DNA of 64,000 nucleotides from positions 1 through 64,000 of the IMG/VR virus record IMGVR_UViG_3300020389_000255; one strand, given 5' to 3'. The stretch comes from a virus. Below, one piece after another: positions 1 through 64,000 of this stretch. Both the position numbers and the translations under genes were made by a program. Numbering within the stretch: position 1 is the stretch's first letter; each line of letters starts with the position of its first letter. The notes under the pieces were generated by a model. That model did no database searches and had not been told where the DNA came from. It saw only the letters and a program-made list of their open reading frames with translations.

Positions 1-3000
1 TTCAAAAAATGCTATTTTTCCAGTTGTACTCGCACTAGCTTCTACTGTAACATTTGTTGCAGTAGTTGCAGTTCCTGCACTTCCACTTACATTTCCAGTT
101 ACATCACCAGTTACATCACCAGTTACATTTCCAGTTAAATTTCCAGCAAAGTGACCGGTAACAGTTAATATATTATTCTCTGCATGATAAGTTAATCCTA
201 CATCTGTCTTTGGTAACTGATCTCCAGTATTACCCGTAAAAAGTGCAGGAAACATTGATGCATCATCTGGAGCAGCTGTGACTTGTATACACTTAGGAAC
301 AATAGCTGTAGATCCATCAAAATTAACTCCACCAATAGCTCTTGGAGTTGCAAGTGTAGATGCACTCCCACTTATATTTCCAGTTAAATTTCCAGTTACA
401 TTTCCAGTTACATCTCCATCTAATTCTCCTGCAAAATTAACTGCATTTAATGTATTTGAAGATGGATTATAATAAAATTGACCTCCATCATTTTGTAAAT
501 CAACATTTCCACATGTTGCAGATGCAAGTACAACTGCATAATTCGCATTAGTTTCATTAATTGCCATAACAGATTTAGTTGCCACATCAGCAGTACCAGT
601 TAAATTTCCTGCAAACTTTGATGAGGTTAATGTATCTGTACTTGCGTTGTATGTAAATCCCGGATCAACTTGAAGCCCACGTTTTCCAGCTGCAGCTGAA
701 TCATCATCAATGTACAAAACCGGCCTTTCCTCATTAACAGCTGTAGCATTAACACAAACCTTTTCAGGTAATACCCAAGTTCCATCTTTCCTCAAAAAAG
801 TATCATTATGAGAATAACTACCTGTTAATACTAATCCAGCACTATAATCATCAGCTGAATCACCACCACCCATAACTGAAGCTTCAGGAGCATGTGTAGA
901 AATATTTCCAGTATGAATAATATCATATTGAGTAGTAGTTGAACCAACAGTTACACCAATTGTTGGTACACCACCCTGTGCCAACCCAGGAACATGCATT
1001 CTATTACGTCCTAAATTTACAGCACCACCTCTCCAATTAATATGTAAATTTGCAGAAGTAGTTCCAGTAGAATGAAAATTTAATTCATTCTTAGTACCAG
1101 AACCAGCACTTAATTCTAATTTTAAATTTTCATCATCAGAAGTATTGAGTACATCATTAATTACCCAATTTCCCCCAGGATCAGTTCCATCTAAACGATA
1201 CTTAGCACCATTACTAGACTGTAATACTGTTACTAATCCACGTTTGACAGTGTTTGTAAGATCAATAGGATTACCAACACCACTCACCGTCCAATCAGCA
1301 TAATTGGATGCAACACCATTTTCATTCAATTGGAATAAATTAAAACTGGAATCAGTTGTTGCATCTGTTCTATCTATTTTAAAAGTAGAAAGATTTGCAG
1401 TAGTTGCAGTTACAACATCGGAAAAATCAATTCCATAATCTAATATAGCAACTTTATCATTCTGTGCTTCAACATAACCCAAAGCAATTAAATTGGCCTG
1501 TGATATTGTAGCAGTAAAACGAACTGTTATTCCATGTCCAGAACCAACCCACTTATGGGTTCCTGCCGCACCCAAACCATCCCAACTCATCGGACTCATA
1601 TCAGATTTATAACCACTTAAAAACATAGTACCTACAGGAAGATAATTAGCTGTTGCCTCGGTTACTCTCCATAAATATAAATTATTTGGTTGGTGTGAAC
1701 TTGCACTATTATTACTACTCTGCGGAAGTGCATGTACAGCCCATTTGCTGATAGCAGTTCCAGCACCCTGATCTTCATCAACTTCAATACCCGTTACATA
1801 ATGTGTAGTTACCGGTGTAACTAGATTAACCCCATACATAGCTGATGTAATTGTCATATTTGCTTCAGGAACATCAACATCATTAAGTCTTACTGTCAGC
1901 TGATTTTTTGTTCCTATCTGAAGAAAAATAGAATCAGCATATTCTAGTGTTCCATAATTTACTGTATCCGAAGAATTTCCATTACGTTGTAATACGGATA
2001 CATTTCTCATTAAACTCACAACTGGATCTGGAACAGCTGAAATTGTTTTACTTATGCTCTGCGTAACTGTTTTTGTATCACTAATAATATCTGCATTACC
2101 AACTCCAGCTCTTGCTGATTTTGCCTTTACATCAATTTCTATTTCATATGCACTTCTAGCTTCAGTACCTGTATGTGCATTACTAGCATTCACACCCCAT
2201 TTAGTCCAATCATTTGAGACTATAGTATTACCGATATTAGTAAACAAATTTGCTAATGTTGGATTAGCAGGTGTAGAACCAACCTTTAATGTAGGATGGT
2301 GATAAGAAGATGCATTTTCTTCAGATTCTCCTGCAGGAGTCATTTTCCAATAACTACCAAGTCTACCAACTCCGAGTTTATGTTCATAAATTCTTACTTC
2401 TTCTACCCAAAATTTACCTCTATCAGGATTGGCACTATAAGCAACAGGTCCTAAAGCGTCTTTACCTTCAAAGGCAGAAATTACAAAATTGCTACCTACT
2501 AAATTAGCATCTGCTACTTTTCCCTTTTCATCAACTGGAAACGATTTATCTCCGACAATAATAAAGTTAAATGATGGAAATCCAGTATCTCCATGTATAA
2601 TTTTACTGAAATTTTGACGTTTTGTAATTTCTCTCGTTCTACTATTAACATCTTTAGCAGTAACTTTCCAATCAATATAACCAGAGGTTATAACCAACGA
2701 AGCTGACATAAAGCCATTAGTAGTTCCTCTTGTATCCCCCATATCACCAAAAATCGCAGAGGTTGTATTATAACCACTAGGACTACCAGCAATTACAGTT
2801 CCGATAGTTGGCAATCCAGAAGCGTATTCAGAAGGAATTGCAGTAACAAAAAATTCATTTGTACTAAGATTGGCAACATTATTAACATTTTTGAATGTTA
2901 ATTGTGCATTTCCAATATATGCTTCAATTTTTGTATCTGTATCAGTAATATCATCAGTAGCAATTTTTCCAGTTGCAATATCATTTACAATTTCATTTGC

Positions 3001-6000
3001 AGTAACACCAACCACAGGATTGGTTATAACCATATCAATTGTATCTGATCCTAATTGTGTAAAAATAATTGAAGTTGAATCTATAGCAATTTTTGAATCA
3101 GCAGAAGGTGTATCTGTTACTTTAACAGAATACATTTTTGATTTTTTAGCTGATGCTCCAGGAAAACTACTAGGTAGATTATATGCATTAGATCCACTCG
3201 AAACAGTAATTGTTCCAACCCCAGCGTCTACACTATGTCCACTTAATGCAGTATGGTGTAGATTTCCAATTGCCCAATTTGTTGCTGGAGGAGAATTTCC
3301 AAAACCATCAGCTGTTGTAGTTCCAAGTATAGTAGTATCTCCAGATACTAATAATCTTGAATAAGCAAAGATGAAAGTAGGACTAGTATAAGCTTTTGAA
3401 GTAGCAGTAAGTACTATTGAACTAGGATCAGGATTTGCCCCATCAACATCGTATGCAATTTGATAATCATCAGATGTCAATTCGACACTTCTTGCAGAAG
3501 TTCCAGCAATTCGTTTAAAATATCGAATTGTTTTTGTTTGTGTATAAACAGTTGTAATATTTGAATCTCTAACTCTAAAATGAAATTTTATTACTGCTTC
3601 TGCTGAAACACCAGGCATAACAATAGGATTAGCAGCTTTTGTAGGTCCAAATTTAAAATAATCATCTCCATCACCCGTAATCGGTTCACTTGGATCATCC
3701 TCACTAGTATTACCTAAATTATAATTGGATACAGTTATACCAGATGTCAATTCATTATCTACTTCTGCATAAAACGTTCCTGCATCAGCTGCACCACTAT
3801 TCGCTGGTATAGAATCCTTACCAGTTAATGGATATATACCTTCATACATCCAAAATTTACTTAAACCATCTGTAAATTCACCAACCGGAACATTTTCTTC
3901 TTCATCAGCTGATAAATTATGTACAATTGCATCATATACAACTTGAACTGTATTAGAACTTTCGTTTAAAGATACAATATCTAAACTATCAGAAATATCT
4001 GGACTAGCAGTAGTTTCTGTTGCTTTTATTGTATAAGGATAATAATTTGTACCAGCACCTTGGTTAGTAGCAAGTTCCCAATCAGCTGATTGGATATAAA
4101 CAGTTGAATGATTTCCCGTAGTACTATCATGTGCTATATAATTACCATCACTTGCCGCATCCTTTAAAAAATTAGTACTATGTCTCGTATTAGTAGTTCC
4201 TGTTCGATACCAATCCCATTTCCAAGCAGGATTAGTTATATTCTCATCCTGAACATCAATTCTAATATAAGCAGGAGTTACATCACCATTTTCAGCAAAT
4301 TTAAAAAATCTTGCTTCTGAACTAATTTCAACAGATTTTGCAGATGAACCTGCAACTCCTTGTCTACTCTGAGTAAATGTTTGTCGTTTTACGAATGTTG
4401 TTGTTTCACCATCAGCGTCTGTAATAATAATATTAAAATCAATATATGCATCATCATTTGACATATTTGACGGAGTTGAGATTGTATTTGCACCAGTACC
4501 ACTAAGAGTAAAATCAATTGCTACTGAAGTTGATTGATCCGTTCCTCCACCATCAGGTTGAACATAAAAAGTTTCATCACCATAAGGACTAGAATTATCA
4601 TAACTGTATGTTCTATTTCCACGTTCAACCTGAAACTTTGTTGTTCCATTTGCATATGTAATTCCACCACCAGATGAATTTGTTGCAAAGGAATGATTTT
4701 CATTAGTGAGAATAACAGTAAATCCACTGGCTGTTAAATTAGTTGCATATACAGTAATAATATCTTCAACACTTACACTATCTTCAGTAGCACTCGCCCG
4801 TATCATTAAACTTGTAATCTCAGCACTGCTTATATTTTTCCATGGGTACACACTAAGATCAACATTACCCGCAGGATTATCAAAATCAAATGTTTGCGTA
4901 GCATTTGCAGCTGCAGTTCCTATACTTATCCAATTACTTCCATTATAATACTCATAAGTAACAGTTGGATTTCCATCAAAATTGATAGTATTAACACTTA
5001 GTATTATCCGAGGAGTACCACCCCCAATAGCTGCATTATTTTTATCATATGCAATTGTATAATCATCAGATTTTAATTTAAGAGATCTAGAATTCTGACC
5101 TGCTTTAGATTTACTAAAAGTTAAAACAGAAGAATTAGTGTCAATCGTTCCTTTAGTATCCATATGTTCTATGGTTAAAGTGATACTACCAGAATCATCA
5201 CTAAGATATGGAATTGCAGGAAGGTTATATCGTTTATTTGTTGTATCAAGAGCAGAACCTACATACGTTGCAACATCTAAAGCAGTAGTTTCATCTGACT
5301 TTTTAACATCAACAACAGCTATTGCTGATACTCTCCACGTACCAAGAGTTGTTAATGGTGATGTATTATAAGCAACTGGATCTAAAACTTGAACACCTTG
5401 GTACACTTTCAATTGCATAGCACTAATAGAATAATCACTTACAGTTCCATCTTTATTAGCTGCAAACGTTACTGGTTGCAGACCAACAGGAGTAATAGTA
5501 CCAGAACCTGCTTCTAAAAAGTTAATTCTAGTAGTATCAGTTATTGTTTGTGCTTCTGTTCCAATAACTCTTACTTTAATATCTGCATACGTGTTTTCAG
5601 AAGAAGTTGTTGCAGTAATAAAGCCTGCTTTAGTATACCTACCACTAGTAGAAACTGCTTGCCCACCAGAACTTTGAACAGTCTCAGTACCACTACTAAA
5701 ATCTCCATCCCATGATGTAAATACAACATTTGTTCCATCAGGAATACTAGTAAGTGTTGCAGTTGCTGTAATTTCACTTGGACTTATTCTATCTGCTTCC
5801 GTAGCTGTAGAATCAATAGTTTTTCTAAAAATTTGAGAATCAACACTTAATATTATATTTTCAGAATTAGTTCCTGCTCTAGACTTTGAATAAAGTAATT
5901 CTTTAGTCCTAGTAACAACAGTAGTTGAATTAGTTCCTTGAATTTTAAAAGTGAGAGTAAGAACAGAAATATCATTAAATAAACTACCAATCTTTCCAGG

Positions 6001-9000
6001 AAAATTAACATTACCACCTGTTACTCCAGGAACAACAGTATAAGAAGTACTATCAGTAACAGCAGCTGCAAGTGTTATCGTATCAGTAGTAGTACTAGGA
6101 AAATCAGAAATTGCTACACTATCAACATACCATTTACCCGCACCACCAGCTGCATCATATCCTAAAACTGTAGATCCATCAACTACAGTATATGTAATTT
6201 TTCCACTATCTTGTAAACTATCATCAACAACTCCATCCTTATCAGCTGCAAAAACATGCGAATCTCGTTCTGGAAGTATCTGTATTGCTTGTTCACCATC
6301 TCTTACTTTATATGAAGTCAGCGAATCAATAAAATCTGTACTACTATGTGTTATCGTTGCCTCAACTTTAACTGTATTTCCAGATGCGCCAATAGCAGTA
6401 TTAAAAGCTCCCACTCTCAAATAAACATCATCATCGGAAACTGTAGTATTTTGAGTTACTACATTACCACTTGTACTTGCATCATATAAAACTGCTGTTG
6501 GAGTAGTAGTCCATGTAATGAGTGGACTACTTCCTAAATTTTGAGATTGTGCAACATATTGTATAACTTGTGAACTATCTTTTACGTTATTATCTTGATC
6601 ATAATTAAAAACTTGTCCACTAGAATTTAAACGCAAAATACGTGCTTCTGCACCACCACTACCAGCAACATTTTTAGAGATTGATTGAATCACTTCTATT
6701 TCACTAAAAGTTCCATCACCCCGTACAACATCAACAACTATAGTAACTGTAGTACTATCAGATTGCATATTTCCATAACCACTGGTATATACACTCGTAT
6801 CCCCATCCTCTACCGCAGTTCCATCACTCTGGACAACTCCATTTGTTACAGAAATTCCAGCCCCAGTAACACTATGAACTTTAAACTTCTTCAAATCACC
6901 TGATGCAGGAGAATAACTGCTTGCATGAATATCTAAATTAGTTTTATAATCTAATTGTACATTTCCATCATATACTGAAATACTTGTTTTTCCACTACTA
7001 TAATCAGGATTACTAGTAGGAAGAACTACACCCTGTGAATCAGTAGCAAATGTGTGCAGAGGATTTGATAATTGAACTTGTGTTACATTAGATCCGTCTC
7101 GGGTAGAAATAAGTGTAAGACTATCAGTTGCTAAAACTGTAGAAGTATCTGTAGCTTCAAATGTCTCAACTTTCAATGCTATTGTCGACCAATTTTTAGT
7201 GTCTGGAAGATCAAAACCAAGACCATCACCAATTGTAGTTTTATCTAACGTTGCATAAACTTCTCCAGAATCTAACGATTGAAATCCATTGTTTAAAGTA
7301 GGATTTAATAATGTAGTTCCTTCATAGAATTTAAAACGTGGATTCCTAAAATTAACATGAGTTGCTTTTATTTCAATAGGATCTGTCTGTTCAGGTACTA
7401 TATCATAAGGAGAAACTCCACCATATGCTATCTGATAATCACTCGCTTCTAATTTTACTGCTACTCCAGCAGCCCCTGTCCTTGCTTTATTGTAAGTAAT
7501 CTTTTTTGTTTGTGTAATCGCATTTTTAGATGCATCATATGGTTGTGCTACACAGGCAACAGTTGCACTCGCTGCATCAGCATCCATATCAATAGTAGAA
7601 ATTATACTCGATACCCCATCCACATACACAGTTTGATTTACTAATTGTGGAACTACATCATAATAATCTGGATTTGAATTATTTGCAGTCAACGTAACAT
7701 CAATATCAGTTTCAGCACCAGGGGCTGAATCTACAGTTAAATAATATTCTCCAGCATTTAATGAACCCGCAGTACCTATCTCCATTATCTTAACACCATC
7801 ATAAACACGAATCTCAGTCGAACCATGCGATTGGTAAGTATTCAATACATGTCCATCATCTCTTGCAGGAAAATTAACTGCTTCTTGTTCCAACACCACT
7901 TCAACTACACCAGAACCTTCACGCAACTTTACCAATGTGACTGTATCAGATAAAGTTGTAGTTGTGAGAGTAGTATCATAAAATGTTGCTGTAACTTGTA
8001 TTGTTGCTCTTTTTAGAAAATTTCCACTATCATCTTTAAATTGTGCAACAGGAAGTGTTGCTGTAGCAGTTGTACTATCATCAATATAATCAATTATATC
8101 AGTTCTAGCAACAGCACTTCCAGCATCATTCGTAGCAGCTGTAACTGTCCATGCCCATGTTACAGTACTATTAAATTTACTTAGATTATTATGAAATGCT
8201 GTAAGTGTAATAGTTTGTGCAGTAGGTTCTGGATCTCCAACATTATCAAAAATATATGTGTATGTGTCTGGTGCTAATTCTAAAGTCTGTGCTGGATTTC
8301 CAACATCAATATAATTTAAATTTTGCTTGGCAACTCTTGTTTGTATTTTTCCATCAGTATCCTTTGCAGTAATTGCGAACTGAATTGTTGCTTGTTGTGT
8401 ATCAATATCATCTGCATCAGCTGTTCTGAGAGCAACAACATCACCATCAACATAGGTATTTGTAACTGTACTAACAGCACCAACATCAATATTTGTATCT
8501 GTAATTACTACTCTCCAAGTTCCATCTGCTTGTGTTCCAGAACTACTACTATCAAATGCTAATGCTTTATTTCCCCAATATACTTCTACATCAGTTCCAG
8601 ATCCAGCATAATTACTAACAGTACCTTGTTCATTTGCCTGGAAACCAAAAGTTGGATTTGTGAGTACAACCGTTAAAGAATTATCTCCATCTAATGTTCC
8701 AAAAATTGCTGTACTATCTGTTGCCAGAGCATCAGCAGAAGAATCTTCAGTTAATTCAGTTTGTTCATAAACATCAACCGTATAAAGTCTACGGGTAAAT
8801 CTATTATACGACAACCAAAATTCTGGACCAAAATCCCATGTATTTGTTCCTGATGCAGGCCAAATAGGAAATGCATATTCTGGAATATGAATTTCATCTT
8901 CATAGAGTTCTGAAATAGTTACGGTAGCATCTGTTGTAGTTCCGGAAACTACAAGTGTTAATACATCATTTACAGTATAACCAAACCCACCATAATAAGA

Positions 9001-10497
9001 AGTCAAAGATTGAACAGTTCCACTAGAATCAGTAGTAAATGTTGCTTTAAATCCACTACCAGTTCCACCTGTTGCCACAACATCTTCATATAGAGTACTA
9101 TTACCATAACCAACACCATTGCCAGTTAATGTAACTAACTTTGTAGTCTTATAATGACCTTCTGTATTTGTTACATCTGTAGAAATTTGCTTTAAAACAG
9201 GATCATATGCCTTTAATTCAGATAAAGTTGCGGAATTTGAAAGATCAGTATTTGTAAGAGTTTCAGATGTTTCAATTGTCTCGGTTTCTGTTTCTTCAAT
9301 ATCAGTAATAACATATTCAAGATTGTTTATCTTCTTATAAACCTTTGCTTTACCATCAGAATTTGCAGTTAATCTATCTCCTTCTCTCCAATCTGTACCA
9401 GGATCTGTTGCTAATTTAATATATTTTACGTCTGGATTTGTCTCATAAAATCTATAAACAGGATTAGTAAATGCATGTGATCTTGCCTTTAATGTAACAC
9501 CTTTAGGTTGGAGTAAATGTTTTGCAGTATCATAACCAATCTGATAATCATCTGCTGTCAACGAAACATTTTTAGTAGTTTTATTTTTACTATAAACAAT
9601 ATCACGAACAGTAGTTACAGTTTTTCCATTTTCTTTCGTAATTACAATAGGAATATTAATAACTACATTCTCAACAGAACTACTCATTGCGCTAGGAGTA
9701 TATTTCAATTGGTTGTTTAGTGTTTCTACACTCAATGATATACCACTACTTGGAGTGAAAGTTATATTTCCACTGTCTACTGTATAAGTTCCTGGTGCAC
9801 TAGCTGCAGAATAAGTCGCCTGCTCATGTCCAAGAAAAACTCTAATCTGAAATGCACCAGCTGCATATTCAGTACTTTCAACAACACCAGAAGTAGTAGA
9901 CTCAAAAACATGAGAATCTTTGGTGAGCATAACTGTGAGACCATCATCACCAGTTCTCTGATATGATAAAACAACTTCCTCATCATCAGCAAACATAGTT
10001 GATGAATCTAAACTATCATTGAGATACGTTATATCAAATGTGAAAAAGTCATTATTATCAGTAGAACCTTCAATTTGATACAAAACAAATTTCGCCGCAT
10101 TTGTCTTTTTAAATAAACGGAAATGTCCGACGATTGCACTAGAAACAGTAGAAATTGTAGCTAAAAAATTCTTTAGACTAGTACCGTTTTGGTCTAATTC
10201 GGAAAGATATAGATTATCAGCAAGGCGGATATCACCGTCAAATCCTAGACGTCCATTTCCAGGATTTGTTTCTATATTGGTCGCCTCATACTTATATTCA
10301 AAAGTGACACCACCTAATGGGATTTGAACATTAGCAAGATCCCTTCTTGCTAGTTCAAACCCGCCTTGTGTCGTTCCATCATGTAAAACAACCGATTCCT
10401 TATCGGAATCGGTTATCATTGTTAATTCACCTTCCTGACCCGTGAAAACTTCATTTTGGACCGAGCTGCCACGTTTAATCTTAAAGGTTATTGACAT
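1..10497 (-). CDS. Giant tail fibre / receptor-binding protein, C-terminus beyond window edge
   Basis: An open frame runs from an ATG at 10497 to base 1 without a stop, so at least 3,499 codons are present and the end lies outside the window. Translation at 10.4, 8.1, 5.0, 2.0 and 0.4 kb gave the same open frame. Residues about 8-50 (with a GELTM...VVLHDGT core) resemble the N-terminal domain of Mtd-type receptor-binding proteins. The body is eight or nine loosely repeated beta-rich units of roughly 200-250 residues, each with an SxAGT-like motif, then SDDYQIAY, then a segment like NPxFKFY. Near the left edge are four-residue G-N/D-V-T repeats and a LATPRAIGG motif, common in phage fibre shafts. 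The ATG overlaps the stop of the upstream gene (TAATG), so translation is coupled. Fibre is a strong inference; the receptor is unknown. Confidence 0.9.
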   Translation of the reverse strand, partial: MSITFKIKRGSSVQNEVFTGQEGELTMITDSDKESVVLHDGTTQGGFELARRDLANVQIPLGGVTFEYKYEATNIETNPGNGRLGFDGDIRLADNLYLSELDQNGTSLKNFLATISTVSSAIVGHFRLFKKTNAAKFVLYQIEGSTDNNDFFTFDITYLNDSLDSSTMFADDEEVVLSYQRTGDDGLTVMLTKDSHVFESTTSGVVESTEYAAGAFQIRVFLGHEQATYSAASAPGTYTVDSGNITFTPSSGISLSVETLNNQLKYTPSAMSSSVENVVINIPIVITKENGKTVTTVRDIVYSKNKTTKNVSLTADDYQIGYDTAKHLLQPKGVTLKARSHAFTNPVYRFYETNPDVKYIKLATDPGTDWREGDRLTANSDGKAKVYKKINNLEYVITDIEETETETIETSETLTNTDLSNSATLSELKAYDPVLKQISTDVTNTEGHYKTTKLVTLTGNGVGYGNSTLYEDVVATGGTGSGFKATFTTDSSGTVQSLTSYYGGFGYTVNDVLTLVVSGTTTDATVTISELYEDEIHIPEYAFPIWPASGTNTWDFGPEFWLSYNRFTRRLYTVDVYEQTELTEDSSADALATDSTAIFGTLDGDNSLTVVLTNPTFGFQANEQGTVSNYAGSGTDVEVYWGNKALAFDSSSSGTQADGTWRVVITDTNIDVGAVSTVTNTYVDGDVVALRTADADDIDTQQATIQFAITAKDTDGKIQTRVAKQNLNYIDVGNPAQTLELAPDTYTYIFDNVGDPEPTAQTITLTAFHNNLSKFNSTVTWAWTVTAATNDAGSAVARTDIIDYIDDSTTATATLPVAQFKDDSGNFLKRATIQVTATFYDTTLTTTTLSDTVTLVKLREGSGVVEVVLEQEAVNFPARDDGHVLNTYQSHGSTEIRVYDGVKIMEIGTAGSLNAGEYYLTVDSAPGAETDIDVTLTANNSNPDYYDVVPQLVNQTVYVDGVSSIISTIDMDADAASATVACVAQPYDASKNAITQTKKITYNKARTGAAGVAVKLEASDYQIAYGGVSPYDIVPEQTDPIEIKATHVNFRNPRFKFYEGTTLLNPTLNNGFQSLDSGEVYATLDKTTIGDGLGFDLPDTKNWSTIALKVETFEATDTSTVLATDSLTLISTRDGSNVTQVQLSNPLHTFATDSQGVVLPTSNPDYSSGKTSISVYDGNVQLDYKTNLDIHASSYSPASGDLKKFKVHSVTGAGISVTNGVVQSDGTAVEDGDTSVYTSGYGNMQSDSTTVTIVVDVVRGDGTFSEIEVIQSISKNVAGSGGAEARILRLNSSGQVFNYDQDNNVKDSSQVIQYVAQSQNLGSSPLITWTTTPTAVLYDASTSGNVVTQNTTVSDDDVYLRVGAFNTAIGASGNTVKVEATITHSSTDFIDSLTSYKVRDGEQAIQILPERDSHVFAADKDGVVDDSLQDSGKITYTVVDGSTVLGYDAAGGAGKWYVDSVAISDFPSTTTDTITLAAAVTDSTSYTVVPGVTGGNVNFPGKIGSLFNDISVLTLTFKIQGTNSTTVVTRTKELLYSKSRAGTNSENIILSVDSQIFRKTIDSTATEADRISPSEITATATLTSIPDGTNVVFTSWDGDFSSGTETVQSSGGQAVSTSGRYTKAGFITATTSSENTYADIKVRVIGTEAQTITDTTRINFLEAGSGTITPVGLQPVTFAANKDGTVSDYSISAMQLKVYQGVQVLDPVAYNTSPLTTLGTWRVSAIAVVDVKKSDETTALDVATYVGSALDTTNKRYNLPAIPYLSDDSGSITLTIEHMDTKGTIDTNSSVLTFSKSKAGQNSRSLKLKSDDYTIAYDKNNAAIGGGTPRIILSVNTINFDGNPTVTYEYYNGSNWISIGTAAANATQTFDFDNPAGNVDLSVYPWKNISSAEITSLMIRASATEDSVSVEDIITVYATNLTASGFTVILTNENHSFATNSSGGGITYANGTTKFQVERGNRTYSYDNSSPYGDETFYVQPDGGGTDQSTSVAIDFTLSGTGANTISTPSNMSNDDAYIDFNIIITDADGETTTFVKRQTFTQSRQGVAGSSAKSVEISSEARFFKFAENGDVTPAYIRIDVQDENITNPAWKWDWYRTGTTNTRHSTNFLKDAASDGNYIAHDSTTGNHSTVYIQSADWELATNQGAGTNYYPYTIKATETTASPDISDSLDIVSLNESSNTVQVVYDAIVHNLSADEEENVPVGEFTDGLSKFWMYEGIYPLTGKDSIPANSGAADAGTFYAEVDNELTSGITVSNYNLGNTSEDDPSEPITGDGDDYFKFGPTKAANPIVMPGVSAEAVIKFHFRVRDSNITTVYTQTKTIRYFKRIAGTSARSVELTSDDYQIAYDVDGANPDPSSIVLTATSKAYTSPTFIFAYSRLLVSGDTTILGTTTADGFGNSPPATNWAIGNLHHTALSGHSVDAGVGTITVSSGSNAYNLPSSFPGASAKKSKMYSVKVTDTPSADSKIAIDSTSIIFTQLGSDTIDMVITNPVVGVTANEIVNDIATGKIATDDITDTDTKIEAYIGNAQLTFKNVNNVANLSTNEFFVTAIPSEYASGLPTIGTVIAGSPSGYNTTSAIFGDMGDTRGTTNGFMSASLVITSGYIDWKVTAKDVNSRTREITKRQNFSKIIHGDTGFPSFNFIIVGDKSFPVDEKGKVADANLVGSNFVISAFEGKDALGPVAYSANPDRGKFWVEEVRIYEHKLGVGRLGSYWKMTPAGESEENASSYHHPTLKVGSTPANPTLANLFTNIGNTIVSNDWTKWGVNASNAHTGTEARSAYEIEIDVKAKSARAGVGNADIISDTKTVTQSISKTISAVPDPVVSLMRNVSVLQRNGNSSDTVNYGTLEYADSIFLQIGTKNQLTVRLNDVDVPEANMTITSAMYGVNLVTPVTTHYVTGIEVDEDQGAGTAISKWAVHALPQSSNNSASSHQPNNLYLWRVTEATANYLPVGTMFLSGYKSDMSPMSWDGLGAAGTHKWVGSGHGITVRFTATISQANLIALGYVEAQNDKVAILDYGIDFSDVVTATTANLSTFKIDRTDATTDSSFNLFQLNENGVASNYADWTVSGVGNPIDLTNTVKRGLVTVLQSSNGAKYRLDGTDPGGNWVINDVLNTSDDENLKLELSAGSGTKNELNFHSTGTTSANLHINWRGGAVNLGRNRMHVPGLAQGGVPTIGVTVGSTTTQYDIIHTGNISTHAPEASVMGGGDSADDYSAGLVLTGSYSHNDTFLRKDGTWVLPEKVCVNATAVNEERPVLYIDDDSAAAGKRGLQVDPGFTYNASTDTLTSSKFAGNLTGTADVATKSVMAINETNANYAVVLASATCGNVDLQNDGGQFYYNPSSNTLNAVNFAGELDGDVTGNVTGNLTGNISGSASTLATPRAIGGVNFDGSTAIVPKCIQVTAAPDDASMFPALFTGNTGDQLPKTDVGLTYHAENNILTVTGHFAGNLTGNVTGDVTGDVTGNVSGSAGTATTATNVTVEASASTTGKIAFFE
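88..150 (-). repeat. 12-bp tandem repeat coding G-N/D-V-T units
   Basis: About five 12-bp units (plus-strand forms acatttccagtt and acatcaccagtt) follow one another inside the fibre gene. They encode G-N-V-T / G-D-V-T tetrapeptides at about residues 3450-3470. Such repeats are usual in trimeric fibre shafts and can change copy number by slippage. Confidence 0.8.
370..418 (-). repeat. Second 12-bp tandem repeat in the fibre gene
   Basis: About four further copies of the same 12-bp unit, coding D-V-T-G/N-V-T-G/N-L-T-G/N-I-S-G near residue 3360-3376. They precede the LATPRAIGG motif. This is coding repeat, not a CRISPR or regulatory array. Confidence 0.8.
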
Positions 10498-13400
10498 TAT
10501 CTACCCTTTAATGTTACTAATGTTGAAACGTCTGCCTCTGGATATTTTGCACTATCAGAGGTATAAGTAGCAGGAGAATTACCATAATTAAGTGTTCTTG
10601 TACGAACACCATGTATGTGTGCATCTTTAACTAATCTAACTTGTAATACTACACCATTTCCAAGTCTCGTTGGGAACAAAGTTCCATCTGCCAATCGTTT
10701 AATTTTTGCTTCAGCAACATGTGTTGAAACAGGTTGATTGCTAAGTGTAGTTTGATCATTAAATGTAGCATCAACACCAGTAGTAATTGTAAACTGTGGA
10801 TATTTATCGCCACTCCAAGTACTAGCAGCTAATGTTCCAGAATATAATTCAATCGTAGCATGATTTGAAGCTGCAGTTTGATTAGCGTTTCTATCATCAT
10901 ATCCTGCATGATCATCACCCCATCTAAACACCTCATTAGCTTCAAATCCATTACCTATATTAAGATCACCATTTATAGAAACAGTTAAAATATTTCCTCC
11001 AGAACTTCCATTATCATCTACAGTATCAATTTTCATTAAAGCAAAAGTACTAAAAACTCGCCCAGCCGGAGGAGTCAACTTAAACACTGTTCCTGCTATC
11101 CATCCTACAACTGTATTTGTCGTTGATCCAGTTTCACTAGTGTCTACTGCAAAAATACTAGCACCAGTACTAATAGGACCTTCATTTGAAGTAACAGAAG
11201 CAACAATAAATTTATCAGTAACGTGTTCAACTATTGCAGCTGCATCTTCAACATTAAAATCAGCAGGAACATCAATTTCATACCAACCATTATCAACAAA
11301 ATTTGTATCTCGTAATAACCCAAGAAATTCACCAGTATTAGAAACCAATCCAAGTTCTGCATGACTACTCGTAGTCATATAACGACAAACATTTGCTATT
11401 TTAGCTGTAGAAGTTTTTAGTGTTTTAGTTGTTATTCCTTGCAAACTTGAAACATATCGGAGATTCTCAATTGTAGGTACATTACTAGAATCAGTTGCTT
11501 TCAAACTAACTTTAATTTGATAATTTGTGAAATCACCTATTTCTTTAGCGACAAATCTATTTTCTGCATCACCAATTTTTAAAACACCAACAGGATTTAA
11601 TTCTATCCAAGTATCAGACGTAACTGAATTTGGTGAGTTTATTTTAGCATAAACATTCAATCCAGTTCCTCCTGGCAACGAACTATCTAAAATAATTTCT
11701 AAAGAATTTGCTGGTTTACTTGTATTTATAGATTTACTCACATAATTTGCAGAAGTTCCAGTACTATCAATTATATTACTAATTGCCAAGAAATCAATCA
11801 TTTCTTTATCTATTACTGGACTAGTTCTATAATCAGTACCAGGTTCATGTGCAAAGGTTGGAAATAAAGATATATCTTCACGATATCTACTAAAACCTAA
11901 ATTCTGCACCAATCTATTTGGCCAAACATTAATACCAGAATTAAGACTATCTAACAACCAACTAACTCTAGTATCACCAGGAGTTATATATCCTACTCGA
12001 GCCGAATATAGATCATTCTTATATGCAGGCCCTTGATTACTAGCATTTTCTTTCAATGTCGCACCATACGTACCTTGTGCAATACCTTCTCTCCTCATAT
12101 ACAGTCCCATGGCAATACCCACTGTAATAGTATTTGCTGTTTTAGAAACAATATCCGTAGCATCACCATTAAGCAGACTAACTTTATAACCATTTATATA
12201 GTTAGAATCAGAATTCGATATACTAGAAACAACACCTTGTAGTGTATCATTTGTACTTGAATCTTCAATTAAAAATGCAATTTCTTCATCTTTCTTGAAT
12301 TGTCCATGTATCATAGCAACAGTTAATGCTAAAGTTCCAGTATCATATTCAATCGCATATCCCCAAGGTCCTTTTATATCACCAAGAGTAATTCCTTTTG
12401 GATTTAACGTATTAATAGATGCTGAATAAACAATCTTATTTAGATTTAAATCTGTAGCAATACTTGCATTTGGACTTGCAGCCAGGGTATATTTTGTTTC
12501 TACTCTTCCTCTTAACCCATCAAGAATTATTGAATCTCCTACTTTAAACCCATGTCCAGGAACCTTAATAGTAAAGTTACTATCATTAAATGTTGAAGAA
12601 ATACTATCTTCTAACAACAAATATGCATTATCATCTGTACCCCAATTAGCATCTCCAGAAGATTGTAATTCAACCCATTTATTAGTAGGATTGTCAAAAT
12701 GAACTCGTTGTAATCTAAATCGTAATATATCAGAAGGATTTACATAATTACCTTGATAGAGTTTTCCAATTGTCAACGGTCTAGTTCCAGAACCACTGTC
12801 AACATTCAACGTTTGTAAAGCAAATTCAGTAGAACTAGATGAAATTGAGATTGCATATTTACCTTTTTTAAGATAAACATAATCATTAAAAGCAAAATTT
12901 TCCCATCCTTGTCCAGCAGTAACAGTTGTTATTGCAGTTACCGTTTTAGAAACTGTAGAAAATGGGAGTGCTTTATTGCTTGGTATCCCATTTACGAGTT
13001 TACGTATTTGCACAATAACTTTAGGCAAATCTAAATAATCAGTTGCATCACCTGGAATAGTATGAATAACAGAAAATCCTAAATCAACACTTTGTGCAAA
13101 ACAATCACTCAAAATTTCAATTTCTTGGAACAAACTAGTTTCGCCTTGTTCTGGTATATTATGATCCAAACTTCTAGTTGATAAATCTGTATTTACTTTA
13201 TCTGTTCCATAAAAATATCCTTCTGCTTTAATAGTATTATCACTAGAACTAATCTCAATCAATTTTGATCCACATGGAAATGCAGATCCTTCTGCATGAT
13301 CTAAAATAACTCCGACAGCAGTAGTTCCATCCTCACGCAATAATCCACTATTAGTATCATACGTATCATCACTCCCAGTTGGTTTAAACTCTCCCGTCAC

Positions 13401-16400
13401 ATTTTTTAATCCTATATATGAATCATCACTAGAATCAACTTGGATAAACTCAACTACACCAGTCGAAACCACATATTCATTAGATTGTTCTAACCAACCG
13501 TTAATACCTCCATCATCTTGACTAGATTGCTCTATTCGGTGTATAAATTTTTGTTTTACTATATCATCAACTTCAATACTCTCTGTAACATCCTTATTCA
13601 ACCTTAAAGTTACATATCCGTCATTGATATTAGGAATTCTATAACTAAATTCTAATTTTCCAAATTCATCAGTTTGAAATTTATTCGTTGATGCATAAGA
13701 ATTTGCAACTTTATTTGATAACCCATGAGCAGGAGCAGTTATATCTTTTCCATCAAATTTAACAGTAATATCTTTACATATTGGTCTCAACCCTTCAACC
13801 GTTACTTTAATTATTTTTGATGATATTGTATCATCTGCTTCCAATTCCCATGATTTCCATTTAGTTCCGGTATATTTTCTACCAGATTTATTCGGATATT
13901 GTGAAGGAGAAATTTGCATAACTCCATAATACACACCAGGTTCTGCATATCTAATTGATAATGATCCATCAGTATCAGAATTTTCAAGTTCAATTTTCGT
14001 AGCAGTAGCAGGAAATGTTATCAAATTATTTTTCTGTAAATTTGAAAGTGTACCTGCTGATGCTAACATTGTATTATCTTTAGCTTGAAGTGAAGTATTA
14101 TCAAATGTAATATGCTTTTTAGTAAAACTCGGTCTTATTTTATTTCCATCTGTTGCAACAGAATATTCTATATTATCTACATCTCCACCCAAAGAATCAC
14201 GGAAAACGTGTACTGGTTCTACATCATCTTTAAGAACAATTTCTTTTTGAGCTGAATCTGTTCCAACAGGATTAACATTAACACTATTTTTATCATACAA
14301 ATAACCATTAATCTTAACATCTGCCAATTTTATTCCATCCGATATTGATTCCTGATAAGTACTATTAATATCAGCCAGATTAAAATCTTGAACTCTACTA
14401 TCCTTAGGTCCTTCTAACAATTTTACAATTCCATCAGATTCTAAAGTTAAAGTATTATTTTTTGCAGGATAAACTCCAAGTTTTTCAACCTTTATCTCTC
14501 CTCCAAAAGATGTCAATGGACTACGGTTTATTCCTGTATGTGGATTTGCAGAACTATCTATAACTCCTCGACTATCAATACAATCACTTAAACGATATGT
14601 TATACCATTTTTGCCTTCATAAACTGGAATATCATCATGGTGAAAAGCTGAACTTTTATTATCAAACTTACTTTTCCAAGTAACATTTACTGGAAAATGA
14701 ATTCCTTGTTCAACAGTTTGTCCAAGATGAGCATAAGAAGATATATCATAATAATCTCCAGTCCCATGAATAAAGTAGTAATAAGCAATCCAAATAGGTC
14801 CTCCAGGAAGTTCTTCTCCTGTTTTTAATTTAAGAGTTCCTTGTCTATAATATGAATCATCTTGTCCAGTATCCAATGTATATCTATCAGTAATATCAAA
14901 ACCTCTAGCAGGCAAATCCCCTACAGTTGGTGTAAGATCTGGCCAATTGCCAACAAATGTCGCATCTTTAGAAATCTCATAAACTTTAAAATTGTGAGAA
15001 ACAATATCAGGTTTTGATAATAAAATTTCAGTAGATCCAGAAATTAATTGGTCTGTTATATACTCATGGTTACTAGACAATGTTTTTGTTGCAGATTTTC
15101 CATTTGCTTTAGTAACCGTTGCAACAACATAAAATGTATTGGCAGTAGATAATAATACAGAAGATAATTTTTTCTGTGCAGTAGTTATTGCCGGATTAGC
15201 TGATGAAGTATTAAAATCAAGTGTTTGTTCAATTACAGGAAGATTTAAATCATTTGTTTGACGTATTTCTAGATTTTTATTAGAATTTGAAAAATCATAC
15301 TTATATTGTGTTGGATTCAAAAATCCTCCAGCACTTGTACTCGACGACCAAACTAATACAGGTTCAACAGGATCAAATGTAAAATCATCTGTTAAATTGA
15401 TACTAATCCAACCACCATTAGTAGAATCATTATTTGCTGGTTGTTGAAATGTTTTACGTATTTTTGTAATAGTAACACCATCAACATCGTTTACTGAAGT
15501 TCCAATTTTATACAACCTAGGATTTGAAAATTCCCCTACTTCTCTAGTTTTTGTTCTATCAGCTTCAGAAGAAATAGGATATATTTCATCACTACTCACA
15601 GTTACACTATATAATCTACTAGTATCCAATTCACAAATTACATCAGTTAAACTTCGTTTAGAATTAGTAGCCGTATATTTTACCAAATGAGTTACATCTG
15701 CAATTGTATAAGGATTTATAGGAGGTTCATATGTTACAGCAGTAATATCAACAGTAGCATTTGCATCACCATCAAGAAGATATTTTCCCTTAATAGGAAT
15801 AAATTTTCCTGTCATATCTTTGACTACAATTTCTGTTGTAGTTTGAGACACAACAGTACCTTCTACAGTAATTGCTGAAACACTTGCAGTTGCAGCTGCA
15901 ATTTCAAGTTCAATTTTATCTCCGGCAGTGGCACCATGAGTTCCAGCTCTATCATTAATAGTTAATTTAGCAATTTCAATTTCATCAAATTGAATGTCAT
16001 TCAATCCAATTTCAAATTCTGCTTGTGCAGGTAACCAACTATAATCATCATTATTAAAAACAGCAATTCCATCAGATCCTACTGCAACAACAGATCCTAC
16101 ATTTGATATCAAACTTGCAGGTACAGCAATACTACCCGATTCTCGTTCTAAATTAGCACCTGTGTTTATAATACCAAAATGAACTTGTACATTTAAAACA
16201 ATATTTCCAGTGTTACCAACAACAGCACTAAGAAACTTTGCTTTAAACCCACTGGTACCAGATCCAGCAGTAGTATTATAAGTTTGTACTAAAAATTCTC
16301 CTGGAGTTAAATCAGTATATTCAGCAATATCACCACCATCCAAATGTATTTTAGTAATATTTTCTGCTAAAGTAATATTTTCAATTCTAGCAGATCCGAT

Positions 16401-17666
16401 AGACTTATAAGTACCTTCAGTTATTTCTTTAGTTAATACTACTCTATTATTTTCTACTGTATTACCATCTGGAGCAAAATCTGGCCAAACTCCCCCACCC
16501 GCAATATTAATACCATTTTTAGTTACAACACGCAAACCAGATTCTGTATGGACAGAAGATCCTCCCCATAAAGAAGTAGTACCATCTAAAAGACTACTAG
16601 TTTTATCAGTTCCAATACTTCCACTTAAAGTAAATTCATTTGCTTGTCTAACAACTACCTTTTTTCCATCAACAATTTTAGAGCCAGAAGTAATTTTCAA
16701 TTTAACACTATTATCAATATCATCTTCAACATCAATAGTAAATGGTTCTTCCTCTTGACTGACAACATCTGTAACATAATCTTTAGTAGCAATAGAATCT
16801 TGATATGAAATTTTATTCTGAACTTTTCCATCAATTATTCTTGCCAATTCAACAAACCCTTCATTAAGAGTGGCAGAACCAGTGTCCTCGTCAAATTTCT
16901 TAGAAGATAACGTTACTGCTAATTTATATCTTTCTGCGCCAGCTGCACTTACATTAGCATTAAGATCTCCTAATGTTGGATCTAACAAACTAGCATCTGT
17001 AAGTTCATTAACTATTGATTCAGTAACAGTTAATCCTATTTGATAGTTTAAACTAGATAAATCAGTATATCCATCATTAATTATTATTATTTGTGAGGCA
17101 ACTTCTACTGCAAATCCATTAATATAATAAGTACCAGCACCTATATAAGCTAAAACCGCAGATTTAGTACCATCACCAACAACAGCCAATGTCTCTCCAG
17201 TATCATTACCAGATTCATACAATGTATCAGTATTTACAAACCTAGAACCAGTTTTCGGAATTACATATATACTTTCATAATTCTCGCCAGTGCTAGGAGG
17301 TCTTGAAGTAATAATTTTTCCTACTTTTTCTCCACCATCAGTTTGTATATTCATACCAATTACATATCTAGCAACTAAAGGATCTATAGAATCAGTATGA
17401 TAAGTATCAAATAAACCATTTGAAGTTAGTATTATTTGTTGAACATCTGTTAATACAATTAATTCCCCAGGAACTAATTGATTTCCACTGTCTAAAGTTG
17501 CATTAGTAATATCTTTCAACTGTTCTTGAAGGTTGGTTTGGAGTTGGGTTAATTCTCTCGCCTGTACAGCAAAACTAGGCCTGAATAATATCCTCCTATA
17601 ATTATCCCCCTTAACAGTCTCAAAATCGTCATAATACGGAGAAGTGTTAAAATCTAATTTTGCCAT
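10497..17666 (-). CDS. Giant virion structural protein, DUF4815-type N-terminus (2,389 aa)
   Basis: The first 60 residues carry the hallmark of DUF4815 baseplate-associated proteins of marine T4-like phages: NTSPYYDDF, then ILFRPSFAVQARELTQLQ, then a segment ending in a VPGE-like motif. The rest is a long series of beta-rich segments with Ig/fibronectin character and a heterogeneous C-terminus; no enzyme motif is visible. It sits between gp8 and the giant fibre, where T4 has gp9/gp10/gp11. A role linking fibres to the baseplate rim is an inference from position. The ATG at 17666 has an AGGGG-type ribosome site about 10 bases upstream. Its TAA overlaps the ATG of the fibre gene. At 2,389 aa it is unusually long for this family. 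Confidence 0.85.
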   Translation of the reverse strand: MAKLDFNTSPYYDDFETVKGDNYRRILFRPSFAVQARELTQLQTNLQEQLKDITNATLDSGNQLVPGELIVLTDVQQIILTSNGLFDTYHTDSIDPLVARYVIGMNIQTDGGEKVGKIITSRPPSTGENYESIYVIPKTGSRFVNTDTLYESGNDTGETLAVVGDGTKSAVLAYIGAGTYYINGFAVEVASQIIIINDGYTDLSSLNYQIGLTVTESIVNELTDASLLDPTLGDLNANVSAAGAERYKLAVTLSSKKFDEDTGSATLNEGFVELARIIDGKVQNKISYQDSIATKDYVTDVVSQEEEPFTIDVEDDIDNSVKLKITSGSKIVDGKKVVVRQANEFTLSGSIGTDKTSSLLDGTTSLWGGSSVHTESGLRVVTKNGINIAGGGVWPDFAPDGNTVENNRVVLTKEITEGTYKSIGSARIENITLAENITKIHLDGGDIAEYTDLTPGEFLVQTYNTTAGSGTSGFKAKFLSAVVGNTGNIVLNVQVHFGIINTGANLERESGSIAVPASLISNVGSVVAVGSDGIAVFNNDDYSWLPAQAEFEIGLNDIQFDEIEIAKLTINDRAGTHGATAGDKIELEIAAATASVSAITVEGTVVSQTTTEIVVKDMTGKFIPIKGKYLLDGDANATVDITAVTYEPPINPYTIADVTHLVKYTATNSKRSLTDVICELDTSRLYSVTVSSDEIYPISSEADRTKTREVGEFSNPRLYKIGTSVNDVDGVTITKIRKTFQQPANNDSTNGGWISINLTDDFTFDPVEPVLVWSSSTSAGGFLNPTQYKYDFSNSNKNLEIRQTNDLNLPVIEQTLDFNTSSANPAITTAQKKLSSVLLSTANTFYVVATVTKANGKSATKTLSSNHEYITDQLISGSTEILLSKPDIVSHNFKVYEISKDATFVGNWPDLTPTVGDLPARGFDITDRYTLDTGQDDSYYRQGTLKLKTGEELPGGPIWIAYYYFIHGTGDYYDISSYAHLGQTVEQGIHFPVNVTWKSKFDNKSSAFHHDDIPVYEGKNGITYRLSDCIDSRGVIDSSANPHTGINRSPLTSFGGEIKVEKLGVYPAKNNTLTLESDGIVKLLEGPKDSRVQDFNLADINSTYQESISDGIKLADVKINGYLYDKNSVNVNPVGTDSAQKEIVLKDDVEPVHVFRDSLGGDVDNIEYSVATDGNKIRPSFTKKHITFDNTSLQAKDNTMLASAGTLSNLQKNNLITFPATATKIELENSDTDGSLSIRYAEPGVYYGVMQISPSQYPNKSGRKYTGTKWKSWELEADDTISSKIIKVTVEGLRPICKDITVKFDGKDITAPAHGLSNKVANSYASTNKFQTDEFGKLEFSYRIPNINDGYVTLRLNKDVTESIEVDDIVKQKFIHRIEQSSQDDGGINGWLEQSNEYVVSTGVVEFIQVDSSDDSYIGLKNVTGEFKPTGSDDTYDTNSGLLREDGTTAVGVILDHAEGSAFPCGSKLIEISSSDNTIKAEGYFYGTDKVNTDLSTRSLDHNIPEQGETSLFQEIEILSDCFAQSVDLGFSVIHTIPGDATDYLDLPKVIVQIRKLVNGIPSNKALPFSTVSKTVTAITTVTAGQGWENFAFNDYVYLKKGKYAISISSSSTEFALQTLNVDSGSGTRPLTIGKLYQGNYVNPSDILRFRLQRVHFDNPTNKWVELQSSGDANWGTDDNAYLLLEDSISSTFNDSNFTIKVPGHGFKVGDSIILDGLRGRVETKYTLAASPNASIATDLNLNKIVYSASINTLNPKGITLGDIKGPWGYAIEYDTGTLALTVAMIHGQFKKDEEIAFLIEDSSTNDTLQGVVSSISNSDSNYINGYKVSLLNGDATDIVSKTANTITVGIAMGLYMRREGIAQGTYGATLKENASNQGPAYKNDLYSARVGYITPGDTRVSWLLDSLNSGINVWPNRLVQNLGFSRYREDISLFPTFAHEPGTDYRTSPVIDKEMIDFLAISNIIDSTGTSANYVSKSINTSKPANSLEIILDSSLPGGTGLNVYAKINSPNSVTSDTWIELNPVGVLKIGDAENRFVAKEIGDFTNYQIKVSLKATDSSNVPTIENLRYVSSLQGITTKTLKTSTAKIANVCRYMTTSSHAELGLVSNTGEFLGLLRDTNFVDNGWYEIDVPADFNVEDAAAIVEHVTDKFIVASVTSNEGPISTGASIFAVDTSETGSTTNTVVGWIAGTVFKLTPPAGRVFSTFALMKIDTVDDNGSSGGNILTVSINGDLNIGNGFEANEVFRWGDDHAGYDDRNANQTAASNHATIELYSGTLAASTWSGDKYPQFTITTGVDATFNDQTTLSNQPVSTHVAEAKIKRLADGTLFPTRLGNGVVLQVRLVKDAHIHGVRTRTLNYGNSPATYTSDSAKYPEADVSTLVTLKGR

Positions 17667-17678
17667 GTTTGTCTACCC

Positions 17679-19175
17679 CTAAAATTCTAAAACTAATCTA
17701 ATTTTTTGTGTACTTCCTGATTGTCGTATAATAGGAGGAATATTTGCTTTATACAAGATGCTCCCCGTATATCTTTTAATTGTAGGTAATGTAACAGCAG
17801 AATATTCTGCAACAGCAGTTTCAGTTCCATTAGTCATGTGTAAATCATAATCAGTCGCTGTTGTACTAAACGCAGAAGTTCCATAACCAATATCAAATGT
17901 TACATGAATATCAGGACCAGATCCTCCTTCTACTTCAACCAATCTTCCTTTTGCTATTTTACCATCACTGGCATCTCTTTGTGTTACTGTAATATCTGTA
18001 GAACTTGAACTTGGAGCAACATAACTATTCAACTCTGTTATTGACGTTATATCTCCAGTTATACTCGTTAAAGTAAATTTATATGTAGGAATTCCAGAAG
18101 CACCAGTAAATTTTGTCCCCAAAGCTTCTCCATTTGTCACAGTATAATCATCAAAATTTGCAGTATATGCATAAGGCGCATAAAGTAATCCAACTTGTCT
18201 AAATTGATTCTCAGACATAAATCCAGTTTCACTCTCTGCTAAATCTACTGTTACCATAAGTCTGGTTGCATTTAATTCATCCAATACATCATAAGAATGT
18301 CCTCGAATTGGAGAAATAATAGGTTTCAAAATATTAATCCAAGGAACACTAAGACCCGAATGTGTAGTCGCCGATGCTACTTTAATCTCATCAATATTAA
18401 AATATCCAGAACCTTTATCAACAATCTCAATATAATAATTTCCTGCAGGAATCTTTTTAATAATTCCTTCAAATCCAGTTCCATCTCCAACCAACTCAAC
18501 CTTTTTATTTATAAATCCAGACCAAGTTGTAGTAGATGAAAAATTATATGATCCCTTTACAGTAAGATGATAAACTTCTCCTGAAACCGCCTTCTCTCTG
18601 TTATCTTCGACCATATCTGAAAGAGAAACTGGTAACCATCCTCCTATCGTATCTGTTGTGGCCGTTGCAAAATTAGCTTCATCAGTAGTTGAAAAAGTAG
18701 TCATATGCTTCCAAATATATCCATCATCACTACTAGCTAAATTTTTTGATAAATAATGTCTTATTGACGTTGGAGTTCCTGCTGTAATATTATTAACTAA
18801 AGGTGTTCCAGCTGAATTAGCAGCTATTCCATTATTAGATATACATTTCCAAATATTATGATTTCCACTATCATTAGAATAAACATAATATTGTAAACCA
18901 TCTAAATCAGTATCGTGAGAATATTCTTGATACGTAGTTCCTGCAGTATAATCATATCTAGGAACAACAAAACTTTTATTAGTTACCTTTTTGCAAAAAA
19001 CCATATTATTCCATATGGAAATATCATCACTATCAGCATTTGTTGGTGCTGGAGGAGATGCCTCATCCGTCCATGGTACTATCCCGCCAACATATAAATA
19101 TACATCTCCATTATTAATCAATTCTAAATATTTTTTTGCTAATTCTAATTTATGATTATTTGTTAATAATGCCAT
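17679..19175 (-). CDS. gp8: Baseplate wedge protein gp8
   Basis: The C-terminus (ILYKANIPPIIRQSG, then QKIRLVLEF) aligns with the end of T4 gp8 (MIYMENRPPII..., EINILFTF). The N-terminus has the gp8-like pattern of a helix, then VYLYVGGIVPW and a proline/aspartate loop. A middle YIWKHM segment matches the YVWEYLF segment of T4 gp8. At 498 aa it is longer than T4 gp8 (334 aa), the extra length being a beta-rich insertion at about residues 200-400. gp8 is a dimeric wedge component binding gp10, gp7 and gp6. The gene follows the gp7-like gene after a 9-bp gap with an AGGA site. Confidence 0.85.
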   Translation of the reverse strand: MALLTNNHKLELAKKYLELINNGDVYLYVGGIVPWTDEASPPAPTNADSDDISIWNNMVFCKKVTNKSFVVPRYDYTAGTTYQEYSHDTDLDGLQYYVYSNDSGNHNIWKCISNNGIAANSAGTPLVNNITAGTPTSIRHYLSKNLASSDDGYIWKHMTTFSTTDEANFATATTDTIGGWLPVSLSDMVEDNREKAVSGEVYHLTVKGSYNFSSTTTWSGFINKKVELVGDGTGFEGIIKKIPAGNYYIEIVDKGSGYFNIDEIKVASATTHSGLSVPWINILKPIISPIRGHSYDVLDELNATRLMVTVDLAESETGFMSENQFRQVGLLYAPYAYTANFDDYTVTNGEALGTKFTGASGIPTYKFTLTSITGDITSITELNSYVAPSSSSTDITVTQRDASDGKIAKGRLVEVEGGSGPDIHVTFDIGYGTSAFSTTATDYDLHMTNGTETAVAEYSAVTLPTIKRYTGSILYKANIPPIIRQSGSTQKIRLVLEF

Positions 19176-19184
19176 ATTTTTTTC

Positions 19185-22100
19185 CTATGTCGTTTCTTGT
19201 TTAACATCAGCGGCAATTGTATCCTCAACCACTAAGATTGATTTAGTATGACTATCTGGTTTACCTGCATATACGTATTTAGGGGTACTTCTAAAACCAA
19301 CAGGATGTATAGTTTTTTCTAACATATCTTTATAAATTTCTGGAGAAATAGAAGATTCTAATACATATGAAAAATCGTTATAGACATCTGGATCTCGTAA
19401 TATTTGTGTTCCATCAGTGAATCCTATATTATCAATTGCACGTGGTTTACTCGTAAAAATAGGACTAGTAAGTAATGTTCCAGTTGCAGTTGCAGTTGGA
19501 TAACCAGTTCCATCATTTCCACCAGGTGCTGATTTTGCTCCAAAAGCAATATCATTTCCAGTATATCCTAACCCAATATTTTTAACTTCAGTCTTAATAA
19601 TTGACCCTATTTTACTACTATATGAATATAACTTACACATTTTATCAATTTGATCATTTGCTGTATTATAAGCATATGCCAGTGGAAAATCACTATATCC
19701 ATCTCCCTCATCTAACAATTCTATTCCAGTAATCTTATTATTAGCATAACTTTCAATAATTGCTTGAGGAACTCTCGGCCCTACTGTTTTAATTTCAGAC
19801 CCATAACAAGTTGCTACTGGTTTAGCAAATTTCTCATCAGTTGCCCCAGTATAACCTAGATCACTTTCAATCCATCCTTGATCAGTATTTAAATTTCCAT
19901 TAGTTCCATTATAAATCATTCCTGCAAGCCAGCCCCCAAGATTATTATGTGCATATGATAAATGATATTGTTTACCAATATAATTTTTTCCAACAGATAT
20001 GTTTTCTGATTTAATCTCTCCTGTCAACCACAATCTCCATTTATTAGTAGAAATATTTTCAAATTTGACAATATGATATAAAGTTCCCGTACTACCTTCT
20101 CTTAAAATAGAAAGTCTATCATAATTGGAAAAAACATCTCCACTCGGCCAATGTGTACTGAGAGAAGCTCCATAATTTGTTCCTGAATTCCAGGTTGAAT
20201 TTATTTCAAATTCTGTTGTTATATCAGCATAAGAAGTTAAACTTCCAGTTTTAGTTGGAGCAAACCCATATATATCAATATAACGAATAGAAAATCCTAT
20301 TTTATGAGTAGCACCTATTGAACTTCCCTGATTACTAGCATTACTATCAAGTATAATTGACTCTACAGGACCAGTAGAAACAGCCGACACAGCTACACTT
20401 CCTCCAACACCAGATGCATCCAATTCTGCCGCTTCTTCTCCTACTCGATAACCAATTCCCCCATTGGTGATAGTTGCACCACTTATAACAGGTTCAACTT
20501 TTGCACGTAAAACATTTTCAGAATTACTTATTTTAATATCATTACCATCTTTATCCTGTGCAGTAATTGTTTCAATTGTACTAAATGCTTCTCCAAAAGG
20601 ACCTTTTTCTATATCATTACGCAATGACAATTCAGCAGATTCAACTAAAATAATATTATCAGTATCAGTTATTTTAATAACTGCATTAGTTGATGATCCA
20701 TTAAGTCCAATATCTCTCTTATCTTCAATAGTAGGTACCAAATAAACTTCTTCTTTGTTATCCCCACTGCTTCCAGTATCATCTTCTTTATATCCCACTC
20801 CTGGATTATTAATAGCAACACTCGTAACTACACCAGAACTATTAACTACATAATCTAAAGTCAATCCACTAGCAGTGGTTGAAACTTCACCTGTACTTTC
20901 CTTAAAGTAAGTAAGTCCTGCAATACCAGTTGCCTGGATTTTATTAACACGCAACTTTCTTGAATTACCACCAACTGTTTCTGCTGGTAACGTTGAACTA
21001 CTACGTATAGTCAATTCATCTCCAACTTTATAATCTTTTCCTATTGCGTTCAAAGTAAAAGAACTAATTCCACCAGATGAAGTTGTTGTATAATCTACAG
21101 TAGCATCTGTTCCAATACCACCATATAAATCTTTAGTAGCGGTAACTGAAGCTAATCCTGAAACTGCAATACGAGTTCCATTTTGTGGATGTGCAACTTG
21201 ATAATTTCCAATAGATTTTACTTTAAATCCTATACTATCATCTCCTTCATGGGCAATTCCATCAAGAGGATCTGTTACAGGAGTTACATTATCATCTACT
21301 GCAAATCCAGTTGCTAAATCAGCATTAGAAATATTAGAAACTACAACTGTCTTTTTTGTATGATCTTGTGAAACAACTTTACCAGTTACTGTCCCAAGAT
21401 TAATTATACTATCTTGTTCAACCATTTCTATCTTTTTTATTTTCCAATCAGGAATTCCACCAAAATCTTCACTAGTAAAACGTTGAAAAAGAGGATCTGT
21501 ACTCCAGTAACCCACGCCACTAACACTATTAATATCAGATAATATAAGTTTTTTAGGTCCCCATCCTCTAACAGTTCCAGTTGCAAATTTGTTACCACCT
21601 AAATGTTGGGTAACTATTTTATCTATTATATCATCATTTAATGGAGTATCATCAACTGTATCCTGCAACGTTAATATTAATTCTCCATCACCAGCAACAT
21701 CATCTAAAGTAACCTCAACTCCTCCCAAAGTATAATTAGAATTATGTAATATATTAACTTCCTCGTGAACTTGATAATCTGTTCCAGAAGTACTTGGTGT
21801 AAGAGTATCGATATCTATTTCATATACATTTTTATTTCTAGCAACATCATAATCTACGACTAATCCACTTCCATTTCCATAAGAAGTTATAACAGCTGTT
21901 CCATCTGTAGAATATCCACTTCCAACTCCTCTAGCAGCTAAAACTAAATCAAACAGATCTACTACTCCATCTTTATTAATATCACCCACTAAATTTGTTC
22001 CAGTTTGAGTAAAAGTAGTAGCAATACTAGTTAATGTTGCCAATCCAGTCACTCCACCAAAACTATTCACAGAAGTAACAGTAACTATTCCATTATTTCC

Positions 22101-25100
22101 AGAAACACCAGTAAGAACTGCACCAGATGAAAGACCACCTACCTTATAAGCATCTGCAACATTACTTAAAATATATATTTTATCACCGACCAAATAACCA
22201 ATTCCAGGATCGGAAGCTGTAGCAGAAACTATTCCACCATCTCCCCTTGTTGTATAATCTACAATCAATCCACTACCAGTACCATATGTCGTAGCAGAAC
22301 CAGTTATAGACCCAGCTGTTGTTATACTTTTAACAACAGAAGTTCCATTAAGACCAGTTACTTCTTTTAACTGGTAATAAATCTTATTTAAAGTCCAATC
22401 AGTCCAATCTAAAGTATCAAGTTCAGTTCCAGCTGCATCCTTTTTATAAAATTTAATATTACTACCAACACTAAAACTTCCATCTAAAACTTCAATATTA
22501 ACCTTAGTATATCCAGAAGCGACTGCCATATTGCTTAATACAGCTGTAAGTGTAGCGGCACCAGTATTACTCCCACCCGTTACCGTTGGAGCAGAATCAT
22601 ATCCACTTCCAAAATTAGTAATTGTTATAGTATCAATAACTCCTCCATCCACAGTATAGGTTCCCGTTGCAGGCGTAGTTGGAGACCCACCAGTAAATGT
22701 TAAACTTCCTGCATCATATCCTGTACCACCAGCTGCAATAGTAACTGAACGTACAATGGCAGAACTTGTTGAACTTCCTATAACAAAACGTATATAATCA
22801 TTTGTTTCTGTTCCTCTTATAATAACTGGATCTCCTTCCTCAAACCAAGAATCTCCAACAGAATATAAATTTCCAATTGTTATACTACTTGCAGTATTCA
22901 GATCAGTAGTACTTTTTACAATTCCACTAACATACTTATAAATCCCAGTAACAGTACTAGCAGTTCTAGTTCCTCCAACAGTAGTCGTAACTGTTGCACT
23001 AGAACCAGCACCTGTCTCAGTAGTTGTACTTTCACCAGTCGTAGCAGAATATCCAGTACCACCTGTAGCACCACCAATCAAATCAAAAGTAACTACAGGA
23101 CCAGTAGAACCTCCACCACTTATAGTAGCAACCGTTAAAATTGCATTAGTTCCCGCACCATTATCATCAACACTAACAGTATCATCAACTGCATATCCAC
23201 TCCCGCCACTTACAACAGTAGCAGTTAAAATTGTATCTGCTTTCAAATTATTTCCGTCAATTAATGGTGTTGTAGACGTTGTGCTAAAACTACCATTAAC
23301 GTCAATCACATACAATTTATTATTTGCTGTATCCCATTTACTAATAATTCCACTTGCCCTACTCGACGAATCTTCTTGAACAACTTCAGCACCTACTGTA
23401 AATTCAGTACTATTACCTTCAGTAACATCTAAAATTGTATACGGTTCAACTTCTACACTATCCCCAACATCAAAACCAACACCGGTCAAAGAATGAGCAT
23501 CATTTGATCCATCTGCTGTAATATCAATTTCAGTACCAGCAATTGCATTAGAACTAGAAGTAGCTAATTGTAAAATATCATCATCTACTTTTATTACATA
23601 ATAAGAAACACTTGAAGTCAAACCAGTAATTGCAGAAGCACCACTTCTATACACAACTAAATTCCCAGTTAAAAATCCATGTGCAGTTATTGTAATCTGA
23701 TCAGTAGACGGATCAACTGCGGTTGCACCATAAAATAATTTTGTTCCGTTAGCAGTAGAAATAGTTCCTTGTCCAACAATCGCACTAATACTAGCCACAG
23801 TAAGTGTTACCGTTGCATTAGTATAACCAGAAGGATCTTGCAATACAATAGTATCACCAACAGAAAATCCTACACCAGCAGTAACAGGCGTTGCATTGAC
23901 AGTTACAACAGATGAACTATCAGTTGTAATAGAAAAAGTTGCTCCAGTTCCATAAAGACTAGTAGAATATATAGAAACAGTAGTAGCACTTTGACTTGAA
24001 TACCAAGTACCAGATGTTGCACCTTGTGTGAAAGTGAGAACTCCAGTATAAATTGGAGTTGAATCATATTCTTCAACTGTATCAATACGAGTAAAAGGTG
24101 TAACAACACCAGGAGTATTTTCTAATAATTCAATCCACATAATTTTTGAAGAAGAATCCCACGATAAAACCTTTCCACGTTTTGTTTGAATTATTTGAGC
24201 TGATTGACCTGGATGTTCTACAATACCACCTATAGTAAACCCAGAAGTGTCAACAGTATCTAATACCAATCTTTGTGTTCTTTTATATAAATTAGCATTA
24301 GTATCATCATAACCAAGAGTTAGAGCTCTTTCATCTCCATAAAATGCAACTTTACCATCCGCAGTTTTACTAGTTACAACATCACTAACATTAGTAGTGC
24401 CTTGATAAGCATATATTTCATAACCACTTTCAGCATCATAAGTAATGGGAATATTCCAAAAATCCTTTTCGGGAGGTATTACTAATTCAGCAGGAACAAC
24501 TTTTTCACTAGGAGAAAATTCTGGAGGTTTTCCAGAATTCCAATATGCAGTAGCTGTATCAGTTGGATCTGAAGTAACAACATGATAGATTGATTTACTA
24601 CCTACAGTAGTAATAGTTTCTATTTTTCCCATTCCTGATTGAATATTCCAACCAGCAAATGAATGTTCTGTCGTTTCATCAAAATTCGCCATAGGTAAAA
24701 GTACATCACCTTTTGCCCATCCTGATTGGTTGTTTTCAAATAATTCAATTTTTAAAATTCGTTCATAACCACTTCCAACAAAAACAGATTTTAATGTAGA
24801 AACTACTCCATTAGAATACCGATTATCATATGATTTTAATAATGAAAGTCCATCTTCTGCTGGATCCAATGAACCAGGGATTTTATAACCAGTTCCCCCA
24901 CTACCTAAAAGTACAGTTATAACAGGAGCAGTATCTAAGATTTTAATATTAGATTCATGGTCACTATTTAAAACATATGCCCTAGCACCAGTTTGACGTC
25001 CAACTACATACGTACCAGCAAATTCAGAAAAATTAGCAAGTTTAGATGGTTCAATACTAGAATCAATTTCTTGAATACGCATCCTAGTTTCAATGTGATA

Positions 25101-25622
25101 TTTATTAGAAGATAATTTAAATATCTCTTTAGCAGGTTCTACAAATTTTGCAGTAACATTATACGCAAATCTAAATAGTATGTCATAACTTAATGCAGTT
25201 CCTTTTGATCTATTAAGTAAATTTGCAATCTTTAAAAGTCTATCTCTATCTCCAAGTAAATCCCCAGTATATCCATATAAAAATTCATTATATAAATTAT
25301 ACTTCAAATCATCCTTTATCAAATCAACATCTCTATATCCAGTAAGACGCATTAATTCTCCATGCAATCCTGGAACAGATTCATTCACAAATTCTCCAAT
25401 CATACTAGACTGAGAAATTCCAATACTATTATTTGATTTATCAGCAAGTGTTGCCAATACATTTTGTTCTAAAAATTCATAATATACTTCTAAAAATCTT
25501 GTAAAAAGAGTTCTATCAGTTTTTCCCGATAAAGGTTTTTCAAAATCTAGATGTATTGTCGCTGGTAATTGAGAATAAATGAATTGTGATATAGTACGTG
25601 AAATTTTATCTTGATAATTCAT
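19185..25622 (-). CDS. gp7: gp7-like baseplate wedge protein, enlarged by beta-repeats (2,145 aa)
   Basis: Position between gp6 and gp8 matches T4 gene 7, but the product is twice the 1,032 aa of T4 gp7. Residues 1-190 are a non-repetitive helical domain (FTRFLEVYYEFLEQN, then LLGDRDRLLKIANLLNRSKGT) typical of the marine T4-like protein at this position. From about 200 to 1,950 there are many short beta modules containing GxGY followed by VGD or a similar turn, separated by acidic segments. The C-terminal 80 residues (YVLESSISPEIYKDMLEKTIHPVG) are again non-repetitive. A dockerin-like calcium loop lies at residues 1214-1225. The start follows the gp6 stop by one base. gp7 identity is inferred from order and the ends; the repeats are what is seen. 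Confidence 0.75.
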   Translation of the reverse strand: MNYQDKISRTISQFIYSQLPATIHLDFEKPLSGKTDRTLFTRFLEVYYEFLEQNVLATLADKSNNSIGISQSSMIGEFVNESVPGLHGELMRLTGYRDVDLIKDDLKYNLYNEFLYGYTGDLLGDRDRLLKIANLLNRSKGTALSYDILFRFAYNVTAKFVEPAKEIFKLSSNKYHIETRMRIQEIDSSIEPSKLANFSEFAGTYVVGRQTGARAYVLNSDHESNIKILDTAPVITVLLGSGGTGYKIPGSLDPAEDGLSLLKSYDNRYSNGVVSTLKSVFVGSGYERILKIELFENNQSGWAKGDVLLPMANFDETTEHSFAGWNIQSGMGKIETITTVGSKSIYHVVTSDPTDTATAYWNSGKPPEFSPSEKVVPAELVIPPEKDFWNIPITYDAESGYEIYAYQGTTNVSDVVTSKTADGKVAFYGDERALTLGYDDTNANLYKRTQRLVLDTVDTSGFTIGGIVEHPGQSAQIIQTKRGKVLSWDSSSKIMWIELLENTPGVVTPFTRIDTVEEYDSTPIYTGVLTFTQGATSGTWYSSQSATTVSIYSTSLYGTGATFSITTDSSSVVTVNATPVTAGVGFSVGDTIVLQDPSGYTNATVTLTVASISAIVGQGTISTANGTKLFYGATAVDPSTDQITITAHGFLTGNLVVYRSGASAITGLTSSVSYYVIKVDDDILQLATSSSNAIAGTEIDITADGSNDAHSLTGVGFDVGDSVEVEPYTILDVTEGNSTEFTVGAEVVQEDSSSRASGIISKWDTANNKLYVIDVNGSFSTTSTTPLIDGNNLKADTILTATVVSGGSGYAVDDTVSVDDNGAGTNAILTVATISGGGSTGPVVTFDLIGGATGGTGYSATTGESTTTETGAGSSATVTTTVGGTRTASTVTGIYKYVSGIVKSTTDLNTASSITIGNLYSVGDSWFEEGDPVIIRGTETNDYIRFVIGSSTSSAIVRSVTIAAGGTGYDAGSLTFTGGSPTTPATGTYTVDGGVIDTITITNFGSGYDSAPTVTGGSNTGAATLTAVLSNMAVASGYTKVNIEVLDGSFSVGSNIKFYKKDAAGTELDTLDWTDWTLNKIYYQLKEVTGLNGTSVVKSITTAGSITGSATTYGTGSGLIVDYTTRGDGGIVSATASDPGIGYLVGDKIYILSNVADAYKVGGLSSGAVLTGVSGNNGIVTVTSVNSFGGVTGLATLTSIATTFTQTGTNLVGDINKDGVVDLFDLVLAARGVGSGYSTDGTAVITSYGNGSGLVVDYDVARNKNVYEIDIDTLTPSTSGTDYQVHEEVNILHNSNYTLGGVEVTLDDVAGDGELILTLQDTVDDTPLNDDIIDKIVTQHLGGNKFATGTVRGWGPKKLILSDINSVSGVGYWSTDPLFQRFTSEDFGGIPDWKIKKIEMVEQDSIINLGTVTGKVVSQDHTKKTVVVSNISNADLATGFAVDDNVTPVTDPLDGIAHEGDDSIGFKVKSIGNYQVAHPQNGTRIAVSGLASVTATKDLYGGIGTDATVDYTTTSSGGISSFTLNAIGKDYKVGDELTIRSSSTLPAETVGGNSRKLRVNKIQATGIAGLTYFKESTGEVSTTASGLTLDYVVNSSGVVTSVAINNPGVGYKEDDTGSSGDNKEEVYLVPTIEDKRDIGLNGSSTNAVIKITDTDNIILVESAELSLRNDIEKGPFGEAFSTIETITAQDKDGNDIKISNSENVLRAKVEPVISGATITNGGIGYRVGEEAAELDASGVGGSVAVSAVSTGPVESIILDSNASNQGSSIGATHKIGFSIRYIDIYGFAPTKTGSLTSYADITTEFEINSTWNSGTNYGASLSTHWPSGDVFSNYDRLSILREGSTGTLYHIVKFENISTNKWRLWLTGEIKSENISVGKNYIGKQYHLSYAHNNLGGWLAGMIYNGTNGNLNTDQGWIESDLGYTGATDEKFAKPVATCYGSEIKTVGPRVPQAIIESYANNKITGIELLDEGDGYSDFPLAYAYNTANDQIDKMCKLYSYSSKIGSIIKTEVKNIGLGYTGNDIAFGAKSAPGGNDGTGYPTATATGTLLTSPIFTSKPRAIDNIGFTDGTQILRDPDVYNDFSYVLESSISPEIYKDMLEKTIHPVGFRSTPKYVYAGKPDSHTKSILVVEDTIAADVKQETT

Positions 25623-25623
25623 A

Positions 25624-27702
25624 TTATTTGTCGAAATCCGTAATTAATGTTGCAGTAGTATACTCGTCCCTGATTTCTAAAATTTCTAAGTTTTCTGGAA
25701 TAATATCTTGTGGGTTAATTTGTCCTATAAAATCAATTGTATTTTTTCCAGAAACAATATTGACAACCGGAAATGGTTTCCATGAATGTATATATCCTGT
25801 TTCATAATCAATCTTAGCAACAATAGGATTAAAACTACTTGCTTTTGCATACTCACTATTAGGCTCTCCTGATCTGCTAAAATTGTTCATAGTAATATCT
25901 ACACCATCTTCTGCATTGACTATTTTTATAATTCCAGTTTTACAATTTAAATCTGGAACATCAGTTAATTTAACTGTCAACAAATTCCAAAAAGTACTTG
26001 ATGCACCAGTAGATCCAACAACATGTCCTAAAAGATTGAATGTAGAACTAGAAAACCCATTATTAACAATTGCAATTGTTCCACGTTTAGTTCCCTTTGA
26101 ATCAACAACAGTATCCTTTATATAAAGATCATTGAAAGTAACTGTTGGGATTGCCCAAGGACCAGATTTTACTGAATATAGATATTTTGGAAGGTCATCC
26201 GCATTGTTAACATTTTCTGCAGCCGAAGTACTGGCATCTAAAGTAGGTGCATATTCTAAAACCTTAGAAGAAGGTTTTATTACTGAAACTTTAACAGTAT
26301 TACTCATAATAGAGTTATCAGCATCATCAACATCACCTACTAATTGTGAATATCTAAAAACACCATCAAATATTCCAAGACGATTTTTATTATAATTCTT
26401 TATTGATTCCAAAACTTTATATTGTATCGTTCCTGATTTTTCAGCAGTTAAAGTAGGATTATATTTAATCTCTGCATTTACCTTCAAACTTATCGTTCTA
26501 TAATCTTTTATTTCAATACCAATTCCAATAACTTTATACTTATCTAAAAGGTTTCTCACAACTTCTTGCTCTGGATCCGATAATTGTTCTCCGATTAAAG
26601 GTTTGATAGAAATAAAAACTTTTCCATAATCTTTCGTATTGTTTGATTCTCCACCCCAAACACGGAGACTACTAATGTTAGTATAATTTGCAGTTAATAT
26701 TGCTTTATAATCATCAATAGTAACTGCTCTATTTTGATGTTGGAAAGATCTAGGTGCTAAATATTTAATCGAATCAATAGTTTCTATATTTCCACCACCA
26801 CTACTCGCAGATGCCGTTGTAGTAGTTACTGTAAGATTTGTTGGATTTCCAGATGAATCTTCTCCCCAAGCTTGTGATGATGATGAAAGTTCTAATCCTG
26901 TTAAACCATTTGCATCTGCTCCATCAGCTGTTAAATATTCAACTGTTATAACATTCCCCGCAGATAATTTTTTCCCATAAACTCCGTCACCAAAACTTAT
27001 TTCATATGTTTGATCTTCTGCTTCAGCAAGGAAATAATATTCTGAGGAAGAAGTTAATGCAAGCAATCCATCATATTTCGTATATACATTAGAACTGGTC
27101 ACACCAGAAGATGCTCTTATTTTAACTGCAATAGTTGATGAATCAATATCAGGATTATCAAGTATAAATCGTTGATTCTTATTACCAGTAAAAACAAATT
27201 CCTTTATTAATTTAGAACCCTGAGTTACCGATAAATTACTCACGGAAAAGGTTCTATCTCCATTACTCACAGAACTATCCCAAACAACAATTTTATCTTC
27301 TAAAGTATAAAAAGTATAAGATTTTCCTGAACTAGTAACATTAAATTGTGTATATACAGGTATTTTAACAAAATCTGTATCAACTCCAGTTTCCTCAACC
27401 ATACTTAAATTTAATAATGCAGTAGCACCTGTTTTAGACCTAGGAGTATATCCCAATTGTTTTGCTAAAGAAACAACAGAATCACGTTGAGTGGCACTAT
27501 CTAAATACATTTCATTGGCAACCATATTTAAATAATATGCCATATAATGTGTATTATAAGCTAAAACATCTAGCAATATAGACAATCCAGACCCACTAAA
27601 ATCATAATCTGTAAATTCTGTTTGATCAGCAAAAAAATTCTTTAAGTTTGTCTTAATTGTATCAAAATCTAATTCTGTAACTCGTAATTTATCTGTAGCC
27701 AT
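25624..27702 (-). CDS. gp6: Baseplate wedge protein gp6 (J-like)
   Basis: At 692 aa it is close to T4 gp6 (660 aa). The N-terminus has the family signature: FDTIKTNLKNFF, GSGLSILLDVLAYNTHY, then MYLDSATQRDSVVSLAKQLGY. The middle holds the conserved LAPRSFQHQNRAVTIDDYK segment. gp6 dimers form the continuous ring that joins six wedges around the hub and acts in sheath contraction. It lies directly after gp25 as in many contractile tails, and one base separates its stop from the next ATG. Confidence 0.95.
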   Translation of the reverse strand: MATDKLRVTELDFDTIKTNLKNFFADQTEFTDYDFSGSGLSILLDVLAYNTHYMAYYLNMVANEMYLDSATQRDSVVSLAKQLGYTPRSKTGATALLNLSMVEETGVDTDFVKIPVYTQFNVTSSGKSYTFYTLEDKIVVWDSSVSNGDRTFSVSNLSVTQGSKLIKEFVFTGNKNQRFILDNPDIDSSTIAVKIRASSGVTSSNVYTKYDGLLALTSSSEYYFLAEAEDQTYEISFGDGVYGKKLSAGNVITVEYLTADGADANGLTGLELSSSSQAWGEDSSGNPTNLTVTTTTASASSGGGNIETIDSIKYLAPRSFQHQNRAVTIDDYKAILTANYTNISSLRVWGGESNNTKDYGKVFISIKPLIGEQLSDPEQEVVRNLLDKYKVIGIGIEIKDYRTISLKVNAEIKYNPTLTAEKSGTIQYKVLESIKNYNKNRLGIFDGVFRYSQLVGDVDDADNSIMSNTVKVSVIKPSSKVLEYAPTLDASTSAAENVNNADDLPKYLYSVKSGPWAIPTVTFNDLYIKDTVVDSKGTKRGTIAIVNNGFSSSTFNLLGHVVGSTGASSTFWNLLTVKLTDVPDLNCKTGIIKIVNAEDGVDITMNNFSRSGEPNSEYAKASSFNPIVAKIDYETGYIHSWKPFPVVNIVSGKNTIDFIGQINPQDIIPENLEILEIRDEYTTATLITDFDK

Positions 27703-27703
27703 T

Positions 27704-28123
27704 TTACCTTAACCGTTCTAAAAATAGATTTAATTGGACAGAGCCCGATGGTTGATTTACAATAGAAAATTCCACAGATACATCATATGCAGCTTCATCT
27801 GGATCAGCACTTACATCTACACTTACCAAACTAACCCTGGGTTCAAAATTATTTATAACATCTTCTATAGCTAATTGCAATTCATATGCAGTCGTCGGTG
27901 TAACTAAATCAAATAACAAATCCCTGACACCAGATGCAAGCTCAGGATGAAATAATCTTTCAGCAGGTCCAGTGAGCAACAAAACTTTTAATGCTTGTTT
28001 TATTGCATTCTCACCTTTTTTCTTTGCTATATCAGTAGACCTTGCCTTAGTAAAATTAAGATCAATATCAACATATTCTCGATCTTGAAATAATAAAGAA
28101 CGTTCTAATGGTTGTTGGTTCAT
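27704..28123 (-). CDS. gp25: Baseplate wedge protein gp25 (GPW family)
   Basis: 139 aa, matching T4 gp25 (132 aa) and the GPW/gp25 family. The pattern DIAKKKGENAIKQALKVLLLT, then GERLFHPE-like (here AERLFHPELASG) and LLFD is the conserved core. It forms the inner baseplate sheath-like subunit that seeds sheath assembly. Its ATG overlaps the end of the PAAR gene by four bases, and it is followed immediately by gp6, its structural partner. Confidence 0.95.
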   Translation of the reverse strand: MNQQPLERSLLFQDREYVDIDLNFTKARSTDIAKKKGENAIKQALKVLLLTGPAERLFHPELASGVRDLLFDLVTPTTAYELQLAIEDVINNFEPRVSLVSVDVSADPDEAAYDVSVEFSIVNQPSGSVQLNLFLERLR

Positions 28124-28692
28124 CTATTAATTGCCTCTAATAAGTTTGCTTTTTCTAAGTCATCCAACTCTATTTTTATGGATGTAGATTCAAGTTCCAT
28201 TTTAATTTTCTCTAGAATAGGTATCTCATCTAAATTTATATCTGGATCAGAACCACCAACTTGTACAGTTTCATTTCCAGTCCTAATAGCTGCTCCGCAA
28301 ATAGTAAAATCTCCCTTTCTACCTGCTCCCCGACTATTTACAAAAACAGTATCACTAGCAGTTTTTAACCAAGGAAATTCAGCACCTTCTAATCGTACAG
28401 TTCTTCCCTCTGGTTGAGAATCACCAAACGGAACATGTTCTTCTCTAAAATCATATTGTCTATGTACACCATAACCAACAATCTCATCACCAACATTATT
28501 TGTTACACCCAAGTTTTCCGTTCCGATTAAAACATCACCACTACCAGCATAAGGTCCTTTTGCCTTCTCCGAAGGTTTACCACTTTGATTGCTCTGTTGT
28601 GTTGATTGATCTTCACTCCATGCAACTGCTTGGCCATATTGTGAATGTCCACTATCTTTATCTATACTTACTCTTGTAATTGGTCTAGTCAT
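28120..28692 (-). CDS. gp5.4: PAAR-type spike-tip protein
   Basis: Residues about 118-150 hold a PAAR-like pattern: TVFVNSRGAGRKGD, then a cysteine, IRTGNETVQVGG. In contractile systems PAAR proteins cap the tip of the gp5/VgrG spike and bind one metal ion; T4 gp5.4 is the counterpart. This protein (190 aa) is larger, with a Ser/Gln-rich N-terminus and a helical C-terminus. One visible Cys and sparse His suggest partial loss of the usual metal ligands. It sits two bases after the preceding structural gene and overlaps gp25. Confidence 0.7.
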   Translation of the reverse strand: MTRPITRVSIDKDSGHSQYGQAVAWSEDQSTQQSNQSGKPSEKAKGPYAGSGDVLIGTENLGVTNNVGDEIVGYGVHRQYDFREEHVPFGDSQPEGRTVRLEGAEFPWLKTASDTVFVNSRGAGRKGDFTICGAAIRTGNETVQVGGSDPDINLDEIPILEKIKMELESTSIKIELDDLEKANLLEAINR

Positions 28693-28694
28693 AT

Positions 28695-29897
28695 TTATGC
28701 CGGTTGTAACGTAATATTACTTGTTGTGCCATTTTCTAACAATAAAAACAACAACCCATCTGTAGTTATTATTTCTGTATCATTAACTTTTAATTTATTA
28801 TCATCCATTAATATAAAAGTTGAAGTTCCATCTTCCTTCAATAAAGATAATTTATAATTACTCACTGTATCCAAATATGGAAAATAATTATTTCGTCCAC
28901 TCAAACCCTCTGTACTAAGAAATCCATCTCGTACTGCATCAAAATTTTGATAAACTTTAATACTAAAGGATTCTTGCGTTAACAATGCATCTGTATCACC
29001 ATTATACATTCCAATCTCAAAATTGTAATCTCTAGTTACTTGATCTTGTATATTTTCTGTACTGGTAACTATATTTGTATCAGTATATGTATAAATCCCA
29101 GAAGTAGTTACTAATTGTCCGAGAAAAGTTGAATCTTTATTTTTTGTTAAAACTCCTCGTTCATCATAAACAGTATTTTTAGAATACCACAATGTTTTTG
29201 GGTCACTTTCAGTCCCTATAACATAAGGCACAGTAACTTTTGTTTTTGTTACACTATCTTCAACATATGTGTCTACTGATTCTACTATTCTATGATGTCC
29301 AGATTTAGTACTCAATCCAAGACCAGTAAATAATCCAGTTGAAGGTGTTAAATTTAAAAACTCAACTTTACTTTTAAAAATACTTTCTTTATTAAAATTA
29401 GAACTCTCATTACTATTTATAGCCCATGACTTATTAAACACATTCACAGAATCAAAAACCGTACCATTTAAATTGAGATCAGTACCACCTATTCCACTAG
29501 GAAGATTTACTCCTGGTGGTAATTCTCCAGAAATCAATTTAAATTTAGTATTAACACTATTTGAATTTTTAAAGGAAATAATATTTTCATATTTCAATGA
29601 ATTTCTTGTATGAGTCCCAGATTTTCTGGGTGTAACCATCAAATCAACAAAATTTTCAAAACCAATATTTACAGGCAATCTATTCGCATTATTAAGTTTT
29701 CCTCCGAGAGATGCAAATAATGTAAGAACTATCATATTTACAATAGAACCATCTGAACCAATAAATTCATCAAATTGTATAAGTTCAGAACTTGTTAAAT
29801 CATCATCAGTAAATTTTACATTAGCTTTAAAATCTGTAACAGTAGAATCTATTGTCGTTTCAGATCCATCTGCTTTAACAAATTTAATCTCATTCAT
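28695..29897 (-). CDS. Putative virion structural protein with Ig-like segment
   Basis: 400 aa, not recognised as a T4 protein. Residues about 115-150 (GELPPGVNLPSG, then LNGTVFDS) fit the 'LPPGL...GTP' pattern of He_PIG/cadherin-like Ig domains. The rest is beta-rich and Asn/Ser/Thr-rich with no enzyme motif. It overlaps the preceding small gene by eight bases and lies between spike components, so a baseplate or spike role is likely. That role is inferred from position only. Confidence 0.6.
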   Translation of the reverse strand: MNEIKFVKADGSETTIDSTVTDFKANVKFTDDDLTSSELIQFDEFIGSDGSIVNMIVLTLFASLGGKLNNANRLPVNIGFENFVDLMVTPRKSGTHTRNSLKYENIISFKNSNSVNTKFKLISGELPPGVNLPSGIGGTDLNLNGTVFDSVNVFNKSWAINSNESSNFNKESIFKSKVEFLNLTPSTGLFTGLGLSTKSGHHRIVESVDTYVEDSVTKTKVTVPYVIGTESDPKTLWYSKNTVYDERGVLTKNKDSTFLGQLVTTSGIYTYTDTNIVTSTENIQDQVTRDYNFEIGMYNGDTDALLTQESFSIKVYQNFDAVRDGFLSTEGLSGRNNYFPYLDTVSNYKLSLLKEDGTSTFILMDDNKLKVNDTEIITTDGLLFLLLENGTTSNITLQPA

Positions 29898-30225
29898 CTA
29901 ATTTCGGAGGTGATGCATATTTCATAGGTTTTTCATTTTCATCCAATTCTGGATTTAACCAAATTGAATATTTTGCTCCGTCATTTCGATTTAGATCTAG
30001 ATCTTGTCCACTATTAATAACAACGTGTTTGTCACAATCAATATTAAGATTTCCTTTGAATTTAACTTTCATATCTAAATTTACAGTAAGAGTATTAGTT
30101 TCCTCATCATATGCTATTATCTTCTTTTCTCGGAGAACTCCAGCTGCTTTCATAAGACTTTTCAATTCATCATCAGTAACATCAATATCTTCCATTGGAA
30201 TATTTCTCGGCAATTTTTTAATCAC
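29890..30225 (-). CDS. Small spike-associated beta-helical protein
   Basis: 111 aa. Residues about 45-85 alternate hydrophobic and polar residues (VNLDMKVKFKGNLNIDCDKHV) in the manner of the gp5 C-terminal beta-helix. It follows the gp5 gene after four bases. A second spike segment or spike chaperone is possible; no family is recognised with confidence. Confidence 0.55.
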   Translation of the reverse strand: MIKKLPRNIPMEDIDVTDDELKSLMKAAGVLREKKIIAYDEETNTLTVNLDMKVKFKGNLNIDCDKHVVINSGQDLDLNRNDGAKYSIWLNPELDENEKPMKYASPPKLDE

Positions 30226-30229
30226 TATA

Positions 30230-31240
30230 CTATTCTCCTAATTTTATTGTTTTAGGTTTAGATGGTATAACTGGTTCAACAATAGGTAAATCTGGAATAA
30301 TAATAGCCGCAGGAAGTGGCAAAGTAAATGGCCCACCCATATGTGCAATTCCTCCCCATACACCAAAAACAGACGGCACTGTCATATCCATCCCACCAAA
30401 TTGAAATATAGGTGATTCAAATTGTGTTGCAACTCCTGTCTTAACTCTAAACTGTCCAGTTTCTCCAGTTTCAAATCGTATTGTTCCACCTGCCTTAAAA
30501 TTTATATCTCCATCGGAAACAATATTCAAATTTCCACTAACTTTCAACGTTTTACTACTAAGAACCATTTCAAAATCTTCCCCTATAATCTTTACAACTC
30601 TTGCTCCATCTCCCTTAATAACTTCAAATGTTCCAGAACTATGAACTTTACTCAATCTTTCTGAACCAGGAGTATCATCAACTTCAGTAACATGTCCAGC
30701 TTGACTTTCTTCTACTTTATTATGTGGATACTTCGCATCATAACCCAAATCTGGAACTGTAAGTGAAATCGGAATAACCTCACCAGATGTACTTGTTCCA
30801 TCAAAAGTTTCTCCAGCTGTATAATCTGATACATACGTATCAGCAGTTTCACCTCTTGCAAGACGATTTGTATTTATTTCATCAGTTAAAATTTCACGTT
30901 TTCCACCCCAAGATGGTGCAGATTCTGGAGGTGCTGAATCATCTTCAGTTTTATAACCAGAATCTATAATGTGTGTCATAACAGGTTCTTGAGCATCATT
31001 CCCATCACGAAAAAACCCCATCACCCAAGTTCCCACTACAGGTCCAACAGGAGGATCGCCAGGCCTACTATTAATAGGCATTGCTGGATAGGCCCACGGC
31101 AATCCATCAACTGGAATATCACCTTTATCTTGTGAATGAAATCCTAATATTCGGACACGGCAACGTCCTATCTCCAACGGATCATCTCTGTCTTCAACAC
31201 GACCTTGCCACCAAACAAAAGTATTAAATTGTTCTATCAT
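30230..31240 (-). CDS. gp5: Baseplate central spike gp5, without lysozyme domain
   Basis: The N-terminus (FVWWQGRVEDRDDPLEIGRCRVRI) and following LPWAYPAMP, VGPVVGTWVMGFF and PVMTHII are the OB-fold of gp5/VgrG-type hub spikes. Residues about 190-280 are a beta-helix (VKIIGEDFEMVLSSKTLKVSGN) ending in a Pro/Ile-rich tail. At 336 aa it lacks the lysozyme insert of T4 gp5 (575 aa), as in other marine T4-like phages, so wall hydrolysis must come from elsewhere. It trimerises on gp27 and carries the PAAR tip. The gene overlaps the upstream small gene by 17 bases. Confidence 0.9.
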   Translation of the reverse strand: MIEQFNTFVWWQGRVEDRDDPLEIGRCRVRILGFHSQDKGDIPVDGLPWAYPAMPINSRPGDPPVGPVVGTWVMGFFRDGNDAQEPVMTHIIDSGYKTEDDSAPPESAPSWGGKREILTDEINTNRLARGETADTYVSDYTAGETFDGTSTSGEVIPISLTVPDLGYDAKYPHNKVEESQAGHVTEVDDTPGSERLSKVHSSGTFEVIKGDGARVVKIIGEDFEMVLSSKTLKVSGNLNIVSDGDINFKAGGTIRFETGETGQFRVKTGVATQFESPIFQFGGMDMTVPSVFGVWGGIAHMGGPFTLPLPAAIIIPDLPIVEPVIPSKPKTIKLGE

Positions 31241-31550
31241 CTGTATTTTGTGTAATTAAAACTTCCTTTTTTCTCCAAGCTTGGATGTATTCTTCCTCAA
31301 GTTTATATACAACACTAAACATTTCTTTTAACAATTGAACTTTATCGGTCCTAGGAAATTCATCTGTAATTGTTTTAAGGATTTTATCGTATGCATCAAA
31401 TTCAAGTTCACATAAATTAGCTGACTGACTAACATCAGAATGATAAATATAACTTGCAAAACAACTACAATCAATTGCAATGTTAGATTCCCACATTGTT
31501 TTTTCTATAAACTTTAAACGTTCATTTACTTCATCGTAATATACTGGCAT
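31224..31550 (-). CDS. Hypothetical protein, baseplate operon
   Basis: 108 aa, unrecognised. It is mostly helical, with three cysteines (two in IDCSCF). It has a strong AAGGAG site upstream. It lies directly after the cysteine-rich micropeptide gene and overlaps gp5 by 17 bases, so the three are probably cotranslated. No function can be assigned. Confidence 0.65.
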   Translation of the reverse strand: MPVYYDEVNERLKFIEKTMWESNIAIDCSCFASYIYHSDVSQSANLCELEFDAYDKILKTITDEFPRTDKVQLLKEMFSVVYKLEEEYIQAWRKKEVLITQNTDDRTI

Positions 31551-31565
31551 TTTTATTTCTCCTTA

Positions 31566-31646
31566 TTATGAACAGCAGTTACAATCGCTGCAATCGCAAT
31601 CGATGCAATCACAATCGCTACAACAACATTCTTTTTTATTTGACAT
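31566..31646 (-). CDS. Cysteine-rich micropeptide (26 aa)
   Basis: A 26-codon frame starts at ATG 31646 behind a perfect TAAGGAG site 8 bases upstream and ends in TAA at 31566. It contains ten cysteines (positions 7, 8, 9, 12, 14, 17, 19, 22, 24, 25) and five aspartates in repeated CxC / D-C units, after a Lys/Glu leader. The composition resembles a metallothionein or a disulphide-rich peptide. The DNA shows a near-tandem atcgcaatcg pattern from the repeated Asp-Cys codons. It sits between the protease and the 108-aa gene in the baseplate operon. Metal binding is a guess from composition. Confidence 0.7.
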   Translation of the reverse strand: MSNKKECCCSDCDCIDCDCSDCNCCS

Positions 31647-31656
31647 AATTTTCTCC

Positions 31657-32499
31657 TTATGTTACCTCATATTCTTCTGCAACATCTACTTTATCGGCAT
31701 CTTTTTCTTCGATAAACAAATGTCGTAAAGATTTTCGTTGACGTTCTTTTCTACGTTTTTTAGCGTCATAATAGTCAGTACCATCATATACAAATTGCAA
31801 TTCGTGATGTTCAAAAAATTCATACATACGTAATGGATGTGTTCCGAATCCCATCCATGTCATAACATCAATTCCAAATCCTAATTGAATGTTAGTAATT
31901 CTAGAACAAAGTCCTAATAGTCTTCCAGATGCATGAAAAACTCCACCACCAGAATTTCCAAATATAGACGGTGCATTGTACATGATATAAGCCTTTTGTT
32001 CAATCATTTCTCGTAAATAAGTTAATTCTCCTTTATTAGAAAATGGATCGTGCAATAAACTACAACCACTTGTCCAAACTTCATCAAACAATTGCAAATT
32101 ATCAATGTCTGACTTAGGATAAATCTTGGCAACATGATCTTGTTGTCTAGTATTATGCAACTTAACTGCGGCCAAATCATGTCCTTTGTCATATGCAATA
32201 ATTTCTGCCTGAGAACTATTTGCAGAAGATATTTTTGATCCGTCATAATCAAAAACTTCAATAGCAACTTCTTCAAGTATATCTTTTTTAATCTCCCTTT
32301 TCAATAAAGAATCCCATTCATTTTTTACTGTAATTGCCCCATCAATCACATGTTGACAAGTTAACACAATATTAATATATTTATTTTCATTTTTCGGATC
32401 AAGCTCACTATATACCAATACACCAGATCCACCAGCTTTTCCAGCCTTAACTCTGGTAACAGGATACAAAACTTGTTCGTGCAATTCTTGTTGATTCAC
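31657..32499 (-). CDS. Trypsin-like (S1 fold) serine protease
   Basis: 280 aa. The triad is visible: His50 in TCQHVID, Asp108 in GHDLAAVKL, Ser183 in GNSGGGVF. A GGSGVLV strand precedes, as in HtrA/trypsin-like proteases. There is no signal peptide, no PDZ domain, and the last 50 residues are basic then acidic (KKRRKERQRK followed by EEKDADK). It starts at GTG 32499 behind an AAGGGG site. It is embedded between gp27 and gp5, so it is made late. Processing of a baseplate or fibre protein, or of a host surface or defence protein, would fit; the substrate is unknown. It is distinct from the T4 gp21 prohead protease by sequence and location. Confidence 0.88.
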   Translation of the reverse strand: MNQQELHEQVLYPVTRVKAGKAGGSGVLVYSELDPKNENKYINIVLTCQHVIDGAITVKNEWDSLLKREIKKDILEEVAIEVFDYDGSKISSANSSQAEIIAYDKGHDLAAVKLHNTRQQDHVAKIYPKSDIDNLQLFDEVWTSGCSLLHDPFSNKGELTYLREMIEQKAYIMYNAPSIFGNSGGGVFHASGRLLGLCSRITNIQLGFGIDVMTWMGFGTHPLRMYEFFEHHELQFVYDGTDYYDAKKRRKERQRKSLRHLFIEEKDADKVDVAEEYEVT

Positions 32500-32525
32500 G
32501 TTATCACCCCTTATTTTATTAGTGT

Positions 32526-33830
32526 TTATGCAAATGCAATTGTATCAGATGCAATTCCTGGAATAGTATCTTCTAAATTATCTTGATAAGAATCCTTTAC
32601 AGCTGTTATTGTTGTATTATATTTATCTGCATCTATTGTATGCCTTAATGAAACAATTAAATATCTACCCGAATAAACAGGATCCCATACATCTCTCACA
32701 CCAGAAGGTTCAGGAGAAACAACCCTCAAATCAACAACATCACCAATAGTTTTTGTTGTATCACCAGCAACTATAATAGTCACTGCAAAATTATTTAATT
32801 GTTGTAATTGAGATATCCTTACTGGTAATGAGGTTTGTACACTATCACTGTAATTCAAATTATTATACTTTTTCATATGTTTAGGAACATACATTATCTT
32901 AGAATCATATTTTTTACTATAAGACTTGTCTCCGGTTAAATCTAATTTCCCATTATTCATATGTTTATATGCATCATATGAGTCTGCATAATTAAATTCG
33001 TTTATTATAAACGATCTTTTCACAATATCATGTTCAATAATTTTATTTGCATACATTCCACTGGTAATGTTTTCTGATATGTCTATTGATTGGTCAAAGT
33101 CAATTGATTTAATAATATAAGGATTAGGAGTAACCATACTTCTAACTAATTGACTATATGTAGTAATATTAGAATCTTCTATATCATTGAATAAACTCTC
33201 CAACGAAACAAAATTATATTTATCTTTGTCCTGAAAAAAAACATAACTCGCACCTTTATAAGTCTCAGAAATTGCTCTATTCGCCAACCAATTCAATGCT
33301 TCAAATGGGGTCCAATTTGGAATTATTAAATTTTGTTGTGGTAATGTATCTTCAATATTAATTTCATCAGCATCAAGCTTTAAATCATTCACCAAAATAC
33401 TATTTACAATTCCAGAAATAGGTTGTCCTACATATGATTTACTTATTGTCGTTGTTATATCTGTAAAATATTTTTCTGAAATAAAATTTACAGCATATGC
33501 TGATACCGTAGGATTTTCTTTTTGATAATCACTAATTGAATATATTTTATAACTTTGCTCAAATTCTTCAGTAGTTACAGAATTATTGTTTGGATCCAAT
33601 ACACTAACAGAATAATTTATATTAACAGTTTCATAACCAAGAATTGGTAAATTTCCATATACATTTCTACTATCATTAAATATCATATTTCCAGTTATAC
33701 AATTTTCAAACATATTTTCATACAAATTCACCTCAACTGCAATACTTCCCATTTCAAATACTAGATCATCACTAAAATCTGAAAATAATTCAATCGCTAT
33801 TATTTTATATGATCCTGGAATAATATTCAT
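32526..33830 (-). CDS. gp27: Baseplate hub protein gp27
   Basis: 434 aa (T4 gp27 is 391 aa). Conserved features include an N-terminal beta-barrel with MIFNDS, and the central IPNWTPFEALNWLANRAIS motif, the best signature of gp27-type hubs. A C-terminal SGRYLIVSLRHTID strand follows. gp27 forms a trimeric torus holding gp5 and adapts threefold spike symmetry to the sixfold tube. It overlaps gp53 by four bases. Confidence 0.93.
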   Translation of the reverse strand: MNIIPGSYKIIAIELFSDFSDDLVFEMGSIAVEVNLYENMFENCITGNMIFNDSRNVYGNLPILGYETVNINYSVSVLDPNNNSVTTEEFEQSYKIYSISDYQKENPTVSAYAVNFISEKYFTDITTTISKSYVGQPISGIVNSILVNDLKLDADEINIEDTLPQQNLIIPNWTPFEALNWLANRAISETYKGASYVFFQDKDKYNFVSLESLFNDIEDSNITTYSQLVRSMVTPNPYIIKSIDFDQSIDISENITSGMYANKIIEHDIVKRSFIINEFNYADSYDAYKHMNNGKLDLTGDKSYSKKYDSKIMYVPKHMKKYNNLNYSDSVQTSLPVRISQLQQLNNFAVTIIVAGDTTKTIGDVVDLRVVSPEPSGVRDVWDPVYSGRYLIVSLRHTIDADKYNTTITAVKDSYQDNLEDTIPGIASDTIAFA

Positions 33831-34624
33831 CGTATTTTATCTTTAAAATCCTTTTCAAAAGTTCCAATAAGTCCTGGGTTCAGCATTTTAATTTCTCGTT
33901 TTTCTTCATTTATCCTATCTTCATATGTTGCATTATCAACTGCAACTGGTGGAGCCCAAGAAGATGTTCCTCCTGGAAGTTTTGCTCTCTCAACATCACT
34001 AAATCCTTTATCAACAACCAATCTATCAACAGAACCATCTCCATTATCTCGTACAACTTCATAGAACCTTGGTGCGGCAAACTCTTTAACAGTAGAGTCA
34101 ACATCAGCTGATACACTAGATGTTGAACCAGTAATTACATCAGTAAGATCCCAATCAGGATCAAGACTATTTTCATAAACAATCTGTCCTAAATCTGGAT
34201 TATAATCTTTGACAGTAGCAGTAGCACTAGAAACACTTCCAGTTATAGTTTCTCCTATTATAAAAATATCACCATCGGGACTAAGAGTTGAAATATCATA
34301 CACTAAAACTTCATCTGGATACTTCTTCTGAATATAATCATCAAATTTCTTTCCATCTAATACCCAATCAAAATAAGGATCAACAACTCCATTTACATGA
34401 AGAACAATCCAATGATCAAGTGGAGATCCATATGCACCTCTAGCATATTGTTCTGGAGGTCTACTGTCTGTGACTACATGTTTGTAATAAGAACTAATAT
34501 AATCAGAAAAATCATTTCTAATTCCAACTCGTCTAGTTATATCGACTACAGTTTTAGCATCCATTAAATCTTTAGTTAATGTATACTTAATTGTAGGAAA
34601 TGCTCCAAAATATTGTATAGGCAT
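33827..34624 (-). CDS. gp53: Baseplate wedge protein gp53 with inserted beta domain
   Basis: Residues 1-100 align with T4 gp53: DITRRVGIRNDFSDYISSYY, RPPEQYARGAYGSP, HWIVLHVN and VDPYFDW. The C-terminal helix (EEKREIKMLNPGLIGTFEKDF) also fits the T4 end. At 265 aa it exceeds T4 gp53 (196 aa) by an insertion at about 105-190 containing two copies of a FxxGExITGSxSxATA-like beta unit, also seen in the gp7-like protein. gp53 bridges wedges and stabilises the dome. Confidence 0.9.
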   Translation of the reverse strand: MPIQYFGAFPTIKYTLTKDLMDAKTVVDITRRVGIRNDFSDYISSYYKHVVTDSRPPEQYARGAYGSPLDHWIVLHVNGVVDPYFDWVLDGKKFDDYIQKKYPDEVLVYDISTLSPDGDIFIIGETITGSVSSATATVKDYNPDLGQIVYENSLDPDWDLTDVITGSTSSVSADVDSTVKEFAAPRFYEVVRDNGDGSVDRLVVDKGFSDVERAKLPGGTSSWAPPVAVDNATYEDRINEEKREIKMLNPGLIGTFEKDFKDKIR

Positions 34625-34635
34625 TCTTTTTTTCC

Positions 34636-35724
34636 CTATTTATTTTCTACATGGATATTTTCTTTCAGTTGTTTACTTTCCCAACCAACATCTGCTAACT
34701 CTCCAATTTTCTTTCCTGCTTGACCCGCAAAATTCGCTGCTGTAGGTATTACTAATTCTGTCAAAGAAAGTGTTAAATCAATCTCAACTGGTGAACCATC
34801 AATATGACTTGCCCATGCTCCAGCACCACTAAAATTAGTAGCAATCTGTGTTATTGCACACGTATTTAGTTTTGGTAAATAAGGATTATCTTTATCAGCA
34901 AAATTGGTTTTCTCCATCTTTCCTTTACCTTCAGACCCCATCATAAATCTAACATCCCAATGTAGAGGATAATTTAAAAAATAATCTCCACCACCTAATT
35001 TTGCTGAAGAAGCACTTTTAAAAATATTAATAATTCTATCAAGTCGTATTGCTTCCTCATGTGATTCTGCAACTAATTTATGTACAAATTCCCATGTTCT
35101 ATGTGACATACCAGTAAAAAATTGTTCTGATACTGGATTTACAATACGTCCTCTTCTGCGTTCAATAGTTCTTTGTCCTACCCCTCCACCTCCAAATGCA
35201 CCTGCAACCATACCAACTATATCTTCTACTATACTAGTTTTTCCAACTCCTTTAGTAAATTCAGTCTTTATTGACTCTAACGCTTGCTTACTCAAATATT
35301 TAACATTTCTCTTTAGCCAATCATCTTGGGCACCCCATCCTGCCTCAAGTTGTTCATTGAGTTCTGCTGGCATAGGTAAATAAAGTACTGCTTGTTCCTC
35401 ATTTCGGGTATTTCCTAAAATAAAATCTTGATATGGTTTACATTCATAACGTATGTAATCATAATTTGTTATATTTATTGGAAATGCATATTTACCATGA
35501 GGTCCTTTTGACTCACGGTTCTCCCCTGGTTTATAAGCTACAGCGTCCTTTGCCGCTTGTTCACGGCTCGTTGATAGATTTTGTTTAACTCTAGGATCTT
35601 CTCCACTCCAGTCCTCTGGAGAATATAGGTGCCCATCACCATGCCCCTGTGTACCTTGAGTAAACTCCCGTGCCGTGTCTAGCGTATAAACCAAATTGCT
35701 TAAATTCAATATTGTACCTAACAC
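34636..35724 (-). CDS. gp48: Baseplate tail-tube cap gp48
   Basis: 362 aa, the length of T4 gp48 (364 aa). Signature segments are ITNYDYIRYECKPYQDF, LYLPMPAELNEQ, NPVSEQFFTGMSHRTWEFVHKL, and LPKLNTCAITQIATNFS. The start is GTG 35724 with a perfect AGGAGG site six bases upstream, better than any internal ATG. gp48 sits on the gp54 ring and is where the tube begins. It is the first gene of the leftward structural operon and is driven by the palindromic late box at 35762-35773. Confidence 0.9.
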   Translation of the reverse strand: MLGTILNLSNLVYTLDTAREFTQGTQGHGDGHLYSPEDWSGEDPRVKQNLSTSREQAAKDAVAYKPGENRESKGPHGKYAFPINITNYDYIRYECKPYQDFILGNTRNEEQAVLYLPMPAELNEQLEAGWGAQDDWLKRNVKYLSKQALESIKTEFTKGVGKTSIVEDIVGMVAGAFGGGGVGQRTIERRRGRIVNPVSEQFFTGMSHRTWEFVHKLVAESHEEAIRLDRIINIFKSASSAKLGGGDYFLNYPLHWDVRFMMGSEGKGKMEKTNFADKDNPYLPKLNTCAITQIATNFSGAGAWASHIDGSPVEIDLTLSLTELVIPTAANFAGQAGKKIGELADVGWESKQLKENIHVENK

Positions 35725-35735
35725 AATTCACCTCC

Positions 35736-35743
35736 TATAAATA
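35736..35743 (+). promoter_or_regulatory. Second late-promoter box upstream of gp4
   Basis: TATAAATA on the plus strand, 36 bases before the gp4 ATG, would give a leader of about 30 bases. No Shine-Dalgarno sequence follows it. It overlaps the region just upstream of the gp48 ribosome site on the other strand. Confidence 0.5.
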
Positions 35744-35761
35744 TTAATATACTAGTAGCTT

Positions 35762-35773
35762 TATTTATAAATA
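35762..35773. promoter_or_regulatory. Palindromic divergent late promoter (TATTTATAAATA)
   Basis: The 12-mer is its own reverse complement and so carries the T4 late box TATAAATA on both strands. Leftward, the box at 35769-35762 predicts a start near 35756, giving gp48 a leader of about 30 bases with AGGAGG. Rightward, the box at 35766-35773 predicts a start at or next to the gp4 ATG (35779), which would give a leaderless message. Confidence 0.75.
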
Positions 35774-35778
35774 CTTGT

Positions 35779-36219
35779 ATGGCAAGAACCGGTTTTTATG
35801 AATTAAAAAATCCACATAAGTATTTAGGTGTCACCCGAAAGTTGAAGTATCGGTCTATGTGGGAAAGAAATATTATGAAGTGGTGTGATATGGAACACAA
35901 CATCGTGAGATGGTCATATGAACAAATAATTATTCCATATAGAAGTCCAATAGATAAGAGAAATCATAAATACTATCCAGACTTCTACATAGAACGTTCT
36001 AATGAAAAGGGAATTGAAAAATTCTTATTAGAAGTTAAACCTCAAAATCAAGTAATAAATCCAGCAAAAAAATCAAAGGCAACTATCTACGAAATGAAAA
36101 CATATGCAGTCAACGAGGCAAAATGGATCGCCGCATTACGTTTCTGTAAAAAACGAAATCTAACTTTCAAGATAATAACTGAATATAATCATCCAGTTCT
36201 AAAGAGATATAAAAAATGA
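35779..36219 (+). CDS. gp4: Head completion protein gp4 (TnsA-like nuclease fold)
   Basis: 146 aa, matching T4 gp4 (150 aa). The N-terminus has NPHKYLG and the fold markers RSMWERNIMKWCD, YYPDFYIE and FLLEVKPQ, which give the D/E...D...ExK pattern of TnsA/PD-(D/E)XK nucleases. gp4 completes packaged heads so tails can join. No Shine-Dalgarno is seen before the ATG. It overlaps the next gene by four bases. Confidence 0.88.
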   Translation: MARTGFYELKNPHKYLGVTRKLKYRSMWERNIMKWCDMEHNIVRWSYEQIIIPYRSPIDKRNHKYYPDFYIERSNEKGIEKFLLEVKPQNQVINPAKKSKATIYEMKTYAVNEAKWIAALRFCKKRNLTFKIITEYNHPVLKRYKK

Positions 36220-36746
36220 GAATACAACCACAACAATGGACCGCTTGGGATAGAGTAAGAGGTATTACTCAAGCAAATACTAAAAGAGCAATGACTTGGT
36301 TCAGTCAACAAGTAAGAGCAATAAGCAACTTTGGACCTGCTCAAATGTGGGCACAACATAGAGATGATCTAGTCTCACAAATACATCGTGGTGGAATGTT
36401 CTTATTCTTCTACAATCCAAAATTGAAAGATAAACTTCCATACTATGATAAATTCCCATTGGTGATTCCACTAGAACGTTATGCAGATGGATTCTTAGGA
36501 ATAAACTTGCATTATCTTCCACCAAAAATACGTAGAATTTTACTCAATAGAATACGTGACAGACACATGTCTTACAAGACTTTAAAACGTTACAAATACA
36601 TAAAACCTATCATAAAAAGATATCTAAATAGTCATATACAAGGTAGATTTCTATTAGTCAAAGAAGAGGACTGGGAAACAGCAATCTTTCTTCCAGTTGA
36701 ACGATTTGTAAAGGCAACTAAAAAATCAGTTTGGAGTGACAGATAA
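36216..36746 (+). CDS. Probable DNA end protector gp2-like protein
   Basis: 176 aa, basic. The segments FFYNPKLKDKLPYYDKFPLV, GFLGINLHYLPP and a terminal VWSDR recur in T4-like phage proteins usually annotated as DNA end protector. In T4, genes 2 and 4 are adjacent, which supports gp2. It is shorter than T4 gp2 (274 aa), so the name is a family recollection rather than a motif proof. It overlaps gp4 by four bases, and its stop directly abuts the ATG of gp54. Confidence 0.55.
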   Translation: MRIQPQQWTAWDRVRGITQANTKRAMTWFSQQVRAISNFGPAQMWAQHRDDLVSQIHRGGMFLFFYNPKLKDKLPYYDKFPLVIPLERYADGFLGINLHYLPPKIRRILLNRIRDRHMSYKTLKRYKYIKPIIKRYLNSHIQGRFLLVKEEDWETAIFLPVERFVKATKKSVWSDR

Positions 36747-37568
36747 ATGGGAGTACCACAAAAATTCATAAATAGTTTACAATCTGGAATGGGAATAGCA
36801 AAACCTTCACATTTTTATGTTCAAATATTTGAAAAAACTTACGAAAATGAATCTAGACAGCGTGGAGAATCACAATTACTTGTAGGATCAAACAGTCATA
36901 TACAAGAAAACGTCATTAGTTTAAGATGTCACCAAGCAATTCTTCCGGGGATAACAGCCGCAACCAGCCAATATGGTACTGGAATGCCAGAAAAAAACAA
37001 TCCTTATCGTGCTACCTTTGAAGATGTTGCATTTAGTTTTTACTGTTCTGAAAATCTCATTGAAAGAGATTATTTTGAAACTTGGGCAACTTTAATATTC
37101 AACACTTTAAATAAAGAAAAAAAACGATATGAAAATTGGCAAGTTGCTTATAGAGAAGAATTTACAAAGAATATAGAAATAATAAAATTAAGTCAAACTG
37201 GACATGCAACGAGAAAATACACTCTACACAATGCTTTTCCAACTATCTTAAATGACACAACATTAGATTGGGGAGATGAAGAAGTTTTAAAAATGGAAGT
37301 TACAATGTCATATGATTGGTGGACATCTACTACTAGAGATCTTCCAGATATGAAAGTTCCAGATCCGGGCAATTACATGAAGGATTTTCATCCTAAAATT
37401 CATTCAAAAACTCCAACTAGCTTTTTTGATAAACCATTAGAAGATTGGCCCGAACCAAGATCTCAATCCGGTCCTGCAGTTTCTAGCAGCGATCCAAAGA
37501 GTTTTGGACTTACAAAAGATAAGGGGAACTGGATAAAACGAAATCTCATAGGAACAGATGAATTTTAA
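36747..37568 (+). CDS. gp54: Tail-tube initiator gp54 (tube-fold)
   Basis: 273 aa (T4 gp54 is 320 aa). The run LRCHQAILPGITAATSQYGTG, PYRATFEDVAFSFYCSENLI and YTLHNAFPTILNDTTLDW, then EVLKMEVTMSYDWW is the gp19/gp54 tube fold. gp54 binds the hub and nucleates the gp19 tube, capped by gp48. Its split from gp48 onto the opposite strand differs from T4, where 48 and 54 are adjacent. Confidence 0.8.
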   Translation: MGVPQKFINSLQSGMGIAKPSHFYVQIFEKTYENESRQRGESQLLVGSNSHIQENVISLRCHQAILPGITAATSQYGTGMPEKNNPYRATFEDVAFSFYCSENLIERDYFETWATLIFNTLNKEKKRYENWQVAYREEFTKNIEIIKLSQTGHATRKYTLHNAFPTILNDTTLDWGDEEVLKMEVTMSYDWWTSTTRDLPDMKVPDPGNYMKDFHPKIHSKTPTSFFDKPLEDWPEPRSQSGPAVSSSDPKSFGLTKDKGNWIKRNLIGTDEF

Positions 37569-37594
37569 AATACAACAAGGAGCAATAATTAATT

Positions 37595-38314
37595 ATGCCT
37601 TTACCAACAATTGAAGTACCAAGTTACAAAATAAACATTATTTCAGTACCAAACACAATTACATACAGACCTTTCCTAGTAAAGGAAGAAAAAATTCTAC
37701 TAACAGCATTAGCTGGAGAAGATGAAACAGAAATTATCAATGCTATAAAACAAATAATTTCAAATTGTATTATTGAACCAGAAATAAATGTAAATATATT
37801 ACCAATCTTCGATATAGAAAATTTATTCGTTAACTTACGTTCAAAATCTGTTGGATCATTATCAACAATTGGACTAGCATGTAATGAATGTGAAGAATCT
37901 AATCAATTTGAAATTAATTTAGATGATATTCAAATTAACACCGATAAAAAACATACAAAGGATATAGAATTAATCAAAGATGTAATTGGTGTTACAATGA
38001 AATATCCATCAATAGATATATTAACATCGGTTGAAAATACAGAAGAAGATGATGCAGGAATTTCTCAAGTTTATGATTTAGTTTCTGATTGTATCGAAAC
38101 TATTTACACAACCGATGAAGAATTTCAAATGACAGACTACACAGATTTAGAACGCAATGAATTTTTTGAAAGTTTAACTCAAGAACACTTTTTAAAAATA
38201 CAAGAATTTTTTGATACTATGCCATACATCTACTATGATTTAAAATATGATTGTGAACACTGTAACCATAAAGAAAAACTCAACATAAGAGGTATCCAAA
38301 ATTTTTTTACATAG
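37595..38314 (+). CDS. gp26: gp26-type baseplate/tail assembly chaperone (T4_baseplate family, lambda G analogue)
   Basis: 239 aa with the family N-terminus (YKINIISVPNTITYRPFLVKEEKILLTA split over residues 12-39) and two cysteine pairs: CNEC at about residue 92 and CEHC near the C-terminus, likely zinc ligands. T4 gp26 is 208 aa. It has an AAGGAG site 13 bases before the ATG. The gene ends at a T7 run (38302-38308) where a -1 slip enters the next small ORF, the arrangement of tail assembly chaperones G/GT upstream of a tape measure. Confidence 0.8.
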   Translation: MPLPTIEVPSYKINIISVPNTITYRPFLVKEEKILLTALAGEDETEIINAIKQIISNCIIEPEINVNILPIFDIENLFVNLRSKSVGSLSTIGLACNECEESNQFEINLDDIQINTDKKHTKDIELIKDVIGVTMKYPSIDILTSVENTEEDDAGISQVYDLVSDCIETIYTTDEEFQMTDYTDLERNEFFESLTQEHFLKIQEFFDTMPYIYYDLKYDCEHCNHKEKLNIRGIQNFFT

Positions 38315-38346
38315 GCATGGGGCATAATAATCTAGAAAATTATTAT
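38302..38346 (+). promoter_or_regulatory. Candidate programmed -1 frameshift site
   Basis: Seven T residues are phased as T TTT TTT, with zero-frame codons at 303-305 and 306-308 of 38 kb, two codons before the gp26 stop. A -1 slip continues through codons at 38308-38316 without a stop and joins the ATG of the 60-aa ORF in frame. A weak stem (ATAATAAT/ATTATTAT, 38324-38331 with 38339-38346) lies 15 bases downstream. The fusion would be 301 aa. Confidence 0.65.
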
Positions 38347-38499
38347 ATTTTAAATTTTGCACTCATGCAACACCATAATTATAGTTTAACAGAAATTGAA
38401 AATATGATGCCATATGAACGTGATATTTACACAACAATGCTTGAAAGTCACATTCAAGAAGAAAACGAAAGAATTAAACGAGAAAATAATAGCGGGTAA
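38317..38499 (+). CDS. Small tail-assembly protein (gp51 position; T-like partner)
   Basis: 60 aa, helical and acidic, with YSLTEIENMMPYERDIY followed by an E/N-rich helix. This 'MPY(E/Y)R' pattern is common in the short second reading frame upstream of phage tape measures. It begins two bases after the gp26 stop, in the -1 frame, without a clear ribosome site of its own, which favours expression by frameshifting or coupling. In T4 the gene after 26 is 51; homology to gp51 is not shown. Confidence 0.65.
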   Translation: MGHNNLENYYILNFALMQHHNYSLTEIENMMPYERDIYTTMLESHIQEENERIKRENNSG

Positions 38500-38504
38500 A
38501 ACAT

Positions 38505-40283
38505 ATGGGCAGACAACCACGTACACGTAAAAGAACAGCACAAGTCTTAACAAGTATAGAACAAAGACGGTTAAAATTACAAGAAGAAATAAGAGCTCTA
38601 GAAGCCCAACCAGAAAGTCCATCCACAACTAAAAGTCTAACAACAAAACGGAGATTATTAGCTAATGTAGATAAGGAAAGATACAATTGGCTAGGTTTAG
38701 AAGATGAAGAAGAATTAGGAACTCAACATTTCATTAAAAATGTCCAAGCAGTCATTAGACAAAGAAAAGCTGGTCTTGCAACTGCAATCAAAGGTGCAGT
38801 TGGAATGAAAATTCTTGGAGCAGATCCTCTAATTTCTAATGCTTGGGCGGGTGCTTTAATGCTCCGAGACATGTTTCGTGGAAATAACAACATAGAACCA
38901 GATGCTGGAACAGCAGGAAAACCTTCTTCAATACCATCTTCTGGAGGTGGAGGTAAAGGTGACGCAAATTTAGTTCCAGATTTACTCGCCAGAATAGCTA
39001 CCACAACTGAAAAAACATATGATTTATTAGATTGGGTTTATACTTATAGGCGTGCTAGATTCCGAGAAATAATGAATCTTGATACCCTCTCATCCGCTGC
39101 CGAAGCAACAGTTGCAATGAATGCCCTGCCTCCTGCTGAACGGCAAGAAAGAATAGCTAGCCGTGAAAATTCCGTAGAAGATAAAGTAACAGATCTAATC
39201 GAGTTAACTAAAGAAGGTTTATTTGGTAGTCCAAAATTATTAGGACCTGCAGGTCCAATTGCTAGTTTGTTGGGTAAAGTTCATGAAGGAGTACTGATTC
39301 AAGGAGATGCACTTAAAGGTTTAGAACCTACTGAAGAAGAATCAAGAGAATCGCAGATGAACAAATTAGCAAGACTGAATCAATTTTCAAAAAATAAAAA
39401 TATTAGTAATTTAGCTGCACTCGGAGGTACAGCTGCCGGTGCTGGTGGAGGATTTCTCAGCAATCTTGCAAGTGAAACAGGAGGAGAATTATTAGGAAGA
39501 ACTCTTTGGAGAGGAAAAGGAAGAGGTTTACTTCCAAAAGCTGGAAGAGCAATTGCAGGAAGTAGAATGGGTCAAGGAATAGCAGGCCTTGCTGGTAAAA
39601 TTGGTCCTAAAGGTTTAGCAATTGGAGGTGGACTTGCTACCTTTGCAATAATGGGTGCCATGGATATGGTAAAGGGTGCAATATATAAACACAAAGAATG
39701 GGGTGTTGGTAAAGTGTCTGGTTCTCTCGGAGGATTACTTGCTGGAACAGGAGATAGAGGAATTTGGAGTGTATTTGCAAATATGGGTAAATGGGCAGGT
39801 GCTGGTGCCGCAGCTGGAAGTGTTGTCCCAGTAGTAGGTACAATAGGAGGAGGTATCCTTGGAGCTGCATTAGGTGGAATACTTTCCTTATTAGGAGGAC
39901 AAAAAATCTCACAGTGGATAAGTAATGCAGGAAGATGGTTACGAGATGAACTTTGGGAAGGACTAAAACAATTTGTAATTGATATAAAAGAATGGGTATT
40001 TGGTACAAAAAATCTAAAACCAAATAAAGATGAAAAGCCAACAGATAATGACACAGAGGACAAAAAAATATCATTTCTTAACAGAGGACAAAGAATTAAT
40101 GATGGAAGTATAGAATTAAATTCATCAGGTGGGAATACAGGATTTCAAACAGCATCATTATCACCAAATATTATAAATGCAACTACAGTATCAAGTAATG
40201 AAGAAACAAATTTCTTTGGGAGGGCATCATCAACTAACCCAAACAGTCCATCTGCAAACAAGATTGTAGCATTAGTAACCTAA
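38505..40283 (+). CDS. Tail tape measure protein (gp29-like)
   Basis: 592 aa, almost the length of T4 gp29 (590 aa). The basic N-terminus and helices at 15-110 are followed by two glycine/alanine-rich hydrophobic stretches at about 310-400 and 420-470 with GG-AAGAG-type repeats. The C-terminal 100 residues are polar. Position after the chaperone pair is that of a tape measure. By the usual 1.5 angstrom per residue, the tail tube would be about 90 nm, close to T4. There is no lytic or peptidase domain. Confidence 0.75.
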   Translation: MGRQPRTRKRTAQVLTSIEQRRLKLQEEIRALEAQPESPSTTKSLTTKRRLLANVDKERYNWLGLEDEEELGTQHFIKNVQAVIRQRKAGLATAIKGAVGMKILGADPLISNAWAGALMLRDMFRGNNNIEPDAGTAGKPSSIPSSGGGGKGDANLVPDLLARIATTTEKTYDLLDWVYTYRRARFREIMNLDTLSSAAEATVAMNALPPAERQERIASRENSVEDKVTDLIELTKEGLFGSPKLLGPAGPIASLLGKVHEGVLIQGDALKGLEPTEEESRESQMNKLARLNQFSKNKNISNLAALGGTAAGAGGGFLSNLASETGGELLGRTLWRGKGRGLLPKAGRAIAGSRMGQGIAGLAGKIGPKGLAIGGGLATFAIMGAMDMVKGAIYKHKEWGVGKVSGSLGGLLAGTGDRGIWSVFANMGKWAGAGAAAGSVVPVVGTIGGGILGAALGGILSLLGGQKISQWISNAGRWLRDELWEGLKQFVIDIKEWVFGTKNLKPNKDEKPTDNDTEDKKISFLNRGQRINDGSIELNSSGGNTGFQTASLSPNIINATTVSSNEETNFFGRASSTNPNSPSANKIVALVT

Positions 40284-40286
40284 AAA

Positions 40287-40314
40287 AAACCCGTTAGAAT
40301 TAACTAACGGGTTT
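40287..40314. terminator. Bidirectional rho-independent terminator
   Basis: A perfect stem AAACCCGTTAG/CTAACGGGTTT with a six-base loop separates convergent transcription of the tape-measure operon and gp32. On the minus strand it is followed by eight T residues, so it is strong for gp32; on the plus strand only TTT follows. Confidence 0.93.
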
Positions 40315-40335
40315 CGATTAAACATAGATAAGTAA

Positions 40336-41217
40336 CTACTCACCTGCTAATTTTTTAAAGTATGACAAAGTTTCTTCTTCAGATCCTTCCTCATAAGTTG
40401 ACTCAACTGAAATTTCTGGTTCAGCCGCATCAACTGATTCTTCAACTGCCTCAAATTTAACACGATCCGAATCTGCCTCAAAACCTAAAACACGTTCCAT
40501 CTTTGTTTTAAGTTCATCAAACGTTTTAAATTGATCTGGCGCAACCAATTCTTGCAATGAATACTGCTTATTATACAATTCTTCCAATTTTGCATCATCA
40601 CCATCAAGAATTGCAGCGGTAGCATCAAATTCTGACCTATCATAATTAACAAACCCATCAACAGTACGAATTTTAAGTTTAAAATCAGCACCTTCCCAAT
40701 AATCAAATGGATTCATTGGAGTTTCATCTTGAAATTCTGGGTTCATTGTATCATTAATTTTATCAAATATCCTCTTTCCATAACGATAAATAAAATTCTT
40801 ACCTTCATTATCAGGATTTGCTGGATCTTTAATTACCATAATATTAGATACATAATTCAGACGCCGTTTCTGCTTACGTGCTTGTTCTTTGCCTGCCTCT
40901 GTACCATTATTCCAAAGACCAGTATTAAATTCACTAACAGGATCTTTCTGATTCAAAGTTGTGAGTGAATTCTCAATATACCAACCACCAGGACCTTGAA
41001 AACCATGTGAAAAAATACGAACCCATGGTAAATCTTCTCCTTCAGTCTGTGGTAGGAAACGAATCACAGCATAACCATTACCAGACTTATCACGTTCTGG
41101 TTTCCAATAACGATCATCGATATAACTAACCGTTTGTTGTTGGGTTTTTTCTAATTCTGCGGTGAGATTAGCAATTGTTGCATTACGATTTTGCTTTAAA
41201 CTTGCAAAAGATGACAT
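40336..41217 (-). CDS. gp32: Single-stranded DNA-binding protein gp32, zinc-less
   Basis: 293 aa (T4 gp32 is 301 aa). The N-terminal SSFASLKQNR is the basic LAST-type cooperativity segment, the core has RFLPQTEGEDLPWVRIFSHGF, and the C-terminus is the acidic tail (EEGSEEETLSYFKKLAGE) that binds partners. There is no cysteine in the protein, so the zinc finger of T4 gp32 is absent, as in other marine relatives. It coats single strands and recruits gp59 and the replisome. The gene has its own perfect sigma-70 promoter inside the end of gp59 and an AAGGAG site. Confidence 0.95.
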   Translation of the reverse strand: MSSFASLKQNRNATIANLTAELEKTQQQTVSYIDDRYWKPERDKSGNGYAVIRFLPQTEGEDLPWVRIFSHGFQGPGGWYIENSLTTLNQKDPVSEFNTGLWNNGTEAGKEQARKQKRRLNYVSNIMVIKDPANPDNEGKNFIYRYGKRIFDKINDTMNPEFQDETPMNPFDYWEGADFKLKIRTVDGFVNYDRSEFDATAAILDGDDAKLEELYNKQYSLQELVAPDQFKTFDELKTKMERVLGFEADSDRVKFEAVEESVDAAEPEISVESTYEEGSEEETLSYFKKLAGE

Positions 41218-41290
41218 ACATGATACTCCTTATTGTTTTATATGCGTTGTATTAGTTGTATAGCGACTTGTTCACTAAACATTATACTAT

Positions 41291-41319
41291 ATTATAACAT
41301 ATTTTTCAGGCAATGTCAA
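41291..41319 (-). promoter_or_regulatory. Consensus sigma-70 promoter of gp32
   Basis: TTGACA (41319-41314), 17 bp, TATAAT (41296-41291), with TG one base before the -10. It overlaps the last codons of gp59. It predicts a leader of about 65 bases containing an AACGCATATAA motif before gp32. It is one of five closely similar promoters in the window. Confidence 0.9.
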
Positions 41320-41893
41320 GCCTATTTTTAATAATTTCCTTATATTTTTTAATATCGACACTAAGGAAACTCTTATACTTCTCACAGACTATTCGATTTG
41401 CTGGCCATTGATACTCGTCCAACTCCTCATCAAACTGTGGGAAAAAATTTAATATCATATCCATAATGATAAATGTTTCGGGTGAAATAATACCCTGATA
41501 AAACAATTTTAATATTGTTGGATCTGCATCTTTCAACCTAAACAATTCATCAAAATGACTAACATTATCTAACATAACATCCAATTCCTGTTGGAAATTG
41601 TATGTCATACTCTGCATACGGTTCTTCCAAGCAACGAAAATATCATCACCTGTATTTACCATATCTTCTAATCTTTTGTTTCCAGAAACAAAATTAGAAA
41701 CAAAAAACGGTAATAACTGTCCTTCTTTATATCGTTTATTAAACGTTTCAAAGTAACGAGGAAAACCTCGTCGACCATAAAACTTCTCGGACGATTGTAC
41801 ACGGACACCACCATTGTAACGAAAATAATCGTATCCAGGTTGTTCAAAATGTTGCTTAATGCCCATGTACAATTTATAAGTTTTATAACTCAT
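41306..41893 (-). CDS. gp59: Helicase loader gp59
   Basis: 195 aa (T4 gp59 is 217 aa). The start MSYKTYKLYMGIKQHF and the following GYDYFRYNGG are the family signature. Middle and C-terminal helices (ADPTILKLFYQGIISPETFII) also fit. gp59 loads the gp41 helicase on gp32-coated forks. The order 33-59-32 is the same as in T4, and its ATG overlaps the gp33 stop. Confidence 0.93.
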   Translation of the reverse strand: MSYKTYKLYMGIKQHFEQPGYDYFRYNGGVRVQSSEKFYGRRGFPRYFETFNKRYKEGQLLPFFVSNFVSGNKRLEDMVNTGDDIFVAWKNRMQSMTYNFQQELDVMLDNVSHFDELFRLKDADPTILKLFYQGIISPETFIIMDMILNFFPQFDEELDEYQWPANRIVCEKYKSFLSVDIKKYKEIIKNRLDIA

Positions 41894-42144
41894 AAAGGCA
41901 AAGATCCTGTTCTTGGTAAAAAGTTAAATTTAACTGCCTCTGCCTCGACTTTATCTTTCAATGATTTACTCAATAACTTAGGCACAATATCAGTATCAAT
42001 ATTATGTTTGACACAATAATCTAATATTGCATCCATGTAACCGAGTCCTTCATCTCTAACCAAATCACAAATAGCATCAGAAAATTTTCTTGGATTGTGT
42101 AAGTTTGTTATTTCCAAGAATTCTTCTTCAGTCAATTTCGCCAT
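41890..42144 (-). CDS. gp33: Late transcription coactivator gp33
   Basis: 84 aa (T4 gp33 is 112 aa). The N-terminal helical part (EEFLEITNLHNPRKFSDAI) and the C-terminal FNFLPRTGSLPL fit gp33 of marine T4-like phages. Position next to gp59 and gp32 is conserved. gp33 bridges host RNA polymerase and the sliding clamp for late promoters, consistent with TATAAATA boxes in this genome. Confidence 0.8.
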   Translation of the reverse strand: MAKLTEEEFLEITNLHNPRKFSDAICDLVRDEGLGYMDAILDYCVKHNIDTDIVPKLLSKSLKDKVEAEAVKFNFLPRTGSLPL

Positions 42145-42160
42145 AAAATATCATATCTCC

Positions 42161-43024
42161 TTAATGATTTTGTAAAAGTTGGAATATAGTTTGTGACAAG
42201 GATTGTGCTTGTGCCATCATTGCCAATGCTGTTTGTTGTTTAATTTGATTCACTGACATATCAGTGATTTCTCTCGCCTCATCCAATGCAGTTAAACTAT
42301 TTCGATTGTTTTCTGTTTGCAAGACCATGCCTTCCAAGTTAGTTATAGTAAAATCAAACCTACGGATAGTTGCACCAATTCGTGCTTGATGTTCAATCAA
42401 TTGGTTAAGTGCAGCGTCTAACGTTTCAACTGCATCAAGTGATTTTGATGTATCATCAACTGAACTATCAGAAACAGCAAATAACGTGGGAGTTCCAGCG
42501 ACCTCTTTAGTCTTTCCCAATACATCAGCAGATGCATCACCCAATGATATATTAATTCTTTGATCTGGATCGTCATTAATTCCAATTGCAACTATCTTAT
42601 TAGTAAAATCACCACCTAACAATTCAATACCATTGTATTTGGTTGTAGCAACCACAAACTCAGCTTCTTCCAATAGTTGATTATATTCAGCAGAAAGAAT
42701 CACTCGTTCTTCTTGTGAAGTAGAATCATTTGAAGATTCGACACCAATTTCTCTCAGACGTTCAACAATAGTCCTGACTTGTGCCATTCCAGTATCAGCA
42801 GTAATAAGCAAATCTTGAGAATTCTTGACATTCCGATTTGCTTGTTCTAATGCAACTATCTTATTGGTCATTCGGACGACACTTGCCGAAGCGACACTAT
42901 CATCAGAAAAATTCGGAATCCGTGAACCACTAGAAATCTTCTCTACATTCTTCTCAATATCAGCTGTTGCTTTTTTGTAATTGTTGTATGCGTTGAGCAT
43001 TGCACGTTGTAAACCTTGAATCAT
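42161..43024 (-). CDS. Phage-encoded flagellin homologue
   Basis: 287 aa covering both conserved halves of bacterial flagellin. N-terminal half: SSGSRI at 31-36 followed by Asp41-Asp42, matching the flagellin 'LSSGLRI...DDAAG' site, then ADTGMAQVRTIVERLREIGV and YNGIELLGG. C-terminal half: LDAALNQLIEHQARIGA, then ITNLEGMV and a final helix with AMMAQAQSLSQTIFQLLQ. Domains D2/D3 are absent or minimal. It has its own AGGAG site and lies between gp33 and a group of small genes beside the tmRNA, not in the virion operons. The homology is clear; whether it makes filaments, alters host motility or is a virion part is unknown. Confidence 0.92.
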   Translation of the reverse strand: MIQGLQRAMLNAYNNYKKATADIEKNVEKISSGSRIPNFSDDSVASASVVRMTNKIVALEQANRNVKNSQDLLITADTGMAQVRTIVERLREIGVESSNDSTSQEERVILSAEYNQLLEEAEFVVATTKYNGIELLGGDFTNKIVAIGINDDPDQRINISLGDASADVLGKTKEVAGTPTLFAVSDSSVDDTSKSLDAVETLDAALNQLIEHQARIGATIRRFDFTITNLEGMVLQTENNRNSLTALDEAREITDMSVNQIKQQTALAMMAQAQSLSQTIFQLLQNH

Positions 43025-43052
43025 TTGTTACTCCTATAAAAAAAGTGTATAC

Positions 43053-43250
43053 TTATATATCGTCACATTTCGGAAAAACTTTAGCCTTTTCTTCAAATAT
43101 TCCACAAGTATATGTATTTCTATCTGGTATGGTAAACAAGCTTCCATCTTTACAAGTTTTTGTACATTTCGCATTATGTTTCCATTCATTATTAATATAC
43201 TCATGCACATGTGGAACTATATGCTTACAATTTTTACAAACTTTCTCCAT
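43053..43250 (-). CDS. Small cysteine/histidine-rich protein
   Basis: 65 aa from ATG 43250, which overlaps the stop of the upstream gene (TGATG). It has six cysteines and four histidines, including CKNC near the N-terminus, CTKTC in the middle and two later cysteines, suggesting one zinc site. A GTG one codon upstream is less likely. Not recognised. Confidence 0.65.
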   Translation of the reverse strand: MEKVCKNCKHIVPHVHEYINNEWKHNAKCTKTCKDGSLFTIPDRNTYTCGIFEEKAKVFPKCDDI

Positions 43251-43393
43251 CACTTAATACTCCATATAGGCAATTCTGAAAACCATTTTTTTACTCGTCT
43301 CCAAAATGTTATTTTTTTCATCGGTTCTTCCTTTTCAACAAACTCCCATGTAATCTTTGCACCAGGGATTACCTTAATAGATTTCTTCTCCAT
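43250..43393 (-). CDS. Small basic protein
   Basis: 47 aa, with a Lys/Arg/Trp-rich C-terminus (FWRRVKKWFSELPIWSIK) that may be an amphipathic helix. It starts immediately after the TAG of the preceding gene and shares one base with the next ATG. Tight coupling supports it; no family is recognised. Confidence 0.6.
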   Translation of the reverse strand: MEKKSIKVIPGAKITWEFVEKEEPMKKITFWRRVKKWFSELPIWSIK

Positions 43394-43570
43394 CTAATTA
43401 GGTCCTTTAACAGGAGTATTCAACCAATCTTTTATACGTTGCCATCGTGTTTTAGGTCGTTTAACTCCTGAAAGATTCTCAGAAATTGTTCTTTTTTTAC
43501 CTAAACGTTTTCCTGTATTAATATCAAGCAACCCATCCCTAATAACTTTAGTTACTGCTCCATGGTGCAT
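43394..43570 (-). CDS. Small basic protein
   Basis: 58 aa behind a strong TAGGAGG site. Lys/Arg-rich, with RWQRIKDWLNTPVKGP near the end, loosely similar in pattern to the next gene's end, so the two may be related duplicates. It starts just 3' of the tmRNA and may share its transcript. Confidence 0.6.
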   Translation of the reverse strand: MHHGAVTKVIRDGLLDINTGKRLGKKRTISENLSGVKRPKTRWQRIKDWLNTPVKGPN

Positions 43571-43582
43571 TTTATTCCTCCT

Positions 43583-43899
43583 ACAAGTCGTGGTGACTAC
43601 TTATGTCATATCGGTGAGTCACCTGAACCTTTCCTATATCTGCTTGGGCCATATAGACTCTTGGAAATATAGTAGGGGTTTCTGTTGACAGGTACCCCAT
43701 AGACCCCGGCATTACCTATTAGGCAGCCATTTGTAATTCATAATCGTTTCCAATTATTAGTTTGCAACTTCTGAGATGTTGCCACTCCAAATAACCTACT
43801 CTCCATCATCGTCATACCTGTCGAATCCGTTACGCCCCCATTATGGTGGAGGCGGTGGGAGTTGAACCCACGTCCAGTGTATCGACAACTTCGTATCAT
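43583..43899 (-). ncRNA. ssrA: Circularly permuted (two-piece) tmRNA
   Basis: On the minus strand the 3' acceptor piece comes first: a T-arm (GTGGG-TTCAACT-CCCAC) and CCGCCTCCACCA ending at 43844. After four bases (TAAT) the 5' piece begins at 43839 with GGGGGCG, then the hallmark GGATTCGACAGG. The two ends form a perfect 7-bp acceptor stem whose third pair is G-U, the alanine identity element. The tag frame (GGA at 43751 to TAA at 43719) encodes GNDYELQMAA, ending in Ala-Ala with stops TAA and then TAG. The outer limits (43899 and 43583, the latter at a GGTGACT/AGTCACC hairpin) are approximate. It rescues stalled ribosomes and tags products for proteolysis. Confidence 0.93.
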
Positions 43900-43902
43900 C
43901 GG

Positions 43903-44394
43903 TTAAAAGTCCTTAAGATGTTTTTCTAGACTTGATTGTGTTTCACTACCTTCAAAACCAACTCTAACTGAAGGTGAATCTTCAGATTTAAATTCAGGAT
44001 TTTCCTTTTCTAATTTTTCTAATTCCTTCATCTTCATATCATAATCATAATCAGAAATTTCTACATTATCTGGATCTGTATAATATAAATTTTCGTGATA
44101 TTCTAAATAATTTCTCAACGTAGCAATATCATCTTCTGGATCATTCGTAGGAATCCATGTTACCATTGTCGATTTTTCTCCGACATCTACAATACGAGTT
44201 CTCCAATCTATGACATTCTCATCAGGTAGGTTATTGGGTTCAGATTGTCTCAATTCGGTAATGAACGCATTCCAATATTCTCGACCCTTTTCTTCGACAA
44301 TCCATCTATTCCCAATCAAAGATTCATCTTCAACTTGATCTGGAAATCTATTATAAACTTTATACATCATTGATTTATAACTATCAACACTCAT
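43903..44394 (-). CDS. Protein with stand-alone LigA domain Ia (NMN-binding domain)
   Basis: 163 aa. Residues about 92-146 align with the N-terminus of NAD-dependent DNA ligase: LRNYLEYHENLYY, EISDYDYDMKMKELEKLE, then EDSPSVRVG. Residues equivalent to E. coli LigA Tyr22, Asp32, Tyr35 and Asp36 are Tyr104, Asp115, Tyr118 and Asp119. The adenylation domain with KxDG is absent. Residues 1-85 are unrecognised. It is the first gene after a sigma-70 promoter (44427-44455) and lies immediately before the tmRNA. It may bind NAD/NMN or pair with a separately encoded ligase core; neither is shown. Confidence 0.75.
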   Translation of the reverse strand: MSVDSYKSMMYKVYNRFPDQVEDESLIGNRWIVEEKGREYWNAFITELRQSEPNNLPDENVIDWRTRIVDVGEKSTMVTWIPTNDPEDDIATLRNYLEYHENLYYTDPDNVEISDYDYDMKMKELEKLEKENPEFKSEDSPSVRVGFEGSETQSSLEKHLKDF

Positions 44395-44426
44395 TATTCA
44401 GTTCCTTCTCAATTGTTTTATACTAT

Positions 44427-44455
44427 AGTATAACATATTTCTGGCCAATTGTCAA
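44427..44455 (-). promoter_or_regulatory. Sigma-70 promoter upstream of LigA-Ia gene and tmRNA
   Basis: TTGACA (44455-44450), 17 bp, TATACT (44432-44427), TG-extended. The transcript begins with AAACAATTGAGAA, also found after the promoter at 60.68 kb. It lies 30-60 bases before ATG 44394 and probably drives the tmRNA and the small genes too. Confidence 0.88.
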
Positions 44456-44468
44456 GAGGAAAGCCATT

Positions 44469-44882
44469 TTATTCCCCTCTTGTAACAATTAAAATTCGTT
44501 TAATTTGCTCTTCCACAACTTGCTTCCGATTTGGCCAATGTATATATGGATTATTCTCTGAATCTTTTGATAAATTCATGAGTAATGGAATCACCAATTT
44601 TTCTAATGTTTTAAATTTTTCTTGATTTCCCACCGTCAATTCCAACTCCTTTTCTTCAAGGCGAATATCATATTTTTTCTGTGCTACACCTAACACCTCT
44701 TCAAGTTTATTTTCTATTTGTTCCAATTTCTGTGATACATTTTCTGAACTAACAGAAACTTGTTCTAATTTTTCCGTTTGTATTTTTGATTGATCTACTT
44801 GATCACTACTGACAGACTTAATTCCAAAATCAACATTAGTATCAAAATCAAAATCATCAAAATTGAAATCTTTAATATCCAT
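44469..44882 (-). CDS. Conserved T4-like hypothetical, acidic coiled coil
   Basis: 137 aa. Asp/Phe-rich N-terminus (FNFDDFDFDT), a long coiled coil at about 35-85, and NPYIHWPNRKQVVEEQIKRIL near the end. The layout recalls a hypothetical protein of marine T4-like phages, but the function is unknown. It overlaps the nuclease gene by 11 bases. Confidence 0.7.
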   Translation of the reverse strand: MDIKDFNFDDFDFDTNVDFGIKSVSSDQVDQSKIQTEKLEQVSVSSENVSQKLEQIENKLEEVLGVAQKKYDIRLEEKELELTVGNQEKFKTLEKLVIPLLMNLSKDSENNPYIHWPNRKQVVEEQIKRILIVTRGE

Positions 44883-45552
44883 ATGAATTCCTTTGGTAAA
44901 AATGTTTGATTTGTTTTAATAAGGAGTTTGTCCAATTATCTCTATGTTCTACAAATATTTGAGGTTTCTTATCTGTAGGTGCAATAATAACAACCAATTG
45001 AGTAATAGGAAGATCAGTCCTTTCTTCCCACATAATTGAATATGCACACGACTGCATAAAATAATCAGGAATCCATTCTTTCTTTTTTTCTTTCCGTGAA
45101 GTTTTAAAATCTATAATAGATAATCTTCCGTCAAATTCTGCAACACAATCTACTCTCCCAGCAAGTTTCAAATGATCTGACCACAAAGGAACTTCTTGCG
45201 AATGTATATTGTCAATATACCTATCTAATACCGGTTGCATAGTCCGAAATGATTCAATCGCTAAAGGGTTTGAAAATTTACCTTCAAATGAATTATTCAA
45301 ATATTCTTCTACGAGTTTATGTACAGCAGTTCCTTTTGCCGATGCCTTTGTAGAAATCTTATTTGCTTCCTTTACTCCAACCTTTTTACGCCAATCGTTC
45401 AACCCTTTAACTTTAGACGGAAGACTTCCAGTAACAGTAGTCACAGAAGGATATTTTTTATCACCCACCACATAATGACGTTTTTTGTTTATAGTCTCAG
45501 TTATCAACTCAACAAATTCATAACTACCGACATGATTAAAATTTTTCATCAT
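44872..45552 (-). CDS. PD-(D/E)XK exonuclease (RecB/Cas4/MGME1-like)
   Basis: 226 aa. An N-terminal PSVTTVTGSLP loop, KGTAVHKLVEEYL helix, then GRVDCVAEFDGRLSIIDFKTS supplies the GxxD...DFKT nuclease core, and FMQSCAYSIMW gives the motif QxxxY-like helix. It probably trims DNA ends during recombination or repair. It overlaps the lysin gene stop by four bases. Confidence 0.85.
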   Translation of the reverse strand: MMKNFNHVGSYEFVELITETINKKRHYVVGDKKYPSVTTVTGSLPSKVKGLNDWRKKVGVKEANKISTKASAKGTAVHKLVEEYLNNSFEGKFSNPLAIESFRTMQPVLDRYIDNIHSQEVPLWSDHLKLAGRVDCVAEFDGRLSIIDFKTSRKEKKKEWIPDYFMQSCAYSIMWEERTDLPITQLVVIIAPTDKKPQIFVEHRDNWTNSLLKQIKHFYQRNSYGY

Positions 45553-46085
45553 TTTAAATTAAAACACCGTCGGATCCATCCTCGAATAAACTTCACTTGA
45601 CTAGTCCGTTGTGTATATTTAGATCCATCAAACACTAAATTCCAATAAAATCCAGAACGTTCAACTTTTAATTCCCAATCTTGTAATGTTGCACACGCTT
45701 TAATTGTATTAGGACCAATCCCACCATCAACGTCAATTTTATTTTCTGGTTTGCGTTTATTGTTACATGCTTGTTGCAAAATCTTAACCGCCCCACCTTG
45801 TCCATGATTCACAACCATATCAAAATAAGTTTCCCGCACTTCGGCAGGAAGTTGTTCTGCCTTTGAAGGCAACCAATACATTTCATAATAAATTTCTTCC
45901 GCCTCTTCCTGTGTCATATTTTTAATATCATCTACAGTACATTTTTCTTCACGAAATGTCTCATAGACTTTTTGTGTTACACCCCAATTAGTCGCACCTC
46001 CACGGTCATCTGGGTCATCTACAAACCCACCTTCATGTCCCAGCACAACTGCAATAATATCTTCAAATTTTGTTAATTTCGCCAT
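45549..46085 (-). CDS. Endolysin, glycoside hydrolase family 108
   Basis: 178 aa, standard for GH108 (zliS type). The catalytic region is HEGGFVDDPDDRGGATNWGVT, with the Glu in EGG, and the C-terminal half is a PG_binding_3-like domain (DGGIGPNTIKA). It cleaves peptidoglycan at lysis. No signal peptide or membrane anchor is seen, so it needs a holin. It takes the place of the lysozyme missing from gp5. An AGGAG site precedes the ATG. Confidence 0.92.
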   Translation of the reverse strand: MAKLTKFEDIIAVVLGHEGGFVDDPDDRGGATNWGVTQKVYETFREEKCTVDDIKNMTQEEAEEIYYEMYWLPSKAEQLPAEVRETYFDMVVNHGQGGAVKILQQACNNKRKPENKIDVDGGIGPNTIKACATLQDWELKVERSGFYWNLVFDGSKYTQRTSQVKFIRGWIRRCFNLK

Positions 46086-46098
46086 TATAGTTTCTCCT

Positions 46099-46368
46099 CT
46101 ACCATCTAAAATTTTTCAATGAATCACCTGCCATATGGCCCTGATTCTTTTTTATTTCATTTATCCTATTAATAACATCTTTTTGAGGTTTACGAATTCC
46201 AAGTTGCACAGGATCAGCAAAACCAGGCGCACCTATTTGCAAAACAAAACATTCTGGTTCGTGGCACTTAGGACACGTCCATGCTCTTGGCTCATGTCTA
46301 CGTGCAATAGTTAAACTTTTCTCAAATTTATATCCACAAAATTCACAAGTATAATCATAGAATGGCAT
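46099..46368 (-). CDS. FmdB-type zinc ribbon protein
   Basis: 89 aa with CEFCG at 9-13 and CPKCHEPEC in the middle, the FmdB/CxxC_CxxC zinc ribbon common in T4-like cyanophages. The C-terminus ends KNFRW. Its function is unknown; a regulatory role is assumed for the family. It overlaps the preceding acidic protein's stop. Confidence 0.85.
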   Translation of the reverse strand: MPFYDYTCEFCGYKFEKSLTIARRHEPRAWTCPKCHEPECFVLQIGAPGFADPVQLGIRKPQKDVINRINEIKKNQGHMAGDSLKNFRW

Positions 46369-46652
46369 TATTCTATCCCAAATTCTGTATCATCTAATTC
46401 TTCAGTCCGTCCACCTTCTTCCAGTGGTTCTTCATCATCACCTAACTCAATATCAACTTCTTCACCAGTCAAGGCCTTAATAAGTTGTTCAATAACAGTT
46501 TCTGTAACTTCTTCAATAATTTCATCAAGCAAATCACTTTTTTTAATCTGCTCAATAATAGTATCAATTATTTCAGATCCTTCATCCAGAATTGAATCAA
46601 GTACACCGTCAATAATTTTATCAGTAAGTTTACTTAGATTTCCGAAACGCAT
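46368..46652 (-). CDS. Small acidic helical protein
   Basis: 94 aa, very acidic. Residues 8-62 are an amphipathic helix with regular Ile/Leu spacing, and the tail is Asp/Glu-rich. It overlaps the gene before it by 23 bases in another frame. DNA mimicry is conceivable from charge alone but unsupported. Confidence 0.6.
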   Translation of the reverse strand: MRFGNLSKLTDKIIDGVLDSILDEGSEIIDTIIEQIKKSDLLDEIIEEVTETVIEQLIKALTGEEVDIELGDDEEPLEEGGRTEELDDTEFGIE

Positions 46653-46797
46653 CTCTATACTCCTTCACTTTTTCAGTTTTGCTAATTGGGTTAATTTTAT
46701 ATTCACTTGTTTTGCTATTTTTTATTCTCATTTTATTTACTTTTTTAGTAGGACTAAACATTTTAGATGCCATTATACTTCTTGTTATCACACTCAC
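46630..46797 (-). CDS. Small basic protein
   Basis: 55 aa from GTG 46797, with an AGGAG site nine bases upstream. It is Lys/Arg/Ser-rich, with a predicted pI far from that of the overlapping acidic gene downstream. Coding is supported mainly by the ribosome site and tight packing. Confidence 0.5.
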   Translation of the reverse strand: MSVITRSIMASKMFSPTKKVNKMRIKNSKTSEYKINPISKTEKVKEYRDAFRKSK

Positions 46798-46815
46798 AAT
46801 TGTTTTCTCCTACTT

Positions 46816-46980
46816 TTATTTATGATTCTCTTTTCCATACACCCAACCTTGAGCATCCCCCTTTGTACCAAATGCTGTTATAAATTTTCCTCTATTCCTA
46901 ACTGTCCAAAACTTTTTATGATATCCTAATCGTTCCTTTTGCACAGTATACGATGGGGGTTTCCCGTCCAGTGACTCCAT
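46816..46980 (-). CDS. Small protein, 54 aa
   Basis: A frame from ATG 46980 behind AAAGGAG. It has Trp/Tyr/Gly-rich segments (YHKKFWTVRNRGKFITAFGT, DAQGWVYG) resembling a small beta-sheet fold. The stop is followed within 20 bases by the next GTG start. Not recognised. Confidence 0.6.
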   Translation of the reverse strand: MESLDGKPPSYTVQKERLGYHKKFWTVRNRGKFITAFGTKGDAQGWVYGKENHK

Positions 46981-46992
46981 TTATAGCTCCTT

Positions 46993-47244
46993 TTAAATTA
47001 AAAAAAATTCAGACCCATCTTGGATCAGTGCCTTACCGCTCCAATCGGGTCTGTATAATACAAATAATTTTGCAATATCTTTTCGTGTAGGATAATATCC
47101 CTTACGATTACAGCTATAATACACACTATTAATATACCACTCAGGTTGCATATTACTAAACATATCCAAATATGTCATAAGACATCTATGGATAACATTA
47201 GATTCTGAAACGTATTTTGAATGATGCCTTGTTTTATCTTTCAT
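46993..47244 (-). CDS. Hypothetical protein, 83 aa
   Basis: Contains two cysteines and several Tyr/Trp residues (PEWYINSVYYSCNRKGYYPTR), followed by a helical DIAKLFVLY. Compact and soluble-looking; no family recognised. It lies between membrane microproteins upstream and the 54-aa gene downstream. Confidence 0.6.
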   Translation of the reverse strand: MKDKTRHHSKYVSESNVIHRCLMTYLDMFSNMQPEWYINSVYYSCNRKGYYPTRKDIAKLFVLYRPDWSGKALIQDGSEFFLI

Positions 47245-47248
47245 ATAT

Positions 47249-47356
47249 TTAGTTTATCAGTAATCTATACAAACATCTTATACAGTATGTAATTGTTATT
47301 ATAATTAGAACATATGAAAAATATTGTTTCAATGCCCATTTGGTAATTGGACTCAT
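47249..47356 (-). CDS. Membrane microprotein, 35 aa
   Basis: ATG 47356 has a strong AGGAGG site. One hydrophobic helix (YVLIIITITYCI) is flanked by Lys/Arg. It is in the microprotein cluster downstream of a late box, so a holin-like or inner-membrane role is possible. Confidence 0.55.
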   Translation of the reverse strand: MSPITKWALKQYFSYVLIIITITYCIRCLYRLLIN

Positions 47357-47371
47357 AGAATTCAATTCCTC

Positions 47372-47482
47372 CTAAAATAAATTAAAAAATTTCCATAAGC
47401 TTTTTAATGTAATAAACCAAACACCAAATGAAAATATTAACATACAAAACCAAACAACCATTTTTTCCCAATCAAAATTCAT
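47372..47482 (-). CDS. Membrane microprotein, 36 aa
   Basis: ATG 47482 follows a TAGGA site and a TATAAATA late box at 47506-47499. The sequence is one hydrophobic helix rich in Trp and Phe, ending SLWKFFNLF. Expression late in infection is suggested by the box. Confidence 0.55.
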   Translation of the reverse strand: MNFDWEKMVVWFCMLIFSFGVWFITLKSLWKFFNLF

Positions 47483-47498
47483 AAGCGATCCTATCTTT

Positions 47499-47506
47499 TA
47501 TTTATA
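47499..47506 (-). promoter_or_regulatory. Late-promoter box TATAAATA
   Basis: Exact T4-type late box on the minus strand, 17-24 bases before the ATG of the 36-aa membrane protein. It overlaps the stop of the upstream gene. The predicted start leaves a short leader with the ribosome site. Confidence 0.5.
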
Positions 47507-47684
47507 AGTGCAAACGTTTACAGACCTTTCTATATATTAACATTAACAATGTAAATGAAAAAACTATCGACGGCCAAAATATAATATTACCATACAAACT
47601 CAATATTAAAAAATAACTCAATCCATAACCTATCACATAAGTTATTAAAATAATAAAAAGTATTTTTCTAAATTTCTTAATCAT
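47502..47684 (-). CDS. Two-helix membrane protein, 60 aa
   Basis: Two hydrophobic helices (about residues 8-30 and 35-52), with Lys/Arg at both ends. This is a size and layout seen in class II holins, but no family is recognised. Its ATG overlaps the end of the upstream gene by eight bases. Confidence 0.6.
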   Translation of the reverse strand: MIKKFRKILFIILITYVIGYGLSYFLILSLYGNIIFWPSIVFSFTLLMLIYRKVCKRLHL

Positions 47685-47811
47685 CTAACCATTCCTGGAG
47701 TGATTCTATTGCATTATCTGTCCACTTTGGCCAAAACAAACTCGTCCAACCAAAGAAAGCAATTGAAACTATCCCACATATTGTTCCTAGAACCTCAACA
47801 ATTATTCTCAT
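47677..47811 (-). CDS. Membrane microprotein, 44 aa
   Basis: One hydrophobic helix (residues 2-27), then an acidic soluble tail with Trp. The ATG overlaps the previous stop (TAATG). Translational coupling and tight packing support it. Confidence 0.6.
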   Translation of the reverse strand: MRIIVEVLGTICGIVSIAFFGWTSLFWPKWTDNAIESLQEWLDD

Positions 47812-47975
47812 TACTTTTCCAAATAACGATCCAGACTTCCATTATTAATAGGAATTATCATTAAGATCAAACCGAGAACACCAAAGAAAAATCCTACGAT
47901 GATTGATAAGTTGAAATGCTCAATTCCACCTACTGCACCAAGAACGAAAAATAAACCAGCCAATAATCTAATCAT
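47811..47975 (-). CDS. Two-helix membrane protein, 54 aa
   Basis: Starts at ATG 47975, which overlaps the upstream stop (ATGA) and follows AAAGGAG. A longer frame from 48023 is possible but lies inside the upstream gene in another frame. Two Gly/Phe-rich hydrophobic helices are present, with an Asn/Gly turn and a charged C-terminus. Possibly a holin. Confidence 0.6.
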   Translation of the reverse strand: MIRLLAGLFFVLGAVGGIEHFNLSIIVGFFFGVLGLILMIIPINNGSLDRYLEK

Positions 47976-48100
47976 CTTATATAAATCTCCTTTGCTTTTT
48001 CTAAACCTCTTTTGAAACCACATAGATCTCCTAAAAAGTATGCTATTCCACTACTTGTAAATAGCAATATCAACATCATAATCAATTGTTTACTTTCCAT
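47972..48100 (-). CDS. Membrane microprotein, 42 aa
   Basis: ATG 48100 follows GGAG and overlaps the previous stop. The N-terminal hydrophobic helix ends in a Ser/Gly turn, followed by a basic C-terminus. It could also read as a signal-anchor. Not recognised. Confidence 0.6.
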   Translation of the reverse strand: MESKQLIMMLILLFTSSGIAYFLGDLCGFKRGLEKAKEIYIR

Positions 48101-48282
48101 TATTCTTCTCCATCTTCAATTAGTTCTCCCCAATAATCCCAAGGATTTTCAAGTTTATCATTTTTACAAATTACACTTTTCAATTTATTTACATCACTAT
48201 TCAACTTAATCAACAAATCTTTAATCTCTTTTAACTCCTTTTGGATAGTAAGTTCTCCTGCCCATTCATCTACAATTGACAT
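48100..48282 (-). CDS. Small coiled-coil protein, 60 aa
   Basis: Helical with heptad-like Leu/Ile (ELKEIKDLLIKLNSDVNKLK), one Cys and an acidic tail (PWDYWGELIEDGEE). It overlaps neighbours at both ends. No function seen. Confidence 0.6.
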   Translation of the reverse strand: MSIVDEWAGELTIQKELKEIKDLLIKLNSDVNKLKSVICKNDKLENPWDYWGELIEDGEE

Positions 48283-48463
48283 CTTGCTCCTCCCCTTTTA
48301 ACTCCTTTTTTAATCTAGCAACTTCACCTCGTAATACAAGGTTGCTAATATAAATCATCAAGGTATGACTTGAACCTTCCATGATTTTTTCAGTGTTCCA
48401 ACCTTGTTCTTCAAATTCTTTTCCAGTAATTTTTTGCAAACAATCACCACACAATTTAATCAT
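48266..48463 (-). CDS. Hypothetical protein, 65 aa
   Basis: Contains CGDC at residues 5-8 and a terminal Cys, so a partial zinc or redox site is possible. The C-terminal half is a charged helix. Its ATG overlaps the previous stop. Confidence 0.55.
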   Translation of the reverse strand: MIKLCGDCLQKITGKEFEEQGWNTEKIMEGSSHTLMIYISNLVLRGEVARLKKELKGEEQDVNCR

Positions 48464-48633
48464 TGCTGTTCCGTTTCTTCGTTAGTTTCAACTACTTCAT
48501 CACATTTTTCTAAACTGTTTTCTGTTAATTTCACATAGATACTAATCTCCAAAAGTTTTTTCTGGAGATTAACAAATTCGTCTTCCGACATGTTCATTAC
48601 ATCAAATACATATTCGGGATGTACGTTAGGCAT
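48460..48633 (-). CDS. Hypothetical protein, 57 aa
   Basis: ATG 48633 opens an acidic, helical frame (MSEDEFVNLQKKLLEI). The overlap ATGA with the next gene fits the packing of the cluster. No ribosome site is obvious. Not recognised. Confidence 0.5.
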   Translation of the reverse strand: MPNVHPEYVFDVMNMSEDEFVNLQKKLLEISIYVKLTENSLEKCDEVVETNEETEQQ

Positions 48634-48650
48634 ACGTTCCGCCGCTGACT

Positions 48651-48953
48651 CTAATATCCAAGAAGTACTCCTTTACCTTTCCTTTCTTCTTTTTCCAATT
48701 TATTCTTCACTGTAACTTCATCAAGACTCTTGGCACCGTGTTGCATCTTGATCCACTCTCCATGATGTTTCCAGCAGAGATGCCCACTACCACCAAATCT
48801 CAGTCTAAATGCAGTATTAACTCTAGGTTTATATTCACCCCCTCCCACTTTGTTGTGTGTTTCCTTCTTACAACCAGGTACACAACAAATCGGTCGTTTA
48901 GGAGGTTTTACTTCTTCGTATTTTCCAGTTTCTAAATTAAATAATACTTTCAT
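48651..48953 (-). CDS. Small zinc-finger (HNH-like) protein
   Basis: 100 aa. ICCVPGCKKETHN and GHLCWKHHGEWI supply Cys/Cys...Cys/His ligands of a treble-clef type finger. The first part resembles the N-terminal CAHPGC segment of the HNH protein at 62.6-63.4 kb, but no catalytic HNH core is clear. It directly follows the VWA gene. Confidence 0.6.
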   Translation of the reverse strand: MKVLFNLETGKYEEVKPPKRPICCVPGCKKETHNKVGGGEYKPRVNTAFRLRFGGSGHLCWKHHGEWIKMQHGAKSLDEVTVKNKLEKEERKGKGVLLGY

Positions 48954-51019
48954 TAACTTATCGCCTCTATGAAATTATCCAAGATGACTTTATTAGAAAC
49001 CTTAGAACGTTGAGTTTTTTTGAATGCCGTCATCAACACACGTTTGGTCGCATCAGCAGCGACGCCGTCCAAACTGTCTGCTTCGACTTTCAAATCTTTA
49101 CCGCCACGAATGACGTACAATTCAGTATAACCATCGTGTTCCAATACTGTCACTGATTTTTCTTTACGTAATTTCTTATTGAATTCTGCTATATGTCCAT
49201 ATGGTTTGTCTCCATTAGGGTCGACTTGTTGCGCCAATTCCCCACCAACAACTCTGTCTACAATGAAGAAACCGAGTACACTCGCACCATAACGTGTTCC
49301 GAGATGTTTCAACAAAGCATTAGTGATGTTGTGAGTTTTCTTGATTCCAATACTTATTTTCGTGATGGGGTCGACAATATACGTCATTGCCTCTCCCCAC
49401 CAATTCACAGAAATCGTCTTATAACCATAATTACTCTCTGGGTCATACATGAGAGTATTTCCATTAGATGCACCGTCTGTCAAGTAAATAACGTTGACTT
49501 TTTCTAGACGATTCGCAGCCTTAAACTTTTCGTAGATATCGAAAGTTGCTAAAACTGCATCATTGAGTGGAGTAGAACCAAGAGAATCACATGTTCCCCA
49601 ATGTCCCTTTTCAATACAATCTGCTAGATAGTAGATGTTCCACAATGCTTGATCAAATTCTCTGTTGTTCATACGTGAACTGAGATAATTTCGTAAATTG
49701 AAAGGACTGAAAATAAGATCATCTACTTTATATGAAAGAGTATAATCAATTTCTTTGTCAATATTCGCATCCGTGAACGTGTAAATCTCAAAAGGTATAT
49801 TCACTTTTTTACAGAACATCGCCAGAGTTATCGTCTGCTTGATGGTGTCAAAAAGTGAACCGTTCATTGATCCAGACCAATCGATGAACATCAGCAAACC
49901 GTGATTCTTGCCTTGTGGGATGCTTGTCACACGACGAAACAGGTCGTCATTGAATTTGTAAGAATGAATCTTATTTGTGTCTATCACACCAGTTTTTGCG
50001 CTGTTTGCTTTTGCATATTCAGCGGCAGATTTTTTCATCTCAAAACCTTTTGCGAGATAATTAACAGTCTTGGTGATTGACTTCTTGAAATGTTTAAAAT
50101 TATTGAATTCTACAGCCAAAGTTTTTCCTGATAACCAAGTTGAAATCTGCTTATTACAAATCTTATAGTCAATGATAAATTTCTCTGATGATACACTGGG
50201 TATCTTTGCATAGACATATTCTGATGTTCTTTTCGATGCAGTATCTTTCATACTTTCATTGAAATTTTCTTGTGTTTCAGATTCTTCCAATTGTTCATCA
50301 TCTTTTTCTTCCTGCACAGGATCAGTACCACTAGAAGATTCTTCCTTTTCACCTTCTTCAGTGTCATTAGAAAAATCATCAACAAAATCTTCATTGTCGT
50401 CCGATTCATCACCTTTACTAAGTTCAGACTCAGAAGGATCTAAATTTTCCTCTAATTCTTCCATTTCGTGTTCGTAGATTTTCTTGACGATTTCCATCAC
50501 AGTATCGAAATTTTCTGCTAAATCTATTTCGTCTATGATTTTCTTTTCAGTCGAGTCTAGAGGAATATCAATGTGTGAACCAATCTTGAAATGCAAATTG
50601 ATTTTATCTATTAGTGCGTAACTAGCGAGTTCTCTTCCAGAAGTACCGAAAAAGTTTTTCTCTACTAATTCTTCGTAACCCTTGTAGAAATTCTTACGCA
50701 AACCAGGAAATTTACGTTTTATTTTTTTCTCTATTCGTGCATCCTCGACTACGTTTATGAACGATTTCACTGCCATTACGTTGTTGGGATCGATGTCCTT
50801 TGCGAGATCTACGAAATTTGTGTTGGGGGTGAACAGTGCGTGACCGACTTCGTGTCCTACGAGAAGATCATAGACATCTTTGGATGCATCTTTCCAGATG
50901 GGGAGACCCAAGATACGATTCTTAACGTCAAAGTATGCAGTTGGGATGTTTTTGTGTTCTACTGAGATGTCCTCAGTTGCTAAGAGTTTTGCTAAGTTGT
51001 TTCGAGATTCTTGATTCAT
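48953..51019 (-). CDS. VWA-domain protein with HEXXH metallopeptidase motif (CobT-like)
   Basis: 688 aa in three parts. Residues 50-100 hold HEVGH (56-60) and a downstream EDARIE segment, as in gluzincin metallopeptidases. Residues 185-255 are an acidic linker. Residues 370-660 are a von Willebrand A domain with the MIDAS DWSGS (380-384), Thr483 and Asp515. CobT-type proteins partner with a CobS/MoxR ATPase, which is the next gene upstream. The pair probably forms a metal-dependent chaperone or remodelling machine; the target is unknown. Transcription is likely from the block at 51.05 kb. Confidence 0.88.
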   Translation of the reverse strand: MNQESRNNLAKLLATEDISVEHKNIPTAYFDVKNRILGLPIWKDASKDVYDLLVGHEVGHALFTPNTNFVDLAKDIDPNNVMAVKSFINVVEDARIEKKIKRKFPGLRKNFYKGYEELVEKNFFGTSGRELASYALIDKINLHFKIGSHIDIPLDSTEKKIIDEIDLAENFDTVMEIVKKIYEHEMEELEENLDPSESELSKGDESDDNEDFVDDFSNDTEEGEKEESSSGTDPVQEEKDDEQLEESETQENFNESMKDTASKRTSEYVYAKIPSVSSEKFIIDYKICNKQISTWLSGKTLAVEFNNFKHFKKSITKTVNYLAKGFEMKKSAAEYAKANSAKTGVIDTNKIHSYKFNDDLFRRVTSIPQGKNHGLLMFIDWSGSMNGSLFDTIKQTITLAMFCKKVNIPFEIYTFTDANIDKEIDYTLSYKVDDLIFSPFNLRNYLSSRMNNREFDQALWNIYYLADCIEKGHWGTCDSLGSTPLNDAVLATFDIYEKFKAANRLEKVNVIYLTDGASNGNTLMYDPESNYGYKTISVNWWGEAMTYIVDPITKISIGIKKTHNITNALLKHLGTRYGASVLGFFIVDRVVGGELAQQVDPNGDKPYGHIAEFNKKLRKEKSVTVLEHDGYTELYVIRGGKDLKVEADSLDGVAADATKRVLMTAFKKTQRSKVSNKVILDNFIEAIS

Positions 51020-51049
51020 TATATAAAATTCCTTTTCACTCGTTTTAAC

Positions 51050-51100
51050 CTTACACTATATTAGACGTATTGGAAGAGGAAAGGTTTAGGGTAAAAGTGG
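51050..51100 (-). promoter_or_regulatory. Promoter-like repeated block M1
   Basis: The minus strand reads CCTAAACCTTT, 12 to 20 variable bases, then TAATATAGTGTAAGG. The block recurs at 63.4 kb almost unchanged and at 52.7 kb in a weaker form. The TATAGT box lies 36-41 bases before the VWA ATG. The -35 is poor, which suggests activator dependence (a middle-type promoter). Confidence 0.6.
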
Positions 51101-51320
51101 TTTTTTTCGATATTATTTTGGAAAAATTGTTGCGGAAAAAATATTGAAAAATGGTTAACTGGATTACTTTCGGGATATACAGTACTAGTAGCATTGTCCG
51201 TTCCACGGCAGGTCCGACTGTTGTTTTCCACTAAGCCGTTTCAAAAATACGTGTCAAAATGACATTTTGTCAATATGACACGATATTTGTCAATATGACA
51301 CGAATTAACTGGTTTTTCCC
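51101..51320. other. Intergenic region between CobS and VWA genes
   Basis: No gene is seen here. Apart from the promoter-like block to its left and three palindromes at its right end, it holds AT-rich sequence and a short GC-richer stretch around 51.2 kb. Confidence 0.6.
51252..51300. promoter_or_regulatory. Three 13-bp palindromes, TGTCAnnnTGACA
   Basis: Sites at 51252-51264 (centre AAA), 51268-51280 and 51288-51300 (both centre ATA), with centres 16 and 20 bp apart. The last two are followed by CGA. They lie just after the CobS stop. Regular perfect dyads suggest operators for a dimeric regulator or an initiator site. Confidence 0.7.
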
Positions 51321-52514
51321 CTAAAATGGGGTAACATCGACCTCATTTGACTTTTCCTCGATGGAAATGGTCGAATGGTGAGTTTTTGAGGATTCAGCCG
51401 GATCAACCTCTGCATCGACTTTTGAGTATAAATCCCTAAAACTTTCTTTTGTTTCATCATCGAATCTTTGTATGCAAAGATCAATTGCCTTCGCACGATC
51501 CTCAAAAATAGAATATGCCTTAGCAATATGCACTAATCGGCGAGTACTGATAATTTCATCAACTCCACCATCATAATAGGTTTTTCTGATAATATCTGCC
51601 CAACTCACCAAATTTTGCACATAATCATCATCTTTTATATTAAAAGTATCAAAATTCTTGCTTAAGATCTTTTTTTCAGTTGAAACGGCAGGATATTCCT
51701 GTTCGAGGGTAATTGCAAATCTTTCGAGGAATGCCTCATTTAAGATATTCGTGCCAATGAATGCCCCACTCTCACTGCCTTTACCCTTAGTATTTGCGGT
51801 AGCAATGATGGTAAAGCCATCTGCCGGACGAATCCACTGATTGATTTTTTTGAGGTAAACACCTTTTCCTTCAAGAACGGGTTGCAGACACAAGATCTTG
51901 TTAGACGCCAAATCTACCTCATCTAGCAGTAGTACAGCACCACGTTCCATAGCATCAATCACAGGACCTTTATGAAAAACAGTTTCACCATCGACTAGAC
52001 GAAATCCTCCTAAGAGGTCATCTTCGTCTGTCTCTATAGTGATATTCACACGGATCATATCTCTTTTGAGTTTAGAGCAAATTTGCTCTACCATAAAAGT
52101 TTTACCATTTCCGGAAAGTCCTGTAATGAAGGTAGGATAGAAATAACGAGATTTTACGATAGATTCTAAATCCTTATGATTTCCAAAAGGAACATAGGTT
52201 TTATCAGTATCTGGTATAAAACTGATAATACTATCAACTTCCTCAGAAGTATCAATTACCTCACCTTTGATGGCATTCCCAGTAATTGCGGGTGTGGTAA
52301 TAGGAACAGGAATATCGACGGAAACATCAATTTGAGTAGTATCTAAGGCATATTCTGCTTTTGCAACAGTATTTGCTTTCAACCATTTAGGAGGGAATTT
52401 TGAGATATCAGGGTATTTTTCGGAAAGTTCTAATACCTGCGACCGAGTGATAGTCTCAATATCTCCATATTCTGCTTTTACGGCACTCAAAAATGTTTGC
52501 ATCTTCTTAGTCAT
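51321..52514 (-). CDS. cobS: CobS/MoxR-type AAA+ ATPase
   Basis: 397 aa. Walker A GLSGNGKT (132-139), Walker B LLLDEVD (195-201), a sensor-1 region IIATANTKG, and the helix-2 insert region of the CobS/MoxR clade. CobS-like genes are widespread in T4-like marine phages, where the cobaltochelatase name comes from homology only. It pairs with the CobT-like VWA protein downstream. It is served by a sigma-70 promoter at 52570-52598 and probably a second block at 52.67 kb. Confidence 0.92.
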   Translation of the reverse strand: MTKKMQTFLSAVKAEYGDIETITRSQVLELSEKYPDISKFPPKWLKANTVAKAEYALDTTQIDVSVDIPVPITTPAITGNAIKGEVIDTSEEVDSIISFIPDTDKTYVPFGNHKDLESIVKSRYFYPTFITGLSGNGKTFMVEQICSKLKRDMIRVNITIETDEDDLLGGFRLVDGETVFHKGPVIDAMERGAVLLLDEVDLASNKILCLQPVLEGKGVYLKKINQWIRPADGFTIIATANTKGKGSESGAFIGTNILNEAFLERFAITLEQEYPAVSTEKKILSKNFDTFNIKDDDYVQNLVSWADIIRKTYYDGGVDEIISTRRLVHIAKAYSIFEDRAKAIDLCIQRFDDETKESFRDLYSKVDAEVDPAESSKTHHSTISIEEKSNEVDVTPF

Positions 52515-52569
52515 TATCTAAAATCTCCATCAATATTGTAATTAGGTGTTTCATTCATTATTATACTAT

Positions 52570-52598
52570 AGTATAACATATTTTGGATGCATTGTCAA
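52570..52598 (-). promoter_or_regulatory. Sigma-70 promoter of the CobS gene
   Basis: TTGACA (52598-52593), 17 bp, TATACT (52575-52570), with the common AAAATATGT block before the -10. It lies 56-84 bases before ATG 52514. Confidence 0.9.
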
Positions 52599-52667
52599 GT
52601 AAAAAAGCGGTTAATCCATGTGAAAAGTGGTTTATATTCATTTTATTTCTTTCTATGTCTTTAATCC

Positions 52668-52712
52668 CTACACTCTATTAAACGAGCGTTGGACGGGAAA
52701 GGTTTACACGAA
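52668..52712 (-). promoter_or_regulatory. Promoter-like repeated block M2
   Basis: A degenerate copy of the M1/M3 block: TGTAAACCTTT, a spacer, then TAATAGAGTGTAGGG. It lies upstream of the sigma-70 promoter of the CobS gene, giving that gene two tandem promoters. Confidence 0.45.
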
Positions 52713-52969
52713 AACCACTTTTTTTTGATATTTTACCATTTTTCTGAGTTTTTCTGTATTTTGTGGTGTCGCAGGGACTTTTTTGGGTCTCAGATGGGGA
52801 TTGAGGACTTTTTCCTTGAGTATGGGGTGATTCCTGAAAAATTCTGTGTGTTTTTAACTGCCTGTGGGTCATCTTGGGACTCCGTACGGATGCGGGATCA
52901 ACTCCACGTGGAACGTTGTTTATATGGCATTTAATTAGTTGCTTAATTTTTAAGCACATTGCACAATTT
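52713..52969. other. Unassigned intergenic stretch
   Basis: About 250 bases with no convincing gene. A minus frame here (part of a 118-codon frame) overlaps the real 80-aa gene and is rich in Ser/Thr/Pro/Lys, so it is rejected. The segment 52.78-52.91 kb is more GC-rich than its surroundings and may encode an RNA, but no tRNA or known motif is seen. Confidence 0.5.
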
Positions 52970-53212
52970 TTATACAAACTCCAAAAACGCATCAGAGAAA
53001 TCCGTTGCAACTGTGTTTTCCAACCAATCATCAAAATCTACAACTTCATTAGATTGTATCATCATAGCCAAATCTAAGACAGATTTCCCATTGAGTTCTT
53101 CACAAGGTTCTAATGCTAATTGCATTCTCATCCCCATCGGAATATCACCGTATATTTCTGTTCCATCATCATTAATCTCGTGGAATCGTTTCTGTTTTGT
53201 AGTTTCTATCAT
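52970..53212 (-). CDS. Hypothetical acidic protein, 80 aa
   Basis: Balanced composition, with a folded-looking core (GDIPMGMRMQLALEPCEELNG, DLAMMIQSNEVVDFDDWLE). First of a run of small genes. Its start overlaps the end of the next gene by about 40 bases. Not recognised. Confidence 0.7.
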   Translation of the reverse strand: MIETTKQKRFHEINDDGTEIYGDIPMGMRMQLALEPCEELNGKSVLDLAMMIQSNEVVDFDDWLENTVATDFSDAFLEFV

Positions 53213-53366
53213 TGTATTCTCTTATGCCAATTTTCTTGTCCAATACTTCTAATTTAGAATGCATTTCTCTTTGCATTGTCAACACCTCAACTAATATTTC
53301 GTATATAACCTCAGTAATAGGTTTCAATTTCTCTGGAAAAGGTTTCTTTTTATTCATCATCATCAC
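53172..53366 (-). CDS. Small helical protein, up to 64 aa
   Basis: Begins at a run of four ATG codons (53366 to 53357), which are the GATGATGATGA of the upstream gene's acidic end. The true start is ambiguous among them. A central helix ITEVIYEILVEVLTMQREMH is visible. Not recognised. Confidence 0.6.
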   Translation of the reverse strand: MMMMNKKKPFPEKLKPITEVIYEILVEVLTMQREMHSKLEVLDKKIGIREYNDRNYKTETIPRD

Positions 53367-53628
53367 CCGAATGTTTAAATGTGGACCAAGTATCTGGATT
53401 TTCTACAATATTTTTAACAGTCTCTGCATATTCTTTTCTCGCAGCTCCTGCAGATTTAATATTGATTTCTACTGCTTTTTCTATTTCTTCTGCAGGAACC
53501 TTAGCGAGGAGTATTTCAATGGTAGAACTAGATCCTAGTGTCCATTCATCTTTCTTTACTCGTTGAAATCTTGCTATTTTCTGATGATGACGTAATATCT
53601 CCTTTAAGGTTTTTATTAAGTCATGCAC
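53350..53628 (-). CDS. Hypothetical protein, 92 aa
   Basis: GTG start 53628 with AAGGAG 11 bases upstream. Helical, with EEIEKAVEINIKSAGAARKEY and an acidic DDDE end. Not recognised. Confidence 0.65.
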   Translation of the reverse strand: MHDLIKTLKEILRHHQKIARFQRVKKDEWTLGSSSTIEILLAKVPAEEIEKAVEINIKSAGAARKEYAETVKNIVENPDTWSTFKHSGDDDE

Positions 53629-53780
53629 ACGTTTTCTATCTCCTTGGTCAATTCAACGATTCTATTGGACTTCCAGATTACTTCAAAATTTACTGTGGTA
53701 CTATAGTTCTTCACTTGTCTTAGTTGTGCCTTGAGTTCTCTCAGTTTCTTGCAGTATAAATCTTCTCGTTTCTTCAGCAT
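53616..53780 (-). CDS. Small basic coiled-coil protein, 54 aa
   Basis: ATG 53780 follows GGAG. A Lys/Arg/Leu helix (KKREDLYCKKLRELKAQLRQ) is followed by a beta segment. The first 27 codons overlap the previous gene in another frame by 80 bases, so either one may be less used. Confidence 0.5.
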   Translation of the reverse strand: MLKKREDLYCKKLRELKAQLRQVKNYSTTVNFEVIWKSNRIVELTKEIENVCMT

Positions 53781-53898
53781 AATTTCTCCATATTTTATTC
53801 AACGTTGGATTCTCTTGTAATAGTATGTGCCAATCACGTTCTGGGATTTGTTCGGATAGGTAGCATTCTATATATTGTCGTGCCTTGTGGATTTTCAA
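53701..53898 (-). CDS. Hypothetical protein, 65 aa
   Basis: Helical (ARQYIECYLSEQIPERDWHI, LNKIWRNYAEETRRF), with a polar C-terminal tail in the region overlapped by the 54-aa frame. Overlaps its upstream neighbour by four bases. Confidence 0.6.
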   Translation of the reverse strand: MKIHKARQYIECYLSEQIPERDWHILLQENPTLNKIWRNYAEETRRFILQETERTQGTTKTSEEL

Positions 53899-54080
53899 TT
53901 CTCAATTTCTCCTCGTGCCCAGCGTTCAGTGAGGGATTGATTGCGTTTATGAGTTTCTAATTGTTCCTTTAGTTTGTCGTTTTCTACTCCCAATTCCACT
54001 AATCGTTTTTCAAGGAGTGTGACATATTGACTGTACTCAGAAATTTTTACGTTCTTATCGTTTTCCGCCATAATAGGCAT
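53895..54080 (-). CDS. Small coiled-coil protein, about 58-61 aa
   Basis: A heptad-like helix (YVTLLEKRLVELGVENDKLK) fills most of the protein. The likely start is the ATG at 54071, within the SNase end, rather than 54080. No function seen. Confidence 0.6.
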   Translation of the reverse strand: MPIMAENDKNVKISEYSQYVTLLEKRLVELGVENDKLKEQLETHKRNQSLTERWARGEIEN

Positions 54081-54474
54081 AACCGTGTCCTTCTACTATT
54101 AGTTGATTGTTAATAGAGGTTTTAAGTTCCTCTTCGTATGTTTCACCATCGTCATCTTCTTCAGTTTCTGTTCTATAGTAGAATAGTTCACCGAGGCATC
54201 TTCCGAATTTACCGATACCGTGTGACTTCAGGAATATTTGATTGTCGAGTTCTTCGAGGATTTCTATTAGTCGTGCCTTTGCGGCGAGTCCTAGTTTCTT
54301 CTCGGCAAGATCTCTCGTTCTTGATTCTGGTGCATTGATACCGTAGAGTCTGACTCGGATCTTCCGGTGTGTGGAGAATCCGAGGTCAACGAGGACGTCA
54401 ATTGTGTCCCCATCTACGACTCTCAGCACCTTAGCGTGATACACAAACATGTCACTAACAAAGGCCATCATCAT
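54055..54474 (-). CDS. Staphylococcal-nuclease-like (SNase) protein
   Basis: 139 aa. VVDGDTIDVLVDLGF, RVRLYGINAPE and GIGKFGRCLGEL match SNase motifs, including the Asp, Arg and Glu of the calcium/catalytic centre. The basic C-terminus is short. It may degrade host DNA or RNA. Three ATG codons at the start make the first residue uncertain. Confidence 0.88.
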   Translation of the reverse strand: MMMAFVSDMFVYHAKVLRVVDGDTIDVLVDLGFSTHRKIRVRLYGINAPESRTRDLAEKKLGLAAKARLIEILEELDNQIFLKSHGIGKFGRCLGELFYYRTETEEDDDGETYEEELKTSINNQLIVEGHGYAYYGGKR

Positions 54475-54853
54475 TCACCAAGTGTCTCAATCCTTCATTT
54501 CTGTTGACGTTGATTGCAAATGCAGTTTTCATACGTCGGTTGCTTAAATTATCTTCCGATTCTAGGGGTTTAATGTCATTGACGAGTACCCTTTCACCGG
54601 AACCTAGATTGTAAATGATTGTATCCCATATGATCCCAAGACGGACGAGTGCCTTCTCGGTGTGTTTTGCGTGACGGGAAAGTCTAGCAGTCGTCAAGAT
54701 AATATGTTGATCAGAAATAGTTTTTAAAAAATCGAGTACGCCAGGTAGCACTTCTTCACCGTCTTCCTTTTCGTGACTCGAAACTTCAATTTCATTATTG
54801 TTTCTGTGTCTCAAGACAGTCCCATCTAGATCAATAAACCACGTTCTCGTCAT
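54455..54853 (-). CDS. HAD-family phosphatase (PNKP-like phosphatase domain)
   Basis: 132 aa from ATG 54853, which overlaps the upstream stop (ATGA) and is better than an earlier in-frame ATG. Motif I FIDLDGTV, motif II LTTAR, motif III Lys and motif IV VNDIKPL are visible. The fold suits a nucleotide or polynucleotide 3'-phosphatase as in T4 Pnkp, without the kinase half. Confidence 0.8.
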   Translation of the reverse strand: MTRTWFIDLDGTVLRHRNNNEIEVSSHEKEDGEEVLPGVLDFLKTISDQHIILTTARLSRHAKHTEKALVRLGIIWDTIIYNLGSGERVLVNDIKPLESEDNLSNRRMKTAFAINVNRNEGLRHLVNDDGLC

Positions 54854-55305
54854 TCTGGTATCAACCCCGGCCATGCTTGATTGACGACTCTCGCTGTTAG
54901 TCCCTTATACGGCAATCGTTTATTTACAATTTCTACCAATAGATCTGCCTCGGATGTATGTAGTTGTTTCATCACTGTGATAAAATCATTTTCGCATTCT
55001 GCCAAGTTACGAAAACCTGCACCTTTTGCTTGTGCAGTCAACTTGCCATCAAATTTACAATAACGACCGAGTCGCATTGCGGCATCTTCTAGACGTATCT
55101 CACATTTACTCCAATCTTCTTCTGGATTCTCATCGAACGGAGGTTTCGTATCAGGTACAACCCATTCAATTCTCTTGTCAAATGCACTACGCAATACTGC
55201 GAGTAGTCCATCAGTTTGATTCTCTTTTAATATTTCTGCCTTGCGATTAATTGATTTCTCGTCGGCAATCTCTTGAAAAAATTCTGGTAATGATTTATTC
55301 GGCAT
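54850..55305 (-). CDS. DUF6433 family protein
   Basis: 151 aa with SLPEFFQEIADEKSINRKAEIL at the start, LLAVLRSAFDKRIEWVVPDTKPPF in the middle and TARVVNQAWPGLIP at the end. These are the marks of a family found beside replication genes in T4-like cyanophages; its function is unknown. Stop overlaps the HAD start. Confidence 0.8.
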   Translation of the reverse strand: MPNKSLPEFFQEIADEKSINRKAEILKENQTDGLLAVLRSAFDKRIEWVVPDTKPPFDENPEEDWSKCEIRLEDAAMRLGRYCKFDGKLTAQAKGAGFRNLAECENDFITVMKQLHTSEADLLVEIVNKRLPYKGLTARVVNQAWPGLIPE

Positions 55306-55307
55306 CG

Positions 55308-56150
55308 TTAAAACTCCTCTATATTTTCAGTCAAATTTTTCAACCTTTTATGTATAAAATAATTTAATAGACCGGATCGGTCGTTGCATTCATACTCATG
55401 GTAATTCGTCGTTATCTCATTCTCCAAAGATTCGGGGATGAGATTCAAATCAATGAGTAAGCAATTGCGTTTGTAACCACGCAACATTTCATAATCACAA
55501 AACATTTCGGGATCTTGTTTGACCCATGCTTGCAATTTCTTCTTCGATAATGGTGCTTGTCTTCCTCCGTTGACGAACACATCGTCCTTCGACAAGAAAT
55601 TCGGAATGCCGTCACCTCGATCACCTTTCATTATCTGTTCCTTTAGGAAGTTAGTAGGTGATGGATCGTTCACGAATTTTTTTTGAATCGGTGAGTACTG
55701 CTTGACATGTGGATATGCTTGTAATTGCACAAAATCTTTGTCGCCGGAAAGAATGATAGTGTCATCTTCCTCAATTTTACACACGATGGCAATGATGTCA
55801 TCTGCCTCAGCAGTGTTAAACTCTAAAACTTTGTAGGGAAACACATTTTTAAGTTCTGCCTTGACTTCATTCAGGCATCGGAATATTTCATTCCAATCGA
55901 ACTCGGATTCCTCTCTATTCTTTTTTCGGTGTGCTTTATAATACGGAAAGAGTTCCCGTCTCCAATAATTTCTATTGTCGCAGGCAATAACTAACTCCCC
56001 ATAATCTGCTAGGAATTTACGTCGGTAGGAACGGAGAGAATTGAGGACCATGTGTCTCACCAGTCCTTCATTGACTCCACCTTTTCTTATTCCAGGTTGT
56101 TGCACCAAATTAGCAATGAACACTTGGTTATAATCAACTAATGTAGGCAT
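55308..56150 (-). CDS. rnh: RNase H / 5'-3' exonuclease (FEN-type)
   Basis: 280 aa (T4 RNase H is 305 aa). Asp clusters are visible: VDYNQVFIAN near the start, ACDNRNYWRRELFPYYKAHR, EADDIIAIV, and LSGDKDFVQL, then GDRGDGIPNF. It removes RNA primers from Okazaki fragments with gp32 and the clamp. Two bases separate it from DUF6433. Confidence 0.93.
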   Translation of the reverse strand: MPTLVDYNQVFIANLVQQPGIRKGGVNEGLVRHMVLNSLRSYRRKFLADYGELVIACDNRNYWRRELFPYYKAHRKKNREESEFDWNEIFRCLNEVKAELKNVFPYKVLEFNTAEADDIIAIVCKIEEDDTIILSGDKDFVQLQAYPHVKQYSPIQKKFVNDPSPTNFLKEQIMKGDRGDGIPNFLSKDDVFVNGGRQAPLSKKKLQAWVKQDPEMFCDYEMLRGYKRNCLLIDLNLIPESLENEITTNYHEYECNDRSGLLNYFIHKRLKNLTENIEEF

Positions 56151-56164
56151 ACTCTACTCCATAA

Positions 56165-56431
56165 TTATTCAAGAGGATCAGTCTGTTTTTTTGTACTAAG
56201 ACCCGTCTGTACATCATGATGAATTCCCATTTGAGCATATAATAATGCTCGGAGAATCTCAACTACCATACGAAAATCAGTTTGAAATTCTTTCGACTGA
56301 CAATCAAAGCCAAAGTCCATCAAGGTCTCAAGCAAAGGTGGAAGTGCCTCTTTGAGTGCTTCCTCTGCTGAATACCTTGGATCAATTTCATGATCTGGCG
56401 TTGATGGATGTTGAACTATTTTAGTAACCAT
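56165..56431 (-). CDS. Hypothetical protein, 88 aa
   Basis: Helical, with EEALKEALPPLLETLMDFGFDC and FRMVVEILRALLYAQMGIH. Start overlaps the previous stop (TAATG). Not recognised. Confidence 0.7.
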   Translation of the reverse strand: MVTKIVQHPSTPDHEIDPRYSAEEALKEALPPLLETLMDFGFDCQSKEFQTDFRMVVEILRALLYAQMGIHHDVQTGLSTKKQTDPLE

Positions 56432-57153
56432 TATAAAGTATTTAGGTGCGTCTCCAGAATAGTTTGTGTAACACTCGCTTCAGTTCCATTTTTGGTAGTC
56501 CTCTTCTTAACCTTTGATCTCATATATTTATCTGCGGCATTATGCAAACTATCATAAAATTTGTGTATACGTTTCAACTCTGGTTTTGATAAATTTGAAT
56601 ATGCCTCTTTCAGTTGTTTATCAGGTTTCAGTTGAATAACTTCTTCCATGAATTGTCGTTCAATTTTTGTCCAACGTTTAATATTGGTACAATCTTTACG
56701 TTTGACATTATGTCCACTGAGAAATCGGATAGGATCAAAATGCATCTTGCAATTATTATCAATAAACACATCAAGTTGATGTTCCAATTCTCCTAAAATC
56801 CCAACTTCAACTTTTATCTTCTTAGGTTTTCGTTCTACTGCAGGAGATTTTTCTACTTCAACAACATCGTTAATGCATTTTTGGATCATATTTTTGAATT
56901 TAAATTCTTGATCCAGATCTGGAAATTCAACACCTTTGCTTAGGAGTCTAGCAATCCAACCTTCAGATGTCAAGTAGTTCCACCGTGAAACATCATTAAC
57001 AGTCAACGATGAATCAACATTATTTTTAGCATAATCATGTAGAAAACGTCTAGAATCTAACTCGCTACGATTCATGTGATACCAATTCATTGCACGTAAC
57101 ACTCCGAGTTTATTGAGTTTAAGACCAAAATCTGGTTCTGGTTGTTTAGCCAT
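56431..57153 (-). CDS. Conserved T4-like hypothetical, 240 aa
   Basis: N-terminus MAKQPEPDFGLKLNKLGVLRAMNWYHMN is split here as residues 1-28. The rest is helical with a lysine-rich middle (PAVERKPKKIKV) and a basic C-terminus. No enzyme motif. It overlaps its upstream neighbour by eight bases. Confidence 0.7.
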   Translation of the reverse strand: MAKQPEPDFGLKLNKLGVLRAMNWYHMNRSELDSRRFLHDYAKNNVDSSLTVNDVSRWNYLTSEGWIARLLSKGVEFPDLDQEFKFKNMIQKCINDVVEVEKSPAVERKPKKIKVEVGILGELEHQLDVFIDNNCKMHFDPIRFLSGHNVKRKDCTNIKRWTKIERQFMEEVIQLKPDKQLKEAYSNLSKPELKRIHKFYDSLHNAADKYMRSKVKKRTTKNGTEASVTQTILETHLNTL

Positions 57154-57430
57154 TTTCTTTATTCCTCTTTATTTCTTCTTCGATAATCTTCCGCAATTCT
57201 ATTTCTAAAGCCGGTTCAAGTTTATATTTCTTAATCCAATCATTGACTTCATTAGGATTAGAAATATCTTCCATCATTTCTGCAAAAGCATCTTTTGCAG
57301 TCAATACAAGATCAGCCTTCTCCAGAAGTTTCTCTTTCACTTTGATTTCCAGTTTCCGTAAATGTACTTGCTTCCTTCTCTGCTTCCGTTTCAGTTCCTT
57401 CAGGTGTTTCATCTTTGCTCTGCTCATCAT
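57146..57430 (-). CDS. Basic then acidic coiled-coil protein, 94 aa
   Basis: Begins with a very basic helix (HLKELKRKQRRKQVHLRKLE), then an acidic helix with ISNPNEVNDWIKKY. The first 40 codons overlap the acidic tail of the next gene in another frame. GGAAGG four bases upstream is a fair ribosome site. Confidence 0.6.
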   Translation of the reverse strand: MMSRAKMKHLKELKRKQRRKQVHLRKLEIKVKEKLLEKADLVLTAKDAFAEMMEDISNPNEVNDWIKKYKLEPALEIELRKIIEEEIKRNKENG

Positions 57431-57590
57431 AACCTTCCAAATAAAATTTATTAATTAAACTTTTTGCTTCCACCCAACTAGGAACAGAAGTATTATTTGC
57501 CAATTCGTGTACTGTAACTTTGCCTTGATTCAAGGATCCACGCATTCTCCTCTTATGCAAATACTCTAAACATTCTTGATCATACTTCAT
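57312..57590 (-). CDS. Hypothetical protein with acidic tail, 92 aa
   Basis: Likely start ATG 57590 (57596 also possible), at the end of the previous gene. A folded part ends near YLEGYDEQ; the tail is Glu/Thr/Ser-rich and coincides with the overlap. Not recognised. Confidence 0.6.
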   Translation of the reverse strand: MKYDQECLEYLHKRRMRGSLNQGKVTVHELANNTSVPSWVEAKSLINKFYLEGYDEQSKDETPEGTETEAEKEASTFTETGNQSERETSGEG

Positions 57591-57840
57591 CGTCATAATC
57601 ACCACAATATAAACACCATTCATTACACCTTCCAAGAAGGTGTGCTATTCTTGCTTGTATCCATAGGGTCTCAGATGTATCCTTTTCGAGAATATCATTG
57701 AGTAAATCATTGAAGAAAACATGCCAGAATGCAGCGAGAAAACTAGCATCCTTTTCGTTCTCTGGTTCCATATATTTGAATTTTGCAAGATGTTCCTTTA
57801 CAACTTTACCTGCAAATCCTAATTCATCTGCTAATTTCAT
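57580..57840 (-). CDS. Hypothetical protein, 86 aa
   Basis: Helical N-terminus, Trp/Phe-rich middle (FLAAFWHVFFNDLLNDIL), and C-terminal CNEWCLYCGD with three cysteines. ATGA overlap with the previous gene. Not recognised. Confidence 0.65.
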   Translation of the reverse strand: MKLADELGFAGKVVKEHLAKFKYMEPENEKDASFLAAFWHVFFNDLLNDILEKDTSETLWIQARIAHLLGRCNEWCLYCGDYDDEV

Positions 57841-58505
57841 TGAGGTTGTCCGTGATTTTCTAAAAATGTAATTCGGTTAAATTTCGTGATAGGAACATTA
57901 TCAAATTTGCAAATCTCATGGGTTTTAATAGTTCCTTTAAATAGAAAACAATCACCAATGGTTATTGGATGATCATTCTTATCATAAAATAATACCAAGT
58001 CACCCTCTCTAGTTATGCCTTTGTAAATGTAATACCCAGGATAGACATCCATCTTGTGATCCTTGTAAACTAATTTAACAAAACAATTTTCTCGATTATT
58101 CAAATCTCCTATATAACTAGAACCCTTTATTATTTCTCTAAACTTATCAGAGGTGAATTTTTGATTATAGAATTGCAAAGAAGAAGCAACTACAGCAATC
58201 TGAATTTCAGATTTACCCGCAAGCTGAGATTGCAACTTCTGCCAAAAATTGGGATCAACATTCTTTGGAATACTGTTTAATCCAACGATCCAATCAATTA
58301 TTTTCTGTGCTTGTTCTTCGTATGCAACAATTTCATCATACCGGTTATTATCAATCAATACTCTGTGTGCTAATTTAGCAGTACTCGTCAATGGTCCGAC
58401 AAGTGTTTGAGATTGTTGTGCCGTTTTTACTGAAACATAACCACGCTGTTCATTGACAACCAATAAGGCACTACTAACAATTTTCAAAACAGAAAATGAT
58501 TCCAT
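57837..58505 (-). CDS. Hypothetical protein, 222 aa
   Basis: Start ATG 58505 behind GAGG; an upstream TTG is less likely. The C-terminal half is beta-rich (VYPGYYIYKGITREGDLVLFYD, CFLFKGTIKTHEI). Nothing recognised; a fold of two domains is suggested. Confidence 0.65.
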   Translation of the reverse strand: MESFSVLKIVSSALLVVNEQRGYVSVKTAQQSQTLVGPLTSTAKLAHRVLIDNNRYDEIVAYEEQAQKIIDWIVGLNSIPKNVDPNFWQKLQSQLAGKSEIQIAVVASSLQFYNQKFTSDKFREIIKGSSYIGDLNNRENCFVKLVYKDHKMDVYPGYYIYKGITREGDLVLFYDKNDHPITIGDCFLFKGTIKTHEICKFDNVPITKFNRITFLENHGQPQ

Positions 58506-58518
58506 AATCAAATATCCT

Positions 58519-58731
58519 CTAATTCAAGTTCCACAAATAATCATCAAGATTCAACTCTTCCAGAATTGAATCAATTTGTTCAATTTCAATATCATTCAAT
58601 TCTTTATTTGTCGGACCATCAAGGTCGTCCAAACTATGTAACTTCTTATTTACTTCTGACTTAGGTTGCAACACTTCCCAATTTCCATCGTTTAAATCAA
58701 TTTTCAATTTACCAATCTCCTTCATCTTCAT
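58519..58731 (-). CDS. Small acidic protein, about 65-70 aa
   Basis: Start uncertain: ATG 58731 or 58725, or a TTG nine bases after AAGGAG further in. Asp/Glu/Leu-rich with ELNDIEIEQIDSILEELNLD. Not recognised. Confidence 0.5.
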   Translation of the reverse strand: MKMKEIGKLKIDLNDGNWEVLQPKSEVNKKLHSLDDLDGPTNKELNDIEIEQIDSILEELNLDDYLWNLN

Positions 58732-58948
58732 CTTCTTCCCATGTGACTAATTTCGTTGACCCTAGACATAAATTCCCAAGGTACAAATCTTTGAGCATAT
58801 CAATTGGCATCCTCTCATATTTTTCTTGCAGTAATTTAATAATTTCCCTAGTAGTTATAAAACCATATTCTTTCTGTGCCAAGATTGAACAAATCTCAGC
58901 GGCAGAAGTTTTGTTGACTTTTTTGAGTATTTCTTCACTTTTTGTCAT
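58709..58948 (-). CDS. Hypothetical protein, 79 aa
   Basis: Start ATG 58948 overlaps the previous stop (ATGA); an upstream TTG is rejected. Helical (EILKKVNKTSAAEICSILAQ, TTREIIKLLQEKYERM), with an acidic end. It resembles a small winged-helix length, but without proof. Confidence 0.6.
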   Translation of the reverse strand: MTKSEEILKKVNKTSAAEICSILAQKEYGFITTREIIKLLQEKYERMPIDMLKDLYLGNLCLGSTKLVTWEEDEDEGDW

Positions 58949-59265
58949 TGAAGATCCGGATCCCAAGCATTTTCATCCTCATCTAAATATTTTTCCATAT
59001 TACCCCACATTGATTCAACATTTTCATAGGTTTCACCGAGTTCTTTCTCTGGTTCCCAACCAATGAATCCTGCTTTATCTCCATAGTCTGCAATAAGATT
59101 TAAATTCTCTGCATAAATTTCTTGGACTACTTTCTTTTGCATACGATTATATATCGTAAAATCCGTGCAACGAGTATCCATCTCAAACAACGTTGCACGG
59201 ATATCCTTTTCAGGAGTGTTAACTACTTTTCTCAAAATACTATAAGGTATTTTTCCAACCATCAT
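58945..59265 (-). CDS. Hypothetical protein, 106 aa
   Basis: Start ATG 59265 behind GGAG, sharing bases with the previous stop. Mixed helix (RKVVNTPEKDIRATLFEMDT) and an acidic C-terminus. Not recognised. Confidence 0.65.
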   Translation of the reverse strand: MMVGKIPYSILRKVVNTPEKDIRATLFEMDTRCTDFTIYNRMQKKVVQEIYAENLNLIADYGDKAGFIGWEPEKELGETYENVESMWGNMEKYLDEDENAWDPDLQ

Positions 59266-59480
59266 TATCTCCAATGATTCTCTGCATCTAATGTGTGGTG
59301 TGTTTCAATTTCAGCAAGATGTTCTTTTGCTTGTGCCCATTGATTCAACACCGTCAAATAAATTGATGGGTTACGTTCAACTTCAAACATCCTGCTCAAA
59401 CCATCCAATGCTCGGAGATAGTTAGAACACTCATTTCGCAGGATTGTTTGAAGTTTACTAATATCTGTTTCAGGTCTCAA
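59265..59480 (-). CDS. Small helical protein, 71 aa
   Basis: TTG start 59480 behind GGGAG. Helical throughout (ISKLQTILRNECSNYLRALDGL, LTVLNQWAQAKEHLAEIETH), like a phage lysis-inhibitor- or modulator-sized protein, but no match is recognised. Confidence 0.6.
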   Translation of the reverse strand: MRPETDISKLQTILRNECSNYLRALDGLSRMFEVERNPSIYLTVLNQWAQAKEHLAEIETHHTLDAENHWR

Positions 59481-59542
59481 CTAAGACTCCCGACTACAAA
59501 AAATATGAATATTCCAATCAGTACTGCATAACAAAGTATCAT
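59477..59542 (-). CDS. Membrane micropeptide, 21 aa
   Basis: ATG 59542 follows GGAG by eight bases. Almost wholly hydrophobic (one helix), overlapping the next start. Hydrophobic peptides of this size are common in T4-like phages; function unknown. Confidence 0.45.
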   Translation of the reverse strand: MILCYAVLIGIFIFFVVGSLS

Positions 59543-59553
59543 TTTATTCTCCA

Positions 59554-59916
59554 TTAAGACCAAGGGGTTGTTTTAATGTGTCCATCTACATCAAGAGCAT
59601 CGCCGAGTAGATATTTTTTGTAGTCTCCGTCAATGTACAAATCGTAAGCAGGATCAGCATCAATATCTGCAATATCTTCTTCAACCGTAGGACGATTTAT
59701 AAAGTCATTGATATCATCATCATTATTTATAACTTTTAAGGCATCCAATTCTTCAGTTGAAATGTTTTTGACATCAGCTGAAATTACGAATTCACCATTT
59801 ACGGTATCAACGAATTTAGGGGAGCAATCGTAATCCGCATAATTCACGGTGACGGGGATGTCACCATGAACTTTATGGGTGTGTTTGAGTGCGGCAATTA
59901 ATTCTGTAACTGTCAT
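59554..59916 (-). CDS. Hypothetical acidic protein, 120 aa
   Basis: N-terminus TVTELIAALKHTHKVHGDIPVTV is the pattern of small phage proteins of unknown function with a 'VxELIxxL...GDxxV' start. Strong AAGGAG site. The C-terminus is Asp-rich. Confidence 0.65.
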   Translation of the reverse strand: MTVTELIAALKHTHKVHGDIPVTVNYADYDCSPKFVDTVNGEFVISADVKNISTEELDALKVINNDDDINDFINRPTVEEDIADIDADPAYDLYIDGDYKKYLLGDALDVDGHIKTTPWS

Positions 59917-59932
59917 TATATGTATCTCCTTA

Positions 59933-60598
59933 TTAAGAATTCACAATTTTTATAATCAATTCACTAACTACATTAGAAGAAAACTTACCATCATCAAGTG
60001 CAAAAATTAAAGTTTTAGCAAGTTCATCCAATGTCCCAACACTATCATTATCTTTATTGGGAGTTGAATCTTTTTTTGTTGTATGTATTTGTATTTCAGG
60101 CCTTTCTCCTAATCTTTCTATCCGAGAGGCAAATTCCGCATCAATTTCTTCGTTTGATAGTTCAACAACTTCCTCTAACGTAAATTCAAAAAACTTTCCA
60201 AACTTATTTAATGAAAATGAACACGATTCTTGATCACTATTTAAGTAATATTTATCAACTATTCCTGTGAAAATATAATCAGTTTTAGGATCTATTTCTA
60301 GAACTCGTAAGTGTCCAAATTTATGATTGCAACTGCTGAAAGTCATCCTTAAAGGTGCGGTTCCTGATTTGTTCACAGCACCCCAAGATAAAGTTCCATA
60401 CTTGGCATCTGTGCCATCAGTAAAATCAACCTTTGCACTATGTCCACCTGGACTATGATCTAAGTGTACATTATTATCGGCAATAAGATTTTCCCATATC
60501 GTTGCAATTGGTAGTGTGGAAAAAACGGTTGGATCAACATTGTATTTAGAATTTTGGATTAATTGTTTAGCGATGCGGTCGGTTGCTGGTTTATTCAT
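59933..60598 (-). CDS. Hypothetical protein, 221 aa, with own promoter
   Basis: Start ATG 60598 behind AAAGGA; an extended frame to 60661 reads through the leader and is rejected. N-terminal half has HLDHSPGGHSAKVDFTDG and SCNHKFGHLRV with clustered His/Asp/Cys; the C-terminal half is helical. No family recognised. Its promoter is at 60676-60704, and its leader contains a tandem AACGCATATAA motif. It lies downstream of the helicase. Confidence 0.7.
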   Translation of the reverse strand: MNKPATDRIAKQLIQNSKYNVDPTVFSTLPIATIWENLIADNNVHLDHSPGGHSAKVDFTDGTDAKYGTLSWGAVNKSGTAPLRMTFSSCNHKFGHLRVLEIDPKTDYIFTGIVDKYYLNSDQESCSFSLNKFGKFFEFTLEEVVELSNEEIDAEFASRIERLGERPEIQIHTTKKDSTPNKDNDSVGTLDELAKTLIFALDDGKFSSNVVSELIIKIVNS

Positions 60599-60612
60599 TA
60601 TTTTTTCCTTTT

Positions 60613-60632
60613 TTATATGCGTTATATGCGTT
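60613..60632 (-). promoter_or_regulatory. Tandem leader motif AACGCATATAA
   Basis: Two overlapping copies in the leader of the 221-aa gene; one copy lies in the gp32 leader (41238-41248), and a degenerate form in the helicase leader. Could be a translational operator. Confidence 0.45.
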
Positions 60633-60675
60633 GTGTACGTTGTATGTGTTCTCGTTCTCAATTGTTTATAATGTA

Positions 60676-60704
60676 ATTATAACATATTTTGGATTGATTG
60701 TCAA
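60676..60704 (-). promoter_or_regulatory. Sigma-70 promoter of the 221-aa gene
   Basis: TTGACA (60704-60699), 17 bp, TATAAT (60681-60676), with AAAATATGT before the -10 and AAACAATTGAGAA after the start, shared with the 44.4-kb promoter. Confidence 0.92.
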
Positions 60705-60721
60705 GCCAAAAGCCACTTTAT

Positions 60722-62503
60722 TTAAGCATTTTCCAAAACTTTTTTGATTTTCAGTTTTTTCTCAACAAGATCATTATCTTCTTCTAACTCATCAAGAAAT
60801 AATTCCTTTTCACCTTTTATTCGGTCCTTACTACCAAAATGATCACTATCAACAACACTCGTTGAATCTAACAATGTATCAATAGTATCCTCAAGTGAAT
60901 CAGCATTATCAGATGGATTAATACTACCTGATTGTTGTGGAACATCAACTAAGTGAGCATCCAATTCATCTGTCAAAACTGCATAATCAGCATCAAAAAT
61001 TTCATTTGCCTCAATATTAGCATCAGTATCAACAATTGTTCGATAACAAACATTGAACGTATTCCAAATCAGAAGTTGAGTTTCTGGATCAAGCAGTTTG
61101 ATTTGTTCAAAGGTTAAACCTCCTAACCATAGACGACTAAAACGACCCAAAAATTGCAATACACTTTTGACAATTAATCCTTGATCATTAGTAACGTCAC
61201 TACTACGGAGATAAAAACATTCTCTCAACGATGGAATATTAACTCCCATAGTTCCCATATTAATAACTATCAGAATTACAAATTCATTTTCTGGATCATT
61301 TGCATAATCGAGCCAACCAGTACTATGCATAGCACCAGCAACTGGTCTACCATTACTGTTGTATGCAGACCAACCTTCCTTAGCATTAGCAGTAACAATC
61401 TTTGCCTCAACAGGAAGACCTCCTTTGAAAAGTTCATCCCTAACATTGTCAAAGGTAGTATTTTCTTCACCCTTTGTTTCAGCACGTATCAACATGGTTT
61501 GCTTATAAGTTATATTCTTTAAAGTAGAGATACTTTCCTTATCATTGTTTGAATGCAATTCAGAAATCTTTTTAGTTATTGCTTTTTTTGTTTCATGTTT
61601 CCATACTTGCATCATAGTAATACGATAACGCAAAGCATTCATTTGTGCATCAAAATCCCTATATGGAATCCATTCTATTTCATTAGAAAAATGTTTTGTG
61701 CAAGTAACAAATTCACTTGGTGAAATCCATTCATTTACTATAACAAATCTTTTAGATCCAATTTCCTTATGCTCAGGAGTAGGTGTTGCCGTAAAACCAA
61801 AAACATAAGGAGTAACATTATCAAGTAAAAAATCAATAACTTTAACTGTTTGTCCTTTGTAGTTTTTATTGAGTACACCAACTGCTTGTGCAGCCCATGC
61901 AGGAGTTGAATGACCTCCCCAGTGAATTTCATCACGCAAAAATGCAAGTCTACGTCCTTGTTCTTCAAAAACAGGAATCAACTCGTCAATACGGGAAGAC
62001 AACATAGCATCAGTCATCAAAACAATAACAAGTTTGCCCTTTTCTAATTCATCTTGAATATGATCAGCCCGAATTAATTCTTTATCATCTTCATCAATAC
62101 CATCTAAAATAACAGTATTATACATTGCATAATAAGGATTATTACGTGCAATATTCCGAACTTCCGTTTGATTAATTAGTCCTTGTTGAGGAACTACATA
62201 AATAACAAGTTTAACGGCATCTTTCTTTGTATCATCAATCAATTGAGGAAGTAATATGTTAAAGGCACCATGAGTTTTACCAGCACCTGTAAGCATTGTA
62301 ATAACTTTCATTTTATTCGCATGTAAATATTGGAGCATACTTTTACCAACAAAAACTTTTCGTTGGATATTTTTACGATCTGATTCTTTATAAACAGAAT
62401 AACGTATTGCTGATACGTAATTTCCTTTAGATATATCTCTAGCAGTATTACGTTGATCTGCTCTGTTACCTGTGAGGTGATATGATTGTGTGTTTCTAGA
62501 CAT
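60722..62503 (-). CDS. SF2 helicase/translocase (DEAD/Res-like)
   Basis: 593 aa from ATG 62503 (AAGGAG seven bases upstream; an earlier in-frame ATG lies in the leader). Motif I TGAGKT (72-77), motif II DEIH (191-194), motif III TAT (238-240), motif VI QFLGRFSR (450-457). The C-terminal 100 residues are acidic. The layout resembles type III restriction (Res) or phage SF2 helicases, but no nuclease domain is fused. A role in replication, recombination or DNA restriction cannot be decided. Confidence 0.88.
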   Translation of the reverse strand: MSRNTQSYHLTGNRADQRNTARDISKGNYVSAIRYSVYKESDRKNIQRKVFVGKSMLQYLHANKMKVITMLTGAGKTHGAFNILLPQLIDDTKKDAVKLVIYVVPQQGLINQTEVRNIARNNPYYAMYNTVILDGIDEDDKELIRADHIQDELEKGKLVIVLMTDAMLSSRIDELIPVFEEQGRRLAFLRDEIHWGGHSTPAWAAQAVGVLNKNYKGQTVKVIDFLLDNVTPYVFGFTATPTPEHKEIGSKRFVIVNEWISPSEFVTCTKHFSNEIEWIPYRDFDAQMNALRYRITMMQVWKHETKKAITKKISELHSNNDKESISTLKNITYKQTMLIRAETKGEENTTFDNVRDELFKGGLPVEAKIVTANAKEGWSAYNSNGRPVAGAMHSTGWLDYANDPENEFVILIVINMGTMGVNIPSLRECFYLRSSDVTNDQGLIVKSVLQFLGRFSRLWLGGLTFEQIKLLDPETQLLIWNTFNVCYRTIVDTDANIEANEIFDADYAVLTDELDAHLVDVPQQSGSINPSDNADSLEDTIDTLLDSTSVVDSDHFGSKDRIKGEKELFLDELEEDNDLVEKKLKIKKVLENA

Positions 62504-62556
62504 TTGATACTCCTTATGCATTGTATGTGTTGTCTTGCTTAATTGTTTATAATGTA

Positions 62557-62586
62557 ATTATAACATATTTTACTACTGTTTGTCAA
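62557..62586 (-). promoter_or_regulatory. Sigma-70 promoter of the SF2 helicase
   Basis: TTGACA (62586-62581), 18 bp, TATAAT (62562-62557), with AAAATATGT and downstream AAACAATTAAG shared with sister promoters. An AAAGTGGCTTT repeat lies upstream at 62.59-62.62 kb. Confidence 0.88.
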
Positions 62587-62623
62587 GGGGAAAGCCACTT
62601 TTTTCCAAAAAAAAGCCACTTTT

Positions 62624-63352
62624 TTAAGAAACCATCTTTTTTTTCTTGATGGTCGTTCTACCTTCAGACAAATGATCACCAGCACGATAAGTTTTTATTT
62701 TATGACAATGGGTACATAAAGTTTGATAATTATCAGGATGTTCATGTGATGAATTACCATCAATATGATCAACTTGAAGATTAGAAAAATATTCTGCTTT
62801 AGTAATTACACCCTGCTCTACAAGGGGCATCCAAGTATCAGAATAATTACATTTTATACCCTCAAGATGTTTTATCTTCGTATCTTCATTTTCACAAAGA
62901 TTTTCTACACAAATTCTATGGATTGATGCTCTATTAAGTTTATAGGTCTCTAAATCAATTGAGATTCCCCAAGACGAACTCAGTTCTACACATTCTGTTT
63001 TATACTTTTCTTCTAGATCATATGCATTCATGGCCTTAACGTCTGCCACTCCTTTCATCTTGACAAACCCACGACGAACCGCTTCCTTTTGTTTCTTTTG
63101 TACACTCTTAGAGGACATTCCAGGAGTTTTCCGAGTATTGCATGAAACACAAAGACCACCAATAGCCATGCCTTTAACTACATAAGGTCTCCATTTAAAC
63201 CCTCCATTTCCAACTTGATTTTGTGCTTGACGGACTTTACCAGTAGGAGAGGTTTTTGCACAACCAGGGTGGGCACAATCAGGTCGATTGGATTCGGTAT
63301 GTATTATGTTTCTTGATCCTGAAGGGTAGGGGTAAATCATTTTACTGCTCAT
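62624..63352 (-). CDS. HNH endonuclease
   Basis: 242 aa from ATG 63352, the one spaced correctly after AAAAGGAA; an ATG six codons upstream is less likely. LQVDHIDGNSSHEHPDNY followed by LCTHCHKIKT is the HNH catalytic core with zinc cysteines. An N-terminal CAHPGC...CVSC treble clef binds zinc. It may be a free-standing homing-type nuclease or a host-DNA nuclease. Driven by the repeated block at 63.4 kb. Confidence 0.88.
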   Translation of the reverse strand: MSSKMIYPYPSGSRNIIHTESNRPDCAHPGCAKTSPTGKVRQAQNQVGNGGFKWRPYVVKGMAIGGLCVSCNTRKTPGMSSKSVQKKQKEAVRRGFVKMKGVADVKAMNAYDLEEKYKTECVELSSSWGISIDLETYKLNRASIHRICVENLCENEDTKIKHLEGIKCNYSDTWMPLVEQGVITKAEYFSNLQVDHIDGNSSHEHPDNYQTLCTHCHKIKTYRAGDHLSEGRTTIKKKKMVS

Positions 63353-63380
63353 TATAAAATTCCTTTTCATTTGTTTTTAT

Positions 63381-63427
63381 CTTACACTATATTAGACGTA
63401 TAAAAACTAAAAAGGTTTAGGGTAAAA
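63381..63427 (-). promoter_or_regulatory. Promoter-like repeated block M3
   Basis: Nearly identical to the block at 51.05 kb (CCTAAACCTTT, spacer, GTCTAATATAGTGTAAG), 34-39 bases before the HNH ATG. Confidence 0.6.
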
Positions 63428-63450
63428 CCATTATTTTTTCAAAAAAACCA

Positions 63451-63540
63451 TTATTTTTTTTGTGCCCGTATAACTAAGTAACCCACTAATGAACCTATTA
63501 ACAAACCTAATAATATACAACCTATCATAGGTACAATCAT
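63451..63540 (-). CDS. Membrane microprotein, 29 aa
   Basis: ATG 63540 just past the upstream gene. One Gly/Leu/Ile-rich helix with a basic C-terminus (RAQKK). Its stop lies in an AT-rich run before the HNH promoter. Confidence 0.5.
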   Translation of the reverse strand: MIVPMIGCILLGLLIGSLVGYLVIRAQKK

Positions 63541-63543
63541 CTA

Positions 63544-64000
63544 TTAACTCCAATTTTTTAAACTGTTAAAGTTGTTGTAAGAGAATTCTGGTCTATCAAT
63601 CAACTTTACCGCACTTCCATTATCATTGACTGCAACGTAACCTTCATCATTGACAGAACGATATCCGTTATCAGTCAAAACAAAAGTTCCTGGAAATCTT
63701 GATACTCCAGCATTCAACTTTTCAATAATCAAGTTTTTAACAGTAATAAAATGATTATACAAAACACATGCTTTTTCTATTGTTTCTCTACAAGAATACA
63801 AGATAGATACATGTTCAAACAATTTTCGGTAATGAGCATTTTTTGCTTTTTCAGTTTTAACCTTATCTATAAATCGTTTACTATACCCATCAATGAAAAA
63901 CTCAACATATTCTTGGACGTGGTCCTTCGGTTTGCTGAACTCTCTACCTTCTCGAATAAATTTATTGTTAAAACATTTGAAATGCAATCCTGCCCTATTG
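63544..64000 (-). CDS. Hypothetical protein, N-terminus beyond window edge
   Basis: Open frame continues upstream to base 64000 with no stop; the first possible in-window start is a TTG, so the gene probably begins outside. The visible 150 residues have a helical middle and a final beta part (GYVAVNDNGSAVKLIDRP, then EFSYNNF). The end loosely recalls the terminal segment of phage nucleotidyltransferases or kinases; this is too weak for a name. Confidence 0.6.
   Translation of the reverse strand, partial: NRAGLHFKCFNNKFIREGREFSKPKDHVQEYVEFFIDGYSKRFIDKVKTEKAKNAHYRKLFEHVSILYSCRETIEKACVLYNHFITVKNLIIEKLNAGVSRFPGTFVLTDNGYRSVNDEGYVAVNDNGSAVKLIDRPEFSYNNFNSLKNWS

Follow-up and report, generated by a model that had tools for sequence, protein, structure and literature searches.

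What is a flagellin gene doing among the replication genes of a T4-like phage? The question arises from a stretch of 64,000 nucleotides of viral DNA (positions 1 to 64,000 of IMG/VR record IMGVR_UViG_3300020389_000255; hereafter the window), in which an initial annotation, made from the letters alone, described a full-length flagellin homologue. The open reading frame is indeed full length, encodes 287 amino acids, and reads from position 43024 to 42161, the plus strand being full of stops there. Both Pfam flagellin domains are found above curated cut-offs, in order, in this one protein: Flagellin_N (PF00669) over residues 8-140 (E = 7.5e-24, 84.8 bits against a cut-off of 26.6) and Flagellin_C (PF00700) over residues 200-284 (E = 9.7e-14, 51.9 bits against 23). 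Searching PDB sequences gives 73 matches at E<=0.01, the top one a flagellin (1.5e-29) that spans residues 23-285. The initial annotation had recognized both D0/D1 halves, an SSGxRI...DD site, a MAQAQ end, and the absence of D2 and D3. All of these hold: SSGSRI..SDD occurs, as does MAQAQ at the C terminus, and the protein is D0/D1 only. It had proposed the Pfam search as a check, with an unrelated phage coiled-coil family as the competing identity; flagellin matches at both ends, and no such family matches better. The identity was thus read correctly, while the minus-strand orientation, the promoter, the clade-wide exchange of the gene as a cassette, and the departures from near-fixed residues, all described below, went unnoticed. 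The gene is the sole flagellin of the 69,658-base virus record.

The hook-filament junction protein FlgL (junction protein 3) shares Flagellin_N-type helices, and was considered as an alternative identity and rejected. The FlgL model TIGR02550 gives 82.7 bits, below its cut-off of 127.2, and in a tree of 94 rows FlgL falls outside a branch of support 100 that holds the flagellins together with the phage proteins. NCBIfam flagellin models score as high as 130 bits on the window protein and none reaches its own cut-off, these cut-offs having been set for whole, narrower families. In seven genomes, scores are about 73-118 bits for paralogues of flagellin length and about 20-40 bits for those of FlgL type, FlgL identity having been checked for three of the latter. 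Judged by sequence, the window protein belongs in the flagellin (FliC) clade, apart from FlgL.

The surroundings are those of a T4-like replication region (Table 1), and the placement given earlier, with gp33 on one side and a tmRNA beyond small reading frames on the other, is borne out. Homologues of gp33, gp59, and gp32 lie beside the gene. Only 16 nt separate the flagellin stop from the gp33 start, with no terminator found between the two on their strand. The upstream side has three small ORFs along with a permuted tmRNA. A short protein encoded at 43903-44394 (minus strand), kept in relatives, resembles the N-terminal part only of NAD-dependent DNA ligase. Over roughly two thirds of its length, the gp6-like baseplate protein shows about 38-40% identity to its counterparts in Pelagibacter phage HTVC008M and in cyanophages, which places the phage in a T4-like lineage that has no close relative among isolates; these nearest T4-like phages suggest a putative marine origin.

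Table 1. Features at the flagellin locus of the window, and the gene that precedes group B flagellins on other viral contigs.
Feature	Position	Strand	Evidence
Phage flagellin (group A), 287 aa, D0/D1 only, without D2/D3	42161..43024	-	Pfam, PDB, AlphaFold model
gp33-like late transcription co-activator, next gene downstream	41890..42144	-	phrog_254, 1.5e-16
gp59-like helicase loader	41306..41893	-	phrog_269, 1e-44
gp32-like single-strand binding protein	40336..41217	-	phrog_224, 7.2e-113
Shine-Dalgarno AGGAG ahead of flagellin ATG	43031..43035	-	sequence; kept in relatives
TATAAGTA, one mismatch to T4-type late promoter TATAAATA	43050..43057	-	conserved
Predicted sigma-28 (FliA) type promoter TAAAGTTT-TTCCGAAATGT-GACGATAT	43057..43083	-	consensus match, conservation
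66-aa cysteine-rich ORF upstream of flagellin	43053..43253	-	ORF call
Permuted tmRNA, alphaproteobacterial type	43671..43950	-	ARAGORN; Rfam RF04321, RF01849
Gene of about 70 aa before group B flagellins	L271:2349-2564, L272:492-707, L274:2988-3197, other group B loci

Eight viral contigs carry relatives 76-92% identical to the window flagellin, and a scan of relatives guided by gp32 and gp59 revealed further flagellins in the matching position, on the upstream side of gp33. Full-length members split into group A, which includes the window protein, and group B, with 34-36% identity between the groups. Both Pfam flagellin domains occur in each group, and the two together form one clade (SH-aLRT 97) among flagellins, outside FlgL, in a tree where the donor is poorly placed, the sequences being short and divergent. 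An IMG/VR search with an alignment of both groups found phage flagellins at 37 viral loci, nearly all beside or near gene 33; in L352, L363, and L365 the distance between the two is greater by a few genes, and in L003 a 247-aa gene without a PHROG match (955-1698) separates them. Contamination or chimeric assembly is ruled out, because 37 loci carry the flagellin, most with the same gene order. Group B flagellins have lost the SSGxRI motif, and each one whose contig extends far enough is preceded by a conserved gene of 69-71 aa that matches no known family. Weak matches to the S-adenosylmethionine lyase family, below the curated cut-off, were seen near phage flagellins at L002:655-1347 and L271:1431-2132.

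Recent capture from a host was also considered and rejected. Eighty GTDB loci and 754 alpha- and gammaproteobacterial genomes yielded no close cellular relative, with identities of about 25-38%; as both searches are samples, a closer donor could exist. At E<=1e-25, flagellin matches came from 17 of 369 gammaproteobacterial versus 3 of 385 alphaproteobacterial genomes, although the tmRNA of the window is of the alphaproteobacterial type. Phage isolate records held no close relative of the window flagellin, and the flagellin matches they do contain lie in unannotated, mostly short records without visible T4-like context, and were taken as likely host DNA.

How far the phage proteins depart from cellular flagellins was measured on a reference set of 70 of the latter, using the 62 alignment columns in which at least 85% of them agree. 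Group A proteins keep 48-53% of these near-fixed residues and group B proteins 37-44%, against a cellular minimum of 65% and median of 94%. Seventeen residues that are rare in cells are fixed in all fifteen phage proteins. Among the changes shared by all fifteen are Gln in place of N274, the Asn of QAN that is invariant (100%) in the cellular set, and Thr in place of A265; the D0 positions N6, A265, N274, and P277 are lost in every phage member, and the N-terminal INTN is gone. Group A nevertheless keeps G33, R35, I36, D41, D42, R64, N65, R89, E113, G217, D248, Q272, and A273. Between two group A subgroups, identity is 51% in the D1 tip (residues 137-191) versus 89 and 93% in the D0 parts. Such a contrast is what a protein with a fixed core and a variable exposed part would show. 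With so many near-fixed residues lost, the phage flagellins are specialized proteins, and the subunit may not co-assemble or behave as an ordinary flagellin.

Structure prediction, another check that had been proposed, gave a poor AlphaFold model from phage sequences alone (pLDDT 48) and a pLDDT of 79.3 from 62 aligned sequences. The latter model matches flagellin filaments over nearly its entire length (Foldseek TM about 0.78; VIA-align Z 19-23). That alignment included cellular flagellins, so the fold matches back a flagellin fold and are not independent of the homology. A viral structure library gave no clear match to the model.

The initial annotation had regarded a promoter as missing. 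Upstream of the gene, however, lie both a predicted sigma-28 type promoter and an octamer resembling a T4 late promoter (Table 1). The flagellar sigma factor FliA recognizes the consensus TAAAGTTT-n11-GCCGATAA (PMC2859248; PMC7286023). The window site agrees with it at 14 of 16 positions, and group A promoters agree with the GCCGATAT form at 15-16 of 16. Scored across both strands of the window, about 128,000 positions, this is the top site, where a first-order Markov model expects about 0.03 such sites; a looser search allowing three mismatches also gives chance matches. Across group A the element takes the form TAAAGTTT-N11-(G/A)(C/A)CGATAT, ends 32-33 nt ahead of the ATG, and is seen in every homologous upstream region long enough to include it. 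In six such regions (the window, L001, L002, L004, L005, and L007, of which L004 and L007 are close kin), variable columns number 0 of 8 in the -35 box, 6 of 11 in the spacer, and 2 of 8 in the -10 box, versus 33 of 40 in the 40 nt upstream. The same element precedes some of the homologous cellular flagellin genes, among them genes of Acidovorax, Pseudomonas, and Kosakonia; in an Acidovorax locus (L209) it reads TAAAGTTTTTCCTGTAACACCCGATA. On this evidence the window element is predicted to be a sigma-28 type promoter, to be transcribed by FliA. No sigma-70 region 4 domain was detected in the 69.7-kb record, so the sigma factor would be the host's, unless it is encoded in a missing part of the phage. 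No sigma-28 site was found in the upstream regions of group B.

Several features of this region bear on how specific the signal is. The 66-aa upstream ORF overlaps the promoter at its 3' end in the window, and promoter conservation could have been a by-product of its coding sequence. That idea was rejected, because in L001 and L005 the ORF extends no further than the TAA of TAAAGTTT, without overlapping the promoter, and in L004 it is missing there. The octamer TATAAGTA overlaps the end of the -10 box and is conserved; an equally good match occurs in 17% of random 100-mers, so that, while it may be a late promoter, the match alone is not significant. An exact TATAAGTATACACTTTTT also precedes unrelated genes in other viral contigs, and the downstream half of the promoter is by itself therefore not specific to flagellin. 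Scanning all viral contigs for TAAAGTTT-N11-GCCGATA returned, among the matches listed, no flagellin outside the phage family. One viral contig (L084) has at least nine such motifs in 11 kb, as though a sigma-28-like factor served many of its genes. In still other viral contigs (L014:3520-3570, L017, and L021), TATAAGTATACACTTTTTT sits in a hairpin, AAAAAAGTGTATA..TATACACTTTTTT, that precedes a gene whose function is unknown.

Comparisons among group A loci show flagellins and flanking genes with discordant histories. Window and L001 flagellins are 92% identical, with gp33, gp59, and gp32 at 54, 41, and 68%; against L002 the flagellin is 85% identical, with gp33, gp59, and gp32 at 95, 98, and 98%. 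The homology between L004 and L005 covers -68 to +858, with 90.7% identity, and does not continue just beyond. Unlike flanks around a shared -68 to +858 segment indicate that promoter and ORF have been swapped as one unit between phage lineages. The dN/dS of phage flagellins, 0.07-0.30, shows purifying selection, that is, a protein retained for its function.

What that function might be was left by the initial annotation among several proposals. Conservation of the sigma-28 promoter with the gene favors those that act on the host flagellum (changed motility, a changed filament, or protection from flagellum-seeking phages) over a part in the virion. We lean slightly towards a reading in which the flagellin, under its sigma-28 promoter, has a motile host's flagellum as its target, being transcribed, exported, and then altering or blocking the filament; the host, we infer, would be flagellated, as the locus suggests. 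Host RNA polymerase carrying the flagellar sigma factor could transcribe the gene off incoming phage DNA, and would do so only in cells that are building filaments. The host's flagellar secretion system would then export the bare D0/D1 flagellin, and the product would join or terminate the filament and so change its surface, shape, or growth. The likely gains are an infected cell shielded from flagellum-binding phages, or swimming altered before lysis; promoter and gene travel as a small cassette among phages of one T4-like clade. Three points tell against this reading: group A retains only about half of the near-fixed cellular residues, group B has no sigma-28 promoter, and, as no terminator parts the gene from gp33, the promoter could serve the downstream genes as well. 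A sharper form of the last step holds that the altered flagellin is a poison subunit, which enters export or the growing tip but cannot lengthen the filament, and so halts filament growth and motility, saving energy and repelling flagellum-binding competitors. The loss of many near-invariant residues in all phage members, the four D0 positions included, and a control that would time the product exactly to filament growth speak for it; the thirteen residues from G33 to A273 retained in group A speak against, and inhibition is a prediction from sequence. We consider this version possible, though rather unlikely; sequence cannot choose between remodeling and poisoning.

Three other readings set the filament aside. 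The protein could belong to the virion, or work inside the cell as a phage protein, having borrowed the coiled-coil fold of flagellin with no flagellar role, as might be expected of a gene that in nearly all members sits by gp33 in a replication and late-control block, with the conserved late-promoter-like TATAAGTA ahead of it, and whose group B versions lack both SSGxRI and the sigma-28 site and have the 70-aa partner gene. Against it stand the joint transfer of sigma-28 promoter and gene in group A, a position outside the structural block, and the lack of a clear match in the viral structure library; we judge this reading improbable. The C-terminal D0 helix of flagellin is the binding place of FliS and FliW. 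It is also the most conserved part of the phage protein (93% between subgroups), and no FliS gene was found in the 69.7-kb record, as would suit an intracellular decoy that titrates FliS, FliW, FlgM, or CsrA circuits and resets motility and metabolism without export; the variable D1 tip instead suggests surface exposure, and we regard a decoy as quite improbable. Finally, with no terminator before gp33, the sigma-28 promoter could also serve gp33, gp59, and gp32. That the promoter exists for this operon, coupling it to the motile state of the host with flagellin a passenger, fits the 16-nt spacing, yet the promoter has moved along with the flagellin ORF between loci whose gp33, gp59, and gp32 differ, and L003 has its extra gene in between; this we find hardly credible.

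The favored action on the host flagellum has a precedent in prophages, from which phage-borne flagellin was first described: the prophage flagellin FliCP can take the place of the host filament, with a change in motility (PMC13418256). The FliCP-TldR system of Enterobacter and relatives resembles the present case in that a phage genome carries flagellin. It differs in belonging to temperate, lambda-like prophages, with D2-D4 domains and control by TldR and a guide RNA (PMC13418256), whereas here the phage is T4-like, the protein D0/D1 only, and the promoter of sigma-28 type. Neither a TnpB/TldR-type domain (PF07282, which does match in control genomes) nor a tyrosine integrase (PF00589) was found in the 69.7-kb record, which may be incomplete. 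The cellular flagellins FliC, FlaA, and FljK share with the phage protein both domains, full-length alignment, the predicted fold, and, for group A, the sigma-28 type promoter, but differ by full-length identities of only about 25-35% among the relatives found and by changes at about half of the near-fixed residues. Pelagimyophages and Melnitz are T4-like marine phages that also have a bacterial surface-appendage gene and a permuted tmRNA near a transcription co-activator gene, but they carry curli pore genes instead of flagellin, and the text of that paper does not mention flagella (PMC9004378). In the open-access literature, outside which most subscription journals lie, no paper was found on a flagellin of lytic or T4-like phages. 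Nor did that literature yield a flagellin family in T4-like phages that brings its own sigma-28 promoter, prophage flagellin being already known. We hold in even balance the broader proposition that a lytic T4-like clade has kept and diversified a flagellin since a single acquisition, and that one branch reads the motile state of its host through a captured sigma-28 promoter and remodels or shuts down the flagellum, all without lysogeny. If so, control of the host flagellum would be a direct part of lytic infection, whether phages sense the motility of their hosts and change it could be tested simply, and the locus would point to flagellated hosts for this uncultured clade.

Other genes of the window, all on the minus strand, deserve mention. 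A Trypsin_2-type protease gene (31657-32499; Pfam 1.7e-12) lies inside the baseplate block, and a homologue occurs near the flagellin in several group B phages. The structural block also encodes a 2145-aa protein (19185-25622) in which the stretch DINKDGVVDLFDLVLAARG resembles a dockerin type I repeat. At 48953-51019 and 51321-52514, a MoxR/CbbQ-type AAA ATPase adjoins a 688-aa protein that has no Pfam match and looks like a VWA-domain partner.

Follow-up and report, generated by a model that had tools for sequence, protein, structure and literature searches.

Introduction

Phage-borne permuted tmRNAs are already known. A two-piece tmRNA has been reported on Melnitz, a phage of OM43 (Methylophilales), and on the Pelagibacter phage Mosig; the accessible part of that report counts 53 unique two-piece tmRNA structures in phage genomes, 50 of them from marine or aquatic phages, and proposes ribosome upkeep or the recycling of host proteins as their role (PMC9004378). 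A later study presents a new permuted model and reports 11,946 sequences of the permuted type as well as 79 from phages, and the portion of its text available gives no minimum spacer length (PMC11915505). Earlier phage tmRNAs, together with an inhibitory form from DS6A, are covered in the available sections of PMC4131195. Among permuted tRNAs, the tRNA-Tyr of Thermofilum pendens has an intervening sequence of 1 nt, the removal of which is called an open question in the accessible text of PMC3978253. In the literature searched, as far as its available text extends, we found no description of a collapsed spacer between tmRNA halves, or of minimal spacers recurring among phages.

Here we analyze a tmRNA locus in a stretch of 64,000 bases (the window) from an IMG/VR virus record of 69,658 bases. 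We conclude that the locus is a real and probably working permuted tmRNA whose spacer lies close to the lower limit.

Results

The permuted tmRNA gene occupies about 43612-43905 on the minus strand of the window. ARAGORN called a permuted tmRNA at 43628-43938 (minus strand), its sole gene on that strand of the window, and read from it the tag GNDYELQMAA, the same peptide that had been read in the initial annotation. The covariance-model search proposed there as a check returned the Rfam model RF04321 (tmRNA_permuted) at 43719-43900 (minus strand), scoring 102.1 bits (E 9.4e-19) across the complete model of 213 positions, against a gathering cut-off of 47 bits. The older RF01849 (alpha_tmRNA) matched 43671-43950 (minus strand) with 63 bits, also exceeding its cut-off of 50 bits. 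Together with the covariation described below, these calls bear out the original proposal of a permuted tmRNA on a phage. The span first assigned, 43583-43899, came with no strand and set the upper bound slightly too low, as the outermost helix strand starts at 43905.

Read 5' to 3' on the minus strand, the precursor begins with a strand of the long P2 helix that joins the two halves (43889-43905), and its outer helix, UAACC/GGUUA, shows compensatory changes. Because the stop codon TAA of the upstream ORF (43903-44394, minus strand) supplies the first three bases of this outer helix, the tmRNA gene is packed without a leader. Residues 85-154 of that 163-aa ORF match NAD-dependent DNA ligases in their N-terminal part, and the ORF is possibly a fragment or a split ligase piece. 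The T-arm, GTGGG-TTCAACT-CCCAC with a canonical T-loop (43855-43871), is placed by the Rfam match and has two compensated pairs and 100% of its cells paired. Rfam match and covariation likewise place the acceptor 3' strand CGCCTCC (43848-43854) and the discriminator A with CCA (ACCA, 43844-43847). The acceptor 3' half and CCA thus come first, followed by the spacer, the 4-nt segment TAAT (43840-43843) lying between ACCA and G1, and then by the 5' half, in which the acceptor 5' strand GGGGGCG (43833-43839), supported by covariation, starts the mRNA-like piece. Across this junction 7 of 7 acceptor pairs form, including G3-U70, so that the perfect stem with the G-U alanine identity pair claimed at the outset is present; the ends that had been predicted from sequence, 43844 for CCA and 43839 for G1, are also correct.

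Further along the coding piece, ARAGORN places the tag frame at 43719-43751 (GGA AAC GAT TAT GAA TTA CAA ATG GCT GCC TAA); it has a stop codon and ends in a hydrophobic residue plus AA, the -AA ending being common to most of the other tags listed. The initial suggestion that an altered tag might escape the host protease gains no support, since this tag retains the common ending. The conserved 3' element CGGGGTCTATGGGGTACCTGTCAACAGAAACCCCTACT (43671-43708) aligns with the final part of the alpha_tmRNA model. The remaining 3' part has a putative extent of 43612-43670, conserved in three viral relatives (L002, L008 and L012), and the coding piece resembles its relatives as far as position 43612 or beyond. 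When the precursor is folded to minimum energy, the tRNA-like domain forms (z -2.25; 4 of 200 shuffles equally stable), and within it the discriminator A is paired with the base before G1. Promoter and terminator scans near the gene gave counts little above shuffles overall (12 versus 9.6 and 1 versus 0.9, respectively).

Relatives from the same phage group were found on six viral contigs: L002, L008, L012, L394, L395 and L391. Over the compared stretch L002 and L008 are 99.8% identical and L394 and L395 are 100% identical. The covariation alignment of the window with L008, L002, L394 and L395 holds four distinct rows. In these four rows 96.6% of cells are paired and 7 of 37 pairs show compensatory changes, a number matched by none of 500 shuffles, with slid controls giving 0-1. 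Acceptor pairing is retained between the forms GGGGGCG/CGCCTCC and GGGGGTG/CACCTCC. The permuted tmRNA fold is supported by covariation. The four-base gap noted initially is real and is common to relatives as a family trait: the spacer is TAAT in the window, TTAT in L002, L008 and L391, TAT in L394 and L395, and TATAT in L012, its sequence turning over while its length is 3, 4 or 5 nt. The tag is GNDYELQMAA in the window, L002 and L008 and GEYNQLPMAA in L394 and L395; the -MAA ending and the tag frame are retained in the relatives.

A flagellin-like protein of 287 aa is encoded at 42161-43024 (minus strand; Flagellin_N 7.5e-24, Flagellin_C 9.7e-14). Its relatives occur at eight viral loci with 76-92% identity, and in six of these a permuted tmRNA sits at the same position upstream of the flagellin-like gene; the other two contigs begin 26-39 bases before that gene. 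The protein had only distant matches in INPHARED (4 records), and identity to proteins of 398 Pseudomonadota genomes was at most about 35%. It is very unlikely that the tmRNA gene was taken from a host and is now a passenger in decay. Its spacer is shorter than in most bacterial genes, as a pseudogene's might be, but diverged relatives show compensatory changes and an intact tag, and the position near the flagellin-like gene is constant in those six of eight loci.

Host DNA can be included in IMG/VR contigs, and the contig could in principle be bacterial or chimeric, with the gene an ordinary host ssrA. We give this reading hardly any credence: the 69.7-kb record carries T4-type genes (tail protein, helicase loader and exonuclease families and a gp32-like protein), a peptidase-family protein at 48953-51019 matches 463 phage records, mostly of cyanophages, and the arrangement is repeated in related contigs. 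A PD-(D/E)XK nuclease of the Cas4-like/phage exonuclease type is encoded at 44872-45552 (minus strand). On three other viral contigs (L016, L026 and L028), the 3' end of the permuted tmRNA overlaps a tRNA-Gly (gcc) called by ARAGORN. The window locus confirms that uncultured phages of the T4-like type that encode a flagellin-like protein have a ribosome-rescue RNA of their own.

The window gene may, as first proposed, be host-derived. Its T-loop is UUCAACU, and most sampled bacterial permuted genes have GGC(A/G)GTA. We did not adopt an alphaproteobacterial filing for the gene: RF01849 gives 63 bits, yet the T-loop is UUCAACU instead of GGC(A/G)GTA. INPHARED held no sequence match to the window tmRNA. 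The best DNA matches in the 398 Pseudomonadota genomes cover 32-35 bases at 94-97% identity in the 3' arm of tmRNA genes, and come from small-genome bacteria; this search gave mainly matches confined to that arm. ARAGORN identified a one-piece tmRNA with the tag ANDEVELAYAA or ANDDVELAYAA at six of ten such loci fetched, and made no call on the other four (L516, L517, L522 and L524). The likeness of the 3' arm, a short and constrained stretch, may reflect convergence.

Two viral scans requiring a canonical T-loop yielded 33 stretches with spacers of 0-12 nt and 54 with spacers of 13-43 nt. The spacer was at most 7 nt in 21 of these 87 viral genes, and in none of the 21 below 4 nt, a proportion drawn solely from these two scans, both of them complete. 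A wider viral pattern found 71 stretches with a spacer of 0-7 nt; the parse of short-spacer forms omitted L001, L392 and L396 as repeats. Six viral loci (L248, L255, L265, L271, L279 and L282) have a spacer of 2 nt, either AT or AC, and in one of them, L265, no tag was recognized. Among viral genes with the GGC(A/G)GTA T-loop, 31 stretches had spacers of 0-7 nt and at least 120 had spacers of 8-38 nt. Of the 32 distinct viral forms with spacers of at most 7 nt, 31 have T or C immediately before G1 and 28 have A at the second base before it; the corresponding figures for longer-spacer forms are 77 and 81 of 113.

The bacterial sample comprised 398 evenly drawn Pseudomonadota genomes, 158 of which matched above the Rfam threshold. 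Parsed without a T-loop requirement, 136 permuted genes included 2 with a spacer of at most 7 nt; the bulk lay at 22-39 nt, with a median of 30. This count leaves out L231 and L232, which score as standard tmRNAs, L143, which has an ATTGAC motif and was not parsed, and L090, a center picked for its short spacer; the matches fetched were those above 60 bits, plus L232. In an order-level sample 54 of 55 loci were parsed, the exception being L479. Short bacterial spacers measured 3 nt (L507), 4 nt (L089/L090), 5 nt (L105 and L494) and 6 nt (L194). L089/L090 belongs to a Rhodocyclaceae MAG and has ubiG-like neighbors by a reading of its ORFs, and the permuted tmRNA L507 has the spacer TGA in genome G469 of ~2.2 Mb.

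We rejected the idea that very short spacers are confined to viruses, given that spacers of at most 7 nt occur in 2 of 136 bacterial genes and that L507 has one of 3 nt. When 84,980 species genomes were scanned for spacers of 0-6 nt, a single match came back, but the pattern demanded a canonical T-loop, and nearly all sampled bacterial genes carry another T-loop that cannot match it. Short spacers are enriched in phages and are not exclusive to them; the Fisher value for this comparison is descriptive, as the viral contigs are redundant and unevenly sampled and the T-loop types differ. Within the bacterial sample, 7 of the 12 genes from genomes no larger than 2.0 Mb had spacers of at most 13 nt, versus 1 of 124 others (Fisher test), with genome sizes read by hand and two of the seven short-spacer cases (G299 and G367) alike. 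Short bacterial spacers therefore go with small genomes, and streamlining is a simple alternative cause.

Discussion

We consider it likely that the locus encodes a functional, phage-borne, circularly permuted two-piece tmRNA that is processed by a single RNase P cut followed by trimming. The gene would be part of a phage operon and be transcribed into a single precursor that folds, as the covariation shows, into a tRNA-like domain and an mRNA-like domain. Host RNase P would cut before G1 at 43839 and release the 5' piece. The RNA upstream of this cut would end in CCA-UAAU with a free 3'-OH, its four extra bases to be trimmed by exonucleases. The tiny spacer would then do double duty, as a 5' leader for one of the pieces and a 3' trailer for the other. 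RNase P cleavage leaves a 3'-OH on the leader side; since the leader side here is the CCA-bearing piece plus four bases, one cut with exonuclease trimming would give both pieces. RNase P prefers U at -1, and the T or C before G1 and the preceding A in short-spacer viral forms fit selection for an RNase P site, one that is kept while the rest has been lost.

The acceptor stem is closed by a loop of only 8 nt (ACCA plus UAAU), which may hinder RNase P. This small loop, and the inhibition of tmRNA by the DS6A type of phage tmRNA, which consists of the tRNA-like domain only (available sections of PMC4131195 and PMC11915505), would suit a decoy: an RNA with a closed or poorly processed acceptor end that stays uncharged, binds SmpB and damps host trans-translation. 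We think a decoy improbable, because relatives maintain the tag frame and the conserved 3' element, neither of which a decoy needs, and because equally short spacers (3, 4, 5, 5 and 6 nt) occur in bacterial genome contigs.

As a functional tmRNA, and by analogy with its family, the RNA would be charged by host AlaRS via G3-U70 and delivered by host SmpB to stalled ribosomes, where GNDYELQMAA would be appended to the nascent chain. No SmpB turned up in four phage records, all fragmentary, in a search that gave a match in 10 of 14 control genomes; the host would accordingly have to supply it. The likely benefit would be that ribosomes are kept available as nonstop mRNAs build up during infection.

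More speculatively, and on balance doubtfully, phages may repeatedly push the spacer to the minimum that the host can process (2-5 nt), producing a 'one-cut' tmRNA, for which one cleavage by RNase P would take the place of distinct processing steps at the 5' and 3' ends. If so, the phage RNA may mature faster than the host's own. The natural series of spacers of 2, 3, 4, 5, 6, 7 nt and longer offers a means of measuring the minimum acceptor loop that RNase P processes.

Among described systems, and as far as the available text of PMC3978253 allows comparison, the window gene shares an acceptor loop of minimal length with the Thermofilum pendens tRNA-Tyr, which differs in being archaeal, re-ligated and a tRNA rather than a tmRNA. 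Like the genes of Melnitz and Mosig, judged by the accessible part of PMC9004378, it is a permuted tmRNA carried by a T4-like myophage from the sea. The Rfam matches in the window include no glutamine riboswitch. The window gene agrees with RF04321 and RF01849 in giving a full-length match and in its half order, GGAC motif, T-arm, acceptor and 3' element. It departs from the consensus of these models in its spacer, 4 nt versus about 25, and from most sampled bacterial permuted genes in having a canonical T-loop in place of the GGC(A/G)GTA loop.
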